Source: Acidobacteriaceae bacterium (lineage in GTDB: Bacteria; Acidobacteriota; Terriglobia; Terriglobales; Acidobacteriaceae). From it: a DNA stretch of 64,000 nt. Location of the stretch: the NCBI GenBank assembly GCA_003132405.1, contig PKXQ01000138.1, positions 88,379 through 152,378 on the forward strand, read 5' to 3'. The notes under the pieces are model-generated. The model saw only the letters and a program-made list of their open reading frames with translations, searched no databases and was not told the DNA's origin. Below, in pieces: positions 1-64,000 of this stretch. How positions within the stretch are numbered: the first letter of the stretch is position 1; every line of letters begins with the position of its first letter. The position numbers and the translations under genes are program-made.

Positions 1-34
1 CCTTCGCTCAGGATGACACTTCAAATTAGGATAC

Positions 35-1534
35 TTATTTTCGCCTCCACCGTACTCCTTCTTTTGTGTTCTCCACGATAATGCCTGCGCCCGTCAACTC
101 GGCGCGCAATGCGTCGGAGGTCTTGAAATTTCGGGTCTTTCGGGCGGCTTCCATTTCAGCGAGCTTCTGATTTACCTGTTCGTCGGTGAGTTGCGCAGAA
201 CCGGCGATACCAAGCAGCTCAGGACTAATTTCTTTTTCGCGCCCTTCGGCGCGCGCCCACTCTAGAATGGCTTTCATCTTAGGCTGATCGTCATCATTCA
301 GCACGCCGAATATTTCGTCAAACTTGGTCAGTGCACCGAGCAGCGGTTTCACATCTTCCTGACGAAAGTTGTTCTGGCCTGCTTGCGCGGCATCAAGCAC
401 GGTGTTGACCTTGCGCAACATGTCAAACATTGCGGCCTGCGCCTCTGCAGTATTAAGATCGTCGTCAAGGGCGCTCTTCATCTTGTCGATGGTTTCCTGC
501 GCCAGTTGAGCAATCTGCGGCGTAGATCCCGCGGGGAATTGTGTGCTAGTCAAGCGGAAACGAAAGTTCCGCAGCTTCTCGACCGAACTGGCCGCCGATT
601 TCAAGCCATCAAAAGTAAAATTGAGTTGATTACGATATGGCACCTGCGACAGCAGCCAGCGGATCGACGACGGCTTGTGGCCGCGCAGCACAAGGTCTCG
701 AATCGTAAAAAAATTCCCCAGGCTTTTCGACATCTTCTGGCCTTCGACCAGCAGGAAGCGTGCATGAAACCAATAGCGCGCAAATTGCTGCCCGCTCAGC
801 GACTCTGATTGCGCAATTTCATTTTCATGATGCGGAAAAATCAAATCTTCGCCGCCGGCATGCAAATCGAAACTTGGCCCTAATTCCTCCATGGACATGA
901 CCGAGCACTCGATGTGCCAACCCGGGCGGCCCGGCCCTATCGCCGTTTCCCATGAGGCTTCGCCGGGCTTTGGGGCCTTCCAAAGCGCGAAGTCACGGGC
1001 GCTATCTTTTTCATATTCGTCAACGTCGACGCGCGCACCGTCGTTCATGCCGGCAAAATCTTTTTTTGAAAGCTTGCCGTACTCTGGAAATTTCGCGATG
1101 CGGAAATAGTACGAGCCATCTTCGGTGCGGTAAGCAAATCCCTTTTTGGCGAGTTCGGCAATAAAATCGGCCATAGCATTGATGTGCTCGGTCGCGCGCA
1201 CGAAAATCGGCTTCTCAATGCCCAGCGTTGCTGAATCCTCGAGAAAAGCTTGTATATACTTCGCCGTGTACTGTTGCACTGAAACGCCATCGTGTGCAGA
1301 GTTGCGAATGATCTTGTCGTCGACGTCGGTAATATTCATGACGTAACGGACTTCATATCCGCTTTGGCGCAGAAAGCGGTAGAGAAGATCGACGGCGATA
1401 AATGTGCGGAAATTGCCGATATGACCGTAGTCGTAGACGGTCGGGCCGCAAGCATACATGCGGACGCGGTTGTCGTCGAGCGGATGGAAGTCTTCGATCT
1501 TTCCAGAGAGAGTGTTATAGAGGCGCAATGCCAT
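35..1534 (-). CDS. cysS: Cysteinyl-tRNA synthetase
   Basis: ORF 35..1573; internal Met (MALRLYNTLSGKIEDF) is the likely start; motifs YACGPTVYDYGHIGNFRT and KMSKSLGN typical of CysRS. Confidence 0.95.
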   Translation of the reverse strand: MALRLYNTLSGKIEDFHPLDDNRVRMYACGPTVYDYGHIGNFRTFIAVDLLYRFLRQSGYEVRYVMNITDVDDKIIRNSAHDGVSVQQYTAKYIQAFLEDSATLGIEKPIFVRATEHINAMADFIAELAKKGFAYRTEDGSYYFRIAKFPEYGKLSKKDFAGMNDGARVDVDEYEKDSARDFALWKAPKPGEASWETAIGPGRPGWHIECSVMSMEELGPSFDLHAGGEDLIFPHHENEIAQSESLSGQQFARYWFHARFLLVEGQKMSKSLGNFFTIRDLVLRGHKPSSIRWLLSQVPYRNQLNFTFDGLKSAASSVEKLRNFRFRLTSTQFPAGSTPQIAQLAQETIDKMKSALDDDLNTAEAQAAMFDMLRKVNTVLDAAQAGQNNFRQEDVKPLLGALTKFDEIFGVLNDDDQPKMKAILEWARAEGREKEISPELLGIAGSAQLTDEQVNQKLAEMEAARKTRNFKTSDALRAELTGAGIIVENTKEGVRWRRK

Positions 1535-1711
1535 AGATTCGCAGAGTCGTGGGCGACATTTGGAGCTGAGCAAGAACCTCTCATTCTAGGGGCGCGAAAG
1601 AAGAGGGGTCAAATGGAAGCCGCACTCAAAATGCAAGCAACTGATGCTGCGGAATCGTGCGCGCTAATCATGGCAGCCCAATATCCTCGGAGCATTTGAA
1701 CACGACCGAAT

Positions 1712-3349
1712 TTAAGCGGCGGGTGCCGGCAAATCGCTCTTCACATCTTCGTCGTCGGGGCCAGCAGACGCTTCTCCGTCCGGCGGATCTGCATCGGGCG
1801 TTTCCGCAGGTTCTCCATTTGCAGGTTCGGCTTTCGCCAGCGGCAGGCTTGCCACTACGCATGTGCCGGTGCCGTCGCTCTGGACATTAAGATGGCCGCC
1901 TAAATTTCTGACGCGCTGTTTCATGCCGCCCAAACCCACGCCGACGCCCGCTCCAATTTCTTGAAAGCTCAAAAGCTTATCAAAAGGTATGCCTCTCCCA
2001 TAATCTCGAATGGAAAGAATCGCATTTTCGGCATCTGAATTCAGTTGGATATCCACAGAGGGGCTACCAGAATGGCGCAAGACGTTGGTCAGACTCTCTT
2101 GCAGAATTCGGAAGAAGACAAGTTCCTCATCCTTGGTCAATCGCGGAGTCGCTACAAGTTCCAGGTTCGCCTTGACTCCACTCCGCTTGGTAAACCCTTC
2201 CACATACCATTGAGCGGCGGATGAGAAGCCGACCTCGTCGAGCAGCGGTGGGTGCAGCAGGTGGGAAGTGACCCGAATCTCCTGCAATGCCTGGTTCGAT
2301 AGAGACTCGAGTTCACTAAGCATCTCACCAGCTTTGGGAACGGAAATCACGGCCTTACCAAGGGAATCGAGCATCATTCTTAACGCGACGAGCGTTTGGC
2401 CGATACTGTCATGCAAGTCGCGGGCAATTCTACGACGCTCCTCATCCTGCAGCCGGAGCGAGCGAGCGGAGAGTTCGCGCAGCACATACTCAGTCGTCTT
2501 GCGGCGTTCAATTTCAGATTCGAGCGACGCTAAACTGGCGTTGAGCGCGCGCGTGCGCTCCTCTACTCTTTTCTCAAGTTCGTCGTGAGATTTGCGAAGC
2601 TCAGCTTCCACGCGCTTGACATCCGTAACATCCACTCCGGTGGGGTGCAGGAAAATGATCTCACCGTCTTGGTCGCGAATCGGATGAAGCTCAAATTCGA
2701 CCAGCCGTTCGGTTCCATCTGCCCAAAGGTAAGACAGAACTTCCCTATAAGGCGTGTCTGCGGCCGCTAGCTTTGTCCCGGCTCGAATCTTGTCTTGTAC
2801 TTCCCGGGAGCCTCGCCACCAGCCTGTCTCCCAGAATTGGCGCCCGAGAACTTCTTCGGCGCGGTAGCCACACACATCGAGGCAAAGTCGATTGGCATCG
2901 ATCATTACGCCGTCTAGGGTCATGATGCCGGCAAACACCGAGGTTTGCTCGAACACAGCGCGAAATTTGGCCGTGGCCGCGCTCGCCTTGGCTCCGGATC
3001 GACGATTGGCTTCTCCAAGACCAATAATGAAACTTGAAAAAACCAGGAAGCCCACCAGCCCCGAAATCGTAGTGCGCGGATCTTCTACGGCGAAGGACCC
3101 CGCGGGCGGAAGAAACCAATACCAAACCCCAATCCCGCTGATCAGCGTCGCCGCAATCGACGGCCCCAGTCCGCAATACCAGGCGGCAAAAACCACCGCT
3201 AACCAAGCCGTATGATAGGGATTATTGAGTCCGAGCCACGGCTCCAGTATTCCTCGCAGCATGAGCGCCGCAATCGCAGCCCCCACCGCGAGAACATAGC
3301 GAGCCAAGATCGATTTGTTTCTAGGCTCCGGAATGGCAGAACTTTGCAC
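1712..3349 (-). CDS. Membrane sensor histidine kinase (N-terminal TM region, PAS, HisKA_3/HATPase, NarL-type)
   Basis: TM segments, PAS-like FRAVFEQTSVFAGIMTLDGVMIDANRLCLDVCGY, RRRIARDLHDSIGQTLVALRMML dimerisation box, RDYGRGIPF / GVGVGLGGMKQRVRNLGG ATPase motifs; GTG start. Confidence 0.88.
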   Translation of the reverse strand: MQSSAIPEPRNKSILARYVLAVGAAIAALMLRGILEPWLGLNNPYHTAWLAVVFAAWYCGLGPSIAATLISGIGVWYWFLPPAGSFAVEDPRTTISGLVGFLVFSSFIIGLGEANRRSGAKASAATAKFRAVFEQTSVFAGIMTLDGVMIDANRLCLDVCGYRAEEVLGRQFWETGWWRGSREVQDKIRAGTKLAAADTPYREVLSYLWADGTERLVEFELHPIRDQDGEIIFLHPTGVDVTDVKRVEAELRKSHDELEKRVEERTRALNASLASLESEIERRKTTEYVLRELSARSLRLQDEERRRIARDLHDSIGQTLVALRMMLDSLGKAVISVPKAGEMLSELESLSNQALQEIRVTSHLLHPPLLDEVGFSSAAQWYVEGFTKRSGVKANLELVATPRLTKDEELVFFRILQESLTNVLRHSGSPSVDIQLNSDAENAILSIRDYGRGIPFDKLLSFQEIGAGVGVGLGGMKQRVRNLGGHLNVQSDGTGTCVVASLPLAKAEPANGEPAETPDADPPDGEASAGPDDEDVKSDLPAPAA

Positions 3350-3350
3350 C

Positions 3351-3396
3351 TTACCTCACCTTGCCTCACCTTGCCTCACCTTGCCTCACCTTGCCG
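3351..3396. repeat. 10-bp tandem repeat (TTGCCTCACC)n, about 4.5 copies
   Basis: ttacctcacc ttgcctcacc ttgcctcacc ttgcctcacc ttgcc read directly; immediately 5' of the histidine kinase GTG start. Confidence 0.95.
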
Positions 3397-3580
3397 CGGA
3401 TTCGAACCGCACATGCCATCCGCTGGCTAGCCAAGTGACACAAGCGGTGGAACTCGCAGAACCGATCTTATTGTGTGCGGAGGTCGCGTCTATAAGGTAT
3501 TCGCTGTAATGTGGCGCGGATACTCCAGTCCGCGGCCTTGGTCCTTGCGTTTAGATTTTGTTACTCGATTTTTCCTGTTA

Positions 3581-4159
3581 TTAAACCGAGACTGCGGGCG
3601 GCGGCGCGGGTTCGTGCAGTCGATGCTGCACGAGAAAGGCATAATGGACAGCCGAGACGATGGTGAAGATAAAAGTCGCGCGCAGGAAAGTAGTTCGCGC
3701 GATCCAGACCCACTGCACAGGGTAGACGAGCAGCAGCAGCACGAAGAAAATCGCGGCCACCTGGGCGAAGGTGTTGGCCTTGCCGAAAATACTGGGACGA
3801 AAATCGCGCAAGCCAGCGATCATGAAGAGCACACCGCTGATGACGAGGATCGAGACATCACGGCTGAACACCATGACTGTGTACTTCCAGGGAATCATGC
3901 GTTCGATCGAGAGCACGAGAAACATCGTGCTCATCAGCAATTTGTCGGCGATCGGATCGAGATACTGGCCGAGCAATGTTTGCTGATGCAAGGTGCGGGC
4001 CAAAAGGCCGTCGAGGCCATCGCTCACTCCGGCGAGAACGAATAGCGCCAACGCCCATTTGAAATCCTGCTTGAGCAGATTAATAACGATGAACGGCAGG
4101 AAAATCATGCGCAAGAGCGTGATCTGATTGGGTGCGGTTAGAATTTGCCGCAGGTTCAT
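3581..4159 (-). CDS. pgsA: CDP-diacylglycerol--glycerol-3-phosphate 3-phosphatidyltransferase
   Basis: CDP-alcohol phosphotransferase motif (SDGLDGLLARTLHQQTLLGQYLDPIADKLL). Confidence 0.9.
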   Translation of the reverse strand: MNLRQILTAPNQITLLRMIFLPFIVINLLKQDFKWALALFVLAGVSDGLDGLLARTLHQQTLLGQYLDPIADKLLMSTMFLVLSIERMIPWKYTVMVFSRDVSILVISGVLFMIAGLRDFRPSIFGKANTFAQVAAIFFVLLLLVYPVQWVWIARTTFLRATFIFTIVSAVHYAFLVQHRLHEPAPPPAVSV

Positions 4160-4674
4160 CGCGACTCGTCCCCGCCAGACCGTGCTCCGCTTTTTTCTCG
4201 GGCGCTGCTGAGAAATTCGCTCACCAGCAGCGGCGAGGGATCCTGTCCTGTCTTTTCGGCGAAGCGCTGGGCGAGCGAGAGGATGTTGCCCTCGGGCAGA
4301 TCCAGTTCCATGCGTTCAACGCGGTGCATGGGGAAAAAGACCACGCCAGAAGTAAAAGGCTCGCCGTTCTTGATCTGCGAGGCGAGATTATCGAAAGATG
4401 CGACGTCCACGCCGCGCAGGCTGAGTCCTTCGCTCGCAAGATGGAGAATCGCACCCCAGAATTTTTCGCGCGGGTTCGTCAACGTGGCGATCACCAGCGC
4501 TCCGGGTCGGAAGGGACTGACGGTTTGAGGGTCCTGATAAAAGCTAGTACTGGGCACGATTGGATTGTCGTCTGTCGGGGAGGGAAATTGCAAACGGAAG
4601 GTGCCCGCTCGCGGCGACCCGTTACTACCAGGGGTTAGCGCTTCACGATGACGTGCGACGCTGACTCTATACAA
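4156..4674 (-). CDS. Conserved hypothetical protein, 4-bp overlap with pgsA
   Basis: ORF with ATGA overlap to pgsA; no family confidently assigned. Confidence 0.6.
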   Translation of the reverse strand: MYRVSVARHREALTPGSNGSPRAGTFRLQFPSPTDDNPIVPSTSFYQDPQTVSPFRPGALVIATLTNPREKFWGAILHLASEGLSLRGVDVASFDNLASQIKNGEPFTSGVVFFPMHRVERMELDLPEGNILSLAQRFAEKTGQDPSPLLVSEFLSSAREKSGARSGGDESR

Positions 4675-4994
4675 ACCATCCGCGTGTAGCCTTGTCGCTC
4701 AGGCGTAAAAGGACAGACTTCGAAATTGCCGTAAACAGCAAGAGCACCATTAGGAATACCGAAGTTCTTCGGGACAATGGGATCGTCGGCGTCGTCCGCG
4801 ATGGGACCCGCTGTGACGCCAAGCAAACTTTTCGTGCCGACCGGCCAAATCCGAAGCGCTGGTGTTCCATCCCCAAATGTTGCTCTGCCATGAACCGTGA
4901 AACCGGCAGCCATAACCTTGGGGTTCCCCTTGCACTTTGGCTGTTCGCCGAACACGGGGATCACCAGTAAAGCGATCGCCAATAGATGCTTCAT
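4635..4994 (-). CDS. Small secreted hypothetical protein
   Basis: N-terminal signal-peptide-like MKHLLAIALLVIPVFG. Confidence 0.55.
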   Translation of the reverse strand: MKHLLAIALLVIPVFGEQPKCKGNPKVMAAGFTVHGRATFGDGTPALRIWPVGTKSLLGVTAGPIADDADDPIVPKNFGIPNGALAVYGNFEVCPFTPERQGYTRMVCIESASHVIVKR

Positions 4995-5013
4995 ACGCTT
5001 CTTCCTCAGCGTG

Positions 5014-6405
5014 TCAGCCCTCGCTTTTTACCGCTTTCAAATCAATGCCCACCTGCTCAGCCTTCTTATAGAGATGTGACCGCTCCAGTCCCAAAGCGCG
5101 CGCCGTGTTTGAGATCTGGTGATGATTGTGTTTCAGCTCCGCCAGAATGGTTTGTTTCTCGAATGCACGCACGCGGTCGGCGAGCGGCCCAGTGCCGGAC
5201 GATGCGGACCCCGACGCAGCGGCGGACGCGGGCAGCGCTAGCGCGACGGTTTCCGCCGTGACTTCGTTGGAGGTCGCCAGCAGCATTACCCGTTCTACGG
5301 CGTTCCTCAGTTCGCGCACATTGCCCGGCCAGGGATGCTCTTGCAGTGCGGCAATTGCGCTGGGGGTGAAACGCATCGGCTTCCATCCATTCGTCGCGCT
5401 GACCTGTAAAGCAAAGTGCTCGACGAGCGCCGGAATGTCTTCGCGGCGTTCGCGCAGCGGCGGCAGGCGCAGGGGAAAGACGAAGATGCGGTGAAATAAA
5501 TCCTGCCGGAATTTGACCTCGCGCACCTGCGCTTCAAGATCGCGGTGCGTGGCGACGACCACGCGCACATCAACCTGTATGGCGCGTTCTCCGCCGAGGC
5601 GCTCGACTTCGCCTTCTTCGAGAACGCGTAACAGCTTCGCTTGCATCGCAAGTGGCATATCGCCGATTTCATCGAGAAAAATCGTCCCACGCTGTGCCTG
5701 TTCAAATTTCCCGAGATGGCGGCCAGCCGCACCGGTGAACGATCCTTTCTCGTGGCCGAATAATTCCGATTCAATCAGTTCGGCCGGAATCGCGGCGCAA
5801 TTCAGCGTGACGAACGGCCCGCCGGCTCGCGGACTGCGCTCATGCAGCGTGCGCGCCACAAGTTCTTTTCCCGTCCCTGTCTCCCCGAAAATGCAAATGC
5901 GCGTTTCGCTGGCGGCGACGCGTTCCACTTGCGCCATCACCGCGCGCATCGTCTCGCCCTTCCAGACGATTTCGTGCTTGCCGAGACGGCGCTCCAGATC
6001 GCGGTTCTCGCGTTCCAGGCGTCCGAGCTTCAGCGCATTCTCGACGGTGAGCAGAAGCTTTTCGGTGGAGATCGGTTTCTCCAGGAAATCGAGCGCGCCA
6101 AGACGCGTGGCGCGCACCGCCATTTCAATATGCGCCTGCCCCGACATCATTACCACCGGAGTCGCCACGCCTTGCGCTTTGAGTTCTTCGAGCAGCGCGA
6201 GGCCGTCTTTGCCCGGCATCACAACGTCTGAAAGTATCAGATCGAAAGATTGCACTTTGGCCAGTTCGAGAGCCTTGTTAGCGTTGTCGCAGACGGCCGC
6301 CTCATGCCCCTCCAGACGAAACGCACGCGACAGAGAAGCCAGCGTGTTGGCTTCGTCATCGACGATCAGTAGATGCGCTTTTTGCGCCACAGTCATTGAC
6401 CTCAA
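5014..6405 (-). CDS. Sigma-54-dependent response regulator (NtrC family)
   Basis: Receiver domain (LIVDDEANTL...LILSDVVMPGKDGLALLEEL), AAA+ GETGTGKELVARTLHERS and GAFTGA-like GSFTGAAG, C-terminal Fis HTH. Confidence 0.93.
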   Translation of the reverse strand: MRSMTVAQKAHLLIVDDEANTLASLSRAFRLEGHEAAVCDNANKALELAKVQSFDLILSDVVMPGKDGLALLEELKAQGVATPVVMMSGQAHIEMAVRATRLGALDFLEKPISTEKLLLTVENALKLGRLERENRDLERRLGKHEIVWKGETMRAVMAQVERVAASETRICIFGETGTGKELVARTLHERSPRAGGPFVTLNCAAIPAELIESELFGHEKGSFTGAAGRHLGKFEQAQRGTIFLDEIGDMPLAMQAKLLRVLEEGEVERLGGERAIQVDVRVVVATHRDLEAQVREVKFRQDLFHRIFVFPLRLPPLRERREDIPALVEHFALQVSATNGWKPMRFTPSAIAALQEHPWPGNVRELRNAVERVMLLATSNEVTAETVALALPASAAASGSASSGTGPLADRVRAFEKQTILAELKHNHHQISNTARALGLERSHLYKKAEQVGIDLKAVKSEG

Positions 6406-6423
6406 GGGAATGCCATCCCAAAT

Positions 6424-8328
6424 CTACCCCACAGACACCGAGTGCGCGGAGAAATCGCAGGGCAATTCCATGCGAAACGTGGTTCCTTTTTCCTTCGTGC
6501 TCTCGACCGAAATCTTGCCGCCATGATCGCTCACCACCGACTGCACAATCGCCAGCCCGAGACCCGTGCCATGTTGCTTGGTCGTGTAATAAGGAGTGAA
6601 CAAGCGCCCGCATTCTTCCTGCGTCAGGCCGGAGCCGGTATCGGAAACCGAAAGCTCGACGCGGTCGCCGAGAGACGCGGTGCGAATCGTCAACTCTCCC
6701 CCTTGCGACATGGCATCGATCGCATTGAGCACCAAGTTTTGCAGTGCGCGATGCAGCAGATCCGAATCGGCCGAAATTTCGGGCAGCGCCTCCGCCAATT
6801 CCGTGTGCACGACAATCTGATTCTTGCTCTGTAGCTGCGCCTGAAAGACGCGCAGCACCGAGCGCACCACATCGTTCACCTGCATCGGATGGCGCTGTGG
6901 CTGCGGCATTCTCGAGAATTCGCTGAAACGGCCAATAATGGTTTTAAGATTATTAATTTCCTCGAGCAGAGTGACCGTACTCTCGTGGAAGACTTCTTCA
7001 AACATTTCGGGCGATTTCTCTTTGGCGCGCATCAGGTTTTCGACGGTGACTTGCAAGGGAAAAAGCGGGTTCTTTAGTTCGTGCGCCAAACGGCGCGCCA
7101 GTTCGCGCCATGCGGCTACTCGCTCGGCCTGCAGCGTGCGTTCTTTTTGCTGCATGAGATCTTCCGTCATGCGGTTGAACGACGCCGCCAGTTCTCCCAG
7201 TTCGTCGCTCGATTCAACTTCGACCTTGGCATTGAGATCGCCGGCCGCGACGCGGCGCGCGGCCTCCGCCAGCGACACAACCGGGCGCGTGACCCGCGCA
7301 GCAAACCACAGACTGGCCAGCACCGCCGCCAGGATGCCGACGCCGCCCACCAACATCGCAGTAGAGATAACCTGCCTTTGCAATTCGATGAGCGGACGCC
7401 GTGAACTGCCCACCAGCAGCACGCCTAAGAGTTGCTGACTTGGGGCGCTCGCCCCGAGCTTTGGCACGGCCATGTTTGGATTGGTCATGTTCGGCCCGGT
7501 GAGCGGAATGCCATGAAACACTTCGGCGTCAGCCGGGTCTGCGGTCCAATGAATCACTCTCTGAGATTCTTGACCTGTATCGCGCACCTTTGCGACCAGC
7601 GGCGCGAGTTGGTCGGCTCCGGCGGCCGGCCCATTCAAATCGAGTAGCGATTTCGGGTTCCATTTGGCGTCCAGATTCTGATAAAGCATCACGCGCGTTC
7701 CGGCGGGAATGTCGAGCGTGGAGAGAAATGCTTGGTCGAGGCGTTCACCGCCGATCACGTACAGCGGTTGTTCTCCGACACTCGCCACGCGTACCGCGAA
7801 CAGGCCGAGGGATGCGCCATCCGGAAGCTCTTCGCGTTTCAAAAACGGTCCCGGCGGCACGGTAGCGATCGCCGCCGCGGCTTCGGAATTCGGCGCTTCA
7901 AGAGTCGGTGCCCCGGAAATCGCGGCTTGGGGAATCGCCGCCTCGGGATATCCGAATTTTGCCTGCCATTGCGCCGAGGAGAGAATGGTTCCACGCGCGT
8001 CGACCAGTTCGAGGAAATCGAGCCGCTGCTGACTCGCCAACGAGCGCGCCTCGCCAACGTATTCGCTGGGATCGGCGCCGGTACGGTTCATATCGAGAGC
8101 GATGCGTTGCACGGCCTCGCTGGCGGCTACCGATTCGACTCTGCGCGCGACTTCCGATCCGCGGCGTTGGAACTCCGATCGAAATTGCGCCGCGACCGCA
8201 TTAGCGCGGTCCTGATCGGCCTGCTCGAATGAGCGCCGAATGGTGCTGTAGACGGAAATAGAAATAACCGCCACACAGACGAGCGCGGTCGCGGCAAACA
8301 GCAAAAGGAGTTTCTTGCGGAAACTCAT
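6424..8328 (-). CDS. NtrY-like sensor histidine kinase (dCache/HAMP/HisKA/HATPase)
   Basis: HAMP region, H-box AWRELARRLAHELKNPLFPLQ, ATPase motifs DTGSGLTQEE and GTGLGLAIVQSV. Confidence 0.92.
   Translation of the reverse strand: MSFRKKLLLLFAATALVCVAVISISVYSTIRRSFEQADQDRANAVAAQFRSEFQRRGSEVARRVESVAASEAVQRIALDMNRTGADPSEYVGEARSLASQQRLDFLELVDARGTILSSAQWQAKFGYPEAAIPQAAISGAPTLEAPNSEAAAAIATVPPGPFLKREELPDGASLGLFAVRVASVGEQPLYVIGGERLDQAFLSTLDIPAGTRVMLYQNLDAKWNPKSLLDLNGPAAGADQLAPLVAKVRDTGQESQRVIHWTADPADAEVFHGIPLTGPNMTNPNMAVPKLGASAPSQQLLGVLLVGSSRRPLIELQRQVISTAMLVGGVGILAAVLASLWFAARVTRPVVSLAEAARRVAAGDLNAKVEVESSDELGELAASFNRMTEDLMQQKERTLQAERVAAWRELARRLAHELKNPLFPLQVTVENLMRAKEKSPEMFEEVFHESTVTLLEEINNLKTIIGRFSEFSRMPQPQRHPMQVNDVVRSVLRVFQAQLQSKNQIVVHTELAEALPEISADSDLLHRALQNLVLNAIDAMSQGGELTIRTASLGDRVELSVSDTGSGLTQEECGRLFTPYYTTKQHGTGLGLAIVQSVVSDHGGKISVESTKEKGTTFRMELPCDFSAHSVSVG
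7438..7497 (-). repeat. 15-bp-period coding repeat, 4 units (ASAPS/VPKLG/NPNMA/GPNMT)
   Basis: On the minus strand GGGCCGAACATGACC AATCCAAACATGGCC GTGCCAAAGCTCGGG GCGAGCGCCCCAAGT. Confidence 0.7.
7876..7950 (-). repeat. 15-bp-period coding repeat, 5 units (YPEAA IPQAA ISGAP TLEAP NSEAA)
   Basis: Units read from the minus strand of the NtrY-like periplasmic region. Confidence 0.75.
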
Positions 8329-9809
8329 TGCGATTCCGCCTGGGCATGCAAATCAACGCGGGGAGCCGCCGACCGCGGATCTGCCATGCGTTGATCTGCC
8401 AACCGCGGATCCGCCAGCCAAAGATCAGCCAGCGAGAGTTCCGAGGCGCTCCACCGTGCCCGCCCGTCGGGCGCCCACTCGCGCACGCGTCCACTAACCG
8501 CGGTCGCGACTGGCAGATGGAATAGCGGAATGACTGCGTGCCCTTCGAGCAAACTCTGTTCAGCCCGATACAACTCTTCCAGCGCGTCGCTGTCGGGCTT
8601 TGCGGAAAATGAGGGCTCGGGCAATCCCAATTGTCGCGCGGCCTCGCTAAGCGAGGTTGCCGGATCGGGGCTCGGCAGGACGACGCGCACCAGGCGAATA
8701 TCTTCCGCTCCCGACAACGAGACTTGCACTGTGATACCGACTTCACGGGCGTTGAGAACAATGCGCTCGGCGATCAATTGGGCTTGCGGGTCTCGCGGAT
8801 CATAATTTAAATCGTAAGTCAGATTGCGCGCGACCTGACGCGAGTCGGCAAGCAAAGCGCGCGCCTCTTGCGGATTTGCTTGCGCCGAAAAGACTGCGCT
8901 GTAGCCGGTCATCCAATTGGGAAGAATGCTGGCGGCGGGTTCCCCGGCGCCTTTCAACAGCACCGATTGAATCGGCTTGCGATCCACGGCAAGCGTGAGC
9001 GCTTCGCGAACGCGAGGGTCGTTCGCTCGCGAATTTGCGGGGAAATCGAGCGCGAGCAATTCCGTCGGCAACGACACTAATAAAGACGTGCTGTGCGGAG
9101 GCGAGAAATTCGCGGATTGGGGCGCCTCTTCGATCACGTCGGTCTTGCCCAGTTCAAGCGCGATTGCCTGATCGCGCAGCGCTTTGCCAAATTCAATCTC
9201 GACCGCATCGACAAACGGACGCCCTTCCCAGCTTTCTTCATTGGCGGCAAGCTTGAGAAGTTGTTGCGGCTGCCACTCCGCGACCAGGAAGGGACCGGTT
9301 CCTATGGGGAGGCCTTGGGCATTTCGCTTCAGCAAGAGATTGCGCGGCAGAGCGAGTGCGGCCGGCAGCGAAGACATCGGCGTGGCGGTCTCGATCGCGA
9401 TCGTATCGCCCGATGCACGCACGATCCATCCGGATTGGAGCGCGCTCAGAATCTGCGCGATTGCGAGGGGCGATGCAGGACTGCCATCATGGAATTTCAT
9501 TCCGCGGCGCAGCGTGAATTGCCAGTGGCTGGCGCTCACGTCGCTCTGCCACGCCACCGCCAGCGCGGGCTGAGGACGCCCCTGCGCGTCGATGCGCACC
9601 AGCGTATCGCCAATCAGAGATAGCGTGCGTGCCAGATCCCAGTATTCGACAGGCGTCGCGTTCGGAGGAAGCTCAAGCACGCTCGGCGAAGCTTGCAGCA
9701 TGACCCGCAAGGTTCCGCCATAGTGCGGACGCGTCTCCGCGGACGCCGCATTGTAAGTCACGCCGAGCAGGCTAATTACCGCAAGTAACAGATACCCGAT
9801 ACGCCTCAT
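8325..9809 (-). CDS. ABC-type peptide/solute-binding protein (SBP_bac_5 family)
   Basis: Signal peptide; SBP_bac_5-like HYGGTLRVMLQ...WQFTLRRGMKFHDGSPASPLAIA; start/stop overlap with the kinase gene (8325-8328). Confidence 0.82.
   Translation of the reverse strand: MRRIGYLLLAVISLLGVTYNAASAETRPHYGGTLRVMLQASPSVLELPPNATPVEYWDLARTLSLIGDTLVRIDAQGRPQPALAVAWQSDVSASHWQFTLRRGMKFHDGSPASPLAIAQILSALQSGWIVRASGDTIAIETATPMSSLPAALALPRNLLLKRNAQGLPIGTGPFLVAEWQPQQLLKLAANEESWEGRPFVDAVEIEFGKALRDQAIALELGKTDVIEEAPQSANFSPPHSTSLLVSLPTELLALDFPANSRANDPRVREALTLAVDRKPIQSVLLKGAGEPAASILPNWMTGYSAVFSAQANPQEARALLADSRQVARNLTYDLNYDPRDPQAQLIAERIVLNAREVGITVQVSLSGAEDIRLVRVVLPSPDPATSLSEAARQLGLPEPSFSAKPDSDALEELYRAEQSLLEGHAVIPLFHLPVATAVSGRVREWAPDGRARWSASELSLADLWLADPRLADQRMADPRSAAPRVDLHAQAESQ
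8358..8432 (-). repeat. 15-bp tandem repeat, 5 units, encoding the SBP C-terminal tail (LADLW LADPR LADQR MADPR SAAPR)
   Basis: CTGGCTGATCTTTGG CTGGCGGATCCGCGG TTGGCAGATCAACGC ATGGCAGATCCGCGG TCGGCGGCTCCCCGC on the minus strand. Confidence 0.9.
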
Positions 9810-11121
9810 ACCATCCCGTGTCTTTGCGTCTTACGATTGCCGCCGCGCCGTTGCCGCTGCTATCCGGCCAGAGCGCGACGATCCGCCCGTCGAACTGGGC
9901 GGCTGCGCTCACTGCTACTGGATCGCGATCGGGAAGTTCAAACGCGCGCAGGTTGTCGCGCGCGGCGACATGTAAAGTATCGCGCAATGTGTCGTGCGCT
10001 ATATCGTCGCTCTCCGAAACCAGCAACTGCGTTCCAGTTCCACAACTTGAGTGAACCGCGGCCAAATCGCTGCCCCACTTTGAGTTTGCGGCGCGGATTG
10101 CCTGGTCCGTTACTCCATCCACCAGATGGAACGATCCGTCGACCGCGGCGAAAATCCATAGAGTGTAGCTTGACCGCTGAAGCGCGGCGGCCGCGTAGAA
10201 CGAAGGAACGTTCGAGATTTTTCCAATGCCAGGTGAGAGCGCTCCAGTAAAGAAATTGCGCGTGGAGGCGTAGAAAGCGCGAACGGAATCGTCGGGTGTA
10301 AGAGGCCAGGGGTCGTCCGTGTCGCTGCAAGCGAGAGTAAGCGGCGCAACCGCGTTGGGAGTCGACCGGCAGAACACGCCCGGCAGATAAACGTCGAACA
10401 GGTGATCGCGGCGCAGCTGCAGGCGTCCGCGCAAATCGCGGGGGAAAGCTCGCCCGTGAATTATGGGCAACGAAGTTTCCCGTTCCCAACTCGCTGCGGA
10501 ATTCCAGGATGGGCCCGCTCCCTGATGACGATAGATTGAGACCGCGTCGTCGCCGAGCACGATTAGCCGCGATCCTCCCTGCATGTCAACCAGGGCGACG
10601 TCGAGCATCGACTCCTCTTGCGCGAACAGAAGCACCGTCTTCAGAACGATCGACATCACGGGAGCAAAAGCAGCGCCCGTAGGAGGGCGGGGGACCGAAA
10701 CCAGCGCGACCTTCCTCTCGTCAGATCCGATCGCAATCACAGCCGTCCAAACATAATCGCGCAGGCTCTCAGAGAGAACGACCTCGATCGTTCCCGTCGC
10801 TTGCTCGACTTTCGTGATATGCACGCCTTCAACATGCAGTTGCGCTTCGAGCGCGCTGCGCACCTCGCGCACCGATTTTTCATCGAGCGACGAACGGTTG
10901 GTGAACTCGAGGGCAAACGCTCCCGGCCCCGAGGCTGTGGCGATCTTCTGAGCCAACTGGCGGGCCGCGTCTGCGAGAGGTGAAGCAGATAAAGAAGATG
11001 GTAGAAAAATCGCAACCAGCATGAACGAACTCAGCCAACCAAGCCACCGACCGCTCGAGGTTCGCGCCCGCATGTGTGGAATACGCTGATTATAGCGCGG
11101 GGCTGGCGACGGCTTGTTCAT
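9772..11121 (-). CDS. Secreted hypothetical protein, first gene of the SBP/kinase/regulator operon
   Basis: N-terminal hydrophobic segment WLGWLSSFMLVAIFLPSSLSASPLA; overlaps the SBP gene. Confidence 0.7.
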   Translation of the reverse strand: MNKPSPAPRYNQRIPHMRARTSSGRWLGWLSSFMLVAIFLPSSLSASPLADAARQLAQKIATASGPGAFALEFTNRSSLDEKSVREVRSALEAQLHVEGVHITKVEQATGTIEVVLSESLRDYVWTAVIAIGSDERKVALVSVPRPPTGAAFAPVMSIVLKTVLLFAQEESMLDVALVDMQGGSRLIVLGDDAVSIYRHQGAGPSWNSAASWERETSLPIIHGRAFPRDLRGRLQLRRDHLFDVYLPGVFCRSTPNAVAPLTLACSDTDDPWPLTPDDSVRAFYASTRNFFTGALSPGIGKISNVPSFYAAAALQRSSYTLWIFAAVDGSFHLVDGVTDQAIRAANSKWGSDLAAVHSSCGTGTQLLVSESDDIAHDTLRDTLHVAARDNLRAFELPDRDPVAVSAAAQFDGRIVALWPDSSGNGAAAIVRRKDTGWYEAYRVSVTCGN

Positions 11122-11203
11122 AAGAAAATCTCACAAGAAAAGTTTCGGTTCTCAGTTCTCAGAAAGCCGTTTCCCAAGAACCGAGAACTGAAAACTGCTC
11201 CAG

Positions 11204-12532
11204 CTATTGTTGAGACTTGCCATCTTCCACGTCTTCCGCCTGACTCGCATGGTTCGGCGCTCCCATGCCGCGCAGCACGTCGTTGGTAAAGAAAAATTTG
11301 CCGTCCGCGGGAACCATCATGATCTGCAATTTGTCCGACAGCCGTTCGGCAACGATTTTGTTGATCAGCAGCGGATTTTGCTTGAGGATCGCCGCCTCAC
11401 TCCCCATACGCTCGGCGTCCGCCGCGGCGGTCAGGCGGATGCGTTCCGCCTCAGCTTGGGCCAGCAATTTGCGGCGTTCGCCTTCGGCTTTGCTGTCGAT
11501 AAGCTTCGCCTCACCCGCGGCTTCGGCATTCTTTACCGTCGCTTCCTTGCGCGCTTCGGCTTCGAGCTTCGATCGCTCAATCTGTTTTTGTTTCAACGGG
11601 AGCGTGTACTGCATCGCATCAGCTTCGCCCTTGGCCTGTAGCACGCGCACGGCGGCTTGTCCTTCAGCCTGCTTGACTTCCTGGACCTTGTTTGCGTCAG
11701 CATCGGCCTCAGCGATTTTCACCTGCTTCTGATGGATTTCGGTTTCGACGCCCATGCGGTCATTCTCTTGCTCCTTCAGCAGCAGCGATTCCAGTCCCTT
11801 GGCGTATTCTTCCGGCAGTTCGATGTCGCGAAGCATAACTTCTTTCACCACAATGCCGTCTGCAGCCAATCGTTTGCGGATGATCTCGGCCGAGCGCTGG
11901 CGAACTTCTTCGCGCTTGGCGGAGAAAACTTCGCGTACCGTATAGCCCGGCACCAGTTCGCGCCAGGCAGTGGCCACCACCGGCGGCACAATTTCCTTCT
12001 CTACAGGCTGCGGGAGATTAGCTTCGATGTAGTCGAGTCGCTTGGGGTCGATCTGGTAGCGGACGGTAATGGCGAGGCCGAGCGTGAGCCCTTCTTTCGC
12101 CTGCACGTGCAGCACTTCGCCTTTCGCTACGCCTTTTGCCAGGCCGTCTTCACTTATGCCGGTGGTAAACAACTGGTCGCGCGTGTTGAATAGCTCGACG
12201 CGCTCGACTAGCGGCGTGACGAAATGCACGCCCGGATAGAGCGTTCCGGCCTGCGTGCCCTTAGTCTGGCTCACGCGCACGCCGGCCATTCCGCTAGGGA
12301 CGATAACAATGCCCGCGGATACCAGCAGCGGCGCCCATGCCAGCATGACCAGCGCGACCGATGTGCGCCAACGCATGGCCGGCGCGGGACCGGGCGTGCC
12401 GGCGGCAGGATCGGCGTACAGGCGCCGGCGTTGATAAGCAATCAGCAGGTAAGCGTCATAGGTGAGAATCCCAGCGGCGATCACGAACATCGCGATTCCC
12501 GCGCTCAGCAGCAAATATTTCAGCAGCAGCAT
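11204..12532 (-). CDS. SPFH/band-7 (prohibitin-like) membrane protein
   Basis: N-terminal TM; VRVSQTKGTQAGTLYPGVHFVTPLVERVELFNTRDQ; coiled-coil with AEAERIRLTAAADAERMGSEA; RBS AAAGGAG before the internal ATG at 12532. Confidence 0.9.
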   Translation of the reverse strand: MLLLKYLLLSAGIAMFVIAAGILTYDAYLLIAYQRRRLYADPAAGTPGPAPAMRWRTSVALVMLAWAPLLVSAGIVIVPSGMAGVRVSQTKGTQAGTLYPGVHFVTPLVERVELFNTRDQLFTTGISEDGLAKGVAKGEVLHVQAKEGLTLGLAITVRYQIDPKRLDYIEANLPQPVEKEIVPPVVATAWRELVPGYTVREVFSAKREEVRQRSAEIIRKRLAADGIVVKEVMLRDIELPEEYAKGLESLLLKEQENDRMGVETEIHQKQVKIAEADADANKVQEVKQAEGQAAVRVLQAKGEADAMQYTLPLKQKQIERSKLEAEARKEATVKNAEAAGEAKLIDSKAEGERRKLLAQAEAERIRLTAAADAERMGSEAAILKQNPLLINKIVAERLSDKLQIMMVPADGKFFFTNDVLRGMGAPNHASQAEDVEDGKSQQ

Positions 12533-12545
12533 GGTGGTACTCCTT

Positions 12546-12710
12546 TCAATTTCGTGGTGCGTGGTGAGGATTGGGTTTAGGAATTTCGGGGCGGCGCGCA
12601 AACGCCGTGCGAACGATTTGTCCAAAGATGAGTTCTTCGATTAGCAGAGAGGCGGCTAGCGAGAACGTCAGACCGCCGATGATTACCAGGCCTTGCAGCA
12701 TTGCTTCCAT
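12546..12710 (-). CDS. 54-aa small membrane protein (smORF) upstream of the SPFH gene
   Basis: Own translation: MEAMLQGLVIIGGLTFSLAASLLIEELIFGQIVRTAFARRPEIPKPNPHHAPRN*; RBS GGAGG 5 nt before ATG; 13 nt before the SPFH start; below the length cutoff of the supplied ORF track. Confidence 0.75.
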   Translation of the reverse strand: MEAMLQGLVIIGGLTFSLAASLLIEELIFGQIVRTAFARRPEIPKPNPHHAPRN

Positions 12711-12898
12711 GATTGCCTCCGTCGCGCTGGCACGAAGAAAAGCACGCGGGAAGCCGAATCCAGGCGATTGAAAGGAATGAAGTTAGCGGAGGAGATCAGT
12801 GAAATTGCGTGTCTGGGGCCACGCGGCGTGTTCGGGGGAACACGGCCAACGACGAGCGACCAACCAACGACTAGCCCACTATCGACCAACTACCAACG

Positions 12899-12933
12899 AA
12901 AAAAGCCGCCATCAGATTTTCGCTGATGGCGGC
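12899..12933 (-). terminator. Rho-independent terminator downstream of the PEP-CTERM gene
   Basis: Perfect 10-bp stem GCCGCCATCA-gattttcgc-TGATGGCGGC, followed on the minus strand by TTTTTTC. Confidence 0.85.
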
Positions 12934-12990
12934 AATCAAATGAAACGAGGAAATCTTCACGTCGCGGAAACGTGAAAATCAAAATCAAAC

Positions 12991-13617
12991 TCAGACGCGC
13001 AACTTGCGTTGTGCAACGCCTGCGATTCCCATCAGGCCAGTCGCCAGCAGCATCAAGCTGCCGGGCTCCGGCGTCGACATCGCGGAGGAGCGGTAGCCGA
13101 TAAATTCCTGCGGCCCATGTCCCGGGCTGGCACCAACGGGAGTGTAGAGCACCAACCCTTTGAACTCACTAGCCGGCGCGTGGCGGGCCAGCAGCAACGC
13201 CTCGGTATCCAGAGACAGCGCCGCGCTGTTGGTTGTAACACCCTTAGTGAAGAGGTTCCACACCGCCCAATTACCCGCCGTCGCGCTGATCGTTCCATTC
13301 ATTACGCCCGTGAAGATAATGCCCGCCGCCTTATAGTCGAGGAAGTTTTTGCCAAACATTCCCTTTCCCGCAAGCAGGCCGTTGACCGTCGCATTCCAGT
13401 TCTCGCCGGTTGAGATGTGGTTGTTGAACGCGTCACACATCATCGCCGTGGCTTTTCCACCATTAACCGAGAAATAGTAGGGGTAAGTGTAGTAACCGCC
13501 GGAAACGTTCGTGCCGGGGTGAAGGAATGTCATATTGACAGGGGCGGAATCGGCTGAAGCCAACGTCGAGAGGAATAGGGCTATGACTAGAGACAACAAC
13601 ATACGGCTTCGTAACAC
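12991..13617 (-). CDS. PEP-CTERM sorting-domain protein
   Basis: C-terminus STPEPGSLMLLATGLMGIAGVAQRKLRV; GTG start at 13617 with GGAGG 7 nt upstream. Confidence 0.85.
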   Translation of the reverse strand: MLRSRMLLSLVIALFLSTLASADSAPVNMTFLHPGTNVSGGYYTYPYYFSVNGGKATAMMCDAFNNHISTGENWNATVNGLLAGKGMFGKNFLDYKAAGIIFTGVMNGTISATAGNWAVWNLFTKGVTTNSAALSLDTEALLLARHAPASEFKGLVLYTPVGASPGHGPQEFIGYRSSAMSTPEPGSLMLLATGLMGIAGVAQRKLRV

Positions 13618-13837
13618 AGTGAAACCTCCAAAACCAATTCTCGTTCTCGATGCACTTTCTAGTGGGCGGATGAGGCTTATAAGTGCAACCGCGATACCAA
13701 CCGCGAACAACTAGAAGTCTCAGCCGATGCAAGCACTTGCCAGTTGCGGAAATGGGAAGGTGAAAAACTTTGCAGACATTCAATTAACCAACGGAAACTG
13801 ATTAGAGTTAGTAACAGCAGTTAGTAACAATGAGTAA

Positions 13838-14476
13838 CTAGAACAAAGTAACAAATGATGTCGAGTCAGTCTCAGACTGGGGAACCAGGCTGCCTGCGGC
13901 GTGAAACTCCACTCGCACAGTATCGCCAACTTTGAGCAGGAGAAAGCTGGGGTTTTTCATTCCCCACTGCGCATACGGAACTTGAAATGAGGCTTTCGCA
14001 CTCCAGACTTTTTCGCTCAGCGTCATTTCAACGAGGAAAGTAACCTCATGCTCAGCGCCGTGGATCGCGAATATGCCATGCACTTGAAGCTTCGAGGTTC
14101 CCGAAGGCGTCAGTGTTCCATCGGCGTGATCCGGGCGAAAGACAATCTCCGGATAGCGCCAGCTCTCGATCACATCCTTGTGCATTTTGTTGTCGCGCGA
14201 GCCGTTGCCGGTTTTGCCGCTGGTTGCGTCAAATACGATTTCTCCGCTGGCCCGTCCGCTCGTGGGATCAAATTGAATAGAGCCGCGCTTCATCAAGAAC
14301 GAGCCCTTCACCGTGTGCAGGTTGCCTTCGAGCGTAATATCCGCGCCGCTTTGCCCAGCGTCGAACTGCAGCACGAACTCTGGGCTAGCTTGCGCTGGAG
14401 ATCGCGTCGCCAGCGCAACTGCCAGGAGCAGCAGTGAAAAATATCGCAGAACGAAAGAGCGAAACGCGCGAGTCAT
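13838..14476 (-). CDS. YceI-like secreted protein
   Basis: Signal peptide (MTRAFRSFVLRYFSLLLLAVALA); YceI-like FVLQFDAGQSGADITLEGNLHTVKGSF...GNGSRDNKMHKDVIESWRYPEIVF. Confidence 0.82.
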   Translation of the reverse strand: MTRAFRSFVLRYFSLLLLAVALATRSPAQASPEFVLQFDAGQSGADITLEGNLHTVKGSFLMKRGSIQFDPTSGRASGEIVFDATSGKTGNGSRDNKMHKDVIESWRYPEIVFRPDHADGTLTPSGTSKLQVHGIFAIHGAEHEVTFLVEMTLSEKVWSAKASFQVPYAQWGMKNPSFLLLKVGDTVRVEFHAAGSLVPQSETDSTSFVTLF

Positions 14477-14514
14477 AAATTGGGAGAGAGCAATCGGGGA
14501 TGCAACGCCATCCG

Positions 14515-15654
14515 TCAGGCCTTGAGCAGCTCCCATCCCATCGCAATTCCGTTCGAGAGGTGGTCGCGCGCCGAGCCTTCTCCGACATGCATGGCCAGCA
14601 GTGCTGCGAACGATTCGGGGTGCGATTGGAATAGCTCCATGACGCGCTGCCGCGCACGCCTATGTCTGGCCATGAAAAGCATCAAGCGGGTCATTAACGT
14701 GGGGCGGCGCAGCAGTGCTCGATGAGTTTGTTGGTAGCGTGCAAGCTCTCCGCCAGCCAGGCATTTGGCGAGCAATGCGGCTTGCTGAAAGGCGAGGCAA
14801 AGGCCTTCTCCGGTAATGGCATCGACCCCGCCCGAGGCGTCTCCGACCAACACTGTGCGGTCTCGATACACTCGCCTCAATTGGCGTGTAACGGTAATCG
14901 CACCACGTTCGCTGGACGCATATTTAGCGTTTTTGAGGCGAGACCACAGTTCCGGGAACTCCTCGAGCGCCTCTTCTTCGCGCAGCCGCAATTTCGGATC
15001 GAATGAGATCAGCGATACGCACACCTCTTCGCGGCCGACGGGCGTGACATATACCTGGCACTCGCGCCCCCAGTGCAGTTCCATGAACTCGCTCCAGGGA
15101 GCGATGCGATAATGGCGCCGGAACGCGAAGCGTACATTCTTGCCCGAGCGAGCATCGCCCCGCCGCTCATCCAACTTTGCCCAACTACGGACGCGTGAAC
15201 TCGTTCCGTCTGCGCCCACCACCCAGCGCGCGCGCACCAATTCACCGGCTACCAGCGCGCCTTCCGGATGAAGCCCCGTAACCGCCGCCTGCCACAACAT
15301 GCGAACCCCGCAAGCCGCAGCTCTATCCACCATGACACGATGCAAATGCGTTCGCCGGATTCCATAGGCTGTTCCACGCGGAAATTCGGCCTCAGCTTTT
15401 GTGCTGCCATCGACGAAACGAACGCCGCGAAAGGGATACGCATCGCCCTCTGGAATCTCGATGCCAAGTTTGCGCAGCGCTTCGACGCCATTCGGCAAAA
15501 GGCCCTCGCCACAAGGCTTGTCGATCGGCGCTAGTGCGCCGTCGGCCACAATCACGCTCAGCCCTTGCCCGCGCGCCGCGATCGCGGTTGCGAGGCCAGC
15601 GGGTCCACCGCCGGCTATAAAAACATCCCACGACTTGGCGAGAGGGAACGCCAC
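14515..15654 (-). CDS. FAD-dependent oxidoreductase (geranylgeranyl reductase-like)
   Basis: GGGPAGLATAIAARGQGLSVIV nucleotide-binding motif, KPCGEGLLPNGVEAL, VLVGDASGGVDAITGEGLCLAFQ. Confidence 0.85.
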   Translation of the reverse strand: MAFPLAKSWDVFIAGGGPAGLATAIAARGQGLSVIVADGALAPIDKPCGEGLLPNGVEALRKLGIEIPEGDAYPFRGVRFVDGSTKAEAEFPRGTAYGIRRTHLHRVMVDRAAACGVRMLWQAAVTGLHPEGALVAGELVRARWVVGADGTSSRVRSWAKLDERRGDARSGKNVRFAFRRHYRIAPWSEFMELHWGRECQVYVTPVGREEVCVSLISFDPKLRLREEEALEEFPELWSRLKNAKYASSERGAITVTRQLRRVYRDRTVLVGDASGGVDAITGEGLCLAFQQAALLAKCLAGGELARYQQTHRALLRRPTLMTRLMLFMARHRRARQRVMELFQSHPESFAALLAMHVGEGSARDHLSNGIAMGWELLKA

Positions 15655-15704
15655 AAATCAATCCACGTTAGCATTTGAGATGCCCGATTTGTGGCCAGTG
15701 CCGC

Positions 15705-16757
15705 CTACCATTCGAGCAAAACGAATTCCGCGCAGAACCCCGGTCCCATAGCGGCCAGCAAGCCCAGTGTTCCCGGCGCGGGGCGTCGATTTTTCATCAC
15801 TTCTTCCAACACCACCAGCACCGAAGCCGACGAGAGATTGCCCGTGCGCCGCAAGCATTGCCAGGAGACATCGAGTTCGCCATTCTTCAAACCAAGCGCC
15901 TCCGCCGTCGCCTCCAGAATCTTTGGCCCGCCCGTATGTAGCGCCCAGTTGCCGATGTCAGCGCGCGTCAGAGCGCGTTCGGCGAGAAAATCGTCGAGAT
16001 CGTGCGCCAGGTTTGCGCGCACCAGATTCGGAATTTCGCGCGACAAAACAATGCGGAAACCTTTTTCAGAAACATCCCACCCCATCATCTCTTCGGTATC
16101 GGGATAGAACACGGAGCGGGTCGCGAGAATCTTGGGCCCTTCGGAGAATCCGCACTCCGCGCCCGCCACAATTACCGCCGCCGCGCCATCGCCAAATAGT
16201 CCCGCCGAAATCAGATTCGCCATCGAAACGTCTTCGCGTTGCAGCGTGAGCGAGCAGAGTTCCACCGATAGCACTACTGCGGTCTGATCCGGATACGCGC
16301 GCACGTAATCGGCCGCCCGCGAAATCGCCACCGCTCCTGCCACGCAGCCCAGCCCAAAAATCGGCGTGCGGCGGATGCTTCGGCACAGTCCCATTTTGTT
16401 GATGAGCAGCGCATCAATCGACGGACTGCTGATTCCTGTCACCGACACAAAAAAGAATGCGCCCAGATTTCGGCCATGCAAGCCGGCTCCTGCCAGCGCT
16501 CCCGAAATCGCCTTCTCGCCCAGATCTTTAGCGGTGCGAATCCAATGTCCGTTCGCCTCGCCCCAAGTTTTCATCTTGCGATATTCTTCCTTCGGAAGCG
16601 AGAGGAAGCGGCCATCGACGCCCACGTGCTTGTGCAAACGCCGCAGTACCTGCGGGTTCTGGACCTGATCGCCCCAATATTCCTGAAGTGCCGCCAGCAA
16701 CATCTCCTGGGAATAGTAATGAGGAGGAAACGCGCTCGCCGTGCTGACAATTCGCAT
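15705..16757 (-). CDS. Type III polyketide synthase (chalcone/stilbene synthase-like)
   Basis: FGLGCVAGAVAISRAADYV (active-site Cys region), LFGDGAAAVIV, WALHTGGPKILEATAEALGL, LRRTGNLSSASVLVVLEEV, GPGFCAEFVLLEW; start MRIVSTASAFPPHY. Confidence 0.87.
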   Translation of the reverse strand: MRIVSTASAFPPHYYSQEMLLAALQEYWGDQVQNPQVLRRLHKHVGVDGRFLSLPKEEYRKMKTWGEANGHWIRTAKDLGEKAISGALAGAGLHGRNLGAFFFVSVTGISSPSIDALLINKMGLCRSIRRTPIFGLGCVAGAVAISRAADYVRAYPDQTAVVLSVELCSLTLQREDVSMANLISAGLFGDGAAAVIVAGAECGFSEGPKILATRSVFYPDTEEMMGWDVSEKGFRIVLSREIPNLVRANLAHDLDDFLAERALTRADIGNWALHTGGPKILEATAEALGLKNGELDVSWQCLRRTGNLSSASVLVVLEEVMKNRRPAPGTLGLLAAMGPGFCAEFVLLEW

Positions 16758-16889
16758 TCTTTTTCCCTCTAGGGCGGATCTGACCCCATGCGCCCGACGC
16801 AGTACCCGAAATTGTATGCTCATTAAACAAATTTTGGATGCCGATGATAATGTTAAATTTGTAAAAACACGGTATTGGAAGGACATCCA

Positions 16890-17474
16890 GTGAAATTCAT
16901 TGCCGGATTAGTGCTCGGGCTCATCCTCATCCCCTTGGCGGGTTATTTGTATTTCACCGGCGGCGGCGCGCCAGTTGCCACCACCGACTCCGATATGCCG
17001 TTTGAGACTTTCTTCGCGAGCAAGGCCCTGAATGTGCGTATCGCGAAAGACATGCCGAAAACTGTGCCGATCCAGCCAACCGAAGCCAACTACGTGGCGG
17101 CCGCCGAGCTTTACAAGCAGAATTGCGCCGTTTGCCACGGCGTGCCGCTCACTCCAAAAACCGCGATTGCCACCGGAATGTATCCGCACCCGCCCGTGCT
17201 CTTCGAAGGAAAAGGCGTAACCGACGATGAGCCCGGCGCAAGCTATTGGAAAATATTCAACGGCATTCGCCTGAGCGGCATGCCCGGCTTCAGCAAGTCG
17301 CTCAACGAAACGCAGATGTGGCAAATAGCGCTGCTCGTTGCCAACGCCGATAAATTGCCGCCCTCCGCGAAAGCCGTGCTGGTCGCGCCAATCGGCACAC
17401 CGCCGCCAGCGCCGACGGCGTCGCCATCGACAACTCCGACGACAACCCCGACCCCGGCTCCGCCTCCGAAATAG
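16890..17474 (+). CDS. Class I cytochrome c with Thr/Pro-rich C-terminal tail
   Basis: CXXCH motif NCAVCHG, later MPGF; N-terminal TM/signal; GTG start with upstream GGAAGG. Confidence 0.85.
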   Translation: MKFIAGLVLGLILIPLAGYLYFTGGGAPVATTDSDMPFETFFASKALNVRIAKDMPKTVPIQPTEANYVAAAELYKQNCAVCHGVPLTPKTAIATGMYPHPPVLFEGKGVTDDEPGASYWKIFNGIRLSGMPGFSKSLNETQMWQIALLVANADKLPPSAKAVLVAPIGTPPPAPTASPSTTPTTTPTPAPPPK

Positions 17475-17476
17475 GC

Positions 17477-18007
17477 GTGGACATTCCAGTGCATTCGGCA
17501 AAACCGGTCGTGATCGCATTCTTATTGCTCTGCGCTCGATGCGCCTTCCCGCAGTCGGTCGACCCGGTAGAAAAGGAGCCCGTCGCAATAGTTGAGCTGG
17601 GAGGGGCCGCTGGCTGGAGTCTCAAAGACGCCGGATCGAGCTTCGGCCCCACCGTCGCTGTTGAAGTTACGCCGATAGAAAACTGGCTGGAACTTGAGGC
17701 TGGCGTCACGCCTCTTTTCGCTCGCCACTCGACCGAATGGGACGTCGATCTTCTGTACAAGAAGCCTTGGACGCTCTCGAAAAAATCCGAGTTCATGCTG
17801 GGCATCGGCCCGGAGTGGGTTCATGCAACGGCATACAGCATGACGATGAACTCCGTCAGCGCTGAAGGCGTACTGGATTTTATGTTCTGGCCCTCTGCCA
17901 AGCATAGATTTGGTTGGTATGTGGAACCGGCCTACGAATACAACTTTGGCCGGGGCCATGAACAATCCCTTGGCGTCAGCGGAGGCCTGTTGATTGCGAT
18001 CCCATAA
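17477..18007 (+). CDS. Secreted/outer-membrane hypothetical protein
   Basis: Signal-like N-terminus and alternating beta pattern (VAVEVTPIENWLELEAGVTPLF... FGWYVEPAYEYNFG). Confidence 0.6.
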   Translation: MDIPVHSAKPVVIAFLLLCARCAFPQSVDPVEKEPVAIVELGGAAGWSLKDAGSSFGPTVAVEVTPIENWLELEAGVTPLFARHSTEWDVDLLYKKPWTLSKKSEFMLGIGPEWVHATAYSMTMNSVSAEGVLDFMFWPSAKHRFGWYVEPAYEYNFGRGHEQSLGVSGGLLIAIP

Positions 18008-18074
18008 TGGTTGCGCTCTGAATGTTAGGTGCGAGCGCTAACCCTCCCACCTCGTCTCGCGCTATCGTGTAGGC

Positions 18075-18620
18075 ATGGCGTTTGCCCGTCCGAGAAAGCT
18101 CTTCACCGAAGCCGAACTCTACGAATACGCCGTCGGTGCGCTCGCCCGCCGCATGCGCTCGGTCGCGGAACTGAAGCGCCTGCTGCGCAATCGCGTCGAA
18201 GCCGATACCGAATTCGGCAAGACTCTTGTCGAATTGATTGTCGTGCGCCTCAAAGATCAGGGCTACCTGAACGACGCCCGTTACGCCGCCGCCTTCTCCT
18301 CCTATCGCCGCGACAACGAGAAATTCGGACGCATGCGCGTGGTCAATGACCTCAAGGCGAAAGGCGTCCATGGCGATGTTATCGAGAAAGCGGTTTCGTC
18401 CGCCTACGACGAAGTGAAAGAAGAAACCCTCGCCCGCGCCTACCTTCGTCGCAAACGCCTTCAGAAGCCAAAAGACAGGGATCAGAAACAAGCAGCCCGC
18501 ATCTTCCGGCAATTAACACGCGCCGGATTCCGATCAAGAACGATTTTCGCGATCTTGAAAAAATGGGATATCGACGAAGAAACGCTAACCGAACTTGAGA
18601 ACGAAACTCCTGAAGGGTGA
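18075..18620 (+). CDS. recX: Regulatory protein RecX
   Basis: RRMRSVAELKRLLRNRVE...LVELIVVRLKDQGYLNDARYAAAF...GRMRVVNDLKAKGV. Confidence 0.87.
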   Translation: MAFARPRKLFTEAELYEYAVGALARRMRSVAELKRLLRNRVEADTEFGKTLVELIVVRLKDQGYLNDARYAAAFSSYRRDNEKFGRMRVVNDLKAKGVHGDVIEKAVSSAYDEVKEETLARAYLRRKRLQKPKDRDQKQAARIFRQLTRAGFRSRTIFAILKKWDIDEETLTELENETPEG

Positions 18621-18689
18621 GAGGTCCAGTCTTTCCCTGTGTCCTCTGTGGTTATCATTTAGAATTTATCTTTGCAGTCTTAAACCTCA

Positions 18690-21491
18690 ATGCTTACCGG
18701 CTCACAAATTCGCCGCAAGTTCCTGGACTTCTTCATCCAGAAGGGACACCGCGAAGTCCACTCCTCGTCGCTAGTCCCCGCCAATGACCCGACGCTGCTC
18801 TTTACCAACGCGGGCATGAACCAGTTCAAGGACGTTTTTCTCGGCCTCGAAAAACGCGACTACAACCGGGCGACCACATCGCAGAAATGCGTGCGCGCCG
18901 GAGGCAAGCACAACGATCTAGAAAACGTAGGCTTCACCAACCGCCACCACACATTTTTCGAAATGTTGGGGAATTTTTCGTTTGGCGATTATTTCAAAGA
19001 TAAAGCCATCGCATACGCCTGGGAGCTGATCACATCACCGGAGTGGTTTGGTATTGAGAAGGACAAGCTCTACGTCACCATTTTCAAAGGCGAAAACGGA
19101 GTGCCGCGCGACGCGGAAGCTTACGACCTGTGGCTCGGTCAAGGCGTTCCCAAAGATCGCATCTACGAGTTCGGCACAAAAGATAATTTCTGGCAGATGG
19201 GAGACACCGGCCCCTGCGGCCCCTGTAGCGAAATTCACTACGACATGGGCGTGGCCGCTTCTGACCAGAGTCATGCCGACTGCGCCTTCGGCTGCGATTG
19301 CGGACGCTATGTAGAACTCTGGAATCTAGTTTTCATGCAGTTCGACCGCGATGCCAGCGGCAAGCTGATGCCGTTACCGAAGCCGTCGATTGATACGGGC
19401 GCGGGACTGGAGCGGATGGCGGCGGTGTTGCAGGGTGTGATCTCGAATTACGAGACGGATTTGTTCGTGCCGCTGACCGATCGAGCCATGGAACTGCTGG
19501 AGATGCATGGGGCTGAACCGCTAGTGAAAATCGCACTGGAATTGTCTCGCAAATCGTCCGCAGCCTCTCTCCGCGTTATCGCCGATCACTCGCGGGCCGC
19601 AACGTTCTTAATCTCCGATGGTGTGACTCCATCGAACGAAGGGCGCGGTTATGTCCTCCGCAAGATCATTCGCCGCGCGATCACGCACGGACGCCTCTTG
19701 GGCCAGACAAATCCTTTTCTCCACGAAATGGTCCTAGCCGTTCGCGACCTGATGCAGGATGCGTATCCGGAACTGAAGGAATCGGCGGGATTCGTGTCGA
19801 AATCTATCCTCGCTGAGGAGAAACAATTTGCGCGCACGCTCGCAATCGGCCTAGAGGGCTTGAAGAACGCCGCGAAAGGAATGCACCTGATCCCTAGGAG
19901 CGAGTTCCAAGCACTGAAAGACCGCTCGCCCGGACTAACTCCCGATGAGTGGTCACATGTACTGCATAGGAGGACTCTTGCATTCGATGGGCACATGGCG
20001 TTTTATTTCGCTTCCACCCACGGCATTCCTCGGGACTTCATCGAGGATTTCTGTAGAGATAATGACATCACTTTAGACATCAATGGGTATGAGGATGCGT
20101 TAGCCGAAGAGCAAACCCGCGCCCGCGCCTCATGGAAGGGCGCGGCCAAGCAGACTGCAAATCCTGCCTACCAGAAGCTGCCGACCTCAACGTTCGATGG
20201 CTACCGCCGGACGCGCTCCGACAACTGCGAAGTGCTCGCCATCATCAAAGGCAATCAGGGTGCGCAGGAGCTCAAGCCCGACGAATCCGGCGAGATCATT
20301 CTCGACCACACGCCCTTCTACGCCGAATCCGGAGGCCAGGTTGGCGATCGCGGATGGTTCTACTCCAATTCCAATGATCACAACACCATCGTCGCCGAAG
20401 TGACCGGATGCTACTACCCTGTGCAGGGCGTGCGCGCGCACCAAGTCACAGCCAAGCAGCCAATTCGCCTCGGCCAAAAAGTGGACGCCGTTGTCGACAC
20501 CGCCATCCGCGAATCCACCATGCGCAATCACACGGCTACGCATCTCCTCCAGGCCGGACTGCGCGAAGTTCTCGGCAAGCACGTTAAGCAGGCGGGATCG
20601 CTAGTCGCTCCAAACCATCTACGCTTCGATTTTTCCCACTTCACCGGAGTCGCCGAAGAAGAGCTGCAAGACATCGAAGACATCATCAACAAAGAAGTAC
20701 TGCGCAACGAGCGCGTCGAGGTCATCGAGAACGTCCCGATCGACGTGGCCATCAACGAGTATCACGCCATGGCGCTCTTCGGCGAAAAATATGGCGATCG
20801 TGTACGCGTCATCAAGATCGGAGATTTCTCGACCGAACTCTGCGGCGGGACGCACACCGCCCAAACCGGGGAAATCGGCCTGATTAAAATCCTGAAAGAA
20901 GGAAGCGTGTCGTCTGGCGTCCGCCGCATCGAGGCCGTCACCGGAGAAGGCTCGCTGCGCCACTTCCGCAAAGATCACGAACTGGAAGGTGTGGTAGCCG
21001 GGCTGACAAACCATTCCGACTCGACGTCACCAGCTGAGGCCCTGAAACTGGAGCTCGAAAAGAAAGACGCCGAGATCAAGCGGCTGGCGCGCGAACTCGA
21101 TCAGGCGCGCATGAAGTCGGCATCGTCGAGCACCGCCAACATCAGCGAAAAAGTGAAAGAAGTTCGCGGCGTCAAGGTGCTGGCTCACCGCGTCGACAAT
21201 CTAGAGCGCGCGCAGATGCGCACGCTGGTCGATCAGTTGCGCGACAGGCTCGGCTCCGCCGTAATCGTGCTAGGTTCGGCGTCGAATGGAAACGTATCGC
21301 TGATCGTCGGCGTAACCAAAGATCTGACCAGCCGCATTCAGGCGGGAAAAGTTATAGGACCGGTGGCGCAGAAAGTTGGCGGCAAAGGCGGAGGCCGTCC
21401 CGATCTCGCCGAAGCAGGCGGCAAAGACGCCGCAGCCCTCGATGCGGCGCTGGGCGACGCTTACGGCGTAGTAGAGTCATTGTTGGCGTAG
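18690..21491 (+). CDS. alaS: Alanyl-tRNA synthetase
   Basis: [50 protein letters not shown]; editing motif [21 protein letters not shown]. Confidence 0.97.
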
Positions 21492-21504
21492 ATTCTTCAC
21501 GGCT

Positions 21505-21867
21505 ATGGACGATCGCATCCATTTCGTCGAGCACAAAGGCAAGCGCATCCTGCTGCTCGATTTTTCGCATGCCGATGCGGCTCAAATGCAGCTTCTGCTC
21601 GAGTATGTGCGCATCACAGTCGCGCAGCACGGGCACGAGTCGCTGGTTACGCTCGCCGACTTTAGCGGCGCTACTGTGGATCACGCGGTCGCGATGAGGA
21701 TTAAAGAAGTGCTCACGCTCGATCGCCCGTTCGTGAAGAAGACGGCATGGGTCGGAGCAGAAAGCATCCCCCACGCCTTCATGGAAAACTTCCACAATTT
21801 TTCACAACGCGAAATTGTGACCTTCAAAACACGCGAAGAGGCAATGGACTGGCTAATCGGAGAGTAG
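21505..21867 (+). CDS. STAS/SpoIIAA-like hypothetical protein
   Basis: Short ORF with SpoIIAA-like pattern (VTLADFSGATVDHAVAMRIKEVL...KKTAWVGAESI). Confidence 0.55.
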   Translation: MDDRIHFVEHKGKRILLLDFSHADAAQMQLLLEYVRITVAQHGHESLVTLADFSGATVDHAVAMRIKEVLTLDRPFVKKTAWVGAESIPHAFMENFHNFSQREIVTFKTREEAMDWLIGE

Positions 21868-21955
21868 GTCGCAGGTGACGGGTGACAGGTTACAGGAAAG
21901 CTAAGGAGCAGGAACCAAAACTTTTCCTGTCACCCGTAACCTGTCACCTGCCTTT

Positions 21956-23071
21956 TCAGCTTCTCCAGCGCAACGTCACTGGTCCGCTCATCGGATGCCG
22001 AAACTCTCCGCCATTCTTTTTCACTTCCAGCATCGCGTTCTTCAAACCAAAATACCATTTAGCCGGCCGGTCGGCGTCGTCAATCAGCATTAAATGCGGA
22101 TCGTGCTTCAGTCCCTCGGATTGCAATTCCATCGTGCGGCGATCCTGCTCTACAAATTTTGCGAAGACGAATTTCAAGAGCTGTCGGCCGAACGGAATCC
22201 AGCGAAACAAATTCCACGCCGCCACTACATCGATGCGGCACTGATTGCGCGTGATTGGAGTGACAGTAGTCAGGCTCGAGAACCAATATTTTCCGGCACG
22301 AATAATTTCCGACCTTAGATTGGGCAGCACGAAATCAATAGTGGTCGTAATCGAATCAGCGTCGGCGTAGAGCCGCAAAAGCTTGTAGGGTGCGCTGTTT
22401 GAGCTGGGAGTATGCGCGCTCATGCGAAAGCCATAGGGTATCGGTTCGAAATTCTTTTGCTTCTCGTGAATTGAACCTCGCGTGCGCCACCACCAAGCCT
22501 GATGAACGAAGGGCCCATGCGCCGGATCCATCAGGCCAATAATGCCGTGATCGACCGAGCACGGGAGGTCAGCCGTGAGATAAGCAAGTTTGTAGTGTTC
22601 ACTAAACTTAGGAATCGCAGGTGCCAGAGTTGGCGCAGGCGCAGGCTTCGAGAATCCCGCACCCGCCGGGCCAGGATCAGGAATAAAGACCCAGATAAAA
22701 TCGTCGCGCTCTTCGCATGGATAGCTGCCGGCATAGATGCGATCAACCTTCAGAGTCTGCTCGGGGACAAGCGACGGAATCAGCTGGCACTGGCCGCTGT
22801 GCGCGTCGAATCTCCAGCCGTGATACGAGCATTCCACTTGCTGGCCGTCAAAGTGTCCACAAGAAAGCGGCATGCCGCGATGCGGGCAGGCGTCGCGCAA
22901 GGCAAAGGGCCGGCCCCGCCGGTCCCGTCCAATAACGAGAGGCTGTTCCAGCAACATCGTCTTTGCCAGCTCGCTACTCCGGACCTGATCGGCCGCGAGC
23001 GCCCGATACCAGAAGCCGAACAGCATAAGCGCGTCAGGCATCTGCGATTGCAATGGAAAGTCGTCAGGCAT
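21956..23071 (-). CDS. Rieske aromatic ring-hydroxylating oxygenase alpha-subunit-like protein
   Basis: Rieske motifs CPHRGMPLSCG and CSYHGWRFD. Confidence 0.88.
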   Translation of the reverse strand: MPDDFPLQSQMPDALMLFGFWYRALAADQVRSSELAKTMLLEQPLVIGRDRRGRPFALRDACPHRGMPLSCGHFDGQQVECSYHGWRFDAHSGQCQLIPSLVPEQTLKVDRIYAGSYPCEERDDFIWVFIPDPGPAGAGFSKPAPAPTLAPAIPKFSEHYKLAYLTADLPCSVDHGIIGLMDPAHGPFVHQAWWWRTRGSIHEKQKNFEPIPYGFRMSAHTPSSNSAPYKLLRLYADADSITTTIDFVLPNLRSEIIRAGKYWFSSLTTVTPITRNQCRIDVVAAWNLFRWIPFGRQLLKFVFAKFVEQDRRTMELQSEGLKHDPHLMLIDDADRPAKWYFGLKNAMLEVKKNGGEFRHPMSGPVTLRWRS

Positions 23072-23145
23072 TGGACAGGTGAGAATACCGCAGTGGGCGA
23101 GAAATCTGAAATTTCTGCGCGCTTATCGGCAGAACGGCGGAGAAT

Positions 23146-24819
23146 CTACCCGCGCTGTCCCGAACTCAGTCGCGTTCTTAGCTGAATGTAGGCTTCGCGC
23201 GCGACTCCGGGCTTTTCTATATGCGTTAGGAACAGCTTGCGCAATCCGGCACAGCTTAACCGGCCTTCGAGATAGGCGTCGTAGAGATCGTTGCCCGTGA
23301 GGTATCCGAGTTGCTCGGCGACGTATTCGTATTTGCGGCCGCTGAAGGCTGGCGCGTGCATCAGCGGATCGTTAGCTGCTGCCCGGCGCTGTTGCGTTAG
23401 AAAGTCGAGCGCCTCGACCGCGTCGGCGAACGGCAGCGAAGTTTGCTCTGCGAGATCTTCGCGCGTCACGTCGAACAGCTCATCCACATCGCTGTCGCGA
23501 ACGACCGGCCTCGTGGGATGCAGGATGCGCGACCCGAAAGAGGCGAGCGCATGTTCAAACACGGCAAGGTAAAACGTGTCGTCTCTATCGAGCGGGACGC
23601 TCGGTACGGCGTGTGGCGCGCCAGCCTTGCCGTTGCAACGATTTGGCAACCCGCGACAGGCCTGATGAAGGAAGCGCATGGCATCTTCGGCAGACGAAGT
23701 CATGCGAAACTGGCGCACGTAGATAGCGTTGATCGGCGCAAGGTAAACGCTGCCGCGCTCGCGCACCTGGCGGAGCAGCGAACGGCGGTCTTGGGCCGTG
23801 AATCCTTTGCGTGACAACAAACGGCGCAGCAGCCCGTCAGAGTTGCGCGAATGGACCTCAGGCATGAGGTCAACCAGCAGTCTCGGCTGCGTCGTGTTGT
23901 GCGGCGAATACTGATTGATCCCAAGAAACCGCACCATGCCGTCGATCAGGTTATAAAGTGTGGGGGCAAGGTCAGGCGCGCTATGGTCGTTATCGCCGCG
24001 CCGCCAGCGGTCGAGACAGAGTCGATAGTTCTCGTATTTTTCCAGCGGCGTTGCGTTAAAGACGCACAGCGTATCTTCGTCAATCCGCACGGCCTCAATA
24101 TGATCGTGGGTTTCTCCCGCAGCGCGCCAGTAAAGCGCATCGACATTTTGCAGTACGGTGAGCACCGGCTCTTCGGGAAGGCGCTGCTGCAGCAAGGCCG
24201 GCATATGCTGTGGCGCGAGGTGCGATTCGCCGAAGAGCACCAGAATCAGCGCGTCCGAATGACGGCGCCGCAGTTCAGCGATCTTATCGGATGCGTGGCG
24301 GTCGCGAGCTCCGATCTTGCGCAGATCTTCGCGAGGCATGCAATCAAGCCCATAGACTAATGCACCGCGATCGCGAGCGGCCGAGAGCAATTCGTAAAAC
24401 GGAAGCCAGTCATATCCCCAGTCGAGATCGAAGCGTATTCGTTGCCGCAATTCGGCTTCGTCGATTTCGCCGCGCGACCATTCGTCGAGAATGTGCTGAT
24501 CGCGCGAAAAAATAGTTTCGACGCCAAGCACTACAGGGCGCTGGCGCAGATCCGAATCGCGCAGGAGCGACGCCAGATAACGTTGCGAATTGGGCAGCGC
24601 GTGATAATCGCCGATCAGGACGATTCCCGCCTTGCCAACCTGGCGGCGAACATCGCTAGCGCCTAGAACGTTATCGTAGGAGCGATAGGCCTCTCGAAAA
24701 TCGCGGAGATACTTGCGTCCGGCGGCCGGATCAATGGCGCGAATCTCGCGCTCCACGCTGGCCAGGGCGTGGAGCTGGGCGGCGCTGCGTCGCGATCGCA
24801 AAATCCCCATAGTGGCCAT
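23146..24819 (-). CDS. ChaN/TIKI-like family protein
   Basis: VLIGDYHALPNSQRYLASLL, VLGVETIFSRDQHILDEW, WGYDWLPFYELLSAARDRGALVYGLDC, VLFGESHLAPQHMP. Confidence 0.75.
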   Translation of the reverse strand: MATMGILRSRRSAAQLHALASVEREIRAIDPAAGRKYLRDFREAYRSYDNVLGASDVRRQVGKAGIVLIGDYHALPNSQRYLASLLRDSDLRQRPVVLGVETIFSRDQHILDEWSRGEIDEAELRQRIRFDLDWGYDWLPFYELLSAARDRGALVYGLDCMPREDLRKIGARDRHASDKIAELRRRHSDALILVLFGESHLAPQHMPALLQQRLPEEPVLTVLQNVDALYWRAAGETHDHIEAVRIDEDTLCVFNATPLEKYENYRLCLDRWRRGDNDHSAPDLAPTLYNLIDGMVRFLGINQYSPHNTTQPRLLVDLMPEVHSRNSDGLLRRLLSRKGFTAQDRRSLLRQVRERGSVYLAPINAIYVRQFRMTSSAEDAMRFLHQACRGLPNRCNGKAGAPHAVPSVPLDRDDTFYLAVFEHALASFGSRILHPTRPVVRDSDVDELFDVTREDLAEQTSLPFADAVEALDFLTQQRRAAANDPLMHAPAFSGRKYEYVAEQLGYLTGNDLYDAYLEGRLSCAGLRKLFLTHIEKPGVAREAYIQLRTRLSSGQRG

Positions 24820-25053
24820 GATTTATAGTTGCGCTCTTCCCTGCTTAATCCGCTTGCCGCTCGCCCTAGAAGTTCGAACTCGCTCGCGAACCAGCCAACG
24901 ACCTGCAACCGCAATTCAACCGACCTATAGATGCGGGCTCCGCAGAGCCAGGTCGTAAAGCGAATTACCTAGTCGCCTTGACTTGCCATCGGAGCATCCC
25001 TATCCTCAGCTTTCGAACCTCCGACCTTCATCGGACTTCGGGGAGCGCTAACT

Positions 25054-25653
25054 TTGCCCATGCCGCCGGAAAACCTGACGATTGCGACCACCGGCGCCAG
25101 CGGATCGATTTTTCTCAAACACTTTCTACTTGCCGCCGAACGCGACCCTCGGGTAAAGACCCTAAACTTCATCGCCTCCGACAGCGGCCTGCGCGTCATG
25201 GCCGAAGAACTTGGCATAGAAGGCCGCTCTGATCTCCTACGTCAAATCATCGGCGCGCCCTCGGCGAAGATTCAGCAACAGGCGAACAACGATATCGGCG
25301 CCAACGTGGCCAGCGGGTCGTATCCCGCTGATGCCATGGTCGTCATTCCGTGCAGCGTTGGCACCCTCGGCCGCATCGCCAACGGCATCGCTTCGCGCCT
25401 CCTCGAACGCGCCGCCGATGTCACTCTCAAAGAGCGCCGGCCTCTCGTCCTATGCGTCCGCGAGACGCCGTTGAACAAAATTCACTTGCGCAACATGTCG
25501 CTTGCCGCTGACGCCGGTGCGACCATCTTCCCGCTCATCCCGACGTTTTATAACCACCCGCCAACCCTGGAGGCCATGGCGCAGGAATTCGCCAACCGCG
25601 TCCTCGCGCATTTAGGACTGCCCCAAGAAAATGCATACCGATGGAAGGGGTGA
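25054..25653 (+). CDS. ubiX: UbiX-family flavin prenyltransferase
   Basis: TIATTGASGSIF, ADAMVVIPCSVGTLGRIANGIASRLLERAADVTLKERRPLVLCVRETPLNKIHLRNM. Confidence 0.88.
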   Translation: MPMPPENLTIATTGASGSIFLKHFLLAAERDPRVKTLNFIASDSGLRVMAEELGIEGRSDLLRQIIGAPSAKIQQQANNDIGANVASGSYPADAMVVIPCSVGTLGRIANGIASRLLERAADVTLKERRPLVLCVRETPLNKIHLRNMSLAADAGATIFPLIPTFYNHPPTLEAMAQEFANRVLAHLGLPQENAYRWKG

Positions 25654-25727
25654 GCCCAGTTGCCGGTTGTCAGTTCTCAGTTCGAGAAAAATCAGGAAAG
25701 GCCGCGCTGAGCTCCCAAGGTTTTACT

Positions 25728-25769
25728 GAGACCTGAGACCTAAGACCTGAGACCTGAGACCTGACAACT
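25728..25769. repeat. 7-bp tandem repeat (GAGACCT), 5-6 units
   Basis: gagacct gagacct aagacct gagacct gagacct gacaact; ends in CTGACAAC, complementary to GTTGTCAG at about 25667. Confidence 0.9.
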
Positions 25770-25985
25770 CCTCTCTCAAAGTCTAGGGAACGGGAAGTAA
25801 CGAAGGTAGGTATCTGGCGGGCATGTACTGCGAGTGCCAGCGATCTTGACACGTGCAGTTTACGGGCGCGGATTTCCCGCTGGTTTCAGATTCTCAGCGT
25901 CTACCCTGACGCCTCGCACTGAGAACTGAGAACCGGGAAGTGAGAACAGTGCTATTGATTCTCGCGGTACGCCACCTCAGTGCTG

Positions 25986-26013
25986 TTGACTCAGCCCTCT
26001 CTTTTTTTGTAAT
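25986..26013 (+). promoter_or_regulatory. Sigma70-like promoter TTGACT-N16-TGTAAT
   Basis: TTGACT at 25986-25991, TGTAAT at 26008-26013. Confidence 0.6.
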
Positions 26014-26043
26014 CTGCGCTTACACCGGAAAGGAGGTGGTCGG

Positions 26044-26103
26044 ATGATAAGTTCTGATTCACATAGTAGAAATACCAGACCAGGTGAGGTGGCTGAGTCT
26101 TAG
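26044..26103 (+). CDS. 19-aa small ORF MISSDSHSRNTRPGEVAES*
   Basis: Preceded by AAAGGAGGTGG, near-perfect anti-SD complement, with ~5 nt spacing. Confidence 0.5.
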   Translation: MISSDSHSRNTRPGEVAES

Positions 26104-26280
26104 GGCGGTTGCTCTAAGCGGAGTTCTCGAGGAACCTTTGGTCGGGGAAATCGGGGACAATCTCTCGCAAACAATCCGTGAATTTGGGCTGATCCGCCGG
26201 TCACAAGTCGTGCCCGGCACCGGAACGAGCGAGGGGCCACGAGAGTGACCACCTCAGTCAATCCCAAACAGTCCACCGGC

Positions 26281-26312
26281 CAGCCCGCAGGCTGAAAAGC
26301 TTGCGGGCTGTT
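26281..26312 (+). terminator. Rho-independent terminator
   Basis: CAGCCCGCA g GCT GAAA AGC t TGCGGGCTG followed by TTCTCTTT. Confidence 0.85.
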
Positions 26313-26368
26313 CTCTTTCCACGTGGCAGGTCATTGGGAAAAGCAAATTCCTTTGCCGTGTGCGAATC

Positions 26369-26692
26369 TCACTCCCGCTCGGACGGAGCGAAAAACACAA
26401 TCAATTCCAACTCTTCCCTTATATCGTAGAAGCGATGCTCCACCCGAGCCTCGACGAAAATCACCGAGCCTGCCCGCACCTCGTAATGTTCCGATCCATT
26501 CTGCATCCGCGCAACTCCGCGCACGACGTAGTACATCTCATCTTCGCGGTGGGGTTTCTGCGGATCAGTTCCGCCCTTGGGCAATGCATAAACGCCAGCA
26601 CTCATCGCCGGAACGCGCAAAAACTCGAAGTAAGCTTTGCCTTTTCTCGCACGTTGACGAGAGAGATCGTCGATGTGAAATAGCTGGGGCAT
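26369..26692 (-). CDS. Cupin-domain protein
   Basis: PHREDEMYYVVRGVARMQNGSEHYEVRAGSVIFVEARVEHRFYDI. Confidence 0.87.
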   Translation of the reverse strand: MPQLFHIDDLSRQRARKGKAYFEFLRVPAMSAGVYALPKGGTDPQKPHREDEMYYVVRGVARMQNGSEHYEVRAGSVIFVEARVEHRFYDIREELELIVFFAPSERE

Positions 26693-26734
26693 ACCGAGAA
26701 CTGAGAACCGGGAACTAAAAACTAAAATTGCGCA

Positions 26735-27445
26735 CTACCCAATCGCGCCGCGAAAGAAAATATCCGTATACTGCTGCACGATCGCCTCTCCCGTCAGCGG
26801 CCCGTCCGGCTTGTACCACTGATAAATCCAGTTAATCATCCCGACCAGCGCCAGCGCGGCCGCGCGCGGCGTCACGGTCGATGGCGAATTAGGCTTGCGC
26901 TGGGCATCGCGCTGGGCGCTCCGCTGAACGTCAGCAATCAGGTGCTCGACAAAGTGCAGATAATCTTTCTTGCGCGCATTGATCTTGCGCCGCAGCGCCG
27001 GCGGCAGCGGATGGTTCTCGTGCAGCATCACCGTGATCTCGCGGTCTTCCGGACTGAGCACAACCTCTATGTGCAACCGGATCAGCGTGCGCAGCCGCGC
27101 TTCAGTCGCGTCGACATGGGTTACGTCAGCGCGAGCTCCGTCCATGCGGCCCGCCCCACCGCTCGCGGCCGCTCCCATTCCATCGATCCGTCGCACCACA
27201 TTAATCACCCGCGCCTCTGTGATATCCATGGCGTGCGACATGATGTGAAAAAGAATCTCGTCCTTCGACTGGAAGTGGTGATAGAGGCCGCCCTTCGACA
27301 ACTTGAGCGCCGCCGCCACATCGTTCATCGACGTGGCGTCGTATCCCTGTTGTTGAAACAGGCGCGCCGCCGTGCGCAGGATTTCCTGCCGAGGTTCCAG
27401 GCGGGGTTCGTGACGGGAATCAATCGCAGCTTCGCGAAGCATCAC
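26735..27445 (-). CDS. TetR/AcrR-family transcriptional regulator
   Basis: N-terminal HTH: RQEILRTAARLFQQQGYDATSMNDVAAALKLSKGGLYHHFQSKDEILF. Confidence 0.9.
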   Translation of the reverse strand: MMLREAAIDSRHEPRLEPRQEILRTAARLFQQQGYDATSMNDVAAALKLSKGGLYHHFQSKDEILFHIMSHAMDITEARVINVVRRIDGMGAAASGGAGRMDGARADVTHVDATEARLRTLIRLHIEVVLSPEDREITVMLHENHPLPPALRRKINARKKDYLHFVEHLIADVQRSAQRDAQRKPNSPSTVTPRAAALALVGMINWIYQWYKPDGPLTGEAIVQQYTDIFFRGAIG

Positions 27446-27463
27446 AGAGATGGTATCGCGGAA

Positions 27464-28423
27464 TCAGCGTTTCGCTCCACTATCGTGGCCCCACGAAATG
27501 TTTATTCGTCGGACGTTCCGGTGTTTGGCAGACGGCGTGTTGCCAAGCTTTGCCGCACCCGCAGCCAACGCGTCATCAATCGCCGTGACGTTGCGGACTG
27601 GCTCGGAAGAGGAGTCGACTCCCGCGCCAAGGCGCAGAACTCTGCACCCGATCTCTTTCGTGCCGATCACAGGAACACTTCGAAGCTCAGCTTTGAGCGC
27701 CGGATGCCGGTGTAGAACGTGCCGCACGAACGCCGCCCGCTTGGGCCCTTCATGGAAGCGTCCAGCTTCCCAAATATCAAAGCGGACTTTCTGTAATTCA
27801 TCTTTGTGCTCGAAACTCCGAGAGCCAGCAACGTGGCTCTGCAACAGCTCAATCCGCGAACAGGCGCGTTCGACCATGCGCGACAGCTCACGACCGAAGT
27901 GCGGCGCGCGATCATGGCGCAGCCGCTCTTTTGCTTTTTCCGCCGAAAACCATGTAGGGTTGCGATTCGCCTCCTGCGGCGCCTCCCGCCGAGTTACTTC
28001 GCAAAGATAAGCAGCGACGGCGGCATCGGAAATACCCGCGTCGGGCGCACGGCGAAAGTAGCGCGCGAACGGAATTTCCTCGATTCGGCCGTGCACACCT
28101 GCTTCTTCCAAAGCCTCGAGAGCAGCGGATTGCGCGAGCGTCAGTCCTGGCTCGACGCCGCCTTTCGGAAAAATCCAGCGCCCACCGCGCGTCTGCACCA
28201 GAAGAAATTCAACCCCGCGCCGCCCGATCCGATAACAAACTGCTGCCACCTGTTGCCGGGTTCTCTGCCGCCGCGACGTCCCCGAGACTTTTGCCGATGA
28301 ACCCGATCCCATGGCATCAGAGTGCGCGATGCCTCCGCTTCTGCCTAGAGCAAAGCTTGGTTCGCGCGGAGTTGATTCGCGACGCCCGCTGGGAATCTGT
28401 CTACGTACTTGTGCGAACACCAT
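27464..28423 (-). CDS. NUDIX hydrolase with extended flanking regions
   Basis: Nudix-box-like GGVEPGLTLAQSAALEALEEAGVHG; start uncertain (28423 or 28312). Confidence 0.75.
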   Translation of the reverse strand: MVFAQVRRQIPSGRRESTPREPSFALGRSGGIAHSDAMGSGSSAKVSGTSRRQRTRQQVAAVCYRIGRRGVEFLLVQTRGGRWIFPKGGVEPGLTLAQSAALEALEEAGVHGRIEEIPFARYFRRAPDAGISDAAVAAYLCEVTRREAPQEANRNPTWFSAEKAKERLRHDRAPHFGRELSRMVERACSRIELLQSHVAGSRSFEHKDELQKVRFDIWEAGRFHEGPKRAAFVRHVLHRHPALKAELRSVPVIGTKEIGCRVLRLGAGVDSSSEPVRNVTAIDDALAAGAAKLGNTPSAKHRNVRRINISWGHDSGAKR

Positions 28424-28476
28424 CGTTTCCGAGAAAGTAGCGTGAGCGAATACCGCATCGGTGTAGGACGAGAATT

Positions 28477-28827
28477 TTGGACAGCTTATATTGCCTTCGT
28501 TGCAGCCGAGAACTCGAAGCCGGACAAAAATCCGTCGCCGTCTATCTCTTCGCGCAGACGGTAGGAGTAAGGCCACGCCAGAAATCCGCCGCGCAGCGCA
28601 TCTGCTTCTGTCCGCAGTGCTCGGTTTCATTGGCGATGGGACCCGCGCCCGAGGGCGCCCTCAACCTCGCCGCCTGGCAAATGATTCGCGACATTGTAGG
28701 CGCCGATCCCGCGCTCACCGAGGCTGCGTGGGAGAGCCTGCATGGAGTTGAAGAAAGCTTACTGCCCGCCACCGGCACCGGCGGTAGCGCGCATCCCGCG
28801 CGTGCCGGGGCCTATTTCGAGTTTTGA
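28477..28827 (+). CDS. Hypothetical protein with two CxxC motifs (zinc-ribbon-like)
   Basis: YCLRCSREL and CFCPQCSVSL; TTG start. Confidence 0.5.
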   Translation: MDSLYCLRCSRELEAGQKSVAVYLFAQTVGVRPRQKSAAQRICFCPQCSVSLAMGPAPEGALNLAAWQMIRDIVGADPALTEAAWESLHGVEESLLPATGTGGSAHPARAGAYFEF

Positions 28828-28907
28828 TAGAAAAGCGCGGTTCGACGTCTACGTCTGCTCAATGGTTGGCGTGGTTGACACAGTGGGTTGACCTGCGTAG
28901 CATTTCT

Positions 28908-28931
28908 GAAACCGACTGATCGGTCGGTTTC
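28908..28931. promoter_or_regulatory. Inverted repeat GAAACCGAC-tgatcg-GTCGGTTTC upstream of ilvC (TetR-operator-like)
   Basis: 9-bp perfect arms, 6-bp spacer. Confidence 0.45.
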
Positions 28932-29019
28932 TGGCCTGCAACACACTATTAATTCCAGCCAGTGCAGTTACTAACTTAGTTAATAACGAAATCGTTAGCT
29001 TTCAACAAAGGAGTTTTTC

Positions 29020-30069
29020 GTGGCCACAGTCTTCTATCAAAACGATGCCAATCCTGCTGCGTTGCAGGACAAAACGATTGCCGTCTTCGGCTATGGATCG
29101 CAGGGACACGCGCAGGCGCAGAATCTGCGTGACAGCGGATACGACGTCATCATCGGACTCGATCCCCAGCGCGGCTCCGCCAAGCAGGCGCGTGCTGACG
29201 GCATGACGGTCGTCGCTCCAGCCGAAGCCGCCAAGCGCGCCGACTGGATTCAGATTCTCACGCCCGACGAGACCCAGGCCGAGTTCTACGAATCGTCAAT
29301 CAAACCGCATCTGCGCAAGGGAAAGATTCTGGGCTTCTCGCATGGCTTCTCGATTCACTTCAAGACCATCAAGCCTCCGAAAGATGTTGACGTAGTCATG
29401 ATCGCGCCCAAGAGTCCAGGGCATTTGCTGCGCCGCGTCTATGCGCAGGGCGGCGGCGTTCCTTCGCTTCTCGCCATTCATCAGGATGCCAGTGGGCGCG
29501 CGCATGAATTCGCGTTGAGCTATGCGCACGGCATCGGCTCAACCCGCGCTGGCGTGTTGCAGACGACCTTCAAAGAAGAAACCGAGAGCGACCTCTTCGG
29601 CGAACAAGCCGTTCTCTGCGGCGGCCTCACTTCGCTGATGCAGAAAGGATTCGAGACGCTGGTGGCCGCTGGCTACGCTCCCGAGATCGCTTACTTCGAG
29701 TGTGTGCATGAGGTGAAACTGATCGTCGATCTGATCTACGAAGGTGGCCTGAGCCGCATGCGCTACTCGATCTCGAACACCGCCGAGTACGGCGACCTCA
29801 CCCGCGGCGAGATGGTCGTGGGAGATGAAACGCGCAAGGCGATGAAGAAAGTGCTGAAGCAAATCCAGAGCGGAAAGTTCGCCGAGGAGTGGATCAAAGA
29901 AAATAAAAAAGGCGGTAAAAAGTTTGCCAAACTGCGCGAAGCAGCAAAGCAGCATCCGATTGAGAAAGTAGGAGAACAGCTGCGCGCGATGATGTCATGG
30001 CTGCCAACCGACAAGAAGAAGAGCACCGAAGCAGCCAAGCCCACAGGACCGAAAGTGGTGAATGCATAA
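29020..30069 (+). CDS. ilvC: Ketol-acid reductoisomerase
   Basis: [34 protein letters not shown] start with AAAGGAG RBS. Confidence 0.96.
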
Positions 30070-30130
30070 CGCTGTTGGCTCTTAGCTCTTAGCTAAAAGC
30101 CAAAGGCCAAGAGCCAAGAGCGCCTTTCTC

Positions 30131-31810
30131 ATGGACCTCAAACATCGCAGTCGCTACATCACGGACGGGCGCGACCAGGCTCCGGCACGCGCCATGTACA
30201 AAGCCATCGGCTTTACCGACGCCGACCTGGCGAAGCCGCTGATCGCCGTCGCCAATACCTGGATCGAAACCATGCCCTGCAACTTCCACCTGCGCCGCCT
30301 TTCGGCGAAGGTGAAAGAAGGCATTCGCGCCGCCGGCGGCACGCCCATGGAGTTCAATACCATCGCCATCTCCGACGGCGAGACCATGGGCACCGAAGGC
30401 ATGAAGGCGTCGCTCGTGAGCCGCGAGGTGATTGCCGACTCGATCGAGTTAGTCTGTCGCGGACAGCTCTTCGACGCAGCGGTGTGCATTGTCGGTTGCG
30501 ATAAGACGATTCCCGCCGCTGCGATGGCGCTAGCACGCATGAACCTTCCCGGCCTCGTACTCTACGGAGGAACGATCGCTCCCGGAAAATATCAAGGCAA
30601 AGACGTAACGATTCAGGACGTCTTCGAAGCTGTGGGCGCAAATGCTGCAGGCAAGATGAGCGATGCCGATCTCCTCGCACTAGAGAACGTCGCGTGCCCC
30701 GGAGCGGGCGCCTGCGGCGGCCAGTACACGGCAAATACTATGTCGACGGTGATGGAACTCATTGGCCTTTCGCCAATGGGCTTCAACAGCATTCCGGCCA
30801 TGGACCCGCGCAAGGACGAAGCAGCCTTCCGCTGCGGCGAAGTGGTGATGGATGTTCTGACAAAAAATATTCGTCCCAGCGACATTCTTACGCACGCGGC
30901 ATTCGAGAATGCCATCGCAGGAGTAGCTGCCACCGGCGGCTCGACCAATGCGGTTCTACATTTATTAGCAATCTCGCGAGAAATGGGATTGCCGCTCGAC
31001 ATCGACGACTTCCAGCGCGTCAGCGAACGCACTCCACTGCTTGCCGATCTCAAGCCATCGGGGAAGTATGTAGCGGCAGACGTGGACGCGGCGGGAGGCA
31101 TTCCATTAATCGCCAAGCGCCTCCTCGACGGCAAATACGTAAACGGCTCGGCAATGACCGTGACGGGCAAGACCTTTGCTGAAGAGGCGAACGCGGCGAA
31201 AGAGACGGCGGGGCAGATGGTGATCGCTCCGTTGAGCAAGCCGCTGAAGGCGACGGGCGGCTTGGTGATCTTAAAAGGCAATCTGGCCCCCGGCGGCGGA
31301 GTGGTGAAGATGAGTGGGCATGAGCGGAGTTCGCAAACCGGGCCGGCGCGCGTCTTCGATTCGGAAGAAGCGGCGATGCAGGCCGTCACCAGCAAGCAGA
31401 TCAAGGCCGGAGACGTAGTCGTGATCCGCTACGAAGGGCCGAAGGGCGGACCGGGGATGCGCGAGATGCTGAGTGTGACAGCAGCCATCGTCGGCGAAGG
31501 CTTGGGCGAAAGTGTCGCGCTGATTACCGACGGCCGCTTCAGCGGAGCAACCCGCGGTCTGATGGTCGGCCATGTCGCTCCGGAAGCTGCCCTGGGTGGC
31601 CCAATCGCTGCCATCCGCGAAGGCGACAAGATCACCATCGATACCAAGACCAGGAAGCTGGAACTGGAAATCTCCGACGCCGAGATCACGCGGCGGATGG
31701 CGGAATGGAAAGCCCCAGCCCCCCGGTATAAGACCGGAGTCTTCGCCAAGTACGCGGCGCTGGTAAGGTCGGCAGCAGAAGGCGCTATCACTACTCCGAG
31801 AATTACTTAG
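30131..31810 (+). CDS. ilvD: Dihydroxy-acid dehydratase
   Basis: [62 protein letters not shown]. Confidence 0.96.
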
Positions 31811-31886
31811 GGACTCAACCGTCCGCAAAAGACGCGGAAGGATGGCGCACCTGGCGCTACTTCAAAAAGCGAACAATTTGCGATAA

Positions 31887-31902
31887 TGTTCCACGTGGAC
31901 AT
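31887..31902. promoter_or_regulatory. Degenerate parS-like element TGTTCCACGTGGACAT
   Basis: Same as the 38562 element except for one missing A; both continue into CATTTGT when read outward. Confidence 0.4.
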
Positions 31903-32165
31903 TTGTACTGTCCATATTGTACGTATCATTATATACATATAACGAACATTCGGAATTGCCAGGCATCGGGATGACTCAGTCCCTGTCACCAACGGATATC
32001 GGAGGTCGGTAAAATTATCTCCTCGCCTCGGTTAGAAAAAGTTGCTGGTTTGCAGGGAACCAACTGGTATGATGACCTTCCATAAAAGCAGATGGTTGTC
32101 TTTCTGAAATTGAGTCTTCGGCCAACCAAAGAGTAGTTGTCTTTATTCGGCCACTGGGGGATACA

Positions 32166-33689
32166 TTGATTGACTCGATCCACAACGCTTTCAATCGTCG
32201 GGAGTTCATCCACGGCGCGCTTGCTGGAGCCGCCTTTGCCGCATTGCCAACCTCTGTTTTCGCTTTCGACAATTCCGACCTGCAATCGGTGCTGAGCCAA
32301 ATACCGAAGATGCATGACGAGAACGTGAAGCGTCTGCAGGACTGGATCGCTTTGCCCTCGATCGCGGCCGAGAACCGCAACTATCCGCAGGGCCCTGACT
32401 ATATGGCGCAACTCGCTCGCGACGCCGGATTCGCGAACGTAGAAATTATGCCAACATCGGGCAAGCCTGGGGTCTTCGGCATCCTTGACGCAGGGGCGGC
32501 AACCACCGTCGGCATTTATTTTATGTACGACGTCAAACAGTTCGATCCGTCGGAGTGGTCTTCGCCTCCGCTTGAAGGGCGGATCGTCGACAAGGAGGGG
32601 TTGGGCAGGATCTGCGTCGGTCGCGGCGCGGTGAACCAGAAGGGCCCGGAAACTGCTTTTCTGGGCGCTCTTCATGCCTTCAAGGCAGCGGGGAAAAAGT
32701 TGCCTGTAAATCTTGTGCTCGTGTGTGAAGGGGAAGAAGAGATTGGCTCAACCCACTTTCCGGAGGTCGTCCGCCAACCCAAGGTGACCGCTGCGTTGAA
32801 GAAATGCATGGGTGTGTTCATGCCGGAAGCGGGTCAGGATCCGGATGGGGGCGTAGAGATAACGCTCGGCGCCAAGGGCGTTGTGGAACTCGAACTGGTT
32901 TCGAGTGGAGAGCGGTGGGGACGGGGACCCAAGCATGACGTTCATTCCAGCCTTGAGGCACAAGTCGACAGTCCCTCGTGGCACTTGGTGCAAGCGCTCA
33001 ACACTCTGATTGAGGCCGACGGACACACGCCTGCGGTGACGGGATTTTTTGACAAGGTCAAGCCTCTTACTCCGGCACAGAGGAAGATGATTCAGGATGT
33101 CGCCGCTCGCCGCAGTGAAGCCACAGTGAAGCAGCAGCTTGGCGTCGAACATTGGGTGCATGACACAAACTGGCTTGACTCGCTCGTGCTGCTCGAATCC
33201 AAGCCGACGATCAACATAGAGGGGCTGGTCGGGGGCTACACAGGACCCGGTGGAAAAACAGTTCTGCCGCATCGCGCAGTTGCGAAGATTGACATGCGGC
33301 TGGTGCCCGACATGACGGCTGCGGGGACGCTGGCACTTCTCAAAGATCATCTGGCGAAACACGGCTTCGGCGATATAGAAGTCAATATGAGTGGCGGCTA
33401 CGATCCGACACAGACCTCGCCGGATACGAAGCTCATCCAGGCGCAAGTCGTGACTTATCGCAAGCTGGGTTTGGATCCCGCGCTGTGGCCTCGATCGGCT
33501 GGCTCCTGGCCGGGATACATCTTCACTTCCGAACCTCTCAATCTTCCCGCCGGACATTTTGGATTGGGGCACGGGACCGGCGCGCATGCCCCGAATGAGT
33601 ACTATCTGGTCGATTCCACCAACGCAAAGGTTGCGGGGATTGATGGGGCTGTGCGCTCCTTCGTAGAGTATCTCTACGCGTTGGCATAA
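32166..33689 (+). CDS. M20-family metallopeptidase with Tat-like signal
   Basis: NRREFIHGALAGAAFAALPTSVFA; LVCEGEEEIGSTHF; VAKIDMRLVPDMT. Confidence 0.85.
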   Translation: MIDSIHNAFNRREFIHGALAGAAFAALPTSVFAFDNSDLQSVLSQIPKMHDENVKRLQDWIALPSIAAENRNYPQGPDYMAQLARDAGFANVEIMPTSGKPGVFGILDAGAATTVGIYFMYDVKQFDPSEWSSPPLEGRIVDKEGLGRICVGRGAVNQKGPETAFLGALHAFKAAGKKLPVNLVLVCEGEEEIGSTHFPEVVRQPKVTAALKKCMGVFMPEAGQDPDGGVEITLGAKGVVELELVSSGERWGRGPKHDVHSSLEAQVDSPSWHLVQALNTLIEADGHTPAVTGFFDKVKPLTPAQRKMIQDVAARRSEATVKQQLGVEHWVHDTNWLDSLVLLESKPTINIEGLVGGYTGPGGKTVLPHRAVAKIDMRLVPDMTAAGTLALLKDHLAKHGFGDIEVNMSGGYDPTQTSPDTKLIQAQVVTYRKLGLDPALWPRSAGSWPGYIFTSEPLNLPAGHFGLGHGTGAHAPNEYYLVDSTNAKVAGIDGAVRSFVEYLYALA

Positions 33690-33753
33690 AAAGCCCGTTA
33701 TATGAAGCGACCCGACAGCCAAGTTTTTCTAATTCTGAATTTTTTTTTATCTC

Positions 33754-36321
33754 ATGATCGGCCAAACGATCTCCCATTACCGCATCGTCGAGAAACTGGG
33801 CGGAGGCGGCATGGGCGTGGTTTACAAGGCCGAGGACATTACTCTCCACCGCTTCGTCGCCCTGAAATTTCTGCCTGACGACGTTGTCAAAGACGCGCAG
33901 GCCCTGGCGCGTTTTCAGCGCGAGGCGCAAGCGGCGTCGGCGCTCAATCACCCCAACATCTGCACTATCCATGAGATCGGGCAGCAGGATGGCCATCCCT
34001 TCCTCGTCATGGAGTTTCTCGATGGCGTTACGCTGAAGCATCGGATTGCCGGCCGTCCGATCGAGACCGATGTGCTGCTTGGTCTGGCGATTGAGATTGC
34101 CGACGCTCTCGATGCTGCCCACTCCGAAGGCATTGTCCACCGCGACATCAAGCCGGCGAACATCTTTATTACCAAGCGCGGCCATGCCAAGGTTCTCGAT
34201 TTCGGTTTGGCCAAAGTGGTGCCGGGAGGCACCCGGGGACTGGAGGCCACAGCTGCCACTGCGCAAGAGACAGCAGTATTAATGACCGAAGAGCACTTGA
34301 CGAATCCCGGCTCTACTCTCGGCACAGTCGCGTATATGTCGCCCGAGCAGGTGCGCGCGAAAGAACTGGACGCCCGCAGCGATTTATTTTCTTTCGGCGC
34401 CGTGCTTTATGAAATGGCCACGGGCGCTCTGCCTTTCCGTGGCGAAAGCTCGGGGGTAATCTCGCACGAAATTCTGGATCGTGATCCGGTCCCAGCAGTA
34501 CGGCTGAACCCTAACCTCCCGCCGAAGCTTGAGGACGTCATCAACAAGGCGCTGGAAAAAGATCGCGAACTGCGCTACCAGCACGCAGCCGACATGCGGG
34601 CCGACCTGAAGCGACTCAAACGCGAAACGGAGTCGCGGCCCGGCGCGCGCGGGAGTTCAGGGTCGGTCGCCGCTGTGCATGAAAGCGGCTCTCAGGTTAC
34701 ATCGACACCAGCGGTGCCCTCGAGTTCGTCTGGATCGATTATTTCACCGCCACCGTCGGCGCCATCGTCGACGCTGGCAGCCTCTTCAGCGTCCGTAAGC
34801 GCCACGTCCCCTGCGTCGACGAACACCCGCTCCTATGTGAAAATCGCGGGAGCACTCGCCGCGCTTGCGATCATTGCCCTGGCTGCTTTTTTCTGGTTCG
34901 CTAAGCAACGCTCCGCGCCCGCCGTAATCACTGCCAGTCAAAAGACCATCGCCGTTCTCCCTTTGCAGAACCTTGGCGCCGACAAAGACGTGGATTTTCT
35001 GCGCCTGGCTCTGGCCGACGAAATTGCCACTGCGCTCAGTTATGTTCGTTCACTGACCATCCGCCCGTTTGCCACCACCAGCAAGTACGACTCTCCGACG
35101 GTTGACTTGCAGGAAGCGGGCAAGGCAATGCGCGTGACCGACGTGGTCACCGGACACTACATGAAGCAGGGCGACCAGATTCAGATCACGCTCGAGGCCG
35201 TCGACATTGCCGATAATCGCACACTGTGGCGCGACACCATGACGGTTGCCGCCCCCGACCTGATCGCCATGCGCAACCAGATCACGGCAAAGGTTCGCCA
35301 GGGATTGGTCCCGGCGCTGGGCGCGGGCGTCGATGCAGGGGAAGCTGCTACTCATCCCAAGAATGAAGAGGCCTATGATCTCTATCTGCGCAGCATCGCG
35401 CTGCCGCATGATCCGCAGCCTAATAAGGATGCGATCGCGATGCTCGAGCGCGCGGTCGGGCTCGACCCGAGCTACGCGCCCGCCTGGGGTTATCTCGGAG
35501 TTCGCTATCATTATGACGCGGCCTATTCGAATGGCGGCGACGCCGTGCGCGAGCGTGGGGACGCCGCCTTGGAACGGGCTATCTCGCTTGATCCCAACTA
35601 CATTTTTGCGATTGCATGGCTGATCTCCAACCGAGTCGAACAAGGTCAAGTGGCCAAAACATACCAGGACGCAAAGGCGCTAGTGGAGCGGCACCCAGAG
35701 GATGCGCAGGCCCACTTCGCACTCTCGTACCTCCTTCGTTATGGTGGGGCCGTCGAGGAATCCGCCCACGAATGTGAAGCCGCGTTGGCCCTCGATCCCG
35801 GTAACTTCGGCCTGCGCTCATGTTCGTTCACCTTCGACCAACTTGGTAACTACGGGCGCGCGATGGATTTTCTTCAGCTCGATGCTGGATCGTATTGGGC
35901 ATCGAATAATATGATGCGGCACTACATTCGCGACGAAAAGCTAGCCCAGGCGAAGGAAATGGCCGCAAAACTCAAAGATGACCCTCAATTCGGCTATCAG
36001 ATGATGAGGGTGTGCTTTGAAAACCCGTCATCTCCTGATGTGGCGCGGCTCGCCCGGGATGTGGTGGCCACGAGGCTCGCCGATCCCGATCCCGAACCCC
36101 GTTACGTTGTGGCGGGCGACCTTCTCTTCTGCGGGCAGAAAGAGGCAGCTCTGCAATTGCTGAAGAGTTCGATCGCGGGACACTTTTGTGCTTACACAGG
36201 TTTGCAGAACGATTCCGTCTGGGCCAAGCTGCGCGGCACGCCTGAGTTTACCGAGTTGCTCTCCGCAGCGAAACAATGCCGCGACGATTTTGTGGCGCAG
36301 AGATCGCTACCTGTCCACTGA
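33754..36321 (+). CDS. Serine/threonine protein kinase with C-terminal TolB-like/TPR region
   Basis: [58 protein letters not shown] segment, then TPR-like repeats. Confidence 0.93.
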
Positions 36322-36696
36322 ACCGGCCTGCGTGCGGCCAAGAATAATTTCTATTTCGCCGGCCCTTCAATGCCTGCGCCCCATCGGCAATATTCGGAAT
36401 GCTTAACGGCAAGTACCCGCGGATCGGGATCTCACCGAACAGCGCGATATCGGCGCCTCGCCCATAACCGTTCCTTGCCTCCCTGCGGTTACCGAAGGGT
36501 CAGCCAGTCGCCCTTTTCAGCTTTTAACCGTCCCTCCCCTATCCGCGAGCTGGGTTCATGGCCTGACGAAAGTACGCGGCGTGACCTCTCTCCTAAAGGG
36601 AGAAGTGGAACTGCCGATGTACATGAAGTCAGTCAGAAAAACAGCGGAATGCGTGCTGCAGCATAACCACGCAACGCCGCGGAGTGGTGGGAACCG

Positions 36697-37083
36697 ATGG
36701 ATAAGATACGGGCCCTCATTGTGGATGACTCCTCGGTGATGCGGAAAATAGTAGAACGCTCGCTGCGCCAGGCGGGAGTCGACCTGGTGAAGGTTACGGA
36801 GGCGGGAAATGGAGCCGAAGCGCTGGCCTCGTTGCAAGACAACCCCGTCGACCTGATTCTGTGCGACATCAACATGCCGGTCATGGATGGGCTGGAATTC
36901 GTTCGCGAGGCCGCAAAACTGGAATGCGCGAAGGGCGTTCCGATCGTGATGATCACCACCGAAGGCAGTGAGTCGCATGTGGTCCAGGCACTCTCGGCTG
37001 GAGCTCGCGGCTACATCCGCAAGCCCCTCACCCCCGATCAGGTGAAAGAGCACGTATTGCCCGTGCTGGTGAAAAAACCATGA
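36697..37083 (+). CDS. CheY-like response regulator
   Basis: ALIVDDSSVMRKIVERSL, DLILCDINMPVMDGLEF, VMITTEG. Confidence 0.93.
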   Translation: MDKIRALIVDDSSVMRKIVERSLRQAGVDLVKVTEAGNGAEALASLQDNPVDLILCDINMPVMDGLEFVREAAKLECAKGVPIVMITTEGSESHVVQALSAGARGYIRKPLTPDQVKEHVLPVLVKKP

Positions 37084-37880
37084 GCACAGATACGTCGTTT
37101 ATTACCCGCTCCCGCGAGGAGAACTGGCTTCCTGTGCTCGAACTGGCGGTCGAGGAAGTTTTCGAAATCATGCTGGGATGCAGGGTGAAGCCGGTGGCGC
37201 AAGCCGAACATCCTCCCAACGCCGAATTCACCGCCATGATCGGTCTGGCAGGCGCGTTATGCGGAGTGATAACCGTCTGTTGCAGCGCGAAGAGCGCGGG
37301 CCAGATGGCCACGAAAATGTTAGGCGACGCCGCCGCCTCACAGAGCGAGGTAGGCGACGCGCTCGGCGAAATCTGCAACATGATCGCGGGCAACTTTCAG
37401 AGTGGTTCAGCCCATCTGATGGCCGCCTCGGAAGCCGCCCTCGATCGCATTGCCGGAATGTTGGGCAAGCACAACTATCGCTTGCGCATCGAGGGCTACA
37501 CCGACAACACTCCCATCCACACCGCGCAGTTTCCCTCCAACTGGGAGCTTTCCACGTCGCGCGCCACAGAGATTGTGCGGGTCTTCATCGTCCGCGAGGG
37601 CTTCAGCCCTGATCGCTTGAGCGCTGCCGGGTACGGCGAATATCATCCGCTCGCCAGCAATCTCACGGTGGAGGGTCGCAGCGCGAACCGCCGCGTGGAT
37701 ATCGTCATTCTCAGCCGCGACTCAGACCCGACTTCTCCCAACCCTCCTGCCAGCCAGGCCCCGGCGCCAGCAGGAGCGCCGAACGCCGGTTCAACTGCTA
37801 ATAAGGCATCGCCGACGCCTTCGCCGGCAACCATCAAGCCTACAGCGGGAAAACCTCTCGGCGAAGCTCTACAGCAATAG
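37080..37880 (+). CDS. Chimeric protein: CheX-like N-terminus fused to MotB/OmpA-like C-terminus
   Basis: N-term [14 protein letters not shown]...[16 protein letters not shown] (CheX-like); C-term [22 protein letters not shown]...[31 protein letters not shown]...[28 protein letters not shown] (MotB/OmpA-like). Confidence 0.85.
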
Positions 37881-38390
37881 TTCCATCCACAACGCACTTT
37901 CAATCGGAATATTCGTATAGGGTGGGATTTCCCGAAACCCCACTTTGCGATAAAGGGCGATCGCATCCTGCATGGCCGAGCCAACCGTATCCAACCGCAT
38001 GCGCTCGTAGCCGATCGCCCGCGCTTCGGCAATCAACCGTTCCACCAGCATTCGGCCCAGCCCAAGCCCCCGCACCTCCGGCCGCACGTAAAGCCGCTTC
38101 ATCTCGCAGATCCCGGTTTCGAGTTTGCGCAAAGCAATGCATCCGGCACAAAAGTCTCCGGAGCGCGCCAGCAGCAGACGCCCGGCAGGCGGCGAGTAAG
38201 CCCCGGGAAGCCCCTGCAATTCCTCATCGAAACTCTGGAAACACAGGCTAAAGCCAAGCGAAGTACCATACTCCAGGAAGAGCTCGCGAGCCTCTTCAAT
38301 GTGAACCGGAAGCGTGGCCTGAAACAGCTCGATCGGCCCGCGATCACTACAACCATGGATGGGAAGCGGTTGATTCATGGAGCTCGTCAA
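37869..38390 (-). CDS. GNAT-family acetyltransferase
   Basis: [39 protein letters not shown]. Confidence 0.9.
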
Positions 38391-38561
38391 GCGTCAGCCA
38401 TCATCGTGCCGCGAAATCCAAGACTTGGCAAGAGGCGGCTTCGGTCGTACCCGGACCCATACCCTGGACACATAAAGACACATAACCAACGATACCATTG
38501 CTCCCCGGCGCTCTTCGCTGTAAGTACAAATTCGTAAATGTAAGTACGTATTTGCCACCAC

Positions 38562-38583
38562 AAATGTTCCACGTGGAACATTT
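38562..38583. promoter_or_regulatory. parS-like 22-bp perfect palindrome AAATGTTCCACGTGGAACATTT
   Basis: Contains TGTTCCACGTGGAACA, matching known chromosomal parS sequences. Confidence 0.75.
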
Positions 38584-38652
38584 TCGCTTTTTTGTCGCCA
38601 TGCCGTCCGGTTGCATCCCTCTGCTCCGGGCAATTAAGATTTCCCTATTCCC

Positions 38653-40278
38653 ATGTCTGAAGTCCTCTCCACCGACGCCGCGACCGCCACAACCACGAGC
38701 AGCCCCAAACCCTCCGTCGAAGTCTTTGCCGTGTATGGCGTCGAGCCTGAGATCCAGGCCTACGCCATGGCGAAGTACTCGCGCTCCTCCCTCTCGATGA
38801 AGGAGTCGCTGAAGGAAATTACCTCGCAGAAGGCGGAGAAATTTCTCAATACTTTTTATTTTCAGTACGGCCATCGCTCCATCGCCGACCTGGCTCACAT
38901 CGCGCTTGCCGTCGAGCGCCTCTCCATTCTGGCGGCCATCGTCGTCGCCGATGAGCAGCGCTGGGATGGCCAGGAGCGCTCCACCCGCTATCAGGATTTT
39001 CGAAAAAGCGGTTACTACACGCCCAGCTTCCAGGGTGACGCTGCCGCGACCGCGCTCTATCGCGAGACCATCGAGTCGCTGTTCGCAGCTTACGAAAAGA
39101 TTTCTCAGCGAACGTTCGAATATCTCGCAAACATCACGCCGCGGCCGGACGAGATGAAACAGGACGCTTACGAGCGTACCTTGCGCGCCCGCGCCTTCGA
39201 CATCTCGCGCTATCTGCTGCCGCTCTCGACCAACACTTCGCTAGGGGAGATCGTCAACGCCCGTACCCTCGAAACACAGGTTGCCCACCTGCTCTCTCAG
39301 CCCCATCAAGAAATCCGCGACCTGGGGGGGCTGCTGAAGCAGGCTGCACTTTCTCCGGCGTACAACGCGAATGAAGAATCGCTGCGGGCGCTGGTGGCGG
39401 CGATCCGCGCCGTTTCGCCCGAGCTCGCCGAGCGTGCGGAACGCGAACTGCTGCGCGAAGTTCGCGTGGCGCCTACGCTGGTTAAGTATGCCGATCCCAA
39501 TCGCTATGAGATCGTGACGCGCATCGAGTTGCAGCAAGCGGCTGAGGAGTTGATGCGAGGCGCGGTCATCGAACCCGCGCCGCTCGTTGACTTGATCGAG
39601 GGTGACTTGATCGAAGATGATCTGACAGGCGCTGCTTTGCGCGAAGGCGACGGGCTTGAGATTGAACTCGCCACGACGCTCGTTTACCGTCACTGCCATT
39701 ATTCCTACCGTCAGCTACGCAACGCGATCGCAGCGGCGGGAGAGGCGCGGCGCCGCGAGATCATCGACCTCGGCCTGCGGCATCGCGGCAAGCACGATGA
39801 GTTGCTGCGCGCGTTCTCCGCCGGGCAGCAGTTCCGCTTCGACATTCTCATGGATATTGGCGGCTTCCGCGACATGCATCGGCATCGCCGTTGCGTGCAG
39901 ATCATGCAGGATTTCACGACTGTTCATGGCTTCGACACGCCACCGGAAGTTGAGGCTGCGGGAGTGCGCGCTGATTACGAGTCGGCGATGAAGCGCGCGG
40001 CTAGCGCGGTTGAGAGACTAGCTGCTTCTGTCGGTGATGAGGCAGCTCAGAGCGCGCAGTACGCGATTCCCCTCGCGTTTCGCAAGCGCACGCTGTTTAA
40101 GATGGATTTCGCCGAGGCTGTCTACATTTCCGAACTGCGGACGACGCCCGCCGGACATTCGTCGTATCGCAACGTAGCCTATGCGATGTATGAAGCGGTC
40201 GCGGCGAAGCATCCGGAGCTGGCGAAATATTTCCGCGTGCACGATGTGCGCGAGCCGGTAGATTTGCTGAAGCGCTGA
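38653..40278 (+). CDS. Tandem-domain ThyX-like protein (FAD-dependent thymidylate synthase family)
   Basis: Two ThyX-like halves: ...QYGHRSIADLAHIALAVERLS...DEQRWDGQERSTRYQDF and ...HRGKHDELLRAFSAGQQFRFDILMDIGGFRDMHRHRRCVQIMQDF. Confidence 0.82.
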   Translation: MSEVLSTDAATATTTSSPKPSVEVFAVYGVEPEIQAYAMAKYSRSSLSMKESLKEITSQKAEKFLNTFYFQYGHRSIADLAHIALAVERLSILAAIVVADEQRWDGQERSTRYQDFRKSGYYTPSFQGDAAATALYRETIESLFAAYEKISQRTFEYLANITPRPDEMKQDAYERTLRARAFDISRYLLPLSTNTSLGEIVNARTLETQVAHLLSQPHQEIRDLGGLLKQAALSPAYNANEESLRALVAAIRAVSPELAERAERELLREVRVAPTLVKYADPNRYEIVTRIELQQAAEELMRGAVIEPAPLVDLIEGDLIEDDLTGAALREGDGLEIELATTLVYRHCHYSYRQLRNAIAAAGEARRREIIDLGLRHRGKHDELLRAFSAGQQFRFDILMDIGGFRDMHRHRRCVQIMQDFTTVHGFDTPPEVEAAGVRADYESAMKRAASAVERLAASVGDEAAQSAQYAIPLAFRKRTLFKMDFAEAVYISELRTTPAGHSSYRNVAYAMYEAVAAKHPELAKYFRVHDVREPVDLLKR

Positions 40279-40372
40279 CGAGTGCTTTTACCACCAAGGC
40301 CGCGAAGGCGCCCCAGGACGTGATGAGCGAAATTGACGGCGATGAATCTTCGCCTCTAGAATCAGCTCACAC

Positions 40373-40705
40373 ATGCCCAACTACGAATACCTGTGCAAGG
40401 ACTGCGGACATCGCTTTGAACAGATCCGCAAATTCTCTGACAAGCAGCTGCGCAAGTGCCCCCAGTGCGGAGGCGTGATCGAGCAGGTGATCTCGGCGCC
40501 AGCCGTGCAGTTCAAAGGCTCGGGATGGTACGTAACCGACTATGCCAAGAAGGGCGCGGCATCAGCGGGGTCGTCGTCTTCTTCAGAAAGCGACAGCAGC
40601 GCGAGCGAGACGAAAGACTCCAAAGAAACAAAAGAAAAAAAAGACTCAAAAAAAGACGACAAGCCCAAGGGCGAGAGCTCGCACAAGAAACAGAAGAAGG
40701 ACTAG
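40373..40705 (+). CDS. FmdB-family zinc-ribbon protein
   Basis: MPNYEYLCKDCGHRFEQIRKFSDKQLRKCPQCGGVIEQVISAPAVQFKGSGWYVTDY. Confidence 0.9.
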   Translation: MPNYEYLCKDCGHRFEQIRKFSDKQLRKCPQCGGVIEQVISAPAVQFKGSGWYVTDYAKKGAASAGSSSSSESDSSASETKDSKETKEKKDSKKDDKPKGESSHKKQKKD

Positions 40706-40747
40706 AAATCGGGTGATCGCCCCCAACTAATTTTCGATCTACGACGA

Positions 40748-41065
40748 TCAACTACTTGGGCTGCGTTCGGGCGCGCCTACCACCACGGTTCGTCTGCGCG
40801 GTAGTTCATCCTCGGGAACTTCCGCTTGGAACTGCAAGTTGAGACCTTGCCGCTCGCACTGCTGAAATGCGGCTTCGTTGAAGAAGTAAACGATGTCTCC
40901 TCCGAAGCGATCTTTGGCGCGGCGGCGTTCGTCGAGGTCGAAGGGGCTTGCCGAATACACTTTGATGCCGGGCTGTTCGCGCAGGACAGCGCCTAGCTCG
41001 CGTTGAAATTCAAGCGCTCCCTGCCGGACTTGCGCCATGGTGAAAGAGACGACGTGATAGTTCAT
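40748..41065 (-). CDS. Hypothetical protein
   Basis: ORF, likely start MNYHVVSFTMAQ. Confidence 0.55.
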   Translation of the reverse strand: MNYHVVSFTMAQVRQGALEFQRELGAVLREQPGIKVYSASPFDLDERRRAKDRFGGDIVYFFNEAAFQQCERQGLNLQFQAEVPEDELPRRRTVVVGAPERSPSS

Positions 41066-41183
41066 AAGGATCGGGTGATCTGGCCATCGGGTCATCGAAA
41101 ATCTCTTGCTTGATGGACGGCTATTTAATCAAGGATAGTCGTTACAACGACTACTTCTAGGGTTCTTCCAACCTCCCGCTCAT

Positions 41184-42110
41184 TCATTTTGCCTCAATGC
41201 CAGCGGCTGCCATCATTCTGCCGGTCACGCCCTTTTCGGCTCGGTAGCTGAAGAGCAGCTCTTTGTGACAAGCCGTGCAGGGCGCCGTCGCGTCGATATT
41301 CTTTGCGGGTAGGCCCGCATCGAGCAACTGGCGGCGGTTGGCTTCCACTAGATCGAGAAAAAGTTTCGCAGGTAATTCGCTGTGTCCGGGGGCGCGAGCG
41401 GTGAGGAAGAGCAGCGGATATTTCTCCCGCACGGGATCGGATTCTTTCAGTTCGCGAAATAAGTTGGTGGCATAGGCGAACTGCGCCTCAAATTTTGTGC
41501 GCACTTCCTCGCCAACTTCATAGCAGCACGCCTGCACGCCCGGGCCGATTGCCGCCAAAAGATCTCGCGGATCGCTCGTGAAGTGTTTGCGCATTTCGCC
41601 GACTCCTTTCTCGACGATGCGCTGCACGGTACCGCGCCATCCGGCGTGAAAAACTCCTACAGCGCGGCGTTTGCGATCGACGAGAATGATGGGAAAGCAA
41701 TCGGCCGTCTGCACGGCAATGACGATTCCAGGGGCGTTGGTGATGAGACCGTCACCGGCGAGGGGCTCACGCTTCGCTTCGCTTTCATCGACGCGATGGA
41801 TCAGGTCGGAATGAATCTGGCGCAGCGAAACCAGTGGCCAACTTTTGCGTCCGCTCAAAACGCCCAGTTCTTTGAGAAAAAGTTCTCGGTTGCGCTCGAC
41901 GGCTACGCGAGAGTCATGTTGCGCGAAGCCAAGATTCAGGGCTTTACCCCCGTAGGCGCGCGAGACACCGCCGAGGCGCGTTGAGAAGCCGTGGATGAGC
42001 CAAGGCATTTTGGCTAGCTTCTCGGACCGCAGAATTTGAAGTTTATTTCTTGTGACGCCGGTGGTCACCACCGTTCGATCATAACCTGAATCATCAGGTG
42101 ATCGGGCCAT
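41184..42110 (-). CDS. pgeF: PgeF/YfiH-family multicopper polyphenol oxidase-like (peptidoglycan editing factor)
   Basis: HGFSTRLGGVS, ADCFPIILVDRKRRAVGVFHAGWRGTVQRIVEKGV, IGPGVQACCYEVGEEV. Confidence 0.9.
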   Translation of the reverse strand: MARSPDDSGYDRTVVTTGVTRNKLQILRSEKLAKMPWLIHGFSTRLGGVSRAYGGKALNLGFAQHDSRVAVERNRELFLKELGVLSGRKSWPLVSLRQIHSDLIHRVDESEAKREPLAGDGLITNAPGIVIAVQTADCFPIILVDRKRRAVGVFHAGWRGTVQRIVEKGVGEMRKHFTSDPRDLLAAIGPGVQACCYEVGEEVRTKFEAQFAYATNLFRELKESDPVREKYPLLFLTARAPGHSELPAKLFLDLVEANRRQLLDAGLPAKNIDATAPCTACHKELLFSYRAEKGVTGRMMAAAGIEAK

Positions 42111-42138
42111 CGGGTGATCTAATATTGGCGACTCGCTT

Positions 42139-42339
42139 CTAGTTTTCTACGTCGAAATAAATCTTTGTAGTGGCGCGATAGAGCAAAACCTTTTTTCCGT
42201 CCAGTTGCATGTCGAAGGAATCGATGTGTGCCCACTTGATGCCGCGCACAGTCTTCGCGGCTTCTTTTACTGCGGCCTCGGCAGCCTTGGCAAAACTTTC
42301 TTTCGATGTCCCGATCACTTCGATCACTTTCTGCGTCAT
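42139..42339 (-). CDS. Dodecin family protein
   Basis: MTQKVIEVIGTSKESFAKAAEAAVKEAAKTVRGIKWAHI; RBS CAAGGAG. Confidence 0.9.
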   Translation of the reverse strand: MTQKVIEVIGTSKESFAKAAEAAVKEAAKTVRGIKWAHIDSFDMQLDGKKVLLYRATTKIYFDVEN

Positions 42340-42473
42340 TCTGATCTCCTTGGAATTATGATCGGTGAGATTGTACGCCACTTTCGCGTGCGCTTTAAAA
42401 CCGACGAACTGCGAGCAATCTTAAGAATGTTGCTCGCAGCCCGCAGTTTTTGAATCTGTCGCTTGTTTTAAAT

Positions 42474-43415
42474 CTATTCTTTGCCGCTGGTCATGCCGTT
42501 GGCCGCCGGCTCGGCCGCACGTTCTTCGACTACCGGATTGATCTTCACCGTGGCCAGAATTTTCCCCAGTTTGGCAAAGACTTCATCGCGATTGACGTGC
42601 TGGACGCCGCCTTCGGTGGCAAAGCCCTCCGTGCCCAGGCCCAGGACATATTCGTAGCACGCTCCGTTTTCGTAGCTGTGGTAATACTGCGTCTCAGACT
42701 GCTTGATGGCGTTGGCGGAAAAGTTCGAAGTCGTCTCCATTTCATTTGCGCCGACTTTCACTTTCTCCGCATCGACCGGCTCGCCGTCGGGGTTACGGGT
42801 GTCGACGAAGGAGAAATGCTCACACTCCTGCTGAGAGAGGCTGCGATTGACGTTCACGTTGAAGAAGGCGGAGGCGAAGTCGGTGCCGCGATAAGACTTG
42901 TCGGAGAGTGCTACGGTCGCGATGGTGACGCCGCCGGGTTGCACGAAATTCATCGCAACATCTGGGGGAATGTTGGTGGGCGTGTCGCCGGTGCTCACGA
43001 GATCGGGCTTTACTTTATCGCCTGAAATCAGCAGCGCTTTGCGCGGATAGAGGAATGAAATGCCCGAGCTGGCGTCGGTGTAGGTGACGTTTGCGGGACG
43101 CTTCCTGGCAGCTTTTTTTGCCGATGCTGGTGCAGCGGCGGCTGGAGCGGCTGGCGCTATTTCCGCAACGGCAGGCATGGGCGAACTTGCCGCAGGGCTG
43201 GAAACGCCTACCAGCGCGGGTTTAGACGATTGCTTCGAGCAGGCGCTCGCGGCGAGAAGCACTGCAAGAATTGCGAAGCCTGCGATCATGGCGAATTTCT
43301 GCTGGCGCGACCAGGACGAGAGCGTGGTCCCGGAGATTGTCTTGGTGGTTTGGTTCGCGAATTTATTGTTAGTTGGTTTCTTGTTATCGGATTCGGATTT
43401 CCAAGCGGTTGTCAT
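42474..43415 (-). CDS. Membrane-anchored hypothetical protein
   Basis: Single TM (FAMIAGFAILAVLLAASACS); start MTTAWKSESDNK. Confidence 0.65.
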   Translation of the reverse strand: MTTAWKSESDNKKPTNNKFANQTTKTISGTTLSSWSRQQKFAMIAGFAILAVLLAASACSKQSSKPALVGVSSPAASSPMPAVAEIAPAAPAAAAPASAKKAARKRPANVTYTDASSGISFLYPRKALLISGDKVKPDLVSTGDTPTNIPPDVAMNFVQPGGVTIATVALSDKSYRGTDFASAFFNVNVNRSLSQQECEHFSFVDTRNPDGEPVDAEKVKVGANEMETTSNFSANAIKQSETQYYHSYENGACYEYVLGLGTEGFATEGGVQHVNRDEVFAKLGKILATVKINPVVEERAAEPAANGMTSGKE

Positions 43416-43591
43416 TGTGTCACCTCTTCTGCGCTGGCGCAGTCGTAAGTGATAGGGCAGGAGAGCGGCCAAATCTCTGGATGTTGATGTTGCGAGACTT
43501 AGGATTGGCGCGGGGCTGGATTGTGTGCCGCCCGAGACACGGCGTGTGGCGGGCCACACGGCTGAGCGGTCGCCCGCACTAGAATGCGTTC

Positions 43592-44470
43592 ATGCACAAG
43601 GGATCGCTTAGCCGTTTTCTAAATTCTCCTGAAGGTTATCGGGGTCGGCTGGCGCCTTCGCCTACGGGGCTGTTGCACGTTGGCCATGCGCGGACATTTT
43701 GGATCGCGGCGCAACGGGCGCGCGAACATCGGGGAATGTTGATTTTAAGGAATGAGGACCTGGATCCGCAACGCTCGCGGGCGGAGTTTGCGCGCGCGAT
43801 GGTGGAAGATTTGCGCTGGCTGGGAATTCAGTGGAGTGAGGGGCCGGATTGTGGAGGGGCGTGCGGGCCGTACGCGCAGAGTGAGCGCCGGGCGCACTAT
43901 CTGGAGGCTTGGCGGCGGCTGCGCGAGGGCGGATTTATTTATCCGTGCGTTTGTTCGCGGAAGGATTTAGCGCAAGCGGCTAGCGCTCCGAATGAAGGCG
44001 ATGCTGATGATGAACCAGTGTATCCGGGGACGTGCCGCGGGCGTGCTGCTGGGGCCATCGCGGGACCGGCGGGGGCGAATTGGCGATTTCGTGTTCCGGA
44101 TGGCGAGGCGATTGAGTTTACGGATTTGAATCTGGGTGCGCAGCGCTATGTGGCGGGGCGGGATTTTGGGGATTTTCTGGTGTGGCGGCGCGACGATGTT
44201 TCTGCCTACCAGTTGGCGGTCGTGGTGGACGATGCGGCGATGCGGATTACGGAAGTGGTGCGGGGCGCGGATTTGCTGAAGTCGACGGTGCGGCAACTTT
44301 TGCTGACGCGGGCGCTGGGGCTGGCTGCTCCGGATTATTTTCATTGCGAACTGGTGCGGGATGCGGCGGGAGTGCGGCTGGCGAAGCGGCATGATGCGCT
44401 TAGCGTGCGGCATTTGCGGGAGAGCGGGATGGCTCCGGAGAAGGTTTTGGCGATGGCCGGTTGGCCATGA
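43592..44470 (+). CDS. gluQ: Glutamyl-Q tRNA(Asp) synthetase
   Basis: GRLAPSPTGLLHVGHARTFWIA, LRNEDLDPQR, LAKRHDALSVRHLRESG; short GluRS paralogue with Cys pair and YPGTC. Confidence 0.88.
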   Translation: MHKGSLSRFLNSPEGYRGRLAPSPTGLLHVGHARTFWIAAQRAREHRGMLILRNEDLDPQRSRAEFARAMVEDLRWLGIQWSEGPDCGGACGPYAQSERRAHYLEAWRRLREGGFIYPCVCSRKDLAQAASAPNEGDADDEPVYPGTCRGRAAGAIAGPAGANWRFRVPDGEAIEFTDLNLGAQRYVAGRDFGDFLVWRRDDVSAYQLAVVVDDAAMRITEVVRGADLLKSTVRQLLLTRALGLAAPDYFHCELVRDAAGVRLAKRHDALSVRHLRESGMAPEKVLAMAGWP

Positions 44471-45261
44471 TGGCAAATCTCACCACCACTATCATTTCTC
44501 TTGCATTGGGCACTTCGCCTGACCATCCTAGATTGGTGAGTTCGGACAAAATTTTTCTTACTGCGGAATGGCGGCATCTTGCCATGCTGAATTATGAAGT
44601 GGACGCTCGTCTGCTTCTTCCGTTTGTTCCCGCTGAAACTGAACTGGATTGCTGGGATGGGAAAGTGTTTGTCAGCCTGGTGGGCTTTCGATTTCTTCGA
44701 ACCAGAATGTTCGGGTGGGTGGCGATTCCGATGCACTCAAATTTCGAGGAAGTGAATCTGCGATTTTATGTGCGGAGGCAGGTGGGGAACGAGGTACGAC
44801 GCGGAGTGGTATTCATTCAAGAAACCGTTCCGCGCCGGGCGATTGCTATAGTTGCGCGTGTTTTCTATAACGAGAATTATGTGGCCGCACCGATGGCGCA
44901 CGAGATTCGCCCTCTGGGCGATCATGATTTGAGCGTCGCTTACAAATGGCGCACTGGGAAGCGCTGGAACGAGATCAAACTTGAAACTAAGGGCAACTCC
45001 GAACTGCCGGCGGAGGACTCGATCGAACAGTTCATCACCGAGCACTATTGGGGATGTGCGGCGCAGCGCGATGGCGGGTGCGTGGAATATCGCGTGACGC
45101 ATCCGGCATGGAAAGTTTGGCAGGTTGAACGGTGCGCGTTTGATTTCGATGCGGAAGAGTTTTACGGAAAAGAAATGGCAGGAGTGCTAGCGGGCCAGCC
45201 ACAATCGGCCTTTTTGGCGGAAGGATCGGCGGTGGCAGTGATGCGGGGGCGACGTTTGTGA
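44461..45261 (+). CDS. YqjF/DUF2071-like protein
   Basis: FLTAEWRHLAMLNYEVDARLLLPFVPAETELD...FVSLVGFRFLRTRMFGWVAIPMHSNFEEVNLRFYVRR. Confidence 0.8.
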   Translation: MAMMANLTTTIISLALGTSPDHPRLVSSDKIFLTAEWRHLAMLNYEVDARLLLPFVPAETELDCWDGKVFVSLVGFRFLRTRMFGWVAIPMHSNFEEVNLRFYVRRQVGNEVRRGVVFIQETVPRRAIAIVARVFYNENYVAAPMAHEIRPLGDHDLSVAYKWRTGKRWNEIKLETKGNSELPAEDSIEQFITEHYWGCAAQRDGGCVEYRVTHPAWKVWQVERCAFDFDAEEFYGKEMAGVLAGQPQSAFLAEGSAVAVMRGRRL

Positions 45262-45474
45262 GGGATCCGATTGAGCTCAACGAAGGTCAATTCTGCCTCG
45301 AAATGGGCCGTTTTGACACTTTTTTGCTGTCCGAGGGCCATTTTCCGGGCATTTTCGAGGGGTAACTTACTGGGAACCGCATAAAATCTGCATAAAATGC
45401 TACTTTTCCACAGCGCGGTGCGTTAGTATTCGTTCGATACATGCAAATTAAGTAAGTTCCTGAAGGAGGAATTC

Positions 45475-45768
45475 ATGGCTTCTGGTATGACCAAGACGCA
45501 ACTCACTCGGCTGCTGGCCGAGAAGCTCGAACTCAACAACAAGACGGCCGCCGCTTTTCTGGAGCACCTGGCCGACACGGCAATTAAAGAGACGAAGAAG
45601 AACGGTGTATTTGTTGTGCCCGGACTGGGCCGCCTGGTGAAGGCGCATCGCAAGGCACGCATGGGACGCAATCCGCAGACCGGCGAACCGATTCAGATCA
45701 AGGCGAAGACGGTGGTGAAGTTCCGCGTGGCGAAGGCCGCGAAGGACGCGATCGCGCCGAAGAAGTAG
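45475..45768 (+). CDS. HU-family DNA-binding protein
   Basis: MTKTQLTRLLAEKLELNNKTAAAFLEHL...GLGRLVKAHRKARMGRNPQTGEPIQIKAKTVVKFRVAKAAKDAI; RBS AAGGAGG. Confidence 0.93.
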   Translation: MASGMTKTQLTRLLAEKLELNNKTAAAFLEHLADTAIKETKKNGVFVVPGLGRLVKAHRKARMGRNPQTGEPIQIKAKTVVKFRVAKAAKDAIAPKK

Positions 45769-45820
45769 TTGTTGTGTGTGGCGCGGGCACTCTTGTCCGC
45801 GAAAAGTTGGAATCAATGAG

Positions 45821-45849
45821 AAGGCCGGCTTTCGAGTCGGCCTTTTTTC
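45821..45849 (+). terminator. Rho-independent terminator after HU gene
   Basis: AAGGCCGgCT-TTCG-AGtCGGCCTT followed by a T-run. Confidence 0.8.
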
Positions 45850-45870
45850 TTGCTGACAAGTCTCCTCTGA

Positions 45871-46331
45871 CTAAGTTTTCAGCTCTATCAATTCTGCTCT
45901 TACGTTTCCTTCGTCGATCAGCAATCTCCCCACGCTCACCGGCAAACTAAAACGCCGCGGGCCGGCGCTCCCGGGATTGAAATAGAGGGCGCCGTTTTTC
46001 TCTTCGATGTTTGGCTTATGGCTATGGCCGTATACGACAACGCGGAATCCGGCGGTTTGCGGTTTCAGGTCGAGTTGGGCTAGGTCATGCAGCATGTAAA
46101 TCGATATGCCGTTGATTTCGAGGATTTCGGTGAGCGGCAAAGTGCTTGCCCAGGGCGCGGTGTCGACGTTTCCTCGGATTGCGGTTACGGGCGCGATTTG
46201 GTTTAGCGCTTCTAGGATTTCGGGAGCGCCTATGTCTCCGGCGTGGAGGATGCGATCGGATCCGCGCAGGGCTTCGACGGCTTGCGGGCGCAAGAGGCCG
46301 TGAGTGTCGGAGATTACGTGCCGATGGCCAC
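45871..46331 (-). pseudogene. YfcE-type metallophosphoesterase with N-terminal frameshift
   Basis: GTG GCC ATC GGC AC then GTA ATC TCC GAC ACT CAC GGC: one missing base restores MAIGTVISDTHGLLRPQAVEALRGSDRILHAGDIG. ORF track starts at a TTG past the catalytic DTHG. Confidence 0.65.
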
Positions 46332-46485
46332 GGACTTCTTAGTCACTGGATTTCGACCTTATCTTGTTGGCGGTTGCCGACGGCCGAGAGCTTGCCCTGA
46401 GCTTGCCGAAGGGGCGGCCGTCGCTACGTGATTCTCGTACGACTATACTTCTCATAAGAACATACGACGAACATCCCACGAATTT

Positions 46486-48423
46486 GTGACCGAAAATATT
46501 TCAAACTTGGCGGACGCGCTGCGGCGCTATTGGGGATATCACGAGTTTCGTCCCAAGCAGGAGAATGTTATACGCAGTCTGCTGGCGGCGCACGACACCT
46601 GCGTAGTGATGCCGACGGGCGGCGGGAAGTCGCTGTGCTATCAGCTTCCGGCGGTGATCTCGGGGCGGACGGCGGTGGTGGTGTCGCCGCTGATTGCGCT
46701 GATGCAGGACCAGGCGGCGCAACTGGCGCAGATGGGGATTCCGGCGGCGGTGATTAATAGTACGCAGAGTCCGGCGGAGCGGCGGCAGGTGATGGAGAAG
46801 GCGGCGCGCGGCGAGTACAGGCTGCTTTATCTTTCGCCGGAGCGGCTGGCGGCGGGAAATACTTTTGAGTGGCTGGCGAAGGTTCCGGTGGGCTTTTTTG
46901 CGGTGGATGAGGCGCATTGCATTTCGGAGTGGGGACATGAGTTTCGTCCGGACTATCGGTTGCTGAGCCGGTTGCGCGGGAGTTTCGCGACGCTTCCGAT
47001 TGCGGCGTTTACGGCAAGCGCCACGCGGCAGGTGCGGCACGACATTATCAAGCAGTTGCAGATGCGGACGCCGGATTGTTATATCGCGAGCTTTCATCGG
47101 CAGAATTTGTGCTATGTGGTGCACGAGTGCGAGGCGCGGACGCAGATGGAGTTGCTGGTGCGGGCGCTGCGGCAGTATGCGGGAGAGAGCGTGATCGTGT
47201 ATTCGCCGACGATTCGGCGCGTGCAGGAGACGGTCGAATACCTGGAGGAGAGCGGGATTGCGGCGATTCCTTATCACGCGAAGATGGAGACGCCGATGCG
47301 GCGGCAGAATCAGGAACGCTGGATGTCGGACGAGGTGCGCGTGCTGGTGGGGACGATTGCGTTTGGCCTCGGAATCAATAAACCGGCGGTGCGGGCGGTG
47401 ATTCACTTGTCGCTGCCGCCATCGATTGAGCAGTATTACCAGGAGGCGGGACGTGCGGGCCGTGACGGGCGGCCGGCGGATTGCGTACTGCTGTGGCAGA
47501 AACAGGATCATGTTCTGCTGGGGTATTTCGTCGGCAAAATTTCGGACGAAACCGAGCGCGAGCGTGCGTCAGAACGCAAGCGTGTGATCAGCCGGTTTGC
47601 GGATTCTTCTGGCTGCAGGCATCGGCAGATTTGCTTGCATTTTGGCGAGACTCCGAAGTGGGAGAGTTGCGGGAATTGCGACAATTGCAACGCTCGGCCG
47701 GAGTGGCTGAAGGGCGAGAGGAAGCGGGCTGAGTTGCCGCCGGTCGCGGCGCGGAAGAGGACATTTTCGCGGGCATCTTTTGCTTCTGCGTCGCTTGAGG
47801 GTCCGTTGTTTGGGGAAGAGGCGCCGCGCGGGCGCGAGGCGACGGCGGAGGCTGATCCGGCGCTGGCGGAATACTTGCGCGAATGGCGGCGCAATATGGC
47901 GCGGGAGAATAAGGTGCCCGCGTACATTATTTTGCACGACAGCACGCTGGAGGAGTTGTGCCAGCGGCGTCCGGCGAATTTTGCCGAGTTGAAGCAGGTG
48001 GCGGGAATTGGCGAAAAGAAGGCGGATGTGTATGGCGCGGAGATTCTGCAGGCGCTGCGAAATTTTGGCGGAGGAGCGCGGGCGGCGCCGGTGGTGGCGC
48101 GGGAGGCGGCTCCGGCGGAGCAGACGCTGCGGCTTTTGAATGAGGGGCGCAGTTTTGAGGAGATTGCGCGCATACGCGCGCGGCAGCTTTCGACGGTGGT
48201 ATGCACGGTGGCGAGTCTCGTCGAGAGCGGGCAAATCAAGCTGGATGCGAAGTGGATTTCTCCGGATGCGCAGCCGCTGATTGAGGCGGCTTGCCTGAAG
48301 CAGGGAGTGGAGCGGCTGAAGGATATTAAGGATGCGGTGCCGCCTTATGTCAGTTTTGAGGATATACGGCTGGTGGTGGCGCATATGCGGGCAGAGAATC
48401 GGATTGCGGCGAAGATGGCGTAG
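46486..48423 (+). CDS. recQ: ATP-dependent DNA helicase RecQ
   Basis: MPTGGGKSLCYQLPAV, DEAHCISEWGHEFRPDY, GTIAFGLGINKPAVRAVIH, CGNCDNC zinc motif, HRDC region; GTG start. Confidence 0.93.
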   Translation: MTENISNLADALRRYWGYHEFRPKQENVIRSLLAAHDTCVVMPTGGGKSLCYQLPAVISGRTAVVVSPLIALMQDQAAQLAQMGIPAAVINSTQSPAERRQVMEKAARGEYRLLYLSPERLAAGNTFEWLAKVPVGFFAVDEAHCISEWGHEFRPDYRLLSRLRGSFATLPIAAFTASATRQVRHDIIKQLQMRTPDCYIASFHRQNLCYVVHECEARTQMELLVRALRQYAGESVIVYSPTIRRVQETVEYLEESGIAAIPYHAKMETPMRRQNQERWMSDEVRVLVGTIAFGLGINKPAVRAVIHLSLPPSIEQYYQEAGRAGRDGRPADCVLLWQKQDHVLLGYFVGKISDETERERASERKRVISRFADSSGCRHRQICLHFGETPKWESCGNCDNCNARPEWLKGERKRAELPPVAARKRTFSRASFASASLEGPLFGEEAPRGREATAEADPALAEYLREWRRNMARENKVPAYIILHDSTLEELCQRRPANFAELKQVAGIGEKKADVYGAEILQALRNFGGGARAAPVVAREAAPAEQTLRLLNEGRSFEEIARIRARQLSTVVCTVASLVESGQIKLDAKWISPDAQPLIEAACLKQGVERLKDIKDAVPPYVSFEDIRLVVAHMRAENRIAAKMA

Positions 48424-48452
48424 GCGCTCAGTTTGCCGCGGTCAAATGCACA

Positions 48453-48478
48453 GGTCCTTCGCTGCGCTCAGGATGACA
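48453..48478 (+). repeat. REP-like dispersed element GGTCCTTCGCTGCGCTCAGGATGACA
   Basis: Shared with 51136-51162, 53144-53171, window start and (degenerate) 54222-54262. Confidence 0.85.
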
Positions 48479-48492
48479 ACATGGGTTGTGTC

Positions 48493-49578
48493 TCATGCTT
48501 TTTGTTCGCTGAAGAGGTCTAACGCTGGAGTTTCTGCGGTGGCTGATTCTGGTGCGGCGGGACTGGCGGCTGGCGCGGCTTCTGGCGTGGGCTTATCTGC
48601 GGCTGGTTTTTCGCCTTGCATGAATTTTTTGGAATTTAGTAACGGGCGGCCCAGGGAGGCGTTGTAGCTGGTCCAGGGGCCTTCTTGTTCGGACTCGCGC
48701 TCGAAGTGGGCTCGCATGGCTTCCATTTTGGAGTCGAGGTCGTCGAGGTAGTGGAGCATGAGGGCTTCGGGGAACATGGGGAGTTTCGGCGATCCGAAAT
48801 CGTATTGGCCGTGATGGCTGATGATGAGGTGCTCGAGCAGAGTTTTTATTTCGGCGGGGAAATTGGGGAGCTGGGCTAGTTTGGCCTGAAGCATTTCGAG
48901 TTCGATGATCATGTGGCCCAGGAGCTGGCCGCGGGTGGTGTAGGAGAAGGCGCGATTGTAGGTGAGCTCTTGAATCTTGCCGATGTCGTGGAGGAAGGCT
49001 CCGGTGAGGAGCAGGTCGCGATTGACTTGCGGATAGTTGCGGCACATGAGATCGCAGGAGCGGAAGAGCGAGACTACGTGATCGAGCAGGCCTCCGATGT
49101 AGGCGTGGTGGAGGGTTTTGGCGGCGGGGGCGTTGCGATAGCGCTCGGCGATTTCGGCGTCGGCCATGAAGAGTTCGACTAACGCCTTGAGGTGCGGATT
49201 CTGGAAGGTAGAAACGAATTCGGTCAGGGTGCGCCAGAGTTCGCCGATGTCTTTGGTGGTCTTGGGAAGATAGTCGGTGTAGTCGATCTCGGCTTCTTCC
49301 ATGCGGCGAAGTTTGTGGATGGTGAGCTGGAAGCGATTTTTATATTTGTTGATGAGGCCTTTGACTTTGAGGAAGTCGTCCTGCTCGAAGATGGCGATGA
49401 ATTCTTCGACGTTGTCCCACATCTTGGCTTCGATCTGGCCGGAGCGATCGGCGAGGATCAGGGCCAGGTAGGGTTCGCCGTTCTTCTTGGCCTTGACCTG
49501 TTTGGAGGCGACGACGAAGCCAGCGGTGATGATTTTGTTTTCCTGGCGGGAGCAGTCGGAGATGAAGAAATCTTTCAT
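48493..49578 (-). CDS. YhaM-like OB-fold/HD-domain 3'-5' exoribonuclease
   Basis: OB part QVKAKKNGEPYLALILADRSGQIEAKMWD; HD motif HHAYIGGLLDHVVSLF, GAFLHDIGKIQEL, HHGQYDFGSPK. Confidence 0.88.
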   Translation of the reverse strand: MKDFFISDCSRQENKIITAGFVVASKQVKAKKNGEPYLALILADRSGQIEAKMWDNVEEFIAIFEQDDFLKVKGLINKYKNRFQLTIHKLRRMEEAEIDYTDYLPKTTKDIGELWRTLTEFVSTFQNPHLKALVELFMADAEIAERYRNAPAAKTLHHAYIGGLLDHVVSLFRSCDLMCRNYPQVNRDLLLTGAFLHDIGKIQELTYNRAFSYTTRGQLLGHMIIELEMLQAKLAQLPNFPAEIKTLLEHLIISHHGQYDFGSPKLPMFPEALMLHYLDDLDSKMEAMRAHFERESEQEGPWTSYNASLGRPLLNSKKFMQGEKPAADKPTPEAAPAASPAAPESATAETPALDLFSEQKA

Positions 49579-49887
49579 GAGCCTCCGCGTTAGCGGGCTT
49601 CCCTCGGCGGCTAAAGCCGCCAGAGTTGGCGTGCTGTGCGGCGCGGCTGAAGCCGCGCCCTTTCAAAGCAAGATCAAAGTCGAGCCGTGTCGCAATGATG
49701 AAACGAGTTGAGCGCTAGGGGCTGACCGCAGGCGCTAAAGCGCGTCACTTTCGACGGCTTGATGGCACGAGTAAACTCGTGCCCTTCCCGAGCTCGCGTC
49801 CTTGAGCCTTGAGTTCGAGTCCCAGAGTTCGCCCTTGGAGATCGCTTCCCGAGTGCTCTTCACAAATGCCCTTGCAAAGAGATTAGC

Positions 49888-51018
49888 TTAAAAGACGCCT
49901 AGCTTCTTTCCTTTTTTGAGGTTCTTGGTTTTGGATTCCTTCTCTGACGTTTCTACGGGCTTGGTTTGCTTGGAGCTGGCTCCGGAGTCGACGTAGCCGG
50001 CTTTGATGTCGATGAAAGCATTTTCGCGCAGGGTCATAAGATAGGCGCGCAGCGCGGGCTGGAGCTTCTGCATGTAGAGCGCATCTTGAATGCGGGGCTC
50101 GGCTTCTTTGAGACTGGGGACGCCGGCCTGCTGATGCTCGGTCGCCTGCAGGATCACATAGCCCTGCTTGGTGCGAATGACTTCGGTGACGGCTCCAGCC
50201 TTGAGCGCGAAGACTTTGTCTTCGAGTTCTTTGGCCAGGGTGCCGCGCTTAAAATAGCTGAGGTCGCCGCCATCTTTGGCGGAGGGTCCGTCGGAGAATT
50301 TTTTCGCGAGGTCGGCGAAGGGCACGCCTTTTTGAATCTGAGCGAGGACGTCGTTCGCTTTGGCTTGGGCGGCGGCCAGGGCTGCTTCGTTGTCGGCGTC
50401 GGATGGCGGGTCGGGCTTGGCTCCGGGAGCGGCGGGTTTGCCGGGTGCTTTGGGGGCGATGAGAATTTCGCTGAGGCGGACTTGCTCGGGCTGCTCCATC
50501 TCGGCTTTGTGCTGATCGTAGAATTTTCTCTCGTCCTCTTTGTTCATTGACAGGTGCGAGCCGACTTCCTGGCCGATGACGCGCTGGGTGATGATCTGGT
50601 TGCGCAGGTTTTGCTTGAAATCTTCGTAGGAAGCTCCCTGGGCCTCGGCGGCTTTTTCGAGTTCCTCCATGGATTCGAGCTTCATCTCTTTGCGCATTTC
50701 GTCGAGACGCTTGACTAACTCAGTGTCTCCGGTGACGCCGAGGTCTTTGCCTTTTTGCAGGAGGAGTTGCTGATCGATGAGATCGCGGAGAACGTCTTTT
50801 TGGCGATCGTTGAAATCGTGGTCGGCGTTGGAGGGATCTTGCTGGAGGACTTCCTGCTTGAGCTGGTCGCGGCTGCGAATGTATTCGGTGCGGGTGATGA
50901 TCTCGTTGTTGACTCGGGCGACGATCTCTTCGACTACCGTGTCGGCCGAGAGAGCGGGGATGAGAAGTGCGCAGGCAACGGCTGAGAGCAGGGCGAATCG
51001 GGTCGTGGTCATCTTCAT
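49888..51018 (-). CDS. Peptidylprolyl isomerase (SurA/PrsA, parvulin-type)
   Basis: Signal peptide, SurA-N-like RVNNEIITRTEYIRSRDQL, parvulin KKFSDGPSAKDGGDLSYFKRGTLAKELEDKVFALKAGAVTEVIRTKQGYVILQ. Confidence 0.9.
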   Translation of the reverse strand: MKMTTTRFALLSAVACALLIPALSADTVVEEIVARVNNEIITRTEYIRSRDQLKQEVLQQDPSNADHDFNDRQKDVLRDLIDQQLLLQKGKDLGVTGDTELVKRLDEMRKEMKLESMEELEKAAEAQGASYEDFKQNLRNQIITQRVIGQEVGSHLSMNKEDERKFYDQHKAEMEQPEQVRLSEILIAPKAPGKPAAPGAKPDPPSDADNEAALAAAQAKANDVLAQIQKGVPFADLAKKFSDGPSAKDGGDLSYFKRGTLAKELEDKVFALKAGAVTEVIRTKQGYVILQATEHQQAGVPSLKEAEPRIQDALYMQKLQPALRAYLMTLRENAFIDIKAGYVDSGASSKQTKPVETSEKESKTKNLKKGKKLGVF

Positions 51019-51135
51019 TTATTAAGGCTCGCTAAAACCTGGGGTAATCCCGAGGGAATTGTTTTTCTATTTTACGCTGGGGGCGGGGTTGGGGGAAAGG
51101 GAGCGGGGAGATTCCACCGCCAGCCGCAAGAAGCA

Positions 51136-51162
51136 GGTCCTTCGCTGCGCTCAGGATGACAC
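51136..51162 (+). repeat. REP-like dispersed element AGGTCCTTCGCTGCGCTCAGGATGACA
   Basis: Identical core to 48453-48478. Confidence 0.85.
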
Positions 51163-51168
51163 TTGGGT

Positions 51169-51918
51169 CTAGTTTCCGCGGGTTAGGGTTAGGGCGGTTA
51201 CGTCGTTGTGTTTGGGGGCCATGTGCATGAAGTCTTGCACGCAGAGCAGGATGCTCTGGGAAAGAACTTTGGCCGGACTGGCGGATTGCAATACGCTCTT
51301 GACGCCATCGAGGCCGAATTCGGCGTGCTTGGATTCGGCTTCGACTACTCCGCGGGAGACTACGGCCAGGGAGCCGTTGGTGCCTAGGCCGACGATGCGG
51401 GCGTCGGTGGGGGCTAGGGAAAATAGGCCTAAAGGCAGGCCGGTGGCGGGGAGTTCGACGATGCTTTGATCGTCACGCAAAAGAGCGGGAGTGTGGCCGT
51501 TGTTGACGTAGCAGACGGTGCCGAGCTCTTCGTTGTAACAGCCGGCGAAGGCGGGGCAGCTGCGGACGCCTCCGGCGGCGCGCATGATTTCGAGATTGAG
51601 GCGGCGCGAGAGTTCGACCATGGCTTCGGATTCATTGATCTCGTCGTCGGCGAAGATTTGCTCGCCGGCGGTGCGGAAGCAGGCTTGCGCGGCTTGGATG
51701 ACGGTGGCGCAGGTTTCGCGCTTGCCGGCGACGTCGAGCAATCCGAAGAGAAAGCGGTAGGGCCCGACGCGGCGGAAGTCGTGGAGATCGCCTCCGTTGC
51801 GGGAAAAATAGGCGACGGACAGGTTGGCGCCTTGGAGCGCGGGGCTGTCGGTTTGGACTATTTCGGGAGCTTCTTCGGTAGTAGAACCGAAGCCGAGTTT
51901 GGACAGGAAACCCGACAT
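51169..51918 (-). CDS. SpoIIE/PP2C-like serine phosphatase
   Basis: GGDLHDFRRVGPYRFLFGLLDVAGK, CYVNNGHTPALL, LPLGLFS. Confidence 0.75.
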   Translation of the reverse strand: MSGFLSKLGFGSTTEEAPEIVQTDSPALQGANLSVAYFSRNGGDLHDFRRVGPYRFLFGLLDVAGKRETCATVIQAAQACFRTAGEQIFADDEINESEAMVELSRRLNLEIMRAAGGVRSCPAFAGCYNEELGTVCYVNNGHTPALLRDDQSIVELPATGLPLGLFSLAPTDARIVGLGTNGSLAVVSRGVVEAESKHAEFGLDGVKSVLQSASPAKVLSQSILLCVQDFMHMAPKHNDVTALTLTRGN

Positions 51919-52250
51919 GAGGGAGTGAAGTTAGCATAAATTTTGCGGCGGATCAATGAGCGGAAGGTGGGGGGTTTTCGCCGGGGCTTTTCAGCGCCGA
52001 GTCCCCGAGGCTGTGGAGGAGGAAGGCAAGGGCGGGCAGGTCTCGTGATCTTGGGCTGATTTAGGTTTTCAAGCTAGAAATGCGTTCGTGGCGAGGAATG
52101 CGAGATCGTTTACCACAGGGGTCACGGAGGTACACAGGGGAAGTGCTGGGGCCTGAGCCTCCGCGATATTGCGTCGTCCTTTCAAGGAAATCCAATGCCC
52201 CGCCGGTGAATTTTTTCGAATTCTTGCGTGCGCCGGCCTTGGAGCCGGGC

Positions 52251-52316
52251 TGCGCTCGGCTTGGACCCTTCGGCTTCGCTCAGGGCAGGCTCCCGGGGGC
52301 GGCTGTCCCTACGAAG
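52251..52316. repeat. Dispersed hairpin repeat (GGACCCTTCGGCTTCGCTCAGGGCAGGCTCCCGGGGGCGGC...)
   Basis: Inverted-orientation relative at 62446-62515; shortened relative at 46381-46430. Confidence 0.75.
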
Positions 52317-52334
52317 ACCTTTCTTCATCATCGC

Positions 52335-53861
52335 TCATGCATTCAATCGGTTGATCGCTAGCTTGGCGGCTTGGTGGCCGCACATGCCGTGGACTCCGCC
52401 GCCTGGTGGAGTCGATGACGAGCAAAGATAGATATCGGGGGCGGAGGTTGCGTATTGGCGGCGGGTGGGGCGGAAGAGGAGTTGGCGCAGGTTCATGGCG
52501 CCTCCGCTGATGTCTCCGCCGATCAGGTTGGCGTCCATTTTTTCTAATCCAGCTGGTGAGAGGATGTGGCGGGCGAGAATGCAGTCGCGGAATCCGGGGG
52601 CGAAGCGTTCGATCTGGGCTTCGAGCCTTGGCAGCATGTCGAAGGTTGATGCGTTCGGGACGTGGCAGTAGGCCCAGGCGGTGTGGCGATCGGCGGGGGC
52701 GCGCGTGGGATCGAAGAGGCTGGGCTGGGCTAAGAGGACGAAGGGTCTTTCGGCGTGATGGCCGGTGCGCATGGCTTTTTCTGAGGCGGCGATTTCTTCG
52801 AAGGTTCCGCCCAGGTGGACGGTGGCGGCTTGCAGGCATTCCCGGGCTTTCCACGGGATGGGATCGCGGAGGGCGTAATCGACTTTGAAGACGGCGGGGC
52901 CGTATTGGAATTTGGCTAACTGATTTTTGTATTTGGATGAGAGGCGGTCTCCGGCTAGGGTGAGCAACTGGCGGGGAGTTACGTCGCAGAGAGTTACATC
53001 GTAGTTTGGAAGGGCGGCTAGATTTTCTATTCGCGTCGATGTGGTTAGGGTGGAACCTAGTGACGTGTCCGGGAAATTCGCGGCGTACCCACCGGGGGCA
53101 TCATCACTCGCCTGGAGCGCGTTCGTTGGGCGGACGAAATGCGTAGGTCCTTCGCTTCGCTCAGGATGACAATGAGATAGGTAGCTGCACAGAGCGCTGG
53201 TGATGGATTGCGCGCCTCCGCGGGGGATGGGCCAGCCTACGGCGTGGAGGGCGGCGCCTAGAAGGACTCCGGCGGCGGCGCTCGAGGGTTCGTCCAGGCT
53301 CAGGACGGAATGGGCGGCGATTCCGGCGAAGAGGGCTTTGGTGCGATCGTTTTGAAACAGGCTGTGGGCCAGGGATTTGGCGGATCGCAGGGCTTGGCGT
53401 CCGAAGTTTGTCATTAGGAATGGGTGACTTGGGAATAAGGAGATGGGGCGGAGGACTTCGTTGGCCAGGTCGGTCCAATGGTCGGCGAAGGGGCGCATTA
53501 GATTGCGCCAGGGTTTGGCGTCTTGGCCTAGCTCCGATTCGGCTTGGGTTAGATCGCGAGATAAGGTGATGGCTGTGCCGTCGTCGAAGGGGTGAGCTAG
53601 AGCGGCGGGGGAGTGGATCCATTCCAGGCCGTGATTTTGGAGTGAGAGAGAGTTGAAGAATGGTGAGCCTACGGCTAACGGGTGAACGGCGGAGCCGAAA
53701 TCGTGGTGATAGCCGGGGAGGGTTAGATCTAGTGTGCGAGCGGCTCCGCCGGGCTGGGGCTCGGCTTCGAAGACGTCGACCTTCAGGCCTGCTTGGGCCA
53801 GCGTGATGGCGGCTGATAGGCCGTTGGGGCCGGCTCCGATTACGCACGCTCTTCGTGACAT
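52335..53861 (-). CDS. FAD-dependent phytoene dehydrogenase-like oxidoreductase carrying an in-frame repeat-derived insertion
   Basis: CVIGAGPNGLSAAITLAQAGLKVDVFEAEPQPGGAAR; internal SHCHPERSEGPTHFVRPTNALQ is a translation of the REP-like element. Confidence 0.85.
   Translation of the reverse strand: MSRRACVIGAGPNGLSAAITLAQAGLKVDVFEAEPQPGGAARTLDLTLPGYHHDFGSAVHPLAVGSPFFNSLSLQNHGLEWIHSPAALAHPFDDGTAITLSRDLTQAESELGQDAKPWRNLMRPFADHWTDLANEVLRPISLFPSHPFLMTNFGRQALRSAKSLAHSLFQNDRTKALFAGIAAHSVLSLDEPSSAAAGVLLGAALHAVGWPIPRGGAQSITSALCSYLSHCHPERSEGPTHFVRPTNALQASDDAPGGYAANFPDTSLGSTLTTSTRIENLAALPNYDVTLCDVTPRQLLTLAGDRLSSKYKNQLAKFQYGPAVFKVDYALRDPIPWKARECLQAATVHLGGTFEEIAASEKAMRTGHHAERPFVLLAQPSLFDPTRAPADRHTAWAYCHVPNASTFDMLPRLEAQIERFAPGFRDCILARHILSPAGLEKMDANLIGGDISGGAMNLRQLLFRPTRRQYATSAPDIYLCSSSTPPGGGVHGMCGHQAAKLAINRLNA
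53144..53171 (+). repeat. REP-like element inside a CDS (TAGGTCCTTCGCTTCGCTCAGGATGACA)
   Basis: Same core as the intergenic copies. Confidence 0.88.
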
Positions 53862-54275
53862 TGGATTTTTCATATTTCGGGGAAATTTATCGCGCACGCA
53901 AAGAGCTTACCGCAGGCGCTAAAGCGCGGACACATTTTTGCCAGTTTGCGACACGAGTAAAGAGGTTGCTAGAAAACTCGTTGGGTGTGCGGTCGTCTCC
54001 CTCAGCGGCTAAAGCCAGTACTGAAAAGAAGCTTTTTATCGCAGCGGTGAACCGCTGCGCCACCCAAAGGCAAGGACGAAGTCGAGATTTTCGGCAATCT
54101 CTAAAACTCATGCCCTTCCGAAAATCTGCTGGATCAGAGTTTTCCCCACGCTGGTGCGCTGTCTGAAATCCTTCACATATCGAGATGGCCAGAGTGAGGA
54201 TTGAGGGGGTTGCAAAACACAAGGTCCCTCCACTTCGCTTCGCTTCGGTCGGGATGACCGAGTTAGATACGCGAT

Positions 54276-55901
54276 TTATTCACGCGGGGCTACTGTTGGC
54301 CACTCTAGTGCTTGGATGGCGCCGTCGGGGGCGCGTTCTAATGTTGGGGCGTAGAGGCCTAAATATTGACGGCGCCACCATTGGTCTTCTTTCTTCTTCT
54401 CGGACATGCTGGTGAACCAATATTGGTAGAGGACGGCTCGCACCTGGCGTGGAGGATTTCTTGGGAATGGATTGCTTTTGAAGAGGGCTAGGACGTCTTC
54501 GTCGTTGGAGAGCAGTCTTACTTCGGTGTTGGGGACTATGGGGTATTCGCGCCATGAGCCTAATGAGGCGAACCAGAGGTTCCAATCGAAGCGAGGCTGG
54601 TAGGGAGCGTAGATTCCGGGCGGCTCGTTTAGGTTTTGCGGCTTGTAGCGGAAGGGATAGGGGGTCCAATTTTTTCCGTCGTCGGAGCCTTGAAATTCTA
54701 TTTCGTAGCGGCCTCGGGTCATGATGCCGAAGAGGCCGTAGCGATTGGCGACGCGGAAGGGTTCGAGCAGTGCTACGGGCTCGGTGGGGAACGGGAGTGG
54801 CCAGAACATCCAGAGGAGTTGGGCGGTGGTGGCATAGAAGACCCAGGTTAGGAGCAGGGCTGCGGCGGACGTTTTTAGGGTGCTTAGCTGGTGACTCAAG
54901 CCCAGGTGCGGAGTCTTAGGCTCGCTTGGCGAAGAAGTCTTTGGTTCGTCATCTTTATTTGTATTGGTTGCCGCTTCTTCTGGGAAAAATTTCTTCCAGC
55001 CCTGCGGGAGAAATTGGCGCAGGAAACGATCGTCTAATAAGAGGATGCCTAGGGAGAGGACTAGATAGTTCAGGAAGGTGTAGTTGGCGGTCAGGATTAC
55101 TACTAACTCCCAGGGCGTGACTATGAGGAAGCAGGCGATGCGCCAGCGGCGGGGGAGGAATAGCATCCAGACCAGGACTAGTTCTAGCGCCAGCGTGGCG
55201 AAAGTGGTGGAGGCGTGGAACCAGTGGGGAAGATGCTGCATGTACCAGCCGATCCAGGTGGGCAGTGGGCCGTTCTGGTAGTACTCGTCCATGGCGGTGA
55301 AGTTACGCCACTCGGGATCGCCGCCGAGGATTTTTGCGGCTCCGGATTCGAAGTAGATGCGGAACCACTCCCATTGCAGAAGGAAGAGAGCGGCGCGCTG
55401 GGGCGGTGATGCTTGGCCTATGCCGGGGCGGATTCCTCGGGGAGCGAAGAAGAGCGCGATGAATCCGGCTTCGAGGAGCATGCCGTCGGATTGGTATCCG
55501 GAGAAATCTTGCGCGGCGCTTACGAATGATAGGTAGGCGGCGAAACAGATCAGCAGCGTGGCTCGCGGCCAGATGTTGAGGACTAATAATAGCGACGCTA
55601 GCATGCCTATGGCGCAGAGGGCGGTTAGCATGTGCGGGCCGGTGTTTAGCCAGAGCAGACTTGGGACGTACCAGACTCTGTTCACGGGGCCTAGCGATTG
55701 CGCGGCGGCTTTGAGGTAATCGGATGCGGGGAGGATTCCTTGGGGGCCGATCAGGCCGCGGATTTGGAAGATTAGCGAGTAGAAGGCGGAGAAGTAGATG
55801 CAGCCTAGCGCGCGCAGGAAGAGCCAGCGCGGGATGGGGCGGTTGGGTGCGTCCTGCTCCGAGTTGAAGAGCCAGCGGTAGGCAGAGGGGAGCCAGTGCA
55901 T
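54276..55901 (-). CDS. Lipase maturation factor-like membrane protein
   Basis: Multi-TM N-terminus; GLIGPQGILPASDYL, ETGAAKILGGDPEWRNFTAMDEYYQNGPLPTWIGWY-like segment (FESGAAKIL...), C-terminal YQYWFTSMSEKKKEDQWWRRQYLGLYAPTLE. Confidence 0.88.
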   Translation of the reverse strand: MHWLPSAYRWLFNSEQDAPNRPIPRWLFLRALGCIYFSAFYSLIFQIRGLIGPQGILPASDYLKAAAQSLGPVNRVWYVPSLLWLNTGPHMLTALCAIGMLASLLLVLNIWPRATLLICFAAYLSFVSAAQDFSGYQSDGMLLEAGFIALFFAPRGIRPGIGQASPPQRAALFLLQWEWFRIYFESGAAKILGGDPEWRNFTAMDEYYQNGPLPTWIGWYMQHLPHWFHASTTFATLALELVLVWMLFLPRRWRIACFLIVTPWELVVILTANYTFLNYLVLSLGILLLDDRFLRQFLPQGWKKFFPEEAATNTNKDDEPKTSSPSEPKTPHLGLSHQLSTLKTSAAALLLTWVFYATTAQLLWMFWPLPFPTEPVALLEPFRVANRYGLFGIMTRGRYEIEFQGSDDGKNWTPYPFRYKPQNLNEPPGIYAPYQPRFDWNLWFASLGSWREYPIVPNTEVRLLSNDEDVLALFKSNPFPRNPPRQVRAVLYQYWFTSMSEKKKEDQWWRRQYLGLYAPTLERAPDGAIQALEWPTVAPRE

Positions 55902-56017
55902 GAGTGGGGGACATTATAACGGGGTGGGGATTGGCGCGCCTTTGAAGCGCTCCGCCACCAAAAAAAAGCTAAAAACATATTGGGGCTAGCAGACTCGCGT
56001 CCCACCCTCCGCAAAGG

Positions 56018-56287
56018 GGAGTTGGTGTTGAGGTAACCTTCGCCGGGGTCGGCTCCGGGGCGGAGATAGGCGTGGGGGTCGGTGGGCTCGATGGGAAATA
56101 CGGTGACAGGCTTGCCGTTGGCATCGAGGTTGGTTTCTTTGCCGGTTAATCCTTCGAAGGGCTGGCCTAGGGGAGAGACGTTGTTGGTTGATTGATAGAG
56201 GAAGCCGAGCATGTGATCGAAGGAGCGGTTCTCTAGCATTGCTACTATGAGGTGGTTGATTTTGGAGAGTAAGGACGCGGGGGACAT
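56018..56287 (-). pseudogene. Truncated alkaline-phosphatase/phospholipase C-like phosphoesterase (N-terminal fragment)
   Basis: HLIVAMLENRSFDHMLGFLYQSTNNVSPLGQPFEGLTGKETNLDANGKPV...YLRPGADPGEGYLNTN, then unrelated sequence. Confidence 0.75.
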
Positions 56288-56494
56288 GGCGGCATCCTTA
56301 TCTGGGAAGAGCGGGTTGTAGTTGCGGAACGAGATGCGTTCAAAGACAATGTGTTATCACAACGGTGAATCGCTGCGTCACCTAAAATCAAACGCAACCC
56401 CGCCCCTTAGCGAATCCCGAATTTGACCCTCTCCCCCCACTCCTCCTACAATCCCAATGCTCCACCAGCCACATTCTTATTCGGAGTCCCATTC

Positions 56495-57802
56495 ATGCAC
56501 TTAACGTCAAAAAAAATCTCAGCCCCCCGCAGCGCCCGTCTAACGCTCCTACTGCTAGCCGCATTCGCAGCCTCAGCCCAAGCCCAATCCCCCGCTCCTC
56601 ACGACGTCGTAATCAAAAACGCCACCGTGATGACGGTCACCCACGGCAACATCCAAAACGGCTCCATCTACATCAAGGAGGGCAAAATCGCGGCGGTAGG
56701 CGCCACCGTTAACGCGCCCGCCGCCGCCACCGTCATCGATGCCGGAGGCAAATACGTCACGCCCGGCATCGTCGACGCCCATTCGCACATCGCTCTCGAC
56801 GATGACGTCAACGAAGCCACCAGCCCCATCACGCCGCACATGATGATGAAGGATGCCTTCGATTATCAGGACAAGGCCATCTACCGCGCCCTAGCCGGCG
56901 GCGTCACTACTTCGCTCCTGCTCCACGGTTCGGCCAACATGATCGGCGGCCAGGCCATCGTCATTAAGCACAAGTTCGGAGCCGCGCGCGATGAAATGCT
57001 TTTCCCCAACGCGCCGCGCTCCATCAAATTCGCCAGCGGAGAAAATCCCAAGCGCGTCTACGGCAGCCGCGATCAACTCCCCTCAACCCGCATGGGCAAT
57101 TTCGAAGTGCAGCGCCAAGCCCTGGTCGACGCGCAGGAATACATCCGCGAGTGGGACGCCTACAACGACAAAGTCAAGCGCGGCGACAAAGATGCCACGC
57201 CTCCCAAGCGCGACCTCAAACTCGACGCGCTCGCCGACGTTCTCCGCGGCAAACTCATGGTGCAGATCCATTGCTACCGCGCCGACGAAATGCTCACCGA
57301 GATCGCCATGGCCAAGGAGTTCGGCTACAACCTCCGAGCGTTTCATCATGCGGTGGAAGCTTACAAAGTCGCCGATCAACTAGCCGCCAACAACGTCGGC
57401 ATCGCCACATGGGCCGACTGGTGGGGCTTTAAGCAGGAGGCATGGGACGCCATCCCCTGGAACGCCGTCATCTCCATGCGCAAAGGAGTTCGCGTAGCCA
57501 TCAAGAGCGACTCCGAAGATTACACTCGGCGCCTCAATCAGGAAGCCGCCAAGATCATGCGCTACGGCGGAGCCACCGAGGAAGAAGCCCTAAAGATGAT
57601 CACCCTAAATGCCGCCTGGATCGTAGGCGTAGACGACCGCGTCGGCTCCATCGATGTAGGCAAAGACGCCGACCTCGTCATCTGGGACGGCTATCCTCTC
57701 TCCAGCGTAGGCGTCCCCGAAAAAGTTTTAATCGACGGCGACATCTACTTCGACCGCACCCAACCCGGCCTAGGCACCACGCACTACAAGGAGGGAGAAT
57801 AA
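56495..57802 (+). CDS. Secreted amidohydrolase (imidazolonepropionase-like)
   Basis: Signal peptide; VIKNATVMTVTHGNIQNGSIYIKEGKIAAVG, TPGIVDAHSHIALDDDVNE, VAIKSDSEDYTRRLNQEAAKIMRYGGATEEEALKMITLNAAWIVGVDDRVGSIDVGKDADLVIW. Confidence 0.88.
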   Translation: MHLTSKKISAPRSARLTLLLLAAFAASAQAQSPAPHDVVIKNATVMTVTHGNIQNGSIYIKEGKIAAVGATVNAPAAATVIDAGGKYVTPGIVDAHSHIALDDDVNEATSPITPHMMMKDAFDYQDKAIYRALAGGVTTSLLLHGSANMIGGQAIVIKHKFGAARDEMLFPNAPRSIKFASGENPKRVYGSRDQLPSTRMGNFEVQRQALVDAQEYIREWDAYNDKVKRGDKDATPPKRDLKLDALADVLRGKLMVQIHCYRADEMLTEIAMAKEFGYNLRAFHHAVEAYKVADQLAANNVGIATWADWWGFKQEAWDAIPWNAVISMRKGVRVAIKSDSEDYTRRLNQEAAKIMRYGGATEEEALKMITLNAAWIVGVDDRVGSIDVGKDADLVIWDGYPLSSVGVPEKVLIDGDIYFDRTQPGLGTTHYKEGE

Positions 57803-59229
57803 TGCAGCCATCAGTTCTCAGCTCTCAGCCCTCAGTAAACAAGCCCGTGTGGAGCGGACACTCCTGTCCGCTGCCGTTGTTCTTGCTGTTGCTCCTGCTC
57901 TTGACCTTACCCAAGCCAGCCCTAACACAAGATCAACCCATAGCTCTAAAAGGTGGCAAACTCCTAACCATCACCCACGGAGTAATCGAAAACGGCGTCG
58001 TACTAATGCAGGGAGGAAAAATCACCGCCGTAGGCTCCGCCAGCTCAGTCAACGTTCCAGCCGGAGCCCAAATCATCGACGCCACCGGCATGACTATCTA
58101 CCCCGGCCTGATCGACTCCGAAACTCACCTCGGCCTAACTGAAATCGAAGCTGAAGCCATGACCAACGATCTAGTCGAACCGAGCGACGAGATCATGCCC
58201 CACATGCACACCGCCGAAGCCTTTCACGCCGAGTCTGCTCTCATCCCCGTGGCCCGCGTCAACGGAATCACCAACGCCATCGTCGCTCCCGAAAGCAGCG
58301 ACACGCTCCCCGGCCAGGATTCCTTCATTCAACTTGCCGGGGCCAACGCCACCGAGATGCTCCTCATCCGCGACATCGCCATGCCGCTAAACTTCACCGG
58401 CGACCAGCGGCGCAATAAAGGAGGATTCGAAAAGCACAAATTCCCCTCCACCCGCATGGGCCTAGCCGCGCAATTACGACAAGCCTTCATCGACGCCCAG
58501 GACTATCAAACCAAGTGGGCCGACTACGAACGCAAAAAAACCGAAGCCGCAAAAAACTCCGCAGATAAAAAAGAAGAAAAAAAGTCCGGCGACAAAACCG
58601 CACAAGCAACTAAAGAAAAAAAGTCCGAGCCCACCGCTCCCAAGCGCGATCTAAAACTCGAAGCTCTAGTCCCCTATCTAGAAGGCAAGAAAACAATCGT
58701 CCTAGCCGCCGAAAGTTCGAGCGACCTTCAAACCGCCGTGAGCCTCGCCAACGAATTCAAACTCAAATTCGTTCTCAACCACATCAGCCACTCGCAGACC
58801 GTCCTCGACTACGTCGCCAGCCTCAAGGTGCCCGTAATCGTCGGCCCCATCTACGAAGCGCCCAAAGATGACGAGCGCTACGACGCCGTCTACAGCCTTC
58901 CCGCGCAGCTCTACAAGCGCGGAGTGAAAATTATCTTCGCCTCCTACAACGCCCACAACGTCCGCAATCTCCCCGACCAAGCCGGATTCGCCACCGCCTT
59001 CGGCCTCCCCTACGACGAAGCCCTAAAAGCCATTACCCTAAACCCCGCCGAAATCTGGGGAGTCGCCGACCAGCTAGGCTCCCTGGACGTGGGCAAAACC
59101 GCCAACATAGTAGTAGCCAATGGCGATCCGCTAGACGTAAAAACCGATGTCAAGCAGGTCTACATCCAAGGCCGAGCAATCCCAATGACCAACCGTCAAA
59201 CGCGATTGCGCGATGAATATTCGAAGTGA
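57802..59229 (+). CDS. Second secreted amidohydrolase; repeat-encoded N-terminus
   Basis: ATG at 57802 overlaps the upstream stop, RBS GAGGGAG; KLLTITHGVIENGVVLMQGGKITAVG, IYPGLIDSETHLGL, ITLNPAEIWGVADQLGSLDVGKTANIVVANGDPLD. Confidence 0.85.
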   Translation: MQPSVLSSQPSVNKPVWSGHSCPLPLFLLLLLLLTLPKPALTQDQPIALKGGKLLTITHGVIENGVVLMQGGKITAVGSASSVNVPAGAQIIDATGMTIYPGLIDSETHLGLTEIEAEAMTNDLVEPSDEIMPHMHTAEAFHAESALIPVARVNGITNAIVAPESSDTLPGQDSFIQLAGANATEMLLIRDIAMPLNFTGDQRRNKGGFEKHKFPSTRMGLAAQLRQAFIDAQDYQTKWADYERKKTEAAKNSADKKEEKKSGDKTAQATKEKKSEPTAPKRDLKLEALVPYLEGKKTIVLAAESSSDLQTAVSLANEFKLKFVLNHISHSQTVLDYVASLKVPVIVGPIYEAPKDDERYDAVYSLPAQLYKRGVKIIFASYNAHNVRNLPDQAGFATAFGLPYDEALKAITLNPAEIWGVADQLGSLDVGKTANIVVANGDPLDVKTDVKQVYIQGRAIPMTNRQTRLRDEYSK

Positions 59230-59250
59230 TGAGCGTAAAAACTCATAAAG

Positions 59251-59787
59251 ATGGTTTTGAACTCACAAGCGCGGCAATTCTTCCTCATCGTAGGACTCCC
59301 GCTTGCGTTCTGTTTAGCTGCGCACGCAGGGCAGCCAAGCACGGACAGGGACGATTCGGTGCCTGGTCCAACCTCTGTAACCCTATTGATGAGGTGGGAG
59401 CGCGGCGATTCCCACTACGGACCAAACGTTATTCGACTACGCCGGCCCTGTCAGAATTCGGACGACATGACTTGCTCATGCCGAGTTCGCTTTGCGACTA
59501 GATCGTCCGAGTTTGCCGATTACATCGCGTCATTCGGCAAAGGCGAAGTACCGGTCATTTACCAGGTGACTTATGGCTCGGATGGCCAAGCTGTTGCCGT
59601 GAGGTTCCTCAGCGTTGGCACTTGGACCCGCGACAAATTGTATTCTCCAAACGACGGCCTAATCGGAATCGAGTTTAGGCACGAGTCCCCGCAGCAGGGT
59701 CAGCGAACCCGTCATCGAGTTAAATTGCCAGCTGACTGTTTTCCCACGCTACCAAGAGTGATACCCTCGCCAAACCCGAACAATTAG
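59251..59787 (+). CDS. Secreted hypothetical protein
   Basis: Signal-like MVLNSQARQFFLIVGLPLAFCLAAHAGQ. Confidence 0.6.
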   Translation: MVLNSQARQFFLIVGLPLAFCLAAHAGQPSTDRDDSVPGPTSVTLLMRWERGDSHYGPNVIRLRRPCQNSDDMTCSCRVRFATRSSEFADYIASFGKGEVPVIYQVTYGSDGQAVAVRFLSVGTWTRDKLYSPNDGLIGIEFRHESPQQGQRTRHRVKLPADCFPTLPRVIPSPNPNN

Positions 59788-59901
59788 CGCGGATGATTTA
59801 GGACCTTTTGCACTGCCCATGTTTGACCCCGCTCCCCGCCGCCAGCTAAGATTTCGCAGTGATCTCCATAAGCGTAGAGAAGGTTTTGCCCCGCAGTTGG
59901 G

Positions 59902-59933
59902 TTTCTCCGTTCCTCCGTTCCTCCGTTCCTCCG
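59902..59933. repeat. 8-bp tandem repeat (TTCCTCCG), about 4 units
   Basis: gtttctccg ttcctccg ttcctccg ttcctccg. Confidence 0.9.
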
Positions 59934-60128
59934 TGGTGAAAAGCGAATTAGGCGCTAGCTCCCCACAACCTCCTTTGCATACTTGCCCAATCCCTTTTAG
60001 ACTACTTGCTTCGACTTCATACACAGCAATGAGCAACACGCAGTCGTAAATTTCAGCAGTCGCAATCAGCAAACGCCGGCCCGCAACGCGGACCCGCGAT
60101 TCCAAAGATCCAGAAACGAGGAGAAACA

Positions 60129-60374
60129 ATGGCAGCCGTTGATGAAAAAGTGAAACAGATTATCGTCGAGCAATTAGGTGTGGATGAGGGCGAAGTCACG
60201 CCCAGCGCTTCGTTCGTAGACGACCTGGGCGCCGATTCGCTCGACACCGTCGAGCTCGTGATGGCCTTCGAAGAGGCCTTCGACATCGAAATCCCCGACG
60301 AGGACGCGGAGAAAATTCGCACCGTCTCCGACGCCGTCGACTACATCGGCAAGCACGCGAAAGCGGGCAAATAA
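60129..60374 (+). CDS. acpP: Acyl carrier protein
   Basis: [33 protein letters not shown] phosphopantetheine site. Confidence 0.96.
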
Positions 60375-60376
60375 AT

Positions 60377-61624
60377 TTGGCGAGTAATTCGACAAGACGG
60401 GTCGTCATCACCGGCATCGGCCTGATCTGCTCCGTCGGCAACACCACCGACGCCGTCTGGCAATCTCTGCTCGCCGGTAAAAGCGGCGTCGATCGCATAA
60501 CCGCGTTCGACGTCTCCGCCTATGCCTGCCAGATCGCCGCTGAGGTCCGCAACTTCGATCCCTTCCAATTCATCGAGAAAAAAGAAGTGAAGAAGATGGG
60601 CCGCTTCATCCACTTCGCCATCGCCGCCGCCGACGAAGCAATGAAGATGTCGCAGCTCAAAGTCACTCCTGAAAACGCCGAAATGGTCGGCGTCCACATC
60701 GGCTCCGGCATCGGAGGATTCGACGTCATCGAGCGCGAACATACCGCGCTCATGGAAGGCGGCCCGCGCAAAATCTCGCCCTTCTTCATTCCAGCCGCCA
60801 TCGTCAACCTCGCCGCCGGGCACGTCTCCATGCGCTTCGGAGCCAAAGGTCCCAACGAAGCGACTGCCACCGCCTGCACCACCAGTGCTCACTCCATCGG
60901 CGATTCCTTCCGCATCATTCAGCACGGCGACGCCGACGTCATGATTGCCGGAGGCTCCGAAGCCGCCATCACTCCCATGGGCGTCGGCGGATTCGCCGCG
61001 ATGCGCGCGCTCTCCACCCGCAACGACGATCCCGCCCGGGCCAGCCGACCCTGGGATAAAGATCGCGATGGCTTTGTGATGGGCGAAGGCGCAGGCATCA
61101 TGGTTCTCGAAGAGCTCGAACATGCCCGCCGCCGCAGCGCTCCCATTCTGGCGGAAATCGTCGGCTATGGCATGAGCGCCGACGCCTACCACATGACCCA
61201 GCCCGCCCCCGAACACGAAGGCGGCTTCCGCGTAATGCGCAACGCCCTTCGCGACGCGAAGCTAGAGCCAAGCGTAGTCGGCTACGTAAACGCCCACGGC
61301 ACGTCCACGCCACTAGGCGATACGCTAGAAGCCCACGCTATCAGAAATTTATTCGGGAAAAAAATTCCAGTGAGTTCGACCAAATCGATGACCGGCCACT
61401 TGCTAGGCGGAGCCGGCGGCCTGGAAGCAGGAGTAACAGTGTTAGCGCTGCGCGATCAAATCTTGCCGCCAACCATCAACCTGGAAAATCAAGATCCCGA
61501 AACCGAAGGCATGGATTTCGTCCCCAATCAAGCCAGGAAAACCGAATTCGAATACGCCATGTCCAACTCCTTCGGCTTCGGAGGCACCAACGGCGCCCTA
61601 TTATTTCGGAGATGGTCAGAGTAG
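60377..61624 (+). CDS. fabF: 3-oxoacyl-ACP synthase II
   Basis: RVVITGIGLICSVGNTTDAVW, TACTTSAHSIGDSFRII, NAHGTSTPLGD, STKSMTGHLLGGAGG; TTG start. Confidence 0.95.
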   Translation: MASNSTRRVVITGIGLICSVGNTTDAVWQSLLAGKSGVDRITAFDVSAYACQIAAEVRNFDPFQFIEKKEVKKMGRFIHFAIAAADEAMKMSQLKVTPENAEMVGVHIGSGIGGFDVIEREHTALMEGGPRKISPFFIPAAIVNLAAGHVSMRFGAKGPNEATATACTTSAHSIGDSFRIIQHGDADVMIAGGSEAAITPMGVGGFAAMRALSTRNDDPARASRPWDKDRDGFVMGEGAGIMVLEELEHARRRSAPILAEIVGYGMSADAYHMTQPAPEHEGGFRVMRNALRDAKLEPSVVGYVNAHGTSTPLGDTLEAHAIRNLFGKKIPVSSTKSMTGHLLGGAGGLEAGVTVLALRDQILPPTINLENQDPETEGMDFVPNQARKTEFEYAMSNSFGFGGTNGALLFRRWSE

Positions 61625-61703
61625 AAGCGAAGAAGGTCAGAGGTAAGAGGTCAGATTGCAGAAGTTAGAAGCCGAAAGGTTTTAGCTCTGCAATCTAACC
61701 TCT

Positions 61704-62324
61704 TCAATCCTTTTTCATCGCATCAATCATCACGTAAAGCTGATTCGGGTCCGTGACCTCAACATAAGGTTTTCCCGAATGCTTGCCGCTAACAATCCAA
61801 ATCGTCGGGGTGTGGTCAATATGCAAACTCACTCCCATATCTTTATCCGCCCTAATTAGCCCAGCCAGCTTCCCATCTGGATCGACCACGAACGGCAATC
61901 CAATCTTGTGCTCGGCCGCAAACTTCTCGGCAAACCCTCTCAAATTCTGCGGATTAATCTCCAACTGATGCGCAAACACATCCAGCCGAAACTCATTGCC
62001 CACATCTTTCGAATGCGTGTCGAAATACCGCGCGAACACCGCCGCATCAAACGACCAGTTATGTATCGGCAACGGAAAATCATGCTGCACCAGCGGAATC
62101 TTATAAGTCTTCGAAGCCTGCGCCAGCAAAGGCGCAACCCGCCCGCATTGCGGACACTGCAAATCCTCAAACACCACCAGAGCCAACTGCGCCCCCTTAG
62201 GCGGACGCAAAGCCTCCGGCGCATCCTGAGCAAACGCCGGCAAGCAAGGCAAAATCAAACCAGCAAAAACAAGTAGTGATAGCAAAAACACACAAGAGAA
62301 ACGCGGCAGTCGTTTAATCGGCAT
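61704..62324 (-). CDS. DsbA-like thioredoxin-domain protein
   Basis: Signal peptide; LVVFEDLQCPQCGRVAPLLAQASKTYKIPLVQHDFPL. Confidence 0.82.
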   Translation of the reverse strand: MPIKRLPRFSCVFLLSLLVFAGLILPCLPAFAQDAPEALRPPKGAQLALVVFEDLQCPQCGRVAPLLAQASKTYKIPLVQHDFPLPIHNWSFDAAVFARYFDTHSKDVGNEFRLDVFAHQLEINPQNLRGFAEKFAAEHKIGLPFVVDPDGKLAGLIRADKDMGVSLHIDHTPTIWIVSGKHSGKPYVEVTDPNQLYVMIDAMKKD

Positions 62325-62445
62325 AATTTATTTTGGATGCAACCGGATCATTCTATCGTAGCGAATCGACTCCAATCACGCGCCGACGACGCGCCCGCAA
62401 TAATCACATATCCGCCGTACCCACGCGACAATCACGCAGGGACCG

Positions 62446-62515
62446 CCGCCCCCGGGAGCCTGCCCTGAGCGCAGCCGAAGGGTCCAGCCGAGCAAAGCTC
62501 GGCTACTGCCGACAG
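62446..62515. repeat. Dispersed hairpin repeat, inverse orientation of 52251-52316
   Basis: gccgcccccgggagcctgccctgagcgcagccgaagggtccagccgagcaaagctcggctactg. Confidence 0.75.
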
Positions 62516-62569
62516 CCGCAAAATTGTGGATTGATGCGAAGACGATCCGCCCAACAACAAGCGCGGCCC

Positions 62570-63763
62570 CTACTTCAAATCAGCGCTCGGTTCCAGGTTG
62601 TAAAAATAGTAGAACCGCAACCCCAGCAGTTTCCCAGGAAACTCCTTAGGCAGCGGCGGAAGCGGAGTCGACGCCGTGATGCTGGCCATCGCGGCCCGGT
62701 CCAGCGCTACATCGCCAGACGTCGTATCGCGAACCAAGCCCTGCACCGAGCCGTCTTTCATAATGACAAATTCCAACGCCAGCTTGCCCTGCTTAAACGT
62801 TGGCGGATACACCGACGGCGGCATCAGCGTATACCAGTTCTGTTTCACAATCTGCACGATCCGCGTCATGTAAGGACCAAAATCCACGCCCATCGTGTCA
62901 GTGAGAATTTCCGCCGGCGCGAGCGCTTTATATCCCCCACGGCCCTGGCTCATGCCATAATCGCCAGCCACCCCTCCACCGACGCGCCCCCGGTTCTCCA
63001 CCGCCGCACGTTCCGCCTGCTGGATCGCCGACCCCGCCGTCAATGGAGTATTAAAATTCACCGTCGGTCGCGTCTGCGGAGGCGTTTGCAGCCGCGGTGT
63101 CTGATCGATCTGCGGCGCCGTGAATCCCGAACTCTGTTGTGGCTGCGGCGGCTGCGGATTCGGCACCGGTTGATTCTGCGCCACCTGATTCTGCGGAGGC
63201 GCACTCTGCGCTGGCGGCAGCGGCACATTCGCGCCCGGCTGCCCCGGATGCTGGCTCTGCAACAACTTCTTCAAATCGTCGCGATTAATCTGCGGCGCTT
63301 TGCTGGTCGCGATCCGGTCCTTATCCGAAATCACCTTCGCATCAGGACGCTTAGTCAATTTCTGCGCGTCTGGAGGCAACTCCAGAAACGTTGCATCCTT
63401 CGATTTGTCGTTCGCCGTAATCGCCAGATCGACCTTCCGATGCGGCAACAGGTCCATCAACTTCGGCAGATTCCACAACAGAATAATGACGAACAAATGC
63501 AGAATGACCGACAGCCACAACGCCTCGCGCTTGCGGGCCCGCGAAAGATCGTCCTGCAATTGAATCAGCAGATGTGGAACATCGTCAGGATCGAAGCCGC
63601 GGTAAGCCGACTCCCAGTGCATCGCCTCAAACAGCTCGCGCTGCTCCGGCGAATCGCCAGGCGACGCCGCCCCACTGCCCGGCGCAGAAGTGCCGGATGC
63701 TGAGTTGCCGGGCAACGCTTCGCGAGACTGTGGATCGCGGGACGGAATTTGGGTAACCGGCAT
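62570..63763 (-). CDS. TonB-like energy transducer (TonB C-terminal domain)
   Basis: Single TM (LSVILHLFVIILLWNLPKLMDLL), Pro/Gln-rich linker, C-terminal PPTFKQGKLALEFVIMKDGSVQGLVRDTTSGDVALDRAAMASITASTPLPPLPKEFPG. Confidence 0.85.
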   Translation of the reverse strand: MPVTQIPSRDPQSREALPGNSASGTSAPGSGAASPGDSPEQRELFEAMHWESAYRGFDPDDVPHLLIQLQDDLSRARKREALWLSVILHLFVIILLWNLPKLMDLLPHRKVDLAITANDKSKDATFLELPPDAQKLTKRPDAKVISDKDRIATSKAPQINRDDLKKLLQSQHPGQPGANVPLPPAQSAPPQNQVAQNQPVPNPQPPQPQQSSGFTAPQIDQTPRLQTPPQTRPTVNFNTPLTAGSAIQQAERAAVENRGRVGGGVAGDYGMSQGRGGYKALAPAEILTDTMGVDFGPYMTRIVQIVKQNWYTLMPPSVYPPTFKQGKLALEFVIMKDGSVQGLVRDTTSGDVALDRAAMASITASTPLPPLPKEFPGKLLGLRFYYFYNLEPSADLK

Positions 63764-64000
63764 CAGGCAGAGCTACAAGCTTAGAGACACGCGCAGACTC
63801 CGTGGTTGCGTAACTTGCGAAGAAGATCTTCGACAATCGCCCTGCGAAGAACTTATTTTGACCAAGGTCCTTCGTAAAGTTACGTAAATTGTGGAGTTGC
63901 AATCATTATTTCCTATTGTCGCATTTTTTTCGCCGCCCGAGTGAGTACCTGAGTAATAGCGGCCCACTGAAAGACGCGCCCTGCCCGCCGTAATCACGCG

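Follow-up and report, generated by a model that had tools for sequence, protein, structure and literature searches.

In the window (the 64,000-nucleotide stretch of Acidobacteriaceae DNA that was analysed), sequence comparison predicts at positions 26020-26319 an RNA gene, about 300 bases long, that stands alone, is present in a single copy and belongs to a wide family in which the Rfam entry Ms_IGR-5 is included. Its parts are collected in Table 1. The gene downstream of the RNA encodes a cupin and lies on the opposite strand (26369-26692). A gene for a UbiX-type flavoprotein (25054-25653) adjoins the RNA as well; it stands on the same strand as the RNA in the window's genus and is convergent with it in the locus L040, where the UbiX-type neighbourhood is kept and the orientation changed. 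Degenerate 7-nt repeats of the types CTGAGAC and GAGAACT lie on either side of the RNA gene, at 25660-25765, 25917-25935 and 26696-26716, and similar ones accompany it in other genomes of the same genus (loci L006, L012, L013 and L015); these repeats are far above chance.

Table 1. Predicted parts of the RNA gene, in window coordinates
Feature	Position	Strand	Remarks
Promoter, sigma70-like, TTGACT-N16-TGTAAT	25986..26013	+	TTGACT 25986-25991, TGTAAT 26008-26013; hexamers conserved in the genus
SD1, AAAGGAGGTGGTC, 13 nt	26029..26041	+	near-perfect complement of the 16S rRNA 3' end; (near-)invariant across phyla
Mini-ORF, MISSDSHSRNTRPGEVAES*, 19 codons	26044..26103	+	ATG at 26044; N-terminal part hypervariable and AT-rich; end fixed as ...EVxxx-stop
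GAGGTG, internal SD-like hexamer	26086..26091	+	constant 9 nt ahead of the stop codon
P1 5' strand, GGTGGCTG	26088..26095	+	within the mini-ORF; pairs with the linker; covarying pair types at position 5
Alternative local hairpin, CTTAGGGC-GGTT-GCTCTAAG	26099..26118	+	spans the stop codon; in MFE and centroid folds
P2 5' arm	26103..26115	+	its first base is the G of the TAG stop codon; 6/7 modelled pairs with both-sided changes across phyla
P2 3' arm	26242..26254	+	L001 duplex -18.1 kcal/mol; competes with SD1 for 26247-26254
Anti-SD segment, GACCACCTC	26247..26255	+	complementary to 26033-26041; lineage-specific
Conserved linker, CAATCCCAAACAGTCCACCGG	26259..26279	+	from sequence comparison
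P1 3' strand, CAGTCCACC	26269..26277	+	T26272 bulged; just before the terminator
Intrinsic terminator	26281..26319	+	13-bp stem (26281-26310) and T-rich tail TTCTCTTT; conserved in the genus

An initial annotation had described an orphan transcription unit with promoter-like boxes, an SD, a 19-codon ORF and a terminator, and all of these are present by reading of the sequence and conserved in the genus. A generic promoter scanner found no promoter and placed the two boxes below its threshold, so that the promoter is supported by conservation and not by a match to the consensus. In genomes of the same order the 16S rRNA ends in ...GGCTGGATCACCTCCTTT, and its tail, GGATCACCTCCTTT, pairs with the SD region GAAAGGAGGTGGTC over 14 nt with a single G-U (13-14 nt for SD1). 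The 9-bp match between the SD and the 3' part of the transcript, which had been placed at 26248-26256, is real and lies one base earlier, at 26247-26255. The repeat CCACCTCAGT does occur at both places reported for it (25972-25981 and 26249-26258); the genus does not keep the upstream copy, which is therefore probably incidental.

Membership in a wider Ms_IGR-5-like family

At gathering scores no Rfam family was reached anywhere in the window. A known riboswitch, 6S, SRP or RNase P, no signature of which the initial annotation had recognised, is thereby rejected, and so is a tmRNA: ARAGORN found neither tRNA nor tmRNA in the window, and an ordinary tmRNA lies on another contig of the genome. 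Once the thresholds are relaxed, Ms_IGR-5 (RF02471) gives an end-to-end alignment with 26022-26316 at 23.2 bits (E=0.0024, 501 bases searched), which misses the gathering threshold of 45 bits. The same Rfam model, run over 297 genomes of Acidobacteriota, gave 23 matches at E<=0.1, two of which exceed the Rfam cut-off; scores in other Acidobacteriota reach 50 bits, and actinobacterial members found through the ORF pattern described below score 86-105 bits and so are Ms_IGR-5 by Rfam's threshold.

Because our first covariance model, R1, contained Terriglobia, which makes its match to the window partly circular, a second model, R2, was built from 21 sequences with no Terriglobia among them. With R2 the window RNA is recovered at E=4.7e-8 when the window is searched and, as the single match of the whole genome, at E=4.2e-6; of 41 related genomes, the sister family included, 34 give a match at E<=0.1. 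R2 laid the 3' half of the window RNA onto an earlier segment (26145-26167) and its score derives mainly from the 5' half, for which reason the homology of the 3' linker was argued from separate inspection of the motifs. The window RNA also has the extended SD with an in-frame mini-ORF, the stop three codons after GAG-GTG, the helix P1 between the ORF end and the linker CAGnnnACC, and the stem P2 starting at the stop codon. Since other Acidobacteriota pass the RF02471 threshold and R2 finds the window, comparison of the sequences indicates that the RNA is a divergent member of a wider Ms_IGR-5-like family and not an orphan, nor a member of RF02471 as curated. Orphan status has thus to be given up, homology to an Rfam family being the very result that the annotation had named as refuting it; the covariance-model search of Acidobacteriota that it had proposed did find family members, with a conserved ORF, beyond the genus.

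What the window RNA shares with Ms_IGR-5 is AAGGAGGTGGTC near the 5' end, GTGAGGTGGCTG some 30-45 nt later, a stem, the linker AATnCC..CAGnCACC and a terminator; it differs in that it scores below the cut-off, its mini-ORF is longer, the insertion in its P2 region is much longer, and it has the anti-SD segment. Rfam files Ms_IGR-5 as an sRNA of Actinobacteria, whereas the actinobacterial members seen here carry an ORF too, for instance LYSNRTREVAVR*. Transcription of Ms_IGR-5 has been reported in S. lividans (PMC8079986) and S. avermitilis (PMC8780764), and ribosome footprints on it in M. abscessus and M. smegmatis (PMC4974804), with the caution from the same paper that RNPs and many ncRNAs also yield footprints. 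The open-licence literature that we searched yielded no report of an Ms_IGR-5 function, of an ORF in it or of members outside Actinobacteria, and a search of the same literature for the peptide or SD strings in paper text gave nothing relevant.

At the DNA level the homologues are close relatives: BLAST of 25985-26315 against 41 related whole genomes found one in 22, nearly all of the same genus. A DNA pattern made of SD1, a gap and YGAGGTGSCTGD reaches much further, with at least 119 stretches in GTDB species genomes, and the matches listed fall in Actinomycetota, Acidobacteriota, Sumerlaeota, Nitrospinae (Nitrospinota), Spirochaetia, 'Deltaproteobacteria' and Eisenbacteria. By these pattern matches the predicted family is present in at least seven phyla. 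Matches in a planctomycete (L092) and in Zixibacteria (L138) were cut off or had no start codon and were not counted as phyla, and two matches on viral contigs, both apparently inside a long coding sequence, were taken as chance. With model R1, and under strict filters that may miss real members, the RNA was found in 91 of 297 genomes across the phylum Acidobacteriota (E<=0.01, where the weakest may be chance), in 90 of 199 sampled genomes of Actinomycetota (45%, E<=0.001), and in 89 of 100 genomes of the window's own family (67 of the 73 good ones), mostly as one strong match each. The RNA is, by these model matches, near-universal and single-copy in that family. Two sister-family loci, L255 (genome G025, contig 2) and L256 (G028, contig 11), have the RNA about 3 kb and about 1.6 kb from the tmRNA gene, unlike the window genome, in which the two are not close.

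The mini-ORF and the evidence for its translation

An alignment of the genus keeps the promoter hexamers, ACACCGGAAAGGAGGTGGTCGGATG, AGACCAGGTGAGGTGGCTGAG.CTTAG, GTGACC[AG]CCTCAGTCAATCCC, and the linker with the terminator, while the middle of the ORF varies and its differences in length are multiples of three. The peptides of the genus follow M[TIQ]SS[DE]...RPGEVAE[STA]* with few departures. In L006 (G008, contig 27) an ATC replaces the ATG, the sole such case in the genus; it lies near a contig end and may be an error or an unusual start.

The frame is kept well beyond the genus. The search pattern carried no stop-codon requirement, and a stop stands exactly three codons past GAG-GTG in all 118 untruncated pattern matches among those listed (103 TAG, 9 TGA and 6 TAA). 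An in-frame ATG, GTG or TTG at SD spacing, followed by an open frame, was found in 94 of 96 distinct N-terminal regions among the matches listed, against 10.6 +- 3.1 in shuffled regions and 1 and 9 in the other two frames. The ending of EV, three codons and a stop is likewise kept in 54/54 loci found by the model and in a further 10/10 from the sister family and class. Mini-ORFs of the family have about 11-22 codons, and those between the start and the conserved end vary freely and have 35% GC in hosts that are mostly GC-rich (matches listed). Together this suggests that the mini-ORF is under constraint of frame, start, SD and stop, and that it is translated.

Pairings of the ORF end

In the helix P1, GGUG-NCUG at the end of the ORF pairs with CAGnnnACC in the linker, and 169 of 184 sequences can form the full set of eight pairs when a single bulge is allowed. 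Its mean of 7.64 pairs (7.36 +- 0.06 when shuffled) was reached by none of 2000 shuffles and its number of distinct pair combinations lies above all 2000, counts that come from related sequences and are not independent events. At position 5 the pair occurs as G-U, G-C, A-U, C-G and U-A, and the C-G type is found in Acidobacteriota and in the Eisenbacterium L139. This position is the first base of the codon after EV, so that the encoded amino acid changes (Ala, Thr, Pro, Ser) while the base stays paired (G-C/U, A-U, C-G, U-A); it is therefore the RNA pair, and not the residue, that is conserved. The second stem, P2, joins the region of the stop codon to the stretch right before the linker. Its own arms pair at -16.6 kcal/mol compared with -12.2 for foreign arms, 6 of its 7 pairs show changes on both sides (alignment A4), and its covariation score of 0.249 (0.126 +- 0.017 shuffled) was equalled in 0/500 shuffles and falls when the partners are slid against each other. 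By this covariation the universal pairing of the family is predicted to be that of the ORF end (26088-26095) with the pre-terminator linker (26269-26277), together with a stem that starts at the stop codon.

These pairings bear on whether the locus is simply a small-protein gene, whose product would be a peptide of 11-22 residues ending in EV[A/T/P/S]xx and whose fold would only tune translation or stability. The strong constraint on frame, start, SD and stop speaks for such a gene, as does the conservation of residues before EV with synonymous variation: Arg-Thr stands there in Actinomycetota with the codons AGG/CGG and ACN (matches listed), and the ORF ends in WT[CS]EVAE[AG] in the sister family. 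Residue conservation just before EV exceeds what a pure RNA account needs. The N-terminal half, however, varies freely in sequence and length even in one genus, the first base of the penultimate codon is variable (Arg/Ser, Ser/Thr/Ala; matches listed), and the best conserved codons are those of the P1 strand, whose changes follow base pairing. We consider a plain small-protein gene rather unlikely, and the peptide itself is probably secondary.

The initial annotation had proposed a different helix, in which the 3' part of the transcript could sequester the SD. SD1 can pair with 26247-26255 over 9 bp at about -17 kcal/mol, and the helix, well beyond shuffles, stands in the window's genus and in several related Terriglobia (z about -2.5, and lower than -1.5 for 92% of 39 sequences). 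Almost no variation occurs within the genus. In Actinomycetota and most other lineages the pairing is absent or weak (z -1.06 in Actinomycetota and -0.7 in others), and the helix was rejected as a universal element and is kept here as a feature of certain lineages. Many Terriglobia with an altered SD, such as GGAGGATGATC, do not keep the anti-SD, and some Blastocatellia have an unrelated one (GAAAGGAGGTG with CACCTTCTTTC). Because 26247-26255 also serves as the P2 3' arm, masking of the SD and formation of P2 are alternatives in the window.

SD1 of 13-14 nt and the internal GAGGUG could also make the RNA a high-affinity ligand of the 30S subunit or of the 16S 3' end, acting as a sponge, a reserve or a regulator of free ribosomes, with translation of the mini-ORF recycling the RNA. 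The near-perfect complementarity to the anti-SD, kept across phyla, would fit such a role, and so would the near-universal single copy in the family and the mycobacterial footprints. We nevertheless hold it to be improbable, as it leaves both the pairing of the ORF end with the linker and the fixing of the stop at the foot of P2 unexplained, and some Terriglobia have an interrupted SD like the one just given.

That the motifs merely came together by chance between two genes might be argued from the shortness of the individual motifs, from the empty promoter scan and from the fold of the window RNA, which by itself reaches a z of only -2.1. This reading is refuted by the comparative data, in which conservation spans phyla and comes with covariation and with constraint on the frame, and its probability is close to nil. 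The earlier alternative of a small-peptide mRNA with translational control or a novel structured RNA thus resolves into both at once, ORF and covarying fold being conserved far beyond the genus.

Proposed gating of the fold by the ribosome

With confidence just short of even, we propose that this stand-alone transcript is a ribosome-gated regulatory RNA: it would be translated, ribosomes on its mini-ORF would gate how it folds, and its output would most likely be in trans. Ribosomes would load constitutively at SD1. A ribosome on the last codons would cover the ORF side of P1 and the base of P2, and translation would in this way keep the linker free; without ribosomes, P1 and P2 would close. 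Translation and the fold of P1 and P2 exclude each other, since a ribosome at the terminal codons necessarily covers both, and we infer that this mutual exclusion is used as a switch. GAGGUG lies 6 nt upstream of the P-site codon of the terminating ribosome, which is the spacing of an SD to its start and is fixed in all members, and the hexamer may hold the terminating 30S at the stop codon (30S parking). In Terriglobia the P2 3' arm, once freed, could pair over SD1, which would give feedback on initiation.

The output might consist in recognition of the linker or the RNA by another RNA or a protein, or in an altered stability of the RNA. It would most likely be in trans, because the downstream gene is not conserved and the neighbours differ between lineages. 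A cis-acting leader or attenuator for an adjacent gene would be in keeping with the short ORF, the alternative pairings and the terminator, which resemble those of leader-peptide attenuators, and in one group of Terriglobia (L043, L191, L197, L201, L204, L207 and others) a ThiG-like gene does follow the RNA on its own strand, about 270 nt further on. In the window, on the other hand, the downstream cupin gene is on the other strand, and neighbours change from a UbiX-type flavoprotein and a cupin here to a ThiG-like protein elsewhere (a clustering that is noisy, includes shadow ORFs of GC-rich DNA and was used qualitatively only). Gene orientation and changing neighbours strongly disfavour a cis-regulatory leader, which is very improbable.

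The ribosome-gated reading can be extended, tentatively and with some doubt, to an ancient RNA class of several phyla that would report the status of translation: ribosomes on the mini-ORF would decide codon by codon whether the universal helix of ORF end and linker and the stop-codon stem form, the two states would act in trans and the peptide would be a by-product. What is new here is the suggestion, from comparative data, that an Ms_IGR-5-like family extends past Actinobacteria, carries an ORF and has a coding end that joins the fold. Ms_IGR-5 would then be one branch of a single-copy RNA that one acidobacterial family carries in most of its genomes, that occurs in nearly half of the Actinomycetota sampled and that extends to at least five further phyla, and a covariance model is available for annotating the family.

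Among known systems, tmRNA (RF00023) shares with the window RNA a short ORF inside a structured RNA, and the window RNA is unlike it in being without a tRNA-like domain or a tag. Leader-peptide attenuators and uORFs, such as the uORF reported in PMC12121999, likewise combine a short ORF with mutually exclusive pairings that are open to the choice of the ribosome. The window RNA differs from them in that the terminator follows right after the linker, the neighbours are not conserved and no gene is co-transcribed downstream, where an attenuator would have its regulated gene in the same direction and the window has the cupin gene on the opposite strand. If the fold is indeed gated by the ribosome, the RNA would be a stand-alone sensor of translation, unlike attenuators, which serve one neighbouring gene. 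Dual-function sRNAs that encode peptides, such as SgrS/SgrT and RNAIII, resemble it as short structured transcripts that have a real ORF and that start and end at a promoter and a terminator of their own. For translation of that ORF the family offers a strong comparative signature, with footprints in the mycobacterial homologues only. What sets the window RNA apart from these sRNAs is that the end of its ORF supplies one side of the conserved helix and that the next stem has its foot in the stop codon.
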